Assembly: GCA_018238965.1 (NCBI GenBank)
Contig: JABCSI010000009.1
Location: 1-33,238 of the forward strand
Source of the DNA: Promethearchaeota archaeon
GTDB taxonomy: Archaea; Asgardarchaeota; Lokiarchaeia; Sigyniarchaeales; Promethearchaeaceae
Reading direction: 5' to 3'
DNA length: 33,238 nt
Of this stretch, positions 1 through 33,238 are shown piece by piece (within the stretch, counting starts at the first letter, position 1; the number at the start of each line of letters is the position of its first letter). Below the pieces are notes generated by a model that was not told the origin of the DNA, ran no database searches, and saw only the letters and a list, made by a program, of their open reading frames with translations. Both the position numbers and the translations under genes were made by a program.

Positions 1-389
1 TCAGGATAAAACATTTGAATTTCAAGAGAATAACCCATTGGATCCTTGAAAAACGTATTGTAAATTTGAAATTGTGGTGTTTCAGCCGGTTTTTTTATAC
101 ATTCAATTTTAGCTTCAGATAGCATTTCATAATATGCGTCCACATCTTCCTTAGAATCCACAACCAAAGTTAAGCACACTTGTTTGGGAGTATCAATATA
201 TTCGGTGTAATGACTGCAGAATCCCCAATAAGCCCGATTTGGACTTTCTCCAATTTGAAAAAGCACACAGGGACCTTGGTCTAAAGAAATTGGTAACTTA
301 AGTAATCCGTTATAGAAATCCCGTGTGACTGCCAAATCCCGGCAAGGCAAAAATGTCATCGGATATTGAATTTTAGGAAGTGAGCTCAT
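1..389 (-). CDS. VOC-superfamily (glyoxalase/bleomycin-resistance-like) protein, C-terminus cut by window edge
   Basis: The minus frame is open from an ATG at 389 to the window edge, about 129 codons, and runs off without a stop. The protein begins MSSLPKIQYPMTFLPCRDLA and later carries CVLFQIGE, VCLTLVVDS and FFKDPMGYSLEIQ. This is the beta-alpha-beta-beta-beta layout of a VOC domain; the last motif is the classic end of such a domain, whose Glu often binds the metal. The ATG overlaps the stop codon of the upstream dUTPase gene (TAATG), so the two are probably translationally coupled. The substrate cannot be read from the sequence. Family confidence is good; function is unknown. Confidence 0.8.
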   Translation of the reverse strand, partial: MSSLPKIQYPMTFLPCRDLAVTRDFYNGLLKLPISLDQGPCVLFQIGESPNRAYWGFCSHYTEYIDTPKQVCLTLVVDSKEDVDAYYEMLSEAKIECIKKPAETPQFQIYNTFFKDPMGYSLEIQMFYP

Positions 390-880
390 TATTTCTTTCC
401 TGTTGAACCAAAACCGCCTAACCCACGATCAGAGGCTGGAAGTTCCTCAACGATTTCAAAATCATAATCTACAAGTTTACGAATGATAAATTGGCATATT
501 TTATCCCCTTTATGCAAAACCACATCTCGATTCGACAAATTTACCACAATTGCCCCCCATTCATTACGATACCCCGCATCTATTGTTCCAGGGGAATTTA
601 CAATGGAAAGACCTTCCCATAACGCCAATCCACTTCGAGGAACAACAGCTGCGTAATATCCTTCGGGAATGGATGTAGCAAAACCCAAAGGACATAAAAT
701 ACGTTCAAGGGGTTTTAGGGTATATTCCTCATCCTTTAGTTCAATTAATTTTTTCTTTTGGGAGTTGTCAATCTTTTTAAACCCATTAATGAAGCAATCT
801 GCACCAGCGTCTCCATGGGTTGCAACTTTTGGTAAAATTGCGGTTGGATTCCATTTTCTGATAGGAATTTTCATTGGCAT
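389..880 (-). CDS. dut: dUTP diphosphatase (trimeric dUTPase family)
   Basis: This enzyme hydrolyses dUTP to dUMP and pyrophosphate, keeping uracil out of DNA and feeding dTMP synthesis. All five dUTPase motifs are visible: AGADC near residues 25-29, PRSGLAL at 81-87, GTIDAGYR at 98-105, KGDKICQF at 124-131 and the glycine-rich C-terminal arm RGLGGFGST at 152-160. The Asp and Tyr of motif 3 favour dUTPase over dCTP deaminase. At 163 residues it is slightly long, because a lysine-rich stretch sits at about 35-52. Its stop overlaps the start of the VOC gene. It is divergent from the GNAT gene, and the 89-bp gap between them holds the duplicated leader. Confidence 0.95.
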   Translation of the reverse strand: MPMKIPIRKWNPTAILPKVATHGDAGADCFINGFKKIDNSQKKKLIELKDEEYTLKPLERILCPLGFATSIPEGYYAAVVPRSGLALWEGLSIVNSPGTIDAGYRNEWGAIVVNLSNRDVVLHKGDKICQFIIRKLVDYDFEIVEELPASDRGLGGFGSTGKK

Positions 881-892
881 ATGTTAGATTTA

Positions 893-967
893 ATATGTTA
901 GAAATAATAAGGAAATTATTAGAGGGAAAATATGTTAGAAATAATCAGGAAATATTAGAGGGGAAAA
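893..967 (+). repeat. Tandem duplication (two ~37-bp copies) of a leader with ribosome binding site
   Basis: Positions 894-930 and 931-967 are near-identical copies. Each begins TATGTTAGAAATAAT and ends TTAGAGGG(G)AAAA; they differ by one substitution and two one-base indels. A partial third copy of TATGTTAGA lies at 881-889. The purine-rich GAGGGG of the second copy sits just ahead of the ATG at 970 and is its likely ribosome binding site. Copy 1 therefore carries a second, unused or alternative initiation site. Confidence 0.8.
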
Positions 968-969
968 AA

Positions 970-1428
970 ATGTCCGAAATAAAAATCACTCGTTATGATC
1001 CACGAAAAGACAAAGAAGAATTAGAAAATTTGGTCAAGGATTTTGAATACAGATTAGGTGAAGTTGATTTAGGTAAATTTGCCAAAGAATTAGAAGCCCG
1101 TTTGAAGGATTTACGACTCCGCAACTCCATGGTACTCGCAAGGGAAGAAGAAAAACTTGTAGGAGCGGGATTCTTCAGTATATGGAATGATTATTTGGGT
1201 AGGCAAACCTGTGTATTGCATGATGTAATAGTCCGGAAAGAGGATGCTTTCAAGAAAGGGATTGAAGAGAGTATTGTGAGAGAAGTATTTTCATATTTGA
1301 CTAAAACAATGAAAATCGATTCTGTAACTGTCTATGCGAAGAAACGCGGAGATACTAACCTTCAATCAATCTTTATGAAACTTGGTGTTAAAAAGAGCGA
1401 TTGGGAACTTTATGAGAAGAGTTTATAA
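970..1428 (+). CDS. GNAT-family N-acetyltransferase (probable)
   Basis: The 152-residue protein starts MSEIKITRYDPRKDKEEL, a typical N-terminal strand and helix of GNAT acetyltransferases, which move acetyl from acetyl-CoA to an amine. Strand segments MVLAREEEKLVGAGFFSI and CVLHDVIVRKE are followed by a helix, then VTVYAKKRGDTNLQSIFMKLG, which fits the last strand and helix of the fold. The usual Q/R-x-x-G-x-G/A pyrophosphate loop is degenerate (EDAFKKGIEES), so acetyl-CoA binding is not certain. I chose the ATG at 970 because GAGGGG lies just upstream and the fold begins there. The frame stays open to 874, but that extension is made of the duplicated leader. Substrate unknown. Confidence 0.7.
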   Translation: MSEIKITRYDPRKDKEELENLVKDFEYRLGEVDLGKFAKELEARLKDLRLRNSMVLAREEEKLVGAGFFSIWNDYLGRQTCVLHDVIVRKEDAFKKGIEESIVREVFSYLTKTMKIDSVTVYAKKRGDTNLQSIFMKLGVKKSDWELYEKSL

Positions 1429-1455
1429 TCAATTATTTATATTTTATTTTTTCCT

Positions 1456-1806
<351 letters not shown>

Positions 1807-1826
<20 letters not shown>

Positions 1827-3747
1827 GGATTTCAAATAAATTCAATCCATCTTTCAAAACAAGTCGGACTGCTTCACATAATACCATGCGATAATAGCGA
1901 GTTTCTGAGGATTCCGACAAAACAGGACACGAATGATAAAATTTCGTGAACTGTTGGGCTAATTCAAATAAATACCTAATCAACTCATGTGGTTTTCGAT
2001 TAACAGCTGCGGAACGAAGATGATTAGGATATTTGGAGAGAATGGAAATTAAAGCATATTCATCATCACTTTGCATTAAGGAAAAGTTTGGATCGGAATT
2101 GAGAAATTGAGAATTAACTTCCGAGGTATCCGGATTGAAGGGAACATCGATATTCTCTGATTGTGCTTTTCTAAAGATAGAGCAAATGCGTGCGTAGGAA
2201 TACAATACATAGGGTCCCGTTTCTCCCTCAAAACTAATACTTTGTTTGGGATCAAACACAAAATCTCGAGAAAATTCATATTTTAAAATGAAGAATCGTA
2301 AGGCAGCCATCCCAATTTGAAATGCTCTTTTCTTTATTACATTTTCCTCTAATTCTGGATATCTCTCCTTAATTTCGATAAACGCTAAATTCTGTAATTC
2401 TTGTACAACATCATCGGCATCTACTATTTTACCTTCCCGTGATTTCATTTTTCCAGTTGTGAGACTTATCATGCCATAGGAATAATGAATGTTGGTGGCT
2501 TTCATCCCGAGATTGCGTAACATTTCGTAGAGCGCTTTTAATTGCATATTTTGCTCATTGCCCACGACATAAATAGATTCATCGTATGGAAAATCTTGAT
2601 ATTTCTGAAAGGCAAGGTGAAGATCCTGGGTAATATAGAGGGAAGTTCCATCTTTCCGGAGTAGAACTTTTTGTTTAGGAAGACCTTTTTTTTTAAATCG
2701 AACAACAATAGCACCATCATCAAGTTTTTCAAATATACCTGATTTCAGACCATCAAATACGATTTCCTTGCCTTGATTATATATCTGGCTTTCGTAATAC
2801 GTTTTTTGATGATTGATATTAAATAGTTTGTAGGTCTGATGGAACCCATACTCTGCCCAATCATTCATTTTCCGCCATAGATTGCGAGTTTGAGGTTCTT
2901 TTAATTCCCAATCCAGGAGCATTTGCTGTAATTCCTGATGAAATTGCCCATAGGGGGTTTTTTCGATTTCTGATTGGATTTGAGTGATAATTTCAAGATT
3001 TTGGTCTTTCTTGGGTTTTTTCTTTTCTATTTCCAACAATTTGAATTTGGGCTCTAATCCTTTTTTGAGTTTAGCTTCTTCTTGGGCAAATTTCACATAA
3101 TAATCCCCTACAAAATGATCCGATTTACGATTAGCCTTTTCGGGGGTTTGATCGTTGCCAAATTTCTGATATGCAAGCATGCTCTTACAAATATGAATTC
3201 CCCTATCATTGAGCAAATTCGTTTCAAAAACTTGATTCCCGATTTTCTGGTGCATTTTTACAAGTGCTTGCCCCAGCAACATATTGCGTACATGACCAAA
3301 GTGGAGTGGTTTGTTGGTATTCGGTGATGGATATTCAATGACGATTTTACGATTGATATCTGCCTCGAGAATTGTGGACGTGGCATAATTATGAATATTT
3401 AAAAAGATTTCAGGAATTATAGAAGCAGCCATTACTTTTTTATTAATTGTAAAATTGAGATACGCCCCACTCGTAGTTACCCGTTCGATAAATTGATTAT
3501 CTTTTAAAATTTCTTCTGAAAATTTGGAAGCAAGCATCTGAGCTATTTCGGGCCCCTTTAGCTTTAGATGTCTCTGCAATTTAAAGCAAATTATACTATA
3601 ATCAGCATCTACTCCCTTTTTTGCTTCTTCAACAAAATTTTTGATTGTAGAGATGGGTAATTGAGGGTGATTAATAAGATCAACAAGAATTTCAGATAAC
3701 TGCTCAATATAATTCATATTCACATTTGTTAAATCTAAGAAATTCAA
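1807..3747 (-). CDS. argS: Arginyl-tRNA synthetase (class I), Bacteroidota-like form
   Basis: This enzyme charges tRNA-Arg with arginine using ATP. Visible parts are an N-terminal additional domain (residues 1-130), the HIGH-type motif HFGH at 149-152 within PSPNTNKPLHFGHVRN, a KMSKS-type motif KMKSREG at 433-439, and the DALR anticodon-binding domain from about 520. At 646 residues it is longer than most archaeal enzymes. A charged stretch at 222-265 and the segment around LLNDRGIHICKSMLAYQKFG (178-197) and DHFVGDYYVKF (210-220) resemble, from memory, ArgRS of Bacteroidota. The C-terminus ends FEIHELTEM in place of the usual L-x-x-x-x-P-E-x-M. It is divergent from rpiA. Confidence 0.95.
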
Positions 3748-3805
3748 TAAATTTTTGCTTAAAATTTCTTCCTATGCAGTATCGCCATACATCTCAGCTC
3801 CGGCC

Positions 3806-3821
3806 TATTACTCCCGTAATA
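3806..3821. promoter_or_regulatory. Inverted repeat between divergent argS and rpiA
   Basis: TATTAC-TCCC-GTAATA is a perfect dyad with 6-bp arms and a 4-bp centre, in the 110-bp gap between the two divergent starts. Its right arm overlaps the TATA-like AATAAATA ahead of rpiA. It could be a regulator site or chance; no known operator is recognised. Confidence 0.3.
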
Positions 3822-3857
3822 AATACCTTTTCAACTTAAGGCAGACCTAATAAATGT

Positions 3858-4562
3858 ATGGCATTATCAGAAATTGAGCAAGCAAAACGGAAAGCGGGAT
3901 ATGCTGCCGTGGATGAATACATCCAAGATGGGATGGTAGTCGGCATAGGTAGTGGTTCCACCGTTGTTTATGCGGTAGAGCGGTTGGTTGAAAGAGTGAA
4001 AACCGAGAATTTAAAGGTGGTTTGCATCCCTACATCCTTCCAATCCACCCAGTTAATTGTCGAAGGAGGCTTAACTTTGGGGGATTTATCCCGATATCCT
4101 GATATCGATGTTGATATTGATGGAGCAGATGAGGTAGATGATAATCTGACGCTGATTAAAGGTGGAGGAGGCTGCCACGTTCAAGAAAAAATTGTTGCAA
4201 GCTGCGCAAAAAAACTCGTGATTGTAGCAGATTATCGCAAAGATTCTCACCTATTGGGAGAAAAATGGAAGAAAGGCATTCCTCTTGAGGTTATTCCCTT
4301 TGCCTATGTACCGGTTATGAAAAAATTAGAAGGAATGGGAGGAAAACCGACTCTCCGAATGGCAAAAAACAAAGCAGGTCCAGTGGTCTCGGATAATGGG
4401 AATTTTATTGTGGATGTGGATTTTGGCTTGTTGGAAAAACCCTCCGAATTAAATCAACAAATTAAAATGATCCCCGGAGTTGTGGAAACGGGCTTATTTA
4501 TCAATATGGCAGTTAAAGCTTATTTCGGCCAAGCCGATGGAACCCTAGTTAGTCGGCCATAA
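3858..4562 (+). CDS. rpiA: Ribose-5-phosphate isomerase A
   Basis: The enzyme interconverts ribose 5-phosphate and ribulose 5-phosphate, supplying pentose for nucleotides. The 234-residue length is typical. Hallmarks are the phosphate loop GIGSGST at 29-35, PTSFQST at 58-64, DGADEVD at 88-94 and KGGGG at 101-105 followed by the catalytic Glu110 in HVQEKIVA. Lys118-Lys119 lie in the [10 protein letters not shown] strand, and PLEVIPFA follows. The ATG at 3858 is preferred because [18 protein letters not shown] is the normal family start; an ATG four bases upstream is out of frame. No good Shine-Dalgarno is seen. It is convergent with the CBS-longin gene. Confidence 0.96.
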
Positions 4563-4563
4563 A

Positions 4564-4597
4564 TTCTCTTTTTCTCTCTATTTTTCTCTTTTTTATT
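4564..4597 (+). terminator. Pyrimidine/T-rich tract after rpiA
   Basis: An almost pure T/C tract with several T runs (the longest is six) begins directly after the rpiA stop. Archaeal RNA polymerase terminates at such T-rich tracts without needing a hairpin. It slightly overlaps the 3' end of the convergent gene. Confidence 0.5.
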
Positions 4598-5444
4598 CAA
4601 ATATCCCGATTAAATTGCGAATTTTGAATTTATCGATGGCTTGAATGTATCCCATCTTTTTTCTGAGTCTTAAAGCATCTTTAAACAAATGCATAAACTG
4701 TCGTGTGAAAATCTGCAATTCAATACGCAATTCAATTGAGGATTCATCACATACTAAGATAATCGTAACAAATTCCGTTTGCTCTAACATAATATCATAA
4801 AAATCCTTTTCGATGAACCGAAGATCGCCAGAATTTTGCATAACCTCATCGGTAATTCCTTCTATGGCGGTTAAAACGCCACCCAATAAATCCAAATAAT
4901 CCTCGGATATTTCATCCCTAAATACATGCTTAGATAGGATCAACCCAGTGACATTTTCAATCACAGCCAATACCATGGGGGTTCCTTTGGGCAATATTTC
5001 TTTGGTCCAAGCAATAATATCCTTCGTTGAGATAATACCAATTGGTTGGCCTTCATCATTCCCCACAATAACCCTTTTATATCCCTTTCTATTCATTAAA
5101 TGAACTACTTCATCAATAGGTGTGGATTTTGAAATAATTTCAATAGGTCCTCGCATTATCTCAGCAGCGTGAATTTTTTTTAATACTTCATATCCTTCTC
5201 CAGGATTATCCTGCAATTCAAACATTTTCCGCCTCTTTGCGAAAAAATGAATGAGATCTCGATGAGATACAATATAGTAACTTGATAAATCTTGAATATC
5301 TTCGATAACTACGGCAGAAATATGTTTTCTTTCCATGAGAGTTATAACATCTAGAAGAAGATCCGATTTTTCAAGAAGATAAATACCTACATGGGCAATA
5401 TCTGCCGCAATTAACCCATACTTCGGTTTTCGAGTCATTATCAC
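4593..5444 (-). CDS. Two-CBS-domain protein with C-terminal longin/roadblock-like domain
   Basis: Residues 12-70 and 95-147 form a CBS pair (DVITLMERKHISAVVIED and DEVVHLMNRKGYKRVIVGND, each followed by a strand and an S/T-x-x-D-I/L helix). Such pairs bind adenine nucleotides and switch on energy state. Residues about 155-283 form a second domain with the pattern PMVLAVIENVTGLILSK, then DLLGGVLTAIEGITDEV, a short strand (DLRFIEKD), strands FVTIILVCD and SIELRIELQIF, and a long terminal helix. This beta-helix-beta-beta-helix order resembles the longin/roadblock-like domains abundant in Asgard archaea, which often serve small GTPases. That assignment is by pattern only. No signal peptide or membrane segment is seen; the protein is likely cytosolic. 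It is encoded alone, divergent from the EamA gene. Confidence 0.75.
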   Translation of the reverse strand: MIMTRKPKYGLIAADIAHVGIYLLEKSDLLLDVITLMERKHISAVVIEDIQDLSSYYIVSHRDLIHFFAKRRKMFELQDNPGEGYEVLKKIHAAEIMRGPIEIISKSTPIDEVVHLMNRKGYKRVIVGNDEGQPIGIISTKDIIAWTKEILPKGTPMVLAVIENVTGLILSKHVFRDEISEDYLDLLGGVLTAIEGITDEVMQNSGDLRFIEKDFYDIMLEQTEFVTIILVCDESSIELRIELQIFTRQFMHLFKDALRLRKKMGYIQAIDKFKIRNLIGIFE

Positions 5445-5544
5445 TACTTCAAATTTGTATCTATTTTTTCTAGCTTAGACTTAACTCTCATTTCCGAATA
5501 TTTTATTCTTTTGGAACTTTGCCTAACTAGAGAATGAAAAACTT

Positions 5545-6453
5545 ATGAAAAAAGCGTTTCATTATTTCATGGCATTTTTGGCTTATTTCATCTGGGGACT
5601 AACATTTCCCTTTGGTAAAATGGTCATTCCTCCTTTATCACCCTATACATTTGTATTTTTGCGCGCTTTAATGGGTTTCTTCATGCTCATCCTATATATT
5701 TCTTTGAAAGGAGAATTTAAAGACTGGTTTCGCTCTCTTATCTCGAACTTCTGGATTCTATTTTTCTATTCCCTTATTTCCTTTACTCTTTCGTATATCA
5801 TCCAGTTTTACGCCTTACAATTTACTTCTCCCATAAATCAATCCATATTGGCACAAACTTCAATTGTTTGGGTAATCTTGATTAATTATCTCGTATTTCA
5901 TGATATACCGAGTAAGAAATTTTTCCTCGCAGTAATTGTTGGGTTTGGAGGCGTAATCTTGTTGATTACACAAAAAGGCTGGTCACTCTCTACAGATACC
6001 ATAAAGGGAGATCTTTTTTCAATAATTGCGTTCATTTCCTGGGCTTCCTATAGTTCATTTTCAAAACCCATGTCTAAAAAAATGAAACCCCTTTATTCAA
6101 TTACTTCGATCCTCTTGCTTGCCACGTTTTTCTTGGTAGGATTCGCCTATTTTACAGGGATGCCCGATCAAATCGCTCAATTAACCGGCAAACAATGGTG
6201 GATAATGATTTATCTGGGATTTATCTGTACAGGTCTGGCTTATGTGCTCCACCTATTTGGTGTATCCGGGGATGGCGTAAAAACAGAATATGTAGTGTAT
6301 TTAGGCTTTGTTATGCCGATTATTTCCACTTTGTATAGCATATTGTTTCTTGAAGCTGTACTTACTTGGCGGATATTTTTTGGAGGTCTTTTAATTATTT
6401 TCTCTGTGATTCTTGTCCAGAAAAGGAAAAAAACCTCCAAAGAAGAGGAATAA
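5545..6453 (+). CDS. EamA/DMT-superfamily transporter
   Basis: The 302-residue protein is almost wholly hydrophobic, with about ten membrane segments and a charged C-terminal tail (QKRKKTSKEEE). It reads as two EamA repeats: the first starts with AYFIWGLTFPFGKMV (residues 13-27), the second with FISWASYSSFSKPMSKK. The Pro-Phe and FLRALMGF features of helices 1 and 2 are typical. Such carriers export or import metabolites such as amino acids, nucleobases or sugars; the substrate cannot be told. The start ATG follows MKKAFHYFMAFLAY, a normal family start. Confidence 0.9.
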   Translation: MKKAFHYFMAFLAYFIWGLTFPFGKMVIPPLSPYTFVFLRALMGFFMLILYISLKGEFKDWFRSLISNFWILFFYSLISFTLSYIIQFYALQFTSPINQSILAQTSIVWVILINYLVFHDIPSKKFFLAVIVGFGGVILLITQKGWSLSTDTIKGDLFSIIAFISWASYSSFSKPMSKKMKPLYSITSILLLATFFLVGFAYFTGMPDQIAQLTGKQWWIMIYLGFICTGLAYVLHLFGVSGDGVKTEYVVYLGFVMPIISTLYSILFLEAVLTWRIFFGGLLIIFSVILVQKRKKTSKEEE

Positions 6454-6500
6454 GAAAAATTGAAGATAGCGACCTTCTAACTATCGTAAAAGTTAATTCA

Positions 6501-7154
6501 TCAGAAATTATACACTTTTTTCCATGCCCATATTATTTTCCAGTAAGGTACGTCTTTGAACGTTCCATGATCTTTGAGATATTCAATAAATGGCCGCCCC
6601 GTGGCGTCTTGTTTTGCAAATAATCCAGGCTTAATTCCATCAAAATCTACAACAGGAAAATTCTTTCGTTCACATAGCTGTTTATCAAAAGCAACGTTGG
6701 CTTCGACCCATTTGCCATTCAGAAAAAGCTCGGGATAAGCATGGTAGATAAACAAATTACTGCCTATCCTATCGATGTAAGATTGCGGAGTGAGATGATT
6801 TTTCATATCTACAAAATGAAGGCGAGATGGGATTCCGGCAATTCGAGCCATTGTCGCCAGCAAAGTTGCCTTTTGAATACAATAACCGTATCCACGATTA
6901 AGAGTAACGCTGGCTTTCGTATTTTTACGGCTATAATATTTCTTTGAAAATTTTACAACATATTTAATTTCATCCCTCACAAAATAGAACAGTTTAATCG
7001 CCTTCTTAATATCAGCTAGTTCATCTTGTTCATTAACATCCTTAAGGAGTGATTTTACTTTATTTTGGACTGTTAAATCGGAGATATCTATAAAATATGT
7101 TTTTTTTAGGTATGGGGTAAAATCGATAACAGATTTGATCTTCTCTTGGGTCAT
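6501..7154 (-). CDS. Transglutaminase-like (papain-fold) protein
   Basis: The 217-residue protein carries the transglutaminase-core triad: Cys92 in RGYGYCIQKATLLA, His138 in FIYHAYPEL, and Asp157 in EANVAFD following the strand GKWVEA. The preceding helix KLFYFVRDEIKYV is also standard. Archaeal members usually act as cysteine peptidases or bind peptides rather than cross-link proteins. No signal peptide is seen, so a cytosolic role is likely. It starts two bases after the stop of the upstream esterase gene, so the two are co-transcribed and may act on related ester or amide substrates. Confidence 0.88.
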   Translation of the reverse strand: MTQEKIKSVIDFTPYLKKTYFIDISDLTVQNKVKSLLKDVNEQDELADIKKAIKLFYFVRDEIKYVVKFSKKYYSRKNTKASVTLNRGYGYCIQKATLLATMARIAGIPSRLHFVDMKNHLTPQSYIDRIGSNLFIYHAYPELFLNGKWVEANVAFDKQLCERKNFPVVDFDGIKPGLFAKQDATGRPFIEYLKDHGTFKDVPYWKIIWAWKKVYNF

Positions 7155-7156
7155 AA

Positions 7157-8278
7157 TTAATCAAAACTCTTCAAACAAAATTTAATTCCCTTAAGGATAT
7201 TTCTTTCAATCCCCAACATGTGGGGGGAAATTCGAGCCGCGAAGGAATCTTGGTAAATTTCAGTAAAGTGTTCAATGCCACGTTCATCCAATTCGGAAAC
7301 AAACTGAGTGATTTGGGGACCGAAACCGTATTCATCGGATTCCTCACATAATATTTGCAATTTGATATTTTGGTAAGGGGAAGGAACAGATTTTATCATT
7401 TCTTTCAAATCAAATGATATCCACTTATTTTTGGCGTTTTCATCCATCGCAATTATCTGATTTGAAGATTCATCGCGTTTTAAGGTGGGAATAAGAGGAT
7501 TACCGTTGGCAAAAATCATATCACATGTATCCAGAATATCCTCGATATCTTCAGCTCCCAAACGCTTTGCTTTTCTTCTTCCATATAACAATTTGTAAAT
7601 TGGGACGACCATTGGATAATCAAGCAATTCCAGCCAGGAAATTGCAGGACTCAGCGCGCTAACAGCTGAAAATTGATGATTATACAACAAACCTCCAATT
7701 AATGAACCATATCCACCCATAGAACCCCCCATAAGTCCACGGTGATCCCGATGAGCGAGGGTTCTGTAATTTGCATCCACATAAGCGATTAAATCCTCAA
7801 ATATATAATCTCCATATTGACCTGAATGGGGAGAGTTGATATAGAGGCTACCTTTCTTATTGGGGTTCCCGTTAAATCCCTTTGTTCCATGAATATTAAA
7901 CCTAGGGATAGATCCGTCGGGTTGCACCAAAATAAAGGGAGGAATTTCTTTTTGAAGAATTAGACTATCGAGTTTCTCAAATGTAAGAAAATTTTTGAAA
8001 AATCGGAAAAGAAGGACCCGAAAGAGTAATTCATAGTGGGTTTTAATCTCTTTTTCCTCAATAATGAGTAAATCTTCAACTCCTCCTGAATAACCATGAA
8101 GTAAGTAGATTACGGGGTATCGAACATCTTGGGATGTAGAATCATGATAACCGGGTGGCAAATAAATATGGAATTCTTTCTGAGTTGAATCCCCAAGGGG
8201 ATTGGATTTCAGACTAGGGGAGTTCATACTCTCTATCATATATCGTTTCTTCTCGTTCATCTTATGCTCGAACCTCAA
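7157..8278 (-). CDS. Putative esterase, alpha/beta-hydrolase (esterase D/ferulate esterase-like)
   Basis: The 373-residue protein begins with SNPLGDSTQKEFHIYLPPGY (25-44), the common opening of the putative-esterase family. It then has YPVIYLLHGYSGG (oxyanion region, 54-66), the nucleophile elbow GGSMGG with Ser186, and a late His353 in ISPHMLGIE; the acid is probably in the ESDEYGFGP loop. It should hydrolyse carboxylic esters, possibly acyl or feruloyl types. There is no signal peptide. Residues 80-112 form an extra helical insertion after the first strand. Several in-frame Met lie near the start (1, 7, 14, 18), so the exact N-terminus is uncertain. It is upstream of, and coupled to, the transglutaminase-like gene. 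Confidence 0.85.
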   Translation of the reverse strand: MRFEHKMNEKKRYMIESMNSPSLKSNPLGDSTQKEFHIYLPPGYHDSTSQDVRYPVIYLLHGYSGGVEDLLIIEEKEIKTHYELLFRVLLFRFFKNFLTFEKLDSLILQKEIPPFILVQPDGSIPRFNIHGTKGFNGNPNKKGSLYINSPHSGQYGDYIFEDLIAYVDANYRTLAHRDHRGLMGGSMGGYGSLIGGLLYNHQFSAVSALSPAISWLELLDYPMVVPIYKLLYGRRKAKRLGAEDIEDILDTCDMIFANGNPLIPTLKRDESSNQIIAMDENAKNKWISFDLKEMIKSVPSPYQNIKLQILCEESDEYGFGPQITQFVSELDERGIEHFTEIYQDSFAARISPHMLGIERNILKGIKFCLKSFD

Positions 8279-8414
8279 AAATTTAATGGAAAACCTTAAT
8301 CCCCTTACTCATCATTTTAACGACTTAGATGACTTACAAACTTAAAAAGTGGAAAACTGCTAAAAGACTTTTTGGGATAAGTGAAAAAAAAACTACAAAT
8401 TAAATGGTGAAAAA

Positions 8415-9623
8415 TTATTGTTCTTTAATAAGTTGAAGTATTTCGATGAAATCAGATTTGAACAGAATCTTAGGAACGGGATATGCGGAATTACCTTCTT
8501 CATCTGCCCGTTCTGCAATAAGATCCATATCTTTTTCCTGTAATTCCTTGATAAAACTAGGAATATCCATTTTCTTATTCAAATCACGAACTTTTTGAAT
8601 AAATATTTCGGCTCCTTCTTTGGGCGTTGAATAGGATGAAATTAAACCTCCAGCCACCGCAAGATTTGCCAGCTTTTTATGGGCTTTCTCACCAAACGCT
8701 TTCAAAACGTAGGGAAGGAGTACTGCATTTGCAAGACCATGGGGTACATCATACAATCCGCCTAAATTATGGGCGATAGCGTGTACATATCCTACAGAAG
8801 CCCGAGTAAAGGCCATACCTGCATAGAACGAACCGAAAGCCATGTTGTTTCGAGCTTCCTTATTTGTTCCATTGGAATAGGCTTCTTCAATGTTCTCGAA
8901 AATGAGTTTTGTGGCCTTTTCCGCATAACCACGGACCTTTTTTATATCGTGCCAACCAATATAGGCTTCAATGGCGTGGGTTAAGGCATCCATTCCGGTG
9001 GTAGCGGTGATAAAAGGTGGGAGCCCCAGAGTTAAATTAGGAACCAATACTGCAACATGTGGCATCAGGACCATGTCAACAACTGCCATCTTCTCATGTG
9101 TTTCGGGATTAGCGATGACTGCAGCAAATGTAGTTTCAGATCCCGTTCCCGAGGTTGTGGGGATGGCATAAAATGGAGGGAGCTTTTTCAGAATTTTAAA
9201 TATTCCCCGCATCTCCACCACAGACTTATTTGGCTTAACAATTCGTGCAGCAGCAACTTTTGCGCAATCCATAGGAGATCCACCTCCAAAGCCAATAAAA
9301 CCCTGACAACCTTCATCCAGATACATTTGCCGGGCATTCTCAACATTTTCTATCGTTGGATTTGGTTTTACATCCATATAAACCGCAAATTCGATTTTGG
9401 CCTCACCCAAAATGGTTTTAATATTATCCAATAAACCGATTTTAACCAGATTTTCATCGGTGACAATCAAAACTTTCTTCAATCCATCCTTCTGGATGCG
9501 TTTGGCCAATTGTTCTAAGGCATCTTCCCCCGAAATCAGATCTGGATTAGGACAAGGGGTTATTTTGATAATACCTAAGAAGGCTATATGCCGGAGTCGA
9601 TAGAAAAATTTCTTAATAAACAT
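8415..9623 (-). CDS. Iron-containing (group III) alcohol dehydrogenase
   Basis: This enzyme reversibly oxidises an alcohol to an aldehyde with NAD(P). The GGGSPMDCAK loop (113-122) binds the nucleotide, and PTTSGTGSETT (155-165) is the family hallmark. The iron ligands are complete: Asp212 and His216 in TGMDALTHAIE, His281 in VHAIAHNLGG and His295 in VPHGLANA; their spacing of 4, 65 and 14 matches the family. The hydrophobic basic N-terminus (MFIKKFFYRLRHIAFLGIIK) is an addition of about 15 residues and might touch the membrane. A TATA box 29 nt ahead of the ATG suggests a nearly leaderless mRNA. It lies downstream of AOR on the same strand with a 132-bp gap. Confidence 0.93.
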   Translation of the reverse strand: MFIKKFFYRLRHIAFLGIIKITPCPNPDLISGEDALEQLAKRIQKDGLKKVLIVTDENLVKIGLLDNIKTILGEAKIEFAVYMDVKPNPTIENVENARQMYLDEGCQGFIGFGGGSPMDCAKVAAARIVKPNKSVVEMRGIFKILKKLPPFYAIPTTSGTGSETTFAAVIANPETHEKMAVVDMVLMPHVAVLVPNLTLGLPPFITATTGMDALTHAIEAYIGWHDIKKVRGYAEKATKLIFENIEEAYSNGTNKEARNNMAFGSFYAGMAFTRASVGYVHAIAHNLGGLYDVPHGLANAVLLPYVLKAFGEKAHKKLANLAVAGGLISSYSTPKEGAEIFIQKVRDLNKKMDIPSFIKELQEKDMDLIAERADEEGNSAYPVPKILFKSDFIEILQLIKEQ

Positions 9624-9645
9624 TGTAATCAGATATATCTTGTGT

Positions 9646-9660
9646 GTTTATATATAAAAC
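9646..9660 (-). promoter_or_regulatory. TATA box of the 8415-9623 alcohol dehydrogenase gene
   Basis: On the minus strand GTTTTATATATAAAC, almost a palindrome, is centred about 29 nt ahead of the ATG. With the usual archaeal spacing of about 25 nt from TATA centre to transcription start, the mRNA would have almost no leader. Confidence 0.55.
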
Positions 9661-9755
9661 AGTTTTGTTCTTTTGATGACGAAAAAATGAAAAAATGAAA
9701 AGATTAATAAATAAAATATCAATAAAAAATTAGAATGGGGTTAAAAATTAATCCA

Positions 9756-11600
9756 TTAGGCATAATCCGATAACAATAAGCGGTCAATTTTGTCCTGCGA
9801 TGGCCTCCCAGTTGCCGGATCCCATTCCTGGTGCTTGTAAAATTCGGTGAAAAGCAGTTTCACATCAGGTACAGCTCCTTCTGACCCGCTCTCGGGAAGC
9901 GGCTTAAGCAAAATTGCGGGAATATGCTCATCTTGGGGAGTATGGCCCATTTTTAGGTTGAACAAGCGTTTGAGGGTAAAAATACGTTTCCCAATTTCTT
10001 TGATATTATCCAGAGTAAACTCTTCCCCAATGGCCAATTCAAGATATTTCGCTAAGGCGGTCGGGGGAGGATTAGCAAACACACAAAAAATAGCCGAAGA
10101 ATAAAATGCACGGTATTCCATGAGCCTTCCCATCACTTGAGCCACTTCTGGTGTATTATCGTGAGGATCATCCGATTCTATATCCATTTCTTCAATTGCC
10201 AAGCCGGTAGTTACCATATAGGCATCACAGGCATTGTGGGAGCCGCCATAGTGGGGAGATAAACCATATGTAATGGCCATGGGATGACTGCTCCTCATAT
10301 CATGATAGGTAATATGTGAATTCCGAATAGCTGCGACCTGATCCGGATCGATTGAGAATTTTTTAATCAAAGCGTTGGGCCCCTCTGCTAACAAATCACC
10401 GTACCCGGTTCGATTTGTAATTTTTTCAATAAGGGAAAAAACAATGTCCATATTCCCCCATTCCATCTCAATTCCATCAATATCCTCTGGTGTAATCTTC
10501 TTACGTTCACTTAGATCCATGGTCAAGGCGATCATCGAACTGGTAGATATCGTGTCGAGGCCCACATCATTACAAATATAATTTGCCTTAATGGCTAATT
10601 CCAAGTTGGAATTCATAATTACCGATCCAAATCCAGCCAAGGTTTCATATTCGGGACCTGCAAATTCACCTGTTGGAACTCCGAGGTTGTTTTCCCCCAT
10701 GGCAATTACCCTTCCACATCCAATGGGACAAGCAAAGCAGTGATGATTCTTTTTCAAATAGGTTTCGGCTAAGGTTGAACCCGAGAGATTATTGGCCCCC
10801 TCAAAAGTATTTCCCCGATAGTACTTAACGGGTAATTCGCCAGTAACCCCATACATATCCATTGATGCACCGGTTCCTAATTCTTGGAACATTTCATAGG
10901 TAAAAATCTCCATCATTTCCTTATTTGTGAGTTTGGTGTGGGCTGTGAACTCTTCCTTATTCTTCACGGTGACTTTTTGAGTCCCCTCAACCACAATAGC
11001 TTTGAGATTTTTAGACCCCATTACAGCCCCCATCCCCGTCCGCCCGAAAGCTCGTTCTTCACTTCCAATGATTGCGTATTTTACCAGATGCTCTCCAGCA
11101 GGACCGATAGCCATCACACGAGGACGTTTAAACCCTTCTAAGCTTTTCAAGATGGAGGTAGTTTCAAATATTCCCTTACCCCATAAATTCTCGGCGGATT
11201 TAATTTCGACCCGATCATCAAAAATTTCAATATATACGGGAGAATCGGCCTTTCCATGAATAAGAACCCCATCGTATCCCGCTTTTTTAAATGAAACACC
11301 AATTAAACTGCCGGAATTTGATTCCCCCCATATTCCAGTTAAGGGAGATTTTGCACACGCAACCATACGCCCCGAGGATGTTGCCATCGTTCCAGTGAGT
11401 GGCCCCGTCATAAAAAACAGCTTATTCTCGGGACCCAATGGATGCGTGTCTTTGGAGAGTAATGGAAATAATTCGGCACAAGCATAGCCCGCCCCACCCA
11501 GAAATTGGGATGCAATTTTCGGATTTAACGGTCTTTTAAGAACCTTGCGCTCCGTCAAATCGATCTCTAAAATCGTACCAGTGTATCCGTTATCAAACAT
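9756..11600 (-). CDS. aor: Tungsten-type aldehyde:ferredoxin oxidoreductase (AOR family)
   Basis: AOR enzymes oxidise aldehydes to carboxylic acids and pass electrons to ferredoxin, or run in reverse, using a bis-pterin tungsten cofactor and one 4Fe-4S cluster. The cluster ligands Cys288, Cys291 and Cys295 lie in HHCFACPIGCG, and the fourth is Cys506 in SSAIFCVFANPP. Further family marks are GPLTGTMATSSGRM (66-79), RTGMGAVMGSKNLKAI (187-202) and CNDVGLDTIST (343-353). The 614-residue length is normal. No MoaD/ThiS-like or ferredoxin-like subunit gene is adjacent. It is divergent from the SCP2 gene, and an alcohol dehydrogenase gene follows it, so an alcohol-aldehyde-acid sequence is plausible. 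The exact aldehyde is unknown. Confidence 0.95.
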   Translation of the reverse strand: MFDNGYTGTILEIDLTERKVLKRPLNPKIASQFLGGAGYACAELFPLLSKDTHPLGPENKLFFMTGPLTGTMATSSGRMVACAKSPLTGIWGESNSGSLIGVSFKKAGYDGVLIHGKADSPVYIEIFDDRVEIKSAENLWGKGIFETTSILKSLEGFKRPRVMAIGPAGEHLVKYAIIGSEERAFGRTGMGAVMGSKNLKAIVVEGTQKVTVKNKEEFTAHTKLTNKEMMEIFTYEMFQELGTGASMDMYGVTGELPVKYYRGNTFEGANNLSGSTLAETYLKKNHHCFACPIGCGRVIAMGENNLGVPTGEFAGPEYETLAGFGSVIMNSNLELAIKANYICNDVGLDTISTSSMIALTMDLSERKKITPEDIDGIEMEWGNMDIVFSLIEKITNRTGYGDLLAEGPNALIKKFSIDPDQVAAIRNSHITYHDMRSSHPMAITYGLSPHYGGSHNACDAYMVTTGLAIEEMDIESDDPHDNTPEVAQVMGRLMEYRAFYSSAIFCVFANPPPTALAKYLELAIGEEFTLDNIKEIGKRIFTLKRLFNLKMGHTPQDEHIPAILLKPLPESGSEGAVPDVKLLFTEFYKHQEWDPATGRPSQDKIDRLLLSDYA

Positions 11601-11724
11601 CTTTAATCGTCCTATTAGAATTGATTTTTCAGAAATAATAGTTTCTGCATTTTTATTTTTACTTTTTGAAACGAAGGTAAGACAAATTTTTTAATTCATA
11701 ACGATAATATTGTATCGATCTATT

Positions 11725-12138
11725 ATGGGATTAAAATTCGGTACTGATAATTGGGTTGCAGCCTATATTGAAACCTTAAACAACAATAAAGCCTACGAAG
11801 AATCAGCCAAGACATGGGAAGGGGATTTCCTTTTCATTATCGAACCTGAAGACGAATTAGATCATGAAGTTCGCTTCTATGTGGACCTATGGCATGGAAA
11901 AGCACGTAATGGTAGAACCTTAGAACCAGGTGAAGTGCTTGATCCGGAACCACCGTTTGTTTTTTCCGGCAAATGGGGAAATTGGAGTAAACTTATTGAC
12001 GGTAAACTTGATCCGATTAAGGGATTGATGACCCGGAAATTTCGCCTAAAAGGCGATATGAAGAAGGTTATGAGAGCGGTGAAGGCGGCCCAAAATCTTG
12101 TAAAAACCATTCAAATGATTGATACTGAAAAATACTAA
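11725..12138 (+). CDS. SCP2 (sterol carrier protein 2)-like lipid-binding protein
   Basis: The protein of 137 residues ends with MTRKFRLKGDMKKVMRAVKA, the G-D-x-x-K-x-M helix typical of archaeal and bacterial SCP2-domain proteins. The middle, with DFLFIIEPEDELDHEVRFYVD and PFVFSGKWGNWSKLIDGKLD, fits the beta-sheet of the fold. SCP2 domains bind lipids or acyl chains in a hydrophobic tunnel. I chose ATG 11725 (MGLKFGTDNW); a TTG at 11710 would add five residues. It lies between divergent AOR and a co-oriented alcohol dehydrogenase, so it may carry a hydrophobic substrate for them. That link is inference. Confidence 0.75.
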   Translation: MGLKFGTDNWVAAYIETLNNNKAYEESAKTWEGDFLFIIEPEDELDHEVRFYVDLWHGKARNGRTLEPGEVLDPEPPFVFSGKWGNWSKLIDGKLDPIKGLMTRKFRLKGDMKKVMRAVKAAQNLVKTIQMIDTEKY

Positions 12139-12196
12139 TCATTATCATTGATCTATCCTTAAGGTAATTTTACGAGATTGGTTTATACGGAAAAAA

Positions 12197-12204
12197 TTTT
12201 TTTT
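12197..12204 (+). terminator. T8 run after the SCP2 gene
   Basis: Eight T follow an A6 run 59 nt past the SCP2 stop. This is a possible archaeal oligo-T terminator that would separate the SCP2 gene from the alcohol dehydrogenase downstream. Confidence 0.4.
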
Positions 12205-12224
12205 ATTTCATCATTATTACTGTA

Positions 12225-12239
12225 TTTTTATATATAAAT
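12225..12239 (+). promoter_or_regulatory. TATA-like box ahead of second alcohol dehydrogenase
   Basis: TTTTTATATATAAAT is centred about 31 nt before the proposed ATC start. It resembles the box of the other alcohol dehydrogenase gene. At the usual spacing transcription would start near 12258, after the Shine-Dalgarno, so either the start site is earlier or transcription also comes from upstream. Confidence 0.45.
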
Positions 12240-12249
12240 ATTATATCAT

Positions 12250-12256
12250 AGGAGGT
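12250..12256 (+). promoter_or_regulatory. Perfect Shine-Dalgarno deciding a non-ATG start
   Basis: AGGAGGT is among the strongest ribosome binding sites in the window and sits seven bases before the ATC at 12264. The first ATG in the frame (12327) is 70 bases away and has no such site, so this element places the start at the ATC. Confidence 0.7.
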
Positions 12257-12263
12257 ATTACAC

Positions 12264-13466
12264 ATCGCAACATTTCAAAGTCCGAAAACTATCTTTTTCG
12301 GCGAAGATGCCCTAGATCAACTCGAAATGATTCCTGGGGACAAATGCTTTATTGTAACGGATGCTATGCTTGTCAAACTCGGTATCGTATCCATGTTAAC
12401 GAAAAAACTTGATGAATTCGGGAAGGCTTGGCAAATCTTTGATGAGGTCGAACCTGACCCCCACGAAGAGACTATTCTCAGAGCGACGGAAGCTTGTTCT
12501 AAATTTCAACCTAACTTAATTATCGGAATCGGCGGAGGATCTTCCCTGGATGCCGCGAAGGCCGTGTGGTTCCTATACGAACACGAAGAGGATAAATTTA
12601 CTATCGATGAACTCAATCCCTTCGAAGAATTGCACATGGGTGTGAAAGCTAAATGTGTCGCTATTCCTACCACTTCGGGAACCGGGGCAGAGGTGACTTG
12701 GGCAGTAATTGTCACACGCACCGATGTAGATGGGAACGAATCCAAACTGGAACAACCCAACGGTGATGTTATTCCGACCTATGCCATTGTGGATCCGCAA
12801 TTTACGAAAAACCTTCCAAAAGTCCTCACAGCGGCTACAGGATTTGACATTATAGCACATTCCAGTGAAGGTCTTATTGCCGAATGGCGAACTGATTTTG
12901 CAGATGCATGTTGTTATCATGCCTTGGATCTTGTGAAAGATTATTTCGTTAAGGCTTATCAAAATGGGGAAGATATGGAGGCTCGGGAAAAAATGGCCAA
13001 TGCTGCTTCTCTTGGAGGACTCGGCTTTGGAAATTCTCAAGTGATAATAGGCCATGCCATGGGTCATTCACTCGGTGCTGTCTTTCATTTAACCCATGGA
13101 AAAGCGGTAGGCGTAATGCTCCCTTACATATTACAATACTGCCTTCGAAATCCGGATGATGATACTGCCCTTAAAACAATCGCCAAGGCGGCAAAGAAAC
13201 TTGGATTAGCCGAATGGAAAGATGATTTAGCTGCAGCTTCAGATGCCTATATTCAATTTCTTAATTCCTTGCAAAAATCGGTTGATTTTCCCCATACACT
13301 TGAGGAATGTGGGATTACGCGGGAGGATTTAGGTAAGAATATGGAGAGGCTTGTCCAATTGACAAATGAAAGCAGCAGTATAACAATGTCTCCACGGGAA
13401 GCGTCAGATGCCCTAATTCAGAAAATATTTGAATATGCCTTTGAGGGTAAATCCATTGATTTCTAA
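12264..13466 (+). CDS. Iron-containing alcohol dehydrogenase, apparent ATC start
   Basis: It catalyses NAD(P)-linked alcohol/aldehyde interconversion. The codons before the first ATG (12327) read ATFQSPKTIFFGEDALDQLE, the standard N-terminal strand of iron alcohol dehydrogenases (F-x-x-P-x-x-I-x-F-G). The true start is therefore upstream. The only candidate between an in-frame TAG at 12249 and this block is ATC at 12264, seven bases after AGGAGGT. This gives 400 residues, a normal length. The GIGGGSSLDAAK loop and PTTSGTGAEVT are present. Numbered from the ATC, iron ligands are Asp195, His199, His264 and His278, with the same spacing as in the 8415-9623 paralogue. It lies 125 bp after the SCP2 gene. 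A sequencing error at the start codon is the main alternative. Confidence 0.9.
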   Translation: MATFQSPKTIFFGEDALDQLEMIPGDKCFIVTDAMLVKLGIVSMLTKKLDEFGKAWQIFDEVEPDPHEETILRATEACSKFQPNLIIGIGGGSSLDAAKAVWFLYEHEEDKFTIDELNPFEELHMGVKAKCVAIPTTSGTGAEVTWAVIVTRTDVDGNESKLEQPNGDVIPTYAIVDPQFTKNLPKVLTAATGFDIIAHSSEGLIAEWRTDFADACCYHALDLVKDYFVKAYQNGEDMEAREKMANAASLGGLGFGNSQVIIGHAMGHSLGAVFHLTHGKAVGVMLPYILQYCLRNPDDDTALKTIAKAAKKLGLAEWKDDLAAASDAYIQFLNSLQKSVDFPHTLEECGITREDLGKNMERLVQLTNESSSITMSPREASDALIQKIFEYAFEGKSIDF

Positions 13467-13565
13467 GAAGTTAATGGAAAAGACTAAAGAAACGAGAAAT
13501 ACCGAGAAAAATAACAACTAGGGGCTCTGATTTACTCATTAAAACAATCCCTATGGGAAGAATCC

Positions 13566-13573
13566 TTTTTTTT
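13566..13573 (+). terminator. T8 run after second alcohol dehydrogenase
   Basis: A run of eight T lies 99 nt after the dehydrogenase stop and before the crotonase-fold gene. It is a plausible oligo-T terminator. Confidence 0.35.
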
Positions 13574-13656
13574 ATCTTATATGTTTGGTTCTGGTTGGGA
13601 ATCGAATCTCCACAAAATCTGAAATAATATTAATCAACTTTGATTAGTAAATTATC

Positions 13657-14454
13657 ATGGCTGAAAAAAACTATCACTACATTTTATACCACTCACATAA
13701 TGGAATCGGGGTTATTACGCTCAATCGGCCTGAAAAACATAACGCACTCCAATATCCGATGATTATGGAGATAATCGACGTTTTTGAATCATCATTAAAG
13801 AAAAAATCAATTCGAGCACTTGTCATTACAGGAAATGGGGCGAGTTTTTGTGCAGGAGATGACTTAAAAAGTATGGGAAAGGACGGTTTTCGATTTAAAC
13901 CCTTGAAAGATGGTTCCATCATTCCCCATCACCGATTAATTCGGTTAATTCGAAAAATTCAGAAGCCAGTTTTTGCATTTTTGCATGGATATTGCCTCGG
14001 TGCTGGATTTGCTTTAGCTCTTGCATGTGATTTTCGATTAGCAGCCGACAATCTTGAAATTGGAGATCATCGGGTAACACGAGCTATTTGTATGATGAGC
14101 GGTGCAAGTTGGCTTCTTCCTCGACTAATTGGATTTGGAAAAGCTACTGATCTAATTTTGACAGGGCGACACCTTGATGCACATGAAGCTTTAGAAATGG
14201 GATTACTCAATCAAATTTATCCTGCCGCAGATTTTGACACTCTAGCAATGGAGTATGTCCAAAAGATCGCTTCCTTGCCAACCAAAACATTAGGCTTTAA
14301 TAAGGCCATGTTAAATTTTTCGCTTTCAAATGATTTAGTCCCATCAATGCAGCATGAATTCAACCTCTACGTGAAAAATATGGGAACTCAAGATTATAGC
14401 GAGGGTATTGCTTCCTTTAAAGAAAGAAGAAAACCAATATTTAAGGGAAAATAA
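13657..14454 (+). CDS. Enoyl-CoA hydratase/isomerase (crotonase) family protein lacking both hydratase glutamates
   Basis: The 265-residue protein has the crotonase fold: GVITLNRPEKHNALQ (18-32), the CoA/oxyanion loop GNGASFCAGDDLKSMG (59-74) and the second oxyanion segment HGYCLGAGFALALACDFRLA (110-129). In classical hydratases the next catalytic residues are two glutamates 20 residues apart (rat Glu144 and Glu164). Aligned here they are Ala119 and Arg139. The fold and oxyanion hole are kept, so it probably binds an acyl-CoA but performs another crotonase-superfamily reaction, such as isomerisation, hydrolysis or decarboxylation. Its neighbours handle alcohols, aldehydes and acyl-CoA. The ATG at 13657 is the normal family start. 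It is convergent with the ACT-domain gene. Confidence 0.88.
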   Translation: MAEKNYHYILYHSHNGIGVITLNRPEKHNALQYPMIMEIIDVFESSLKKKSIRALVITGNGASFCAGDDLKSMGKDGFRFKPLKDGSIIPHHRLIRLIRKIQKPVFAFLHGYCLGAGFALALACDFRLAADNLEIGDHRVTRAICMMSGASWLLPRLIGFGKATDLILTGRHLDAHEALEMGLLNQIYPAADFDTLAMEYVQKIASLPTKTLGFNKAMLNFSLSNDLVPSMQHEFNLYVKNMGTQDYSEGIASFKERRKPIFKGK

Positions 14455-14498
14455 GTTGTGTTTGTCAGAAATCCTAAAGGAGAATATAATAAATATCA

Positions 14499-14549
14499 GC
14501 AAAAAGCAAAACAAAAAAGCAAAACAAAAAAGCAAAAACAAAAAAAAAT
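14499..14549. repeat. A-rich low-complexity repeat (AAAAGCAAAAC units)
   Basis: Units of the form AGCAAAACAAAAA recur three to four times between the convergent crotonase and ACT genes. On the minus strand it is a T-rich tract just past the ACT stop, so it could serve as that gene's terminator. Confidence 0.6.
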
Positions 14550-14561
14550 CATCAAAATTTC

Positions 14562-15041
14562 TTAGAAAGTATTTTCTATGGCTTCCCGTGCATCTAGAAC
14601 TCGGTTCACGGGGACAACTATACAAATTTCGTGCAGTGAATGCTGTTGGAACACCATCAAGGGGTTTATTCGGTATCGGTTAAATTCCCTGTACATTCCC
14701 GAAAGGTGATGGGAAAAATTCAACTGATCTCCAATAATTGAGATTACCCCCACGAGCCTCATTTCTATATTCAGTACGGGGGAATCTTCGGTAAGGGCAT
14801 TCAATATCTCATATGCCCGTTGTCCATCTTCGGGAGAATTGAAAAGAATGATGATATAGCTTGGATCCGACATAGCAATGTGATTTGCACGTAGGTTCGC
14901 ATTTTCCAATTGTTGAATCATCACATTAATTTGACGGATTGAATTTTGTTCGGAATCATCCAGCCTGACATAAAGCATTGTGGCTGGGTTGGCAATTTGA
15001 ATTTCTTCAATGGGACTGGCAAATAAGGTTAAGTTTTGCAT
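14562..15041 (-). CDS. Stand-alone tandem ACT-domain protein (aspartokinase-regulatory-like)
   Basis: The 159-residue protein appears to hold two ACT domains. Residues about 16-85 (PATMLYVRLDD, a helix, HIAMSDPSYIIILFNSPEDG) form one. Residues 94-159 (MRLVGVISIIGDQL, HHLSGMYREFNRYRINPLMV, HEICIVVPVNRVLDAREAIE) form another that closely follows the C-terminal ACT domain of aspartokinases. No kinase domain is attached. ACT pairs bind amino acids and regulate a partner enzyme, so this may be a detached regulatory subunit. It has a strong AGGAGG Shine-Dalgarno eight bases before its ATG and a palindrome upstream. The ligand and partner are unknown; the assignment is by pattern. Confidence 0.7.
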   Translation of the reverse strand: MQNLTLFASPIEEIQIANPATMLYVRLDDSEQNSIRQINVMIQQLENANLRANHIAMSDPSYIIILFNSPEDGQRAYEILNALTEDSPVLNIEMRLVGVISIIGDQLNFSHHLSGMYREFNRYRINPLMVFQQHSLHEICIVVPVNRVLDAREAIENTF

Positions 15042-15049
15042 GAATTGGG

Positions 15050-15055
15050 CCTCCT
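15050..15055 (-). promoter_or_regulatory. Strong Shine-Dalgarno of the ACT-domain gene
   Basis: On the minus strand AGGAGG precedes the ATG by eight bases. This confirms the start at 15041. Confidence 0.7.
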
Positions 15056-15080
15056 AATAATAATAATGATAATAAAATAA

Positions 15081-15092
15081 TGATAATTATCA
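15081..15092. promoter_or_regulatory. Palindrome TGATAATTATCA in GATAAT-rich DNA upstream of the ACT gene
   Basis: A perfect 12-bp palindrome lies about 40 bp ahead of the ACT start, and further ATAATGATAAT units occupy 15056-15080. The array resembles the hexamer pattern of Fur-type boxes. It may be an operator, but simple AT-rich repetition could also produce it. Confidence 0.35.
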
Positions 15093-15486
15093 CGGGGAAA
15101 AGAAAAAAAAGAATTAAATTCTGTTTAAGGGAAGCGGGGGAACTTATTTCCATGAATCGTTTTGGAATGGGAAAAGAAGATAATCAGGTAAGATACTCCG
15201 ATAATTCGATGAATGGGATTTGGGAATTGTACGGGAGACATTTTTATTTCCTGATGTGATTAATATATGACTAAAGCGACGTTTATCTATTAAATGTTGC
15301 TATTTTCTATGATTGGGTCATTTTGGAACGAATCTATATATCTTTAGTTGGATACACTACAATACATTGACATCAGAATATTATTGTGTCAGATTTCAAA
15401 TTCCCAGAAAATAATAATTCAATTTCGAAAGAGATGGGGCATAGCAGAGAGAAGGGAAGTGAAATCGAAGAAAACGGAGGGTTGGG

Positions 15487-15588
15487 TTAGTGGGCGGGCA
15501 AGCCCTTCTTCCCCTTCATTGAAATAGCCTTAATTAGAGAATTGAATTGGAATTTGTTGGTAAATTGCGGCATACTTTCAGATTTCAT
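15487..15588 (-). CDS. Possible small basic protein (33 aa), unrecognised
   Basis: On the minus strand an ATG at 15588 opens a 33-residue frame that begins MKSESMPQFTN and ends SMKGKKGLPAH. Its signals are well ordered: CTTTATAG centred near 15629, a predicted transcription start near 15604 at normal archaeal spacing, GGTGAT at 15601-15596 as an anti-16S match, seven bases, then ATG. The protein is basic and lacks a membrane segment. I recognise no family. The signal layout is the main support; a frame this short can arise by chance. Confidence 0.42.
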   Translation of the reverse strand: MKSESMPQFTNKFQFNSLIKAISMKGKKGLPAH

Positions 15589-15624
15589 GGTGTGAATCAC
15601 CGTTGATGAAGGGGGTTTCCCATC

Positions 15625-15632
15625 CTATAAAG
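15625..15632 (-). promoter_or_regulatory. TATA-like element for the 33-aa frame
   Basis: CTTTATAG on the minus strand is placed so that transcription would begin a few bases before the GGTGAT ribosome binding site at 15596-15601. Confidence 0.35.
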
Positions 15633-15760
15633 TAAAAGCGCACACTTAAATTTAATTATAGAATTTTTGCGTTTATTATTAAGGCGGTAATTTAGAAAGA
15701 ATGAAATGTTGAATGAACATAAAAAAAATGAAAGATATCAATCTCAAGATTCTTCATCGG

Positions 15761-17596
15761 TTAATCCAAATACAAATCATCAATTGTTTTTCCATAACGT
15801 TCCATAACATTATTGCGCTTCAATTTCATAGTTTGGGTCAGCATTCCATTTTCCAATGAAAAATCTTCAAATATGAAGGCAGATTTCTTTGGAATTTCGT
15901 ACCCCCCAAATTTACCATCTAAGTGTTCAATCACCTTGTCAATAACATCTTGTTGAACTTCAGGGTTTTTCATATATTCTTCGGGAGTTTGCTTAATATT
16001 ATTCATCCGGAGAAATATCTTTACATATTCAAAATCGGGAACGAGTAAACAGACGTTATAAGCCTTGCCATCCCCGTAAACCATTGCATTTGCGATCCAT
16101 GGGATTAATTTAATGTATTGCTCAATAGATGCGGGGTGAACATATTTCCCATTAAGTAATTTGTATTCATTTTTAATTCTTCCAGTAATGAAGAGAAAGC
16201 CATCAGCATCAATTCTACCTAAATCACCAGTGCGAATCCCTTTATGTCCATTTTCATCTTCCACCATTATTTTAGCTGTTTCTTCAGGTTTATTGAAATA
16301 CCCTTGCATTACATTGGGTCCAAATGCAAGAATTTCTCCATCCTCGGAACCTTCAGGCATCATGGACTTGTCTATGACAACCTTGACTTTTTCTATAGGT
16401 TTTCCTACACTCCCCAAACGATGGTGATTCCGACAATTCATGGTAATTGCGGGTGAAGTCTCTGTTAAGCCATAGCAATCATAGATCGGAAGCCCAATAT
16501 CGAAAAAGAAATTTGCAACTTGCGTTTCCGTTTTTGCACTGGCTGTCAAAGATCCTTCCATTCTGTTTCCAAACCTTGCTCTAACTTTACTAAACACGGC
16601 TTTGTCCAATAATTTGAATTTTAAGGTATCTTTTCCTGTATTTCGGCGCTTTTCTGCTTCATTCTTGGCCATGTCAAAGAGTTTCTTCTTAATACCTCCC
16701 TCTTCTTCCATCATTTGATGAATTCCTGCATAAATTTTGTTAAATAACCGTGGAACACAAATTAAATGCGTGGGATTTGTCTTTCCCAAGTCTTGGCTCA
16801 TCGTCTCAACACTGGTAATTCCAATTGATCCCCCGAATTGTACAAAATTATAAAGCTCTGCTGTTTGAGCATAGCTATGGGCCCAAGGTAGTATACTAAG
16901 AGCCCGCGATGTTTCGCATAGTTCGGTATAGATATTGTATCCTGCTTGGGTATTACTAGTGAAATTCCCATGTGAAATAATTACACCTTTAGGTGCACCT
17001 GTCGTTCCGGATGTGTAGATCAAACCCGCAACATCGTTAATATCGGGGTGAATTACCTCTATAGGATTATTTTCTCCGAGTTTTTCGAGTACCTGAAAGC
17101 TGTCTGGTCCTGTACTATTTATTACGATTATTTTTTTCAAATTTGGGAGATCTTGTTGCATTGCTTTTATTTTATTTTTAATTTCTTCTGTGCTTACAAA
17201 TAAAAGCTTTAACCCACTGTCTTGAATGATGTATTTCCATGTCTGTTCTAATTCCTTTTCATACATCGGAACCCATCGAGCACCCAAACCATACGTTGCG
17301 AATGCTCCGATTGCCCATTCCAGTCGATTGTCTGCAATTATGCCTATAAAATCATTTTTGGCCACAATTTTTAAGGTGGAAATCCCCCCCCTTAGGTTGT
17401 CTATTCGTTTGCCAAAATCTCCGTAAGTGATCCATTCGAATTCCCCGTCTTGATTTTTCTCTCCTAAGAAATTACGGTTTGGAAATTTTTGGATCGTGCC
17501 CTCATATAGAGAGACAAGATTATTTGGATCATCGTATCGCATGATAACTTCATTTTTTGCGTATTCTTCAAGCGTCATTTCTTTCCATATCCCCAT
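15761..17596 (-). CDS. AMP-forming long-chain acyl-CoA synthetase
   Basis: The enzyme activates a fatty or other carboxylic acid with ATP to an acyl-adenylate and then to acyl-CoA. The 611 residues include the P-loop-like GLIYTSGTTGAPKG (191-204), the adenylate motif YGLTETSP, RTGDLGRIDADGFLFITGR (hinge region) and a late KLLNGKYVHP segment, as in long-chain FadD/FAA-type enzymes. There is no signal peptide or clear membrane segment. The start MGIWKEMTLEEYAKN is the only good one. It stands alone, divergent from VapBC. With AOR, two alcohol dehydrogenases and a crotonase-fold protein nearby it may feed acids into acyl-CoA metabolism. Chain length cannot be told. Confidence 0.93.
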   Translation of the reverse strand: MGIWKEMTLEEYAKNEVIMRYDDPNNLVSLYEGTIQKFPNRNFLGEKNQDGEFEWITYGDFGKRIDNLRGGISTLKIVAKNDFIGIIADNRLEWAIGAFATYGLGARWVPMYEKELEQTWKYIIQDSGLKLLFVSTEEIKNKIKAMQQDLPNLKKIIVINSTGPDSFQVLEKLGENNPIEVIHPDINDVAGLIYTSGTTGAPKGVIISHGNFTSNTQAGYNIYTELCETSRALSILPWAHSYAQTAELYNFVQFGGSIGITSVETMSQDLGKTNPTHLICVPRLFNKIYAGIHQMMEEEGGIKKKLFDMAKNEAEKRRNTGKDTLKFKLLDKAVFSKVRARFGNRMEGSLTASAKTETQVANFFFDIGLPIYDCYGLTETSPAITMNCRNHHRLGSVGKPIEKVKVVIDKSMMPEGSEDGEILAFGPNVMQGYFNKPEETAKIMVEDENGHKGIRTGDLGRIDADGFLFITGRIKNEYKLLNGKYVHPASIEQYIKLIPWIANAMVYGDGKAYNVCLLVPDFEYVKIFLRMNNIKQTPEEYMKNPEVQQDVIDKVIEHLDGKFGGYEIPKKSAFIFEDFSLENGMLTQTMKLKRNNVMERYGKTIDDLYLD

Positions 17597-17742
17597 TTAC
17601 ACTAAAATTCCGTGTAAATCTATTTCACTACATCAAATTTTAAAGCTTTTTCCATTTTATTCCAGAATAATGAAATATTTCGAATAACAAAACTACAAAA
17701 CACAATACATGAAATATGAAATTTGAAATACCAATAAGGCAG

Positions 17743-17760
17743 ATAAGGATATATACTTAT
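17743..17760 (+). promoter_or_regulatory. TATA box inside a dyad ahead of vapBC, probable autoregulatory operator
   Basis: ATAAG-GATATATA-CTTAT is a perfect 5-bp-arm dyad around a TATA box centred about 25 nt before the vapB ATG, implying a leaderless mRNA. ATAAGG recurs at 17734 and ACTTAT at 17774. VapB-type ribbon-helix-helix proteins commonly repress their own promoter at such dyads. Confidence 0.5.
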
Positions 17761-17777
17761 TTTATGTATAGTTACTT

Positions 17778-18062
17778 ATGACAAATGTCACTTTCAGTGT
17801 TGATGAAAAACTATATTCCCAGATGAAAAAGCATCCGGAAATCAAATGGAGTGAGATATTTCGAAATGCGATCAAAGATTATCTTGTATTTCTTGAACGC
17901 CCAAAAATTATTTCTGGGAAAGAGTTGTTTGAATCCGTCACCATTTCCGTTCAAAATTATTCAACGGAAAAAGAATTAGAGATTCGAAAAAAACAGCAAG
18001 AACTGGAAAAACAACGTGTTAACAAAATTTTAGAACTAGAATCTCAGTTCTCCGGTGAATGA
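17778..18062 (+). CDS. vapB: VapB-like antitoxin, ribbon-helix-helix
   Basis: The 94-residue protein opens with MTNVTFSVDEKLYSQMKKHP and KWSEIFRNAIKDYL, a strand and two helices of a ribbon-helix-helix DNA-binding domain as in archaeal VapB. The rest is charged and helical (KELEIRKKQQELEKQRVNKI), probably the part that wraps and blocks the toxin. It is immediately followed by a PIN-domain gene, with one base between its TGA and the toxin ATG at 18064. A dyad overlapping its TATA box suggests autoregulation. Confidence 0.88.
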   Translation: MTNVTFSVDEKLYSQMKKHPEIKWSEIFRNAIKDYLVFLERPKIISGKELFESVTISVQNYSTEKELEIRKKQQELEKQRVNKILELESQFSGE

Positions 18063-18063
18063 T

Positions 18064-18450
18064 ATGTGGTTATTGGATACGAACGTTATCATCAAACTGC
18101 CTAAACACATGAGGGAGAAGTTTCCGAAAAACCAGATAAAATGCTCATTTATAACCGTGTTAGAGCATCCGATATCCAACAAATATGACAAAATGGATAT
18201 TATTTATCCCGATGAACAGATTTGGGCCCAAACCTTAAAACTTGCAATTCTTCTTCGGAATGTGGGGCAAGTTATTCCAATCACTGACTTAATTATTGGT
18301 ACTACTGCAATTACCTACCAATTAACCCTCGTGAGTAATGATCGCCACTTTGATTACATTAAACAGATTAATTCATCCCTAACAACGATATCTCAGCAAC
18401 AATTTGAGGAAATCATAGAGAATTCTTTTAAATCGCTTGGGAATGTATAA
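18064..18450 (+). CDS. vapC: VapC-like PIN-domain toxin (ribonuclease)
   Basis: PIN toxins cut RNA, often tRNA or rRNA, with magnesium. The 128-residue protein has the acidic set: the Asp in MWLLDTNVIIK, the Glu in TVLEHP, the Asp in PITDLIIGTTAI and the Asp in LVSNDRHFDYI, in the correct order. I prefer ATG 18064, one base after the antitoxin stop. A GTG at 18055 would add three residues and overlap the antitoxin. All catalytic residues are intact, so it should be active unless the antitoxin is present. Confidence 0.88.
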   Translation: MWLLDTNVIIKLPKHMREKFPKNQIKCSFITVLEHPISNKYDKMDIIYPDEQIWAQTLKLAILLRNVGQVIPITDLIIGTTAITYQLTLVSNDRHFDYIKQINSSLTTISQQQFEEIIENSFKSLGNV

Positions 18451-18513
18451 AGAAAGAGTAATTTTAAAAAAATGCAAGAAAGAGATAGATGATCCACATT
18501 CTCCAGCAATATA

Positions 18514-20103
18514 TTAATAAGATCTGCCGATTCGCCAATATTGCTTTACAAGCTTACTGCAGTAGGCACAATAGATATCTTTTTCGACCTTCACAGATTT
18601 GTTCAGGGCGGGGATATATTCCTCAGGAATACCTAAGAATTTCAGGTTTTCTAACCGCTGTTCAATCGGCGCCGCGCATTCTTCCGAGCCACAGAATGGA
18701 ATATCGGCAACACCATTGCCTGCATCGATGTATTCCAGTGCTTCCTCCAAGTCATTGGTCCTAAGAATCCATTGTTGGTGATTCTCTTTTGCACTATCCC
18801 AGAGACTTTGCTGGATTTCTTGCAACAGAGAGGTTATCTTGCTTACTGCTTCGTTCTGGGGTACAAAATCCTTTTCTCCTGTATCACGTCGCACAAGACA
18901 GATATTTCCCTTTTCAACATCCCGTGGACCGATTTCAATGCGGAGAGGGATACCCCTGAGTTCCCAATGGAAATACTTCCGACCCGGACTAATGCTTCGA
19001 GTATCCAAGCGTACTTTTAATCCCGCCTCTTTCAAGGTCTTGAACATTGAATTACAGACATCTAGGACAATCTGTTCTTTATTTTTGAACAAAATCGGAA
19101 CAATAACAGCTTCAATAGGAGCGACCCGTGGAGGAATTTTTAATCCTTTATCATCACCGTGGGATGCGATCAAAGCCGCAATAGCCCGTTCACTGATCCC
19201 ATAGCAGGTTTGGTGAACATACTCTTGCGTCCCATCCACCGTCTCATATTTTATATCGAAGGTTTTGGCGAATACCTGTCCGAGATTATGCACAGTGCCG
19301 ATTTGCAGAGCCTTATGGTTAATTGGAAAAATGCAATCAAAGGCTATGGTGTAATTGGCTCCAGGAAAAGTATCCCATTTTGGACGTTGGGTAACCAAAT
19401 ATGGAACACCTAATGCATCGAAAAAGCCCTTATAACATTCAATCGCTTCTCGGATTTGTTCTTCACATTCGTCTGCTGTTGCATGATAGGTGTGGGCTTC
19501 CTTGAAAGTGGTAATTTCCCGAACACGGATCAGGGGACGGGTATTTTTTCCCTCATACCGGAACATATTAGCAATTTGGTAAGTTTTAAGGGGTAAATCC
19601 TGATGGGACCTTATCCAAATAGACGCCATTGGATACATTGCAGTCTCTGAAGTGGGACGGAGAGCGAGTTTAATATCAAGGGGTTTTGTTCCACCGTCCT
19701 TGACCCAATAAACTTCGTCTTCGAAACCCTTCACGGTCTCTTTTTCTTTCATAAACTGTGGTTCGGGGATCAGAAGAGGGAAAAGCATTTCACCGTGAGG
19801 GACAGAAGTTGAATCCAGCAAATCGCGAATGATTTGAAAGGCGTACTGGCGGACTTTGAACCCATAAGGCAACCACACACCACAGCCCTTAAGATTATAG
19901 CGATAGTCTATGATTTCGGCGTCAATCAAGACCTGATTAAACCATTCGCTGAATTCTCCAAAGAGAGGGAGACCTTTTTCAGCCACCGGCTTTTTCTTTT
20001 GCTTGGTTGCTTTAGATTTTGATTTCGAATTCGAATTTGGTTTCGTTTTTGGTTTCGATTTTGATTTCGAGTTCGATTTCTTTTTTACCTGTTCTGATGA
20101 CAT
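18514..20103 (-). CDS. proS: Prolyl-tRNA synthetase, archaeal/eukaryotic type, with Lys/Ser-rich N-terminal extension
   Basis: This class II enzyme charges tRNA-Pro. After a 40-residue extension the core starts at [16 protein letters not shown]. Class II motif 2 is within [16 protein letters not shown], and motif 3 is around [19 protein letters not shown]. The anticodon domain begins at [10 protein letters not shown]. The C-terminal zinc domain has CGSEEC and CAYC, four cysteines, and the chain ends in Tyr, as in archaeal/eukaryotic-type enzymes. The extension (residues 5-38) is a run of Lys, Ser, Pro and Asn encoded by a degenerate hexanucleotide repeat. Such lysine-rich arms on eukaryotic synthetases assist tRNA binding; that role here is inference. 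Confidence 0.96.
20012..20082 (-). repeat. Degenerate hexanucleotide repeat encoding the ProRS arm
   Basis: Units of the form GATTTC/GGTTTC/GATTTT (plus strand) repeat with period 6 for about 70 bp and encode the K/S/P/N-rich arm. Because the period is a multiple of three, slippage would change arm length without a frameshift. Confidence 0.75.
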
Positions 20104-20261
20104 GATTTTTTTCCCCTAAAGTAATGGGATTCCCACCAGCATAACCTAATGATGAGAATGTATTTGATTGAATGCTTCATTTTTGAAAAAATTACCGCTT
20201 TCCCAAAAACGAAGTTGTGCCCGATAACTGTCTAAAATAACGATATTTAAGGTAATATAAT

Positions 20262-20313
20262 AAAATTCGACCTTAATTCGAACTCCAACTTCAATTCGAA
20301 CTCCAATCTTAAA
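20262..20313. repeat. Short period-18 repeat upstream of proS
   Basis: AATTCGAACTCCAA occurs at 20275-20288 and 20293-20306, an 18-bp period built of related hexamers, in the 238-bp gap between proS and the YfcE-like gene. The rest of this gap shows nothing recognisable. Confidence 0.65.
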
Positions 20314-20341
20314 GTAATTATTACCGAGAAGTCAAAAAATC

Positions 20342-20863
20342 CTAAAGTTGAATAATTCGTGGAGTAATTTCGGTAGAATCGATTTCAATTATGCCGTAGG
20401 ATCCGCCCTTTTGACACTTTCCCGGATTAAAATACCATCGCCCGTGCTTTTGAGTGATTAAATGTCTGTGGGTGTGACCAAAGACAACCAAATCAACCTG
20501 CGATAGATCGAATTTTTGGGTTATCCGATTAATCATATTCAAGGGTCCGCCCCATCCATGAACTAACAGAATTGATTTACCTAATAATGTGAGAGTCTTT
20601 GATTCAGGCAGAGCTTCTGAGATGTGGGGATCCCTGGCATCCATATTTCCCCGCACAGCATGTACCTTATCTTCTCCAAAAGTTTCGGTTAATTCTTTGT
20701 ACAAATCCCATGAAGTAAAATCCCCTAAATGGAAAATATGGTCTACATTTTCTCGAATAAAGGCACTTATGGTTGTTTTAAAGGCAGAATTTGGGGCAAT
20801 TGTCGAGAGATTCGAAAGGTGAGTGTCGGATAAAACACCAATTCGGAGATAGGTTGAATTCAT
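20342..20863 (-). CDS. YfcE/MJ0936-type metallophosphodiesterase
   Basis: The 173-residue protein is a compact calcineurin-like phosphoesterase. Metal ligands are visible in order: GVLSDTHLSN (Asp and His), FHLGDFTSWD (Asp), VRGNMDARD (Asn), LLVHGWGG (His) and VVFGHTHRHL (His and His). Archaeal and bacterial members hydrolyse phosphodiesters such as 2',3'-cyclic nucleotides or model substrates; the true substrate is unknown. It is cytosolic. It lies downstream of purE on the same strand, but a T9 run and a hexamer repeat separate them, so it is probably transcribed on its own. Confidence 0.9.
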   Translation of the reverse strand: MNSTYLRIGVLSDTHLSNLSTIAPNSAFKTTISAFIRENVDHIFHLGDFTSWDLYKELTETFGEDKVHAVRGNMDARDPHISEALPESKTLTLLGKSILLVHGWGGPLNMINRITQKFDLSQVDLVVFGHTHRHLITQKHGRWYFNPGKCQKGGSYGIIEIDSTEITPRIIQL

Positions 20864-20956
20864 GATAAAAACTCCATATTAATCTTGATCACACCCAATA
20901 TTTAAGCATTCTGGCACCCCCATGGCCCAAAAAAAGACAGAAAAGAGGTTATTTGA

Positions 20957-21029
20957 GGTTATGCTTATAGATATGGTTATAGAGATGGATATGGATGTGG
21001 TTATAGATATGGTTATGGATTAAGATATA
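20957..21029. repeat. Degenerate hexanucleotide repeat, GATATG/GTTATA type
   Basis: About 70 bp of units such as GATATG, GTTATA, GATGTG and GTTATG recur with period 6 between purE and the YfcE-like gene. It is non-coding on both strands as far as I can see and lies upstream of the phosphodiesterase promoter. Confidence 0.75.
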
Positions 21030-21036
21030 CAATAGT

Positions 21037-21045
21037 AAAAAAAAA
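21037..21045 (-). terminator. T9 run after purE
   Basis: On the minus strand nine T occur 23 nt after the purE stop. This is a likely oligo-T terminator. Confidence 0.55.
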
Positions 21046-21067
21046 TTTTGAATCTGATTTGGATGAA

Positions 21068-21454
21068 TCATGCAAGATTGAGAATACGAATGGCCAACAA
21101 AGCAGCATTTTTTCCATTATCAATTCCAACACTCGCCACAGGAACCCCAGGAGGCATTTGAACAATCGATAGAAGGGCATCCAACCCACCCAATTTGGCG
21201 CTGACGGGAACCCCGATTACTGGTTTTTTAGTTTTCGAAGCGACGACACCAGGAAGTGCTGCAGATAAACCAGCCACACAAATAAACACTTTGGCATCGG
21301 TGGAGTTCACATAGGCATCGAGTTCCTCAGGATTCCGATGCGCAGAAATAATTTTCAACTCGTAGGGAATGTTCTGCTCTTCCAAAACGGCAGTTGCTTT
21401 GTTAAAGATCTTCTCATCGGATTTTGATCCGGCGATAACAGCGACTTGAACCAT
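21068..21454 (-). CDS. purE: PurE (AIR carboxylase/mutase family), short and lacking one usual active-site His
   Basis: PurE carboxylates aminoimidazole ribonucleotide in purine synthesis. The chain has [14 protein letters not shown] (phosphate loop), SAHRNPEEL with the conserved His39, and [20 protein letters not shown]. Where bacterial and methanogen class I enzymes usually read A-G-x-A-A-H-L-P-G, this one reads AGLSAALPG, with Ala66 for His. Vertebrate class II domains also lack that His. The protein is 128 residues against about 155-165, and it ends just after the last core strand and helix, so the usual C-terminal helix is missing. No purK is adjacent. It follows the TrmB gene by 59 bp on the same strand. 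Confidence 0.9.
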
Positions 21455-21513
21455 AGGAAATGCAAAGAAGGGCGACCAAAAAATTATATGAAATCATTTT
21501 AGATTTATTGATA

Positions 21514-22353
21514 TTAATTGTAATTCTTGAGGGAAAATTTCTGGCTCATGCTCCACAACATCTTGAAATAAGTGGTGCTATAATTTATCAGTCGACTCTC
21601 TTGGATGAGAAAAACCATGTTCTCATCCTTTATGGCGATTTTCAAGAAGGATGTTAAGAAAATCACGAGCTCTGTCTTGTCAAACATCATAGCATCAAAC
21701 AACACATGTTTTACAATATGCACGCGGGCAATGCTTGCCATTTTCCGCCAGATGTTCTTATTTTTGATGGAAAAGTGGGATTCACCAATAATAACTTCAA
21801 TTTCGACTTTCTTCTCCGAGAGATCCAGAAAAATGTCAAAGTAATCAGCCAGTAAATCCTCATTGGGATTTTTGAGAAAGATGGTTAGGTTTTTGGAGGT
21901 TCCCCGTATCATATCCTTCACTTTTTGGGAGATGTTGCCGTTGAGGATCCAGATCGGTGTGGATTCCACAATTTCTTCAGCTCCATATAATGGCTCCAAT
22001 TTCTCCAGTAGGGCCGCCTCGATACGCTGGAATTTTTCTTCCAGTTGCTTTTTAGCCAATTTGGCCACAAATGAAGGGCGCTCGGCCCTGTATTTCATTG
22101 GTCTTCCACTGATCACTTTTACCCACTGTTGTGTCTCAAGATTGACCAATACGTCATAAATTCGACTGTAGGGAATCGAAGTGGAATCAGATAGATCCTT
22201 AGCGGAACTGATTCCGTTGGTAATAAGCGCAACGAAAGCCCGAGTTTCGTAATCGGTAAGCCCGTATTCCTTGAGGGCAGCATATACTTCTTGAGAAATT
22301 GTGGTTTTCATTTTTTTCATCATATGGAAGAGTGTGAGAATCTCCCTTAGCAT
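21514..22353 (-). CDS. TrmB-family transcriptional regulator
   Basis: The N-terminal winged helix is clear: LKEYGLTDYETRAFVALIT, then SSAKDLSDSTSIPYSRIYDV and a wing with GRPMKYRAERP. A coiled segment (KKQLEEKFQRIEAALLEKLE) follows, then a C-terminal sensor region of about 150 residues with alternating strands as in TrmB sugar-responsive regulators. The classical maltose-binding residues are not evident, so the ligand is unknown. Translation may begin at Met12 (22320) or Met11 (22323) rather than Met1. It is encoded just upstream of purE and divergent from a metallophosphoesterase gene. Either may be its target; this is inference. Confidence 0.9.
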   Translation of the reverse strand: MLREILTLFHMMKKMKTTISQEVYAALKEYGLTDYETRAFVALITNGISSAKDLSDSTSIPYSRIYDVLVNLETQQWVKVISGRPMKYRAERPSFVAKLAKKQLEEKFQRIEAALLEKLEPLYGAEEIVESTPIWILNGNISQKVKDMIRGTSKNLTIFLKNPNEDLLADYFDIFLDLSEKKVEIEVIIGESHFSIKNKNIWRKMASIARVHIVKHVLFDAMMFDKTELVIFLTSFLKIAIKDENMVFLIQESRLINYSTTYFKMLWSMSQKFSLKNYN

Positions 22354-22535
22354 AGTAATATATGCGAATAAAATATATCAAGATTTCACTTTGGTAAAAT
22401 AGCGATTTATATAAAAGCAAGAAATTGACTAGGAATATTAGTGAAATCATGCAAAATTCAGATATAAAACCTAGATTTGTTTTGTGTGGAAAGAAATTGA
22501 TAATCTTCAATCATGATCAAACATAGGAGAAAGCC

Positions 22536-23294
22536 ATGAAACTGCATATAATTAGCGATCTTCATTTGGAATTCGGTGAATATCATCTACCAGAAGTGGA
22601 ATGCGATTTTTTGATCATTGCCGGCGATTTGCATTTGGGAAATCGAGGAAAAGACTTTTTATTACAACCCTCCCGAAAATCCCGAGTGATATATATTCTG
22701 GGGAATCACGAGTTTTACAACCATGAATATCACCAAGTGGTACAGTGGTGGCTGAAATTTAATAATCCTAACAATCCCAACAATCCCAACAATCCCAACA
22801 TCATTTTTTTACAGAATTCAACCTATATCCACGATAATGTGCGCTTCATCGGGTCGACTCTATGGACAGATGTAAATCATGGTAATAAAATCGATATCCA
22901 CAATATTGGGGCCGGACTTAGCGATTTCCATGTGATTCAAATGCATGAAAAAATGTTTACACCCGAAGACTCGATTATTTTACATACAGAATTTCGGAAA
23001 TACTTAGAAACTGAACTAATGCGCCCGTTTCAGGGAAAAACTGTGGTTATTACCCATCATATGCCGAGTTATAGGAGCATCACAGCTGAATATCAAGATA
23101 GCCCATTGAATTCTGGATTTGCTGCCCATTGTGAGGACTTGATTAAAGAGTACCAACCCGAACTCTGGATTCACGGACATACCCACAGTTCTCTGGATTA
23201 TTGGATTGGTGATACACACATTCTTTGTAATCCTTTGGGGTATCCCCATGAGCGTAACCCTGAATTTGACCCCAAATTAATTATTACAATTTAA
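22536..23294 (+). CDS. Calcineurin-like metallophosphoesterase with Asn-Asn-Pro repeat loop
   Basis: The 252-residue protein has all five metallophosphoesterase motifs: ISDLHLEFG, IIAGDLHLG, LGNHEFYNH, VITHHMPS and HGHTHSS. It matches the style of bacterial stand-alone phosphoesterases of unknown substrate. After the third motif a loop of repeated Asn-Asn-Pro triplets (about residues 76-88) is encoded by a 9-bp repeat. AGGAG lies six bases before the ATG. No export signal is visible. It is divergent from the TrmB gene. Confidence 0.9.
   Translation: MKLHIISDLHLEFGEYHLPEVECDFLIIAGDLHLGNRGKDFLLQPSRKSRVIYILGNHEFYNHEYHQVVQWWLKFNNPNNPNNPNNPNIIFLQNSTYIHDNVRFIGSTLWTDVNHGNKIDIHNIGAGLSDFHVIQMHEKMFTPEDSIILHTEFRKYLETELMRPFQGKTVVITHHMPSYRSITAEYQDSPLNSGFAAHCEDLIKEYQPELWIHGHTHSSLDYWIGDTHILCNPLGYPHERNPEFDPKLIITI
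22761..22800 (+). repeat. 9-bp tandem repeat (AACAATCCC) within the phosphoesterase gene
   Basis: AACAATCCC is repeated three times, with a variant AATAATCCT ahead, giving Asn-Asn-Pro triplets in a surface loop. Its purity suggests recent slippage expansion. Confidence 0.85.
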
Positions 23295-23416
23295 CTGATG
23301 GTATCGGTATTTTTGTGATAAAAATTGGCCTAAAAATCGCTCTTTAATCCGACATTCTTTCTTAAATATAATGCTTCTAATTCACTAAAAACTGAAATTT
23401 TTAACAGGTAATAATT

Positions 23417-25006
23417 ATGAGTAAATCAACTACATCCCAAACCGAAACCCCAAAAAGCCCGGTATCAAAATTTAAGACTATCCTTCTGCTGGCTGTTACT
23501 ATTCTCAGCATTGGATTTTGGTACACGGCTATTTATGCTCCAATCGAATCCCATGAAGGTGAGTTTATTCTGGCATTGGATGATCCGCAATTTTCAAATT
23601 TAACCGATATCGCAATCTTGCACCATCCTTCGACTGCCAGAATCTCCCTGGAGTTTGACCCCACCGCCACTCTATTGTTCAATGCCTCGTGGCAACACAT
23701 TTATACCGAAGAAGGCGCCACCGAACCGTTAGATATGGTAGTGGAATATACCTTAACAGAAAATAACACTTTGTTATCGATAGATATTGCCGATTCCACC
23801 GACGATCAAGCCTTTAATTTCATGGGAATGATGTGGAATCGCATTAATATCTTCGAATGCGTGATCACCATTAATCCCATAGCACTAATGGATTTGTACG
23901 TAAATCTGGAGGATGTAGGAGTTGACATTTACGCCCAGGAAACCCATTTTAGCACATTCAATATTGAATACGAAACTGGACATGTAGATATCTATCTGGA
24001 TAATGTAACGGTCCAAAACCCCGTTAACATTGAAGGATTATCTGCAGGGAATGATATTTACTTAAACAATGTGATTTTTGAATCTAATTTTTCAGCCTCC
24101 ACTATCTCAGGGCACCAAGATTTATTTATCTCGGATGTGGAATTTCAAAATGTTTCTGTTGATACCGTGTCTGCCGGAATCGATTTCATCTGTGATGATT
24201 CGACCGCTCTGGATGTGAAAATTTCCTCGGCCACTGGGCATATTGATTATTTTGTAGACAATCAGATTCTTAATGATCTAACCATCACAACAGCTTCATC
24301 TGGTATTGATGTTATCGGTACGATGGTGGAAATGGGCAATGTTGCGCTTACAACTGGCACTGGACATATCGATGCGGTGTTTCAGGATGCCAACACTGGG
24401 GACCTCACTCTTACCACAGCCACTGCAGGAATTGATCTGTATATAGATGATTCCGTTACCGGTAATGTGTCAGCTACCAGTGCCACAGGTCATATTGACG
24501 TGTTTTTGAATGCCCTGGAGGCTCAAAACATATTTGTCACCGATGGTACGGGTGGTGTATATTTTAACCTATTTGAAAGTGAAGTTGCTGATGTTTCTAT
24601 TCACCGAACCACCGGATATGCGAATATCCAATTGGAAGATTCCACAGTTGGGGATATTTCTATCAGTAGCACTTCGGGTGGAACGGATTTTCTAATGGAA
24701 CGGGGTGTTCTTCAAGGCAATATTACGGTCGACACCTCAACGGGTCATCAAGATGTTGAATTGTTTGATATTTCCTTCAATCACACCCTCTACGTAGATA
24801 TTTCAACCACAACTGCTGGATTGGATCTATACTGGTCCCAAGAACAAGTATCGGTGAATTTTCCGGTGTATGTTACTCTGGAAAGTACCTATGGGCAAAT
24901 TGATGCAGAAATCTACTTGCAATCCGGGGATGAAGAATGGTTTACCTTTATCATTTTCACAGATGACGACAATCCAAACGTCGAAATTGAAGCGCCGGAT
25001 TACTAA
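23417..25006 (+). CDS. Membrane-anchored surface protein with 21-residue alternating beta-solenoid repeats
   Basis: The 529-residue protein starts with a Lys-containing stretch and one hydrophobic segment (residues 20-40), a signal anchor that puts the rest outside the cell. From about 165 to 500 a conserved Asp (or substitute) recurs at 170, 191, 213, 235, 256, 277, 298, 319, 340, 361, 382 (Tyr), 403 (Asn), 424, 446, 470 and 496, nearly all 21-22 apart. The preceding residues alternate between G-H-x-D (for example TGHID) and A/S-G-x-D (for example TAGID). Each rung also has a Leu/Ile/Val-rich strand. This fits a beta-solenoid related in style to DUF4097 putative adhesins. It ends in an acidic tail (DDDNPNVEIEAPDY). 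Ligand and role are unknown. Confidence 0.8.
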   Translation: MSKSTTSQTETPKSPVSKFKTILLLAVTILSIGFWYTAIYAPIESHEGEFILALDDPQFSNLTDIAILHHPSTARISLEFDPTATLLFNASWQHIYTEEGATEPLDMVVEYTLTENNTLLSIDIADSTDDQAFNFMGMMWNRINIFECVITINPIALMDLYVNLEDVGVDIYAQETHFSTFNIEYETGHVDIYLDNVTVQNPVNIEGLSAGNDIYLNNVIFESNFSASTISGHQDLFISDVEFQNVSVDTVSAGIDFICDDSTALDVKISSATGHIDYFVDNQILNDLTITTASSGIDVIGTMVEMGNVALTTGTGHIDAVFQDANTGDLTLTTATAGIDLYIDDSVTGNVSATSATGHIDVFLNALEAQNIFVTDGTGGVYFNLFESEVADVSIHRTTGYANIQLEDSTVGDISISSTSGGTDFLMERGVLQGNITVDTSTGHQDVELFDISFNHTLYVDISTTTAGLDLYWSQEQVSVNFPVYVTLESTYGQIDAEIYLQSGDEEWFTFIIFTDDDNPNVEIEAPDY

Positions 25007-25024
25007 ACATCCATTTCTAATGTG

Positions 25025-25126
25025 CACAAATCCACAAACCCATAAACCTATAAAACACTTTTTTCTTTTCTTTCCATCATTCTATCATTCTATCATTCAT
25101 CTTCTATCTTTCTTTCTTCTTTTACA
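25025..25126. repeat. Pyrimidine-rich low-complexity tract between convergent genes
   Basis: A tract rich in T and C, including TCTATCATTC repeated in tandem near 25075-25100, fills the gap between the solenoid gene and the convergent cupin gene. It gives a T-rich terminator for the former. Confidence 0.6.
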
Positions 25127-25127
25127 A

Positions 25128-25517
25128 TTAAATATGTTCCAAGGAACTGCGAGTTTTATCACTTTGAACATTTCCTGTATTCAGCATAGATTCAGGTTCA
25201 AAAAGCAATACATGCACTTCCTTTTCTGACACGGGGCGATGTTCAACACCCTTGGGAACGATAACAAAATCATCTTTTTCCAACATGAGATTATGGGTGC
25301 GAAATTCCATTGTAAATTTTCCCTGAATCACCAGAAAGAATTCCTCCTCATGGTCATGGGCATGCCAGTCAAACTTACCTTGGAATTTAACCAATTTGAC
25401 CATTTGCCCGTTTAATTTCCCAACAACTCGGGGATTCCAGTAATCCTCGAATTGGGCTAATTTCTCAACTATATTCCCTGTCTGAATTTTGGGTTCATTA
25501 TCCATTTCCATATCCAT
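25128..25517 (-). CDS. Cupin-domain protein
   Basis: The 129-residue protein has both cupin motifs: WHAHDHEEEFFLVIQGKFTM (metal-binding His, His and Glu) and FVIVPKGVEHRPVSEKEVHV (second His). The fold is a small single-domain cupin like those annotated as mannose-6-phosphate isomerase-like or uncharacterised. The function may be an isomerase, dioxygenase or binding protein; nothing in the sequence decides. The start could be Met1, Met3 or Met5, since the first residues (MDMEMDNEP) come from a small hexamer repeat. No partner gene is adjacent. Confidence 0.88.
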   Translation of the reverse strand: MDMEMDNEPKIQTGNIVEKLAQFEDYWNPRVVGKLNGQMVKLVKFQGKFDWHAHDHEEEFFLVIQGKFTMEFRTHNLMLEKDDFVIVPKGVEHRPVSEKEVHVLLFEPESMLNTGNVQSDKTRSSLEHI

Positions 25518-25868
25518 TCTATGAATTCCCGTTAATATAAAATTGATTACGATACAAACATAACCTTGGTTATCGCTCAGTGAGGGTAGTTTGATGGACC
25601 CACTTATCGAATAATTGCGCTTTTTACATTTTCTTGGAGAGCTATAAGGATTAGAATTTTATTCGATTTCGGTGTAGAAAACTTATAAGATTGACTTCAC
25701 CGAGGTAAAAAAAATATGGAACATATGCTCAAATGCGATTGTGGGAAGGAATTGTTGGCAAATTCTTACTCCGAATTGTTAGATGTAACACAAAAACACG
25801 AAGGAAAATACCATTCTTGAATGGAAGAAGAGAAGGAAGAAAAAAAAGAACTATAAAGGAGACAAAAT
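25518..25868. other. Gap of about 350 bp with one probable small gene
   Basis: Between the cupin gene and the class V aminotransferase (both minus strand) lies mainly AT-rich DNA. It contains a 34-residue plus-strand frame at 25716-25820 and a purine-rich stretch (25826-25860) that is a T/C tract on the minus strand past the aminotransferase stop. No RNA gene is recognised. Confidence 0.55.
25716..25820 (+). CDS. Possible small Cys/His protein (34 aa), DUF1059-like in style
   Basis: An ATG at 25716, ten bases after GAGGT, opens a 34-residue frame that begins MEHMLKCDCGKELLANSYSE and ends with HEGKYHS. A C-x-C-G start followed by a helix and a late His pattern recalls tiny DUF1059-type proteins (C-x-C-G-W/x, then a V/T-x-x-H helix). 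A CTTATAAG box lies at 25682-25689. The Cys and His could bind a metal. Only the short length makes this uncertain; the codon-like composition and ribosome binding site support it. Confidence 0.5.
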   Translation: MEHMLKCDCGKELLANSYSELLDVTQKHEGKYHS

Positions 25869-27644
25869 TTATTGATGGCTTTGGAAATTAAACCATCGGA
25901 GTTCTTCTGCGGTTGGGTCTTGAAACTGCTCAAAATTTTCGGGTTCTTGAAGTGATTCGGCAATTTTTTTTGCTTCTTTTAGGTATTGATCAAATAGCTC
26001 CTTCCGATTCATTTCTTTCTCATCAAAACAATTCCGGAGATCCATTTTCAACACGTTTTCGATGTTGGGGATTTTTTGGAGATCATCATCTTGAAATTTA
26101 TGGTGGATCCAATCGCCCGTCTCAAAATTGAAGGAATATAAAGAAAGGAATCTATGGCCAAATTCCGCGATAAACTCGAGGGCAGAACAGAGGAAATCGA
26201 ACTCTGCTTCCGAAATGAGATAATGGAAATTCAAGCGAGTCCACCCGGGTTTGATCCCAATTTTCCCCTGCTGTACGACTTTTCGGAATTTTAGGGACCT
26301 GTCTTCTCCAATATCCAGTAACGAATGCCCATAGGGTCCGGAGCACATACACCCCGCCCGACTTTGGATGCCAAATAAATCATTGAGCAATTTCGTGCAG
26401 AATTTCGGATGCAGGTATTTATCGCCGTGTTTTACCATAAATGAAATTATCGATAAGCGGTGATCCGGCTCTATTGGGCCCAAAATTTCAATATTAGGAT
26501 GTTTAGTTAGCCTCTCTAAAGCACGAGAGATGAAGTCATATTCTTTTGCTTCAATTTCATCGATTCCAATTGCATCCTTAAGATCAATCGCCAATCCTGC
26601 TTTGATTGTTTGTAAAATCCCGGGTGTACCTGCCCTTTCCCGAGTTTCCACATCTTCAGAATAATCAACACCGGAGGAGCTAACGTAATCAACCGTTCCT
26701 CCAGCGGCGGACGTAGGAATAATCGCCCTATTATAGAGCTTCTCATTGAAAACTAGGATACCGGTTGACCCAGGGCCCCCGACAAATTTATGGGGAGAAA
26801 TGTAAATGGCATCGAAATACGATTCCACATCTTTGTTCATGTCAATTTTAACGTAAGGGGCGCTCGCAGCAAAATCGAAGCAGGCAAGACCCCCATATTG
26901 ATGCATAAGTCGGGCAATTTTATATACAGGCGACCTCACACCGGTGACATTCGAAGCCGCGGAAAAAGACCCGATTTTCATTCGATTTTGATATTGGGGA
27001 AGACTTAATTTATTCTTTAGGTCATCTATATCAAAATAGCCTTCAGGAGTGAGACCGATGACCACGACATCTGCAACGGCTTCTCGCCACATTATATCAT
27101 TGGAATGATGTTCATAGGAAGAGATAAACACCACTGGGCGTAATTCTTCCATTTTTTTTTGCAGCCGGTCCAGCATTTGGGGATCTCCAAAGCCAATCTC
27201 ACCCTCACTCTTACTTTCACTCTCATTTTCGGAGATTTTCGAATATAATGACATAATAAGCAAGCGGGTTGCTTCCGGAAGGCGCACACCTAGAATTTCT
27301 TGAAATTTTGTAATAGCACCCGTAGTGCCTGTTCCCGTTGCGATGATGTAACAGTTCTTATCCGCATTAAATGCTTTTTTTATGATCTTTTCTGCTCCAT
27401 GCAATAACCCAGTCATATGGCGCCCAGTGATGTCGTCTTCTGTATGAGTGTTTGCATATTCACGTTGAATTTTGATGAGATATTTCTCAATGAATGCAAT
27501 AGATCGTCCAGATGCCGTGAAATCGGCATAGGTTAATAATCGGGTGCCAAACGGGGTCGTGAAGGTAAAATCCCGACCAATAATTTCGTGTCGAACTTGA
27601 TCGAAGGAAAGCTTTGGGGTCTTTGGGGTCATTTTCGTTCTCAA
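25869..27644 (-). CDS. Class V aminotransferase (cysteine desulfurase-like PLP enzyme)
   Basis: This fold-type I PLP enzyme has the cofactor lysine Lys286 in SPHKFVGGPGS, Asp257 in FDFAASAP, the ring-stacking His pair in SYEHHSND (179-180) and a late Cys432/Cys434 in SRAGCMCSGPYGH. The Cys loop resembles that of SufS-like desulfurases, which release sulfur from cysteine, but long archaeal homologues of this class are not proven desulfurases. The 591 residues exceed SufS (about 410), with a C-terminal region of roughly 120 residues after the core. A short acidic insert (SENESESKSEGE, 138-149) comes from a period-6 repeat. No SufB/C/D or IscU gene is adjacent. Confidence 0.9.
   Translation of the reverse strand: MRTKMTPKTPKLSFDQVRHEIIGRDFTFTTPFGTRLLTYADFTASGRSIAFIEKYLIKIQREYANTHTEDDITGRHMTGLLHGAEKIIKKAFNADKNCYIIATGTGTTGAITKFQEILGVRLPEATRLLIMSLYSKISENESESKSEGEIGFGDPQMLDRLQKKMEELRPVVFISSYEHHSNDIMWREAVADVVVIGLTPEGYFDIDDLKNKLSLPQYQNRMKIGSFSAASNVTGVRSPVYKIARLMHQYGGLACFDFAASAPYVKIDMNKDVESYFDAIYISPHKFVGGPGSTGILVFNEKLYNRAIIPTSAAGGTVDYVSSSGVDYSEDVETRERAGTPGILQTIKAGLAIDLKDAIGIDEIEAKEYDFISRALERLTKHPNIEILGPIEPDHRLSIISFMVKHGDKYLHPKFCTKLLNDLFGIQSRAGCMCSGPYGHSLLDIGEDRSLKFRKVVQQGKIGIKPGWTRLNFHYLISEAEFDFLCSALEFIAEFGHRFLSLYSFNFETGDWIHHKFQDDDLQKIPNIENVLKMDLRNCFDEKEMNRKELFDQYLKEAKKIAESLQEPENFEQFQDPTAEELRWFNFQSHQ
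27196..27235 (-). repeat. Period-6 repeat encoding the acidic insert
   Basis: TCACTC/TTTCAC-type hexamers repeat for about 40 bp and encode alternating Glu and Ser in a surface insert of the aminotransferase. Confidence 0.6.
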
Positions 27645-27697
27645 CTCAGATAATATTTCTTGTAATGAATAATCTTAATTAAATTATGGGGATTTCC

Positions 27698-27716
27698 CAA
27701 TAAAAAAATCTTATTG
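27698..27716. promoter_or_regulatory. Dyad between aminotransferase and Lrp genes
   Basis: CAATAA-AAAAATC-TTATTG has perfect 6-bp arms in the 145-bp divergent gap. Lrp proteins often bind such AT-rich dyads near their own promoters. A TATA-like CATATTAATAAA lies at 27742-27753. Confidence 0.35.
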
Positions 27717-27789
27717 AGAATAATGTCTAAATAAGAACATGCATATTAATAAACCAGCACGAAATATTATTAATTACGAGTGAACAATC

Positions 27790-28293
27790 ATGCCTTCTGA
27801 AATTATCGATGAAAAAAAGCGGCGAAGCTTTTTAGATCCCATAGATCGTAAAATTTTGAATGCGCTTCAAGAAAATGACCGAATTCCGCACCTCGAATTG
27901 GCAAAACAAATAGGAATTGCGAAATCAACGCTGACTTACCGTATTAAACGTTTAGAGGATGAAAAAATAATAATTGGGTATCGGGCGGTGGTCGATGCCG
28001 CAAAGCTCGGAAAAGATGAGCAGATAATTGTCCGTATTCGTGCAAAATTTGGAGCGGGCTATCATGAAAAAGTCGGAGAAATGCTCTCCAAGATTCCAGG
28101 TGTATATGCAGTATATTTCGTGTTTGGAGAAAACGATTTTGTAATACTGGCACGGGCCGCCAATCGGGAGGAATTATTTGAAAAAATGAAGATTCTATTC
28201 AATTCGGAATTTGTGGAGCGAACAACAACCGATGTAGTGACGAAAGTCATAAAGGAGGATTTTTGCACCTTTTTGGAAATAGATAATGAATAG
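27790..28293 (+). CDS. Lrp/AsnC-family transcriptional regulator
   Basis: The 167-residue protein has the standard layout. The helix-turn-helix is at about residues 15-65 (LDPIDRKILNALQENDRIPH, then LAKQIGIAKSTLTYRIKRLE). A RAM ligand-binding domain follows from about 78 (EQIIVRIRAKFGAGYHEKVG, then IPGVYAVYFVFGENDFVILA). Such regulators sense amino acids and form octamers. It is divergent from the class V aminotransferase, whose gene it may control. The ligand is not readable. Confidence 0.94.
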   Translation: MPSEIIDEKKRRSFLDPIDRKILNALQENDRIPHLELAKQIGIAKSTLTYRIKRLEDEKIIIGYRAVVDAAKLGKDEQIIVRIRAKFGAGYHEKVGEMLSKIPGVYAVYFVFGENDFVILARAANREELFEKMKILFNSEFVERTTTDVVTKVIKEDFCTFLEIDNE

Positions 28294-28349
28294 ACAATAA
28301 ATAAAGTAAAAATAGGTAAAAAAAATATTGATAAATTAGGGTTTTTGGA

Positions 28350-30020
28350 CTACATCATGCCCGGAGGCATTCCGCCCATGCCGCCCATACCAGGAGGCAT
28401 ACCACCCATACCACCGCCGCCAGGAGGTCCCCCGGCAGACTTGGCACCTGCGATAATATCATCAATCCGTAAAATCATTTGGGCACTTTCGGAGGCCGAT
28501 TTAATGGCTTGCTTCTTCACAGCAACGGGTTCAATTACATCGATATCCGTCATGTCGTCCTCAACACGCATCTCGGTCAGATTTAAGCCGGCATACTTCT
28601 TGCCTTCGCCGTGGGCCGCACGGATTTTCATGAGCATTTCTATTTGATCTAAGCCTGCATTCTCGGCCAAAGTCTTCGGAATGATATCCATCGAATCGGC
28701 GAACACCTCAACGGCGAGTTGTTCACGACCCTCAAGGGTTTCGGCAAACTTGCGCAAGCCTTTTGCAACTTCGGCCTCTGGAGCACCGCCGCCGCCAACA
28801 ACACTGGGTTCTTCCATACAATCCTTAACCACACAGAGTGCATCGTGGATAGAACGATCGGTTTCGTCCACTACCAATTCGGTGCCGCCTCGAATAAAGA
28901 TTACAACCGATTTTGGATGCTTACATTCTTCGACGAATACCCAATTTTCATTCATGACTTTGCGCTCTTCCACGAGACCAGCAAACCCCACACCATCGGG
29001 CGACATATCGTCGAGGTTAGAATAGATGGTAGCACCGGTGGCCTTCGAGAGTTTATCCAGATCGGACTTCTTAACACGACGAACCGCGGACACACCCTTC
29101 TTAACTAAAAAGTGTTGCGCCATATCATCGATTCCCTTCTGGCAGATTACCATATTAGCGCCAGTGGCTACAATCTTATCGGCCAAATCTTGGAGCATTT
29201 GTTGTTCTTGATCCAAAAAGGCGTTAATCTGATCAGGGCTGGTGATTTGTAATTTTGCATCGAATTCGGTCTTCTCAACCTCAACTGCGGCCGAAATCAA
29301 CAAGACTTTTGCGTCTTCAACGCGTTTGGGCATCCCAGAATTGACAATTTCCTTATCCAGGATAATTCCCGAGATAAATTTGGTTGCTTCGATGGAATCG
29401 CCTTCCTTCTTTTGGATTTGAACACGATCCAAATCAACGGTGCTGACACCATCAATTTCCTCACGTACTGCTAAGCAAGCGTCAACCACAATATTGGAAA
29501 TCAATTCATCGTATTCATGGATAATTTTGGAGCTCATGGCAGTCTTTGCCGCCTTTTTGAGCATAATTCTATCGGTTGGATCTATTTTGGTTGCCATTTC
29601 ATCGATAATTTCCAGTGATCGTGCGGCTGCTTTACGAAAGCCTTCGGTAATGACCGTAGGATGAATTTTTTGATCCAATAATTTTTCCGCCCGTTTCAAT
29701 AATTCACCCGCGAGAATAACGCTGGTTGTGGTGCCATCCCCTGTTTCTTCGTCTTGGGTTTTGGCAACTTCTACCATCATTTTGGCTGCAGGATGTTGAA
29801 CGTCGATTTCCTTTAAGATAGTGGCGCCGTCATTTGTTATGGTTACATCGCCAAACTGATCCACAAGCATTTTATCCATACCACGGGGTCCGAGGCTAGA
29901 TCGTACCGCTTCGGCTATTGCTTTAGCGGCAAGAATGTTATTGCGCGTTGCACTTTTTCCAGTGGTACGCTCTGATCCTTCTTTCAGGATCAGGACAGGA
30001 GTTCCGCCTAATTGAGACAT
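28350..30020 (-). CDS. ths: Thermosome (group II chaperonin) subunit
   Basis: The protein of 556 residues folds other proteins in an ATP-driven double ring. Landmarks are the N-terminal [10 protein letters not shown] (43-52), TNDGATIL (62-69) and the ATP motif GDGTTT (94-99). [15 protein letters not shown] lies in the C-terminal equatorial domain. It ends in a flexible Gly-Gly-Met tail ([12 protein letters not shown]) typical of archaeal subunits. Only one subunit gene is in the window, so whether the ring is homo- or hetero-oligomeric cannot be told. A TATA box lies about 20 nt ahead of the ATG. Confidence 0.98.
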
Positions 30021-30033
30021 TTTTAAGATTCCT

Positions 30034-30045
30034 CTATATATTTTA
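30034..30045 (-). promoter_or_regulatory. TATA box of the thermosome gene
   Basis: TAAAATATATAG on the minus strand lies close to the start codon. At usual archaeal spacing the mRNA would be leaderless. Confidence 0.5.
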
Positions 30046-30315
30046 GTCTAAAACCACTACCCAAATTCTAATTCCATTTTATAAGTTCATCCATCAATGC
30101 TTTGGGAGCATATTTGGAGAGCACAACAAAAACAGAAAATGAGCATCGTGTGGTCGTATGTATGGATCAGATGTGTTGAAAAATTTTAAACTTTTTGACT
30201 TTTGCTGACTTAGACTTCCAATTTTTATATTTATTTTGCATAATCACCTATAATCAAATATAATCCCCCAATATACTTTTATTCCCAAAAAACCACTGAA
30301 TTTCAAGTGATTACA

Positions 30316-32091
30316 ATGAATTATGATCAAAATCGAAATCGAAAAACAATGAAATATAGCATAATTATTGCCGTGATGATCGTATTTGCGGCGTTGGGGC
30401 AAAGATCCCTTTCAGTGAATTCAAATTTAATTCAAGCAGAAACAAAAGCAGAAACAATTCAATCAGCGGGGTCTTGGACACTAACATCGATATCTATTGA
30501 TAACGCGGGTACAAGCACTTGGGTTAATACCGAATCCACGTATGATTGGTGCACGGGCTCCGGTATTGAGGGAGACCCTTATTTGATTGAAAACGTAACG
30601 ATAACACCTAGTTCTGGTTCCGGTATAACTATTAAAAACTCCCGTGGGGTGTTTTTCAAGATCCAAAATTGCACATCGGGTACAACCACTACCGCTGCCG
30701 GCTATGGAGGGATTGGGATCTACAACTCGGATTTTGGGGAGTTAATCGAAAATAATTGCTCAGAAGGAGCCGGAAGTGGCATCGCATTTGAAAATAGCGA
30801 CAATATAACGATTCAAGATAACTTTTTGAGCTATAATGAATTTCACGGAATATTCTTTGACGGTAGTCCAGATAGCTGTGATGAAAATACCATCAGTGGG
30901 AATACCATGATTAATAATTCAATACTGGGCATATATTTGAACTATAATAACTCTCTGAACATCATTGAGGGGAATCTGATAGATGGATTGGGTAGTCAAG
31001 ACAATGGGATAGATTTTTCCAATTATGGGGATTATAATACAATTATTGATAATAATATCCAAAACCTCAACGGTTTGGCAATAAATTTTGGATATATGGG
31101 TAGTTTGAATGGACATAACTACAATCTTGTCCAAGACAATACCATATTGGGGGGATCTAAAGGCATCTATTTTGAAACCGATGGTATTGGTAATGAAATA
31201 ATCGGAAATTCGCTCACAGAACTAACATCCTCAGGAGTGTGGGTGGCAGGTGAAGACGTCTTACTTCAAGCCACCTTGGTGCAAAACAATGATTTCTCTG
31301 AATGTAAAACAGGCATTGTAGCTGATCGATATACAGAAGACACACTTATTACGGGAAATACAATAAATGGGACTTCTACCGGTACAGGGATAAACCTTTA
31401 TACATGGAGTAGAAATAACATTGTGAAGGAAAATATCATTAATTACAACAAAAGGGGGATTATGTTACAAAATTCCAATGAAACTCACCCAATAATAAAC
31501 AACACCATAAATTACAATTCAGAATACGGAATCTATGGTTATGCGTGTAAGGACCAATCTATTTTGGATAACGTTTTACGGTACAATAATAAAAGTGGGA
31601 TACATTTCTTTTTCTCGGAAAACAATGTTGTGGCGGGTAATATCATCTCCGAAAGTATCCAAGATGGTTTATCCTTATTTCTAAGTAATGAAACATACAT
31701 CTCGGGAAACATCATCACCATGAATCAGAATAACGGAATTTTTTCTAACAAAAGCAATGCCAATCACATCGTTGGTAATATGATTTATGACAATGGGGGT
31801 ACAGGAATCTCGTTGGAGTCGAGTAATGATAGCGTAGTCCACGATAATATTTTGGGAGGAAATCTTGTATGCATTGAAGAGGTAAATTGCGTTGGAACCA
31901 TTGAATATGACAATCTCTGTATCCAGATTGGCGATGGAGATCCCAATGATAATGAAACCCTCAGTATGTCTTCACTTTTGGATGCCCTTACCGATACGGA
32001 GGGTATTGTCATCGGCGGAACCGGATTGGGGATTGGAGCGATCATCGCAGCCTTAGTCGCAGGGGGAAAAAAGAAACCTAAAAAGAAATAG
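30316..32091 (+). CDS. NosD/pectate-lyase-like right-handed beta-helix surface protein with C-terminal anchor
   Basis: The 591-residue protein (from ATG 30316; a GTG at 30307 is possible) starts with a hydrophobic export signal (KYSIIIAVMIVFAALG). It then has a long series of parallel beta-helix repeats of about 22 residues rich in N-x-I and G-I (such as ENSDNITIQDN, SGIHFFFSENN). Near the end a Gly-rich hydrophobic segment (GIVIGGTGLGIGAIIAALVA) is followed by a Lys tail (KKKPKKK), a membrane stop anchor. It is exported and tethered to the cell surface. Beta-helix proteins of this type bind or cleave polysaccharides or serve as surface structure; no catalytic residues are evident. It is divergent from the thermosome gene. 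Confidence 0.9.
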   Translation: MNYDQNRNRKTMKYSIIIAVMIVFAALGQRSLSVNSNLIQAETKAETIQSAGSWTLTSISIDNAGTSTWVNTESTYDWCTGSGIEGDPYLIENVTITPSSGSGITIKNSRGVFFKIQNCTSGTTTTAAGYGGIGIYNSDFGELIENNCSEGAGSGIAFENSDNITIQDNFLSYNEFHGIFFDGSPDSCDENTISGNTMINNSILGIYLNYNNSLNIIEGNLIDGLGSQDNGIDFSNYGDYNTIIDNNIQNLNGLAINFGYMGSLNGHNYNLVQDNTILGGSKGIYFETDGIGNEIIGNSLTELTSSGVWVAGEDVLLQATLVQNNDFSECKTGIVADRYTEDTLITGNTINGTSTGTGINLYTWSRNNIVKENIINYNKRGIMLQNSNETHPIINNTINYNSEYGIYGYACKDQSILDNVLRYNNKSGIHFFFSENNVVAGNIISESIQDGLSLFLSNETYISGNIITMNQNNGIFSNKSNANHIVGNMIYDNGGTGISLESSNDSVVHDNILGGNLVCIEEVNCVGTIEYDNLCIQIGDGDPNDNETLSMSSLLDALTDTEGIVIGGTGLGIGAIIAALVAGGKKKPKKK

Positions 32092-32144
32092 TCCAAAATT
32101 GACCGTGTGACAGATTCCGATACAAAATCGGGATTTTTTTCTTT

Positions 32145-32262
32145 ATTACATCTTCCTTTTTCGATTCCCACTTCTATTTCAACTTCTAATTCAATTTTCA
32201 ACTCCATATTAATTTATATTTCAATCTCTATTTTCATATCCACAATAATTTCTACTAAGATT
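32145..32262. repeat. Degenerate period-6 repeat in intergenic DNA
   Basis: T-rich hexamers (TTCTAT, TTCAAC, TTCAAT, TATTTC and similar) fill most of the 238-bp gap between the beta-helix gene and the methyltransferase-like gene. They supply T-rich termination for the former. Nothing else is seen in the gap. Confidence 0.65.
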
Positions 32263-32329
32263 GTCTCTATTATCACCCTTCTGGGAAAGTTAAGTTAAGT
32301 TTTATATTCTTTTTCGTTGAGTACTCTTT

Positions 32330-33238
32330 ATGAATGAAATGAATGGCGAAGAACGGTTTTTGGCCGCACTTCGATGTGAAGAGGTGGACCGAATGCCTTC
32401 ATTTTGGATGATGATTGAACAAGCAGGTTTATTTCGAAAAGAATTGAATGCATTCAAAAGGAAGCATCCTCTGAAGTATTTTTCTCAGAATGGCAGAAGG
32501 CTTTTGCTGGGGCGGGTACTCGCGCGCAATTGGTTGTCACGAGGCACCTCATCGGCCGTCCCTATGTTTGCAGGCGGCGCCAAAATTCCTACGGCCTACT
32601 ATAATCCGGAAACCGATTATTTCTATACCAAGCAAGAAGCTAAATCCCTTTCCCGTAAGCAGAAGAAATTTCAAATCACAATGTATGGGGAGGTCCGCCA
32701 ATTTGGCTATAGATTGGGTGAAAAGGGCCAACGGTTGCACAGTTATTGGTGGTTTCATAAGCACTTCTTCAGCGGTCCAGATGCTTTACAACGTTTTGAT
32801 GATTTTTATGCAGAATTTGGTGCCCCCTGGGAGCAGGAATTCAATCCGAATGCCCTATCAATCAAACTCGCGAGAGCGGTCCGGGGCTTTATGAAATTAA
32901 AAGGGTATCCCTATGCCGTTGCTGGAGATGTTCCCATGCATTTTGAAGGGATGTGGGGAGGATTTGGACCGGCTACTATTGGAAAATTAGCCCGAAAAAA
33001 GCCGGGAAAGTTACATGACATTTGTCGCAAATTTGAGAAGGTAACACTGCTTTCTGAACGAAATCTTTTAGAAGCGGGTTACAAAATACTCAGTACAGGC
33101 GACGATCTCGGCCAAAAACAACGGGGTCTGATCTCGCCCAAGGTCTATGAGGAATTTTTTTATCCCGCCCTCAAGAGCCGTTGTGATCTGGCCCATAAAC
33201 ATGATGCGGTTATATTCATGCATTCCTGTGGATATATT
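32330..33238 (+). CDS. URO-D/MtaA-type methyltransferase-like protein, C-terminus cut by window edge
   Basis: The frame is open for 303 codons from the ATG at 32330 to the window edge. It opens with MNEMNGEERFLAALRCEEVD and later has VAGDVPMHFEGMWGGFGP. At the end it reads TGDDLGQKQRGLISPKVYEE and then HKHDAVIFMHSCGYI. These are URO-D superfamily landmarks. The His298-x-Cys300 motif near the end is the zinc pair of corrinoid:coenzyme M-type methyltransferases such as MtaA rather than true HemE, in which such a pair is absent. The third zinc Cys would lie beyond the window. The role is probably methyl transfer from a corrinoid protein, whose gene is not in the window. Confidence 0.85.
   Translation, partial: MNEMNGEERFLAALRCEEVDRMPSFWMMIEQAGLFRKELNAFKRKHPLKYFSQNGRRLLLGRVLARNWLSRGTSSAVPMFAGGAKIPTAYYNPETDYFYTKQEAKSLSRKQKKFQITMYGEVRQFGYRLGEKGQRLHSYWWFHKHFFSGPDALQRFDDFYAEFGAPWEQEFNPNALSIKLARAVRGFMKLKGYPYAVAGDVPMHFEGMWGGFGPATIGKLARKKPGKLHDICRKFEKVTLLSERNLLEAGYKILSTGDDLGQKQRGLISPKVYEEFFYPALKSRCDLAHKHDAVIFMHSCGYI

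Follow-up and report, generated by a model that had tools for sequence, protein, structure and literature searches.

The window analysed here is a stretch of 33,238 nucleotides from a Promethearchaeota archaeon (contig JABCSI010000009.1). Positions 23417–25006 of its forward strand encode a 529-amino-acid protein, P0001, which belongs to the Toastrack superfamily (Pfam PF13349, DUF4097, with which DUF2154 and DUF2807 have been united) and is predicted to be anchored in the membrane. LiaG of Bacillus subtilis is one example of this superfamily, and 4QRK and 4OPW are two of its structures. P0001 matches PF13349 with 41 bits, the cut-off being 22.9 (E=1.9e-10), which bears out the relationship to DUF4097 suggested in an earlier note on this DNA. 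As in other Toastrack proteins, there is an N-terminal transmembrane (TM) segment and a repeat of the type [S/T]-G-x-[I/V]-x-[hydrophobic]. The family fold is a single-chain beta-helix with two extended sheets; for P0001 a single-chain beta-solenoid is predicted, at about 21 residues to the coil. The chain begins with a tail rich in Lys and Ser, followed by the putative TM helix (residues 18–40; 23468–23536, forward strand), which is placed by AlphaFold2 (AF2), hydropathy and charge; the hydropathy peak lies at residues 16–34 and the flanking charge is +1/-3. Beyond the helix the sequence is acidic. A membrane-proximal region that is probably rich in beta strands (residues 46–155; 23552–23881, forward strand) was delimited by AF2 and by comparison with homologues, at low model confidence, and leads into a predicted solenoid of 16 coils (residues 156–502; 23882–24922, forward strand), defined by a check of the individual rungs and by AF2, with 21 residues per coil in its core. 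The ectodomain contains 80 Asp or Glu residues and 5 Lys or Arg residues, giving a pI of about 4.

The neighbouring genes encode a metallophosphoesterase, a cupin, a class-V aminotransferase, an Lrp/AsnC regulator and a NosD-like beta-helix protein. The metallophosphoesterase, which carries a short NNPNNPNNPNNPN insert, lies upstream of P0001 (22536–23294, forward strand). It has relatives in three genomes of the sister genus, where they lie on different contigs from the Toastrack orthologues, so the two genes do not form a conserved operon; in G001, a single-contig genome of the genus to which the window belongs, it was not detected. The NosD-like right-handed beta-helix protein (30307–32091, forward strand) has a signal-like segment at its N-terminus and, at its C-terminus, a TM segment with a Lys-rich tail after it, and is probably another surface rod in the window. 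P0001 itself gave no Pfam match to NosD or to the right-handed Beta_helix family at E values up to 1.

The repeat in the solenoid is marked by an Asp, here called D0, relative to which the other residues of a rung are numbered. All 16 positions that the earlier note had marked as Asp or a substitute were checked, and Asp is found at 14 of them, the exceptions being Tyr382 and Asn403. The spacings between successive rungs are 21, 22, 22, nine times 21, 22, 24 and 26, so that ten of the 15 are exactly 21, one more than had been counted before. A second ladder of Asn and Asp, of the ordinary type, runs along D-11. What sets the protein apart is the difference between odd and even rungs. On all eight odd rungs there is a Gly at D-2, preceded by V, A, A, S, A, G, G and A in turn, while on all eight even rungs the Gly is found at D-3, just as the earlier note had described. 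In the even rungs this Gly is followed by His at six positions in a G-H-x-D turn, namely His189 in rung 2 (23981–23983), His233 in rung 4 (24113–24115), His275 in rung 6 (24239–24241), His317 in rung 8 (24365–24367), His359 in rung 10 (24491–24493) and His444 in rung 14 (24746–24748). In the remaining two the His is replaced, by Tyr401 in rung 12 (24617–24619) and by Gln494 in rung 16 (24896–24898); all eight codons were placed by the rung check and lie on the forward strand. The six His named in the note are therefore all present, and on even rungs only. The wording of a strict G-H-x-D and A-G-x-D alternation holds for the alternation as such and is too narrow for the residues, as a literal A-G occurs in four of eight odd rungs and His in six of eight even ones. 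Likewise, the pattern is found in the interval given for it (23912–24907), and its extent is wider, from about residue 156 to residue 502 (23882–24922).

With the composition of the 16 rungs held fixed, a perfect alternation of Gly and non-Gly at D-2 would arise by chance with a probability of 2/12870, or 1.6e-4, and the odd/even split ranks best among all 12870 partitions of the rungs. His is enriched at D-2 as well, with six of the 13 ectodomain His falling within these 16 sites (p=7e-7). When D-3 and D-2 are excluded, no difference between odd and even rungs is seen in the other 19 columns (p=0.83). The identity between coils at the DNA level is 0.43 at a lag of one coil and 0.44 at a lag of two, and a duplication of two coils is not visible in it. 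Since the signal is limited to D-3 and D-2 and the two lags are about equal, there is no trace of a recent two-coil duplication. The two-step alternation in P0001 is thus confirmed as real and is confined to two residues.

AF2 predicts a solenoid already from the P0001 sequence on its own. When three relatives are added (four sequences in all), pLDDT is mostly 87–96 over residues 190–470 and the TM helix at residues 18–40 appears, while residues 35–146, where the N-terminal seven-stranded intertwined region of Toastrack proteins would be expected, stay below 50. The beta-solenoid proposed in the earlier note is in this way supported by the structure prediction that it recommended, a confident model in which the solenoid is regular and every 21 residues contribute two main strands. 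For 15 of the 16 rungs the first residue of strand B is D-1, and for 13 of them the strand runs exactly from D-1 to D+4; in the core coils strand A finishes near D-6. From these boundaries it follows that, in the model, D-3 and D-2 belong to a short turn that links the two strands on the solenoid's edge and not to a sheet face, and that the Asp of each rung falls in strand B. Among solved structures, 4QRK gives a weak match to a profile built from four Asgard members (E=0.014). Foldseek searches of the PDB with two models gave no confident solved neighbour; the best match was an autotransporter passenger domain (E=0.013, TM 0.25), and neither 4QRK nor 4OPW was among the matches listed. Neighbours among viral models were also considered for one of the models and set aside, the two best being uncharacterised proteins that superpose poorly (rmsd 13–17 Å).

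The two-step pattern raises the question of what counts as one coil. The predicted strand layout is identical for odd and even rungs, and two orthologues from the sister genus that are 78% identical (L003 and L004, also listed as L020 and L022) differ by a deletion of exactly 21 residues. Together these point to a coil of 21 residues, with odd and even rungs looking like equivalent single coils and the His therefore two coils apart. A coil of 42 residues, which would place the two turn types on opposite edges and the His in a tight ladder, was rejected because all rungs share one strand layout, because there is no odd/even signal elsewhere in the coil, and because of the single-coil deletion between the orthologues. 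At 21 residues per coil, His on successive even rungs would be about 9.6 Å apart and the rod would be about 75 Å long.

The same observations bear on the idea that the alternation is a relic of expansion, in which an ancestral 42-residue unit of two coils was duplicated several times, after which the coils drifted apart at all positions but the turn. P0001 and L003 align by eye at both ends of the solenoid and differ by six coils, or three such units, and coil similarity is higher at even lags than at odd ones when the D-3 and D-2 columns are counted. Against this, there is no odd/even signal in P0001 outside those columns (p=0.83), DNA identity at lags of 2, 4 and 6 coils (0.44–0.46) is marginally above that at lag 1 (0.43), and single coils have been lost among the orthologues. 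Even if the pattern had started in this way, its survival at just two columns would still require selection there, and we consider a relic rather unlikely.

The nearest relatives of P0001 come from three genomes in the sister genus of the same family, labelled Candidatus Prometheoarchaeum. These proteins (L003, L005 and L004, corresponding to L020, L021 and L022) are 26–27% identical to P0001 overall and have the TM helix, the tail before it and the 'APIE..GE' segment in common with it; the conserved segment, running from the TM helix into the beta-rich region, reads 'FWxxAxYAPIE..GE'. In contrast to P0001, these orthologue-like proteins have 10–11 coils and a Gly nearly always at D-3. The D-2 column of L003 reads R-S-Y-A-Y-S-Y-S-Y-S-Y, a two-state pattern in which Ser and Tyr replace Gly and His, and the bulky residue is found on the opposite rungs, with Tyr on odd rungs 3, 5, 7, 9 and 11, whereas the His of P0001 are on even rungs 2, 4, 6, 8, 10 and 14. 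The opposite phase suggests that it is the alternation of large and small residues that is shared, and not the identity of the residues. In another genus of the family, a protein with a zinc ribbon, a TM segment and a Toastrack domain (L035) has S-D-S-D-S-D-S-D at D-2 over rungs 1 to 8, and most of this alternation is also seen in L061, a relative with 55% identity to it. Two-state columns are thus found in three lineages, as Gly/His in P0001, Ser/Tyr in L003 and Ser/Asp in L035 and partly in L061.

Among 72 Asgard Toastrack proteins a uniform D-2 column, made up wholly of Ser, of Gly or of Asn, is the more frequent case, and in many relatives, such as L006 and L082, the column is mixed and without order. 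An alternation as a general trait of DUF4097 proteins can therefore be discarded, most Asgard members being uniform or unordered. It is worth noting that the rungs of the relatives were located by a simple motif chain, and that a few may be misassigned. Two coils of the same protein carry the same residue at D-2 with a frequency of 0.49, versus 0.24 when coils are pooled across the 35 members compared; for D0 in the same 35 members the corresponding values are 0.19 and 0.15. As side observations, L062 (G013:C451) has D-2 residues DDKDDKDDDN, a possible period of three coils with Lys on each third rung, and proteins with a zinc ribbon, a basic linker, a single TM segment and a Toastrack domain are encoded in genomes G005, G003, G013, G023, G021 and G007 (L035, L061, L062, L068, L077 and L036). 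Toastrack genes adjoin each other in pairs at G044:C17, G147:C241, G150:C69 and G161:C57, which suggests tandem duplication. A profile made from four Asgard Toastracks matches 84 of 228 genomes, compared with 15 for the Pfam model, and judged by these matches Toastrack appears to be common rather than sporadic in this Asgard order, where it often takes the form of a zinc ribbon–TM–Toastrack protein.

The Gly/His form was not found in any other of the 228 Asgard genomes searched. A profile of one 42-residue dyad, the check recommended in the earlier note, gave only weak general Toastrack matches outside P0001 in the 228 Asgard genomes, and the G-H/A-G pattern was not among them. A degenerate DNA pattern for GHxD..GxD..GHxD had no match beyond P0001 in the same genomes; in viral contigs it had six, none of which gave a solenoid when translated. 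A tblastn search of plasmids with a Ser/Asp Toastrack as query gave no match. The note had held that its idea would fall if homologues did not conserve the His and the alternation. The His are indeed not conserved, the closest homologues having Ser/Tyr or mixed residues and most of the family uniform ones. The alternation fares differently, as a two-state column is found among the nearest relatives, in L003, and is mostly lacking outside them. In the sequences compared the His thus appear not to be conserved, yet a pattern of two coil classes recurs.

One could argue that a single poorly conserved column of the repeat merely happened to alternate. When corrected for 72 proteins, only the alternation in P0001 is individually significant (1.6e-4 x 72 = 0.01), one protein in 72, while Ser/Tyr (0.004) and Ser/Asp (0.03) count as suggestive. 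For P0001, however, the probability for one column is 1.6e-4 even at fixed composition, there is a second column that alternates out of phase with the first, and alternation is seen in a close homologue as well, all of which makes chance highly improbable.

The reading that we think probable, from the sequence patterns and the model, is that P0001 is a single-pass membrane Toastrack rod of about 16 coils in which the two-state edge turns form a checkerboard packing; the packing role, the extracytoplasmic side and the function are our inference. In such a rod each coil would consist of two main strands linked via a short edge turn, and G-[H/Y/Q] turns would be interleaved with [A/V/S/G]-G turns along the stack. 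The Gly that the turn requires would shift between D-2 and D-3 on alternate coils, giving the checkerboard, so that the even-rung side chain at D-2 would sit between two glycines of the neighbouring coils and the D-3 glycine would be flanked mostly by small side chains above and below. A bulky residue at D-2 (His, Tyr or Gln) would be tolerated where both adjacent coils have Gly. More generally, D-2 may be a stacked edge position where residues must fit those above and below, with a uniform small residue as the usual solution; the pattern in P0001 would then be a local form of a family-wide D-2 ladder that matches itself within each protein, and the Ser/Tyr of L003 would follow the same logic of large and small with other residues and in the other phase. 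Ser and Asp have no strong contrast in size, which counts against packing by size.

The earlier note had instead proposed a possible metal- or glycan-binding face, and this is not supported, as the alternating residues lie in the edge turn of the model and the His ladder is absent from every homologue found. A related possibility is a metal-binding or pH-sensing strip, in which the His of even coils and the Asp of three successive coils would coordinate divalent ions, or in which protonation of the His would ease the repulsion between the Asp. The strong enrichment of His at one position (p=7e-7), its place two residues before a nearly invariant Asp (14 of 16) and an ectodomain with 80 acidic and 5 basic residues, where His is almost the sole cationisable group, would all fit such a strip. 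The conserved His ligands that a metal-binding ladder would call for are, however, lacking in the Asgard relatives examined, where D-2 is occupied otherwise; Ser/Tyr, Ser/Asp and uniform Ser or Gly form no comparable site, and within P0001 itself Tyr and Gln take the place of His. A distance of 9.6 Å between His, as deduced above, would strain a shared site. The calcium-binding beta-roll of RTX proteins resembles P0001 in being a parallel solenoid outside the cell whose Gly/Asp turns recur along the chain, but P0001 lacks the GGxGxD nonapeptide and no RTX family was found in the Pfam scan. We therefore regard a metal or pH strip as unlikely. It is also doubtful, and in our estimate quite improbable, that a stacking code in the edge turns of Toastrack proteins (uniform or strictly two-state as Gly/His, Ser/Tyr or Ser/Asp) is combined in P0001 with a His/Gly ridge that switches its shape or charge with pH or metal beside the Asp ladder and thereby acts as a surface sensor.

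A ridged edge could also serve as a zipper, with the bulky His or Tyr of alternate coils interlocking with a second copy or a partner rod at an offset of one coil, for adhesion or lateral assembly. The recurrence of large and small residues in a related rod with other residues would agree with this, as would the edge location of the turn in the predicted secondary structure, and one published proposal is that the sheets of Toastrack mediate interactions between proteins (PMC11237479). Against such a zipper, the edges of most relatives are uniform, and we give it little credence. Stacking of two kinds of coil, the basis of the checkerboard that we prefer, has an analogue in the prion-forming domain of HET-s, a beta-solenoid where coils of two classes, each of 21 residues, follow one another in turn; a Gly in an edge arc is strictly conserved there, and the residues of neighbouring coils complement each other (PMC4055769). 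This is an analogy only. The sequences are unrelated, the alternation in HET-s comes from stacked copies of a two-coil chain, and its complementarity is one of charge, versus one of large and small residues in P0001.

P0001 most likely has its N-terminus inside and its C-terminus outside the cell, with the acidic rod on the outside, as suggested by the Lys-containing tail, the TM helix and the acidic C-terminal part. An enrichment of sequons would support surface exposure; it is weak here and not significant (9 observed, 5.9 expected, p=0.11). In several relatives, a zinc ribbon before the TM segment would by its position imply that the Toastrack rod is outside the cell. This topology runs contrary to the view that Toastrack is intracellular, which was argued from bacterial fusions (PMC11237479). 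The most likely role of P0001, going by what is known of the family, would be that of a scaffold or sensor, acidic and exposed at the surface close to the membrane, in parallel to what has been proposed for the Toastrack proteins of envelope-stress (PSP/Lia) systems. The Pfam scan showed no PSP/Lia fusion domain in P0001, and neither PspA, PspC, LiaI-LiaF-TM nor a two-component system, nor with them a PSP/Lia gene neighbourhood, was found among the nine neighbouring products scanned in the window.

Compared with the Toastrack proteins described so far, P0001 differs in its two-state turns and in a rod that is probably outside the cell instead of intracellular as argued for the superfamily (PMC11237479), and compared with other Asgard members in its length, with about 16 coils versus 6–11 by the same motif. 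What appears to be new within Toastrack, from the sequence and the predicted fold, is a rod of unusual length whose edge turn comes in two states. Proteins of this superfamily occur widely, and little is known of what they do. The self-matching ladder at D-2 would provide a testable rule for how Toastrack rods pack, and could guide the design of solenoids.
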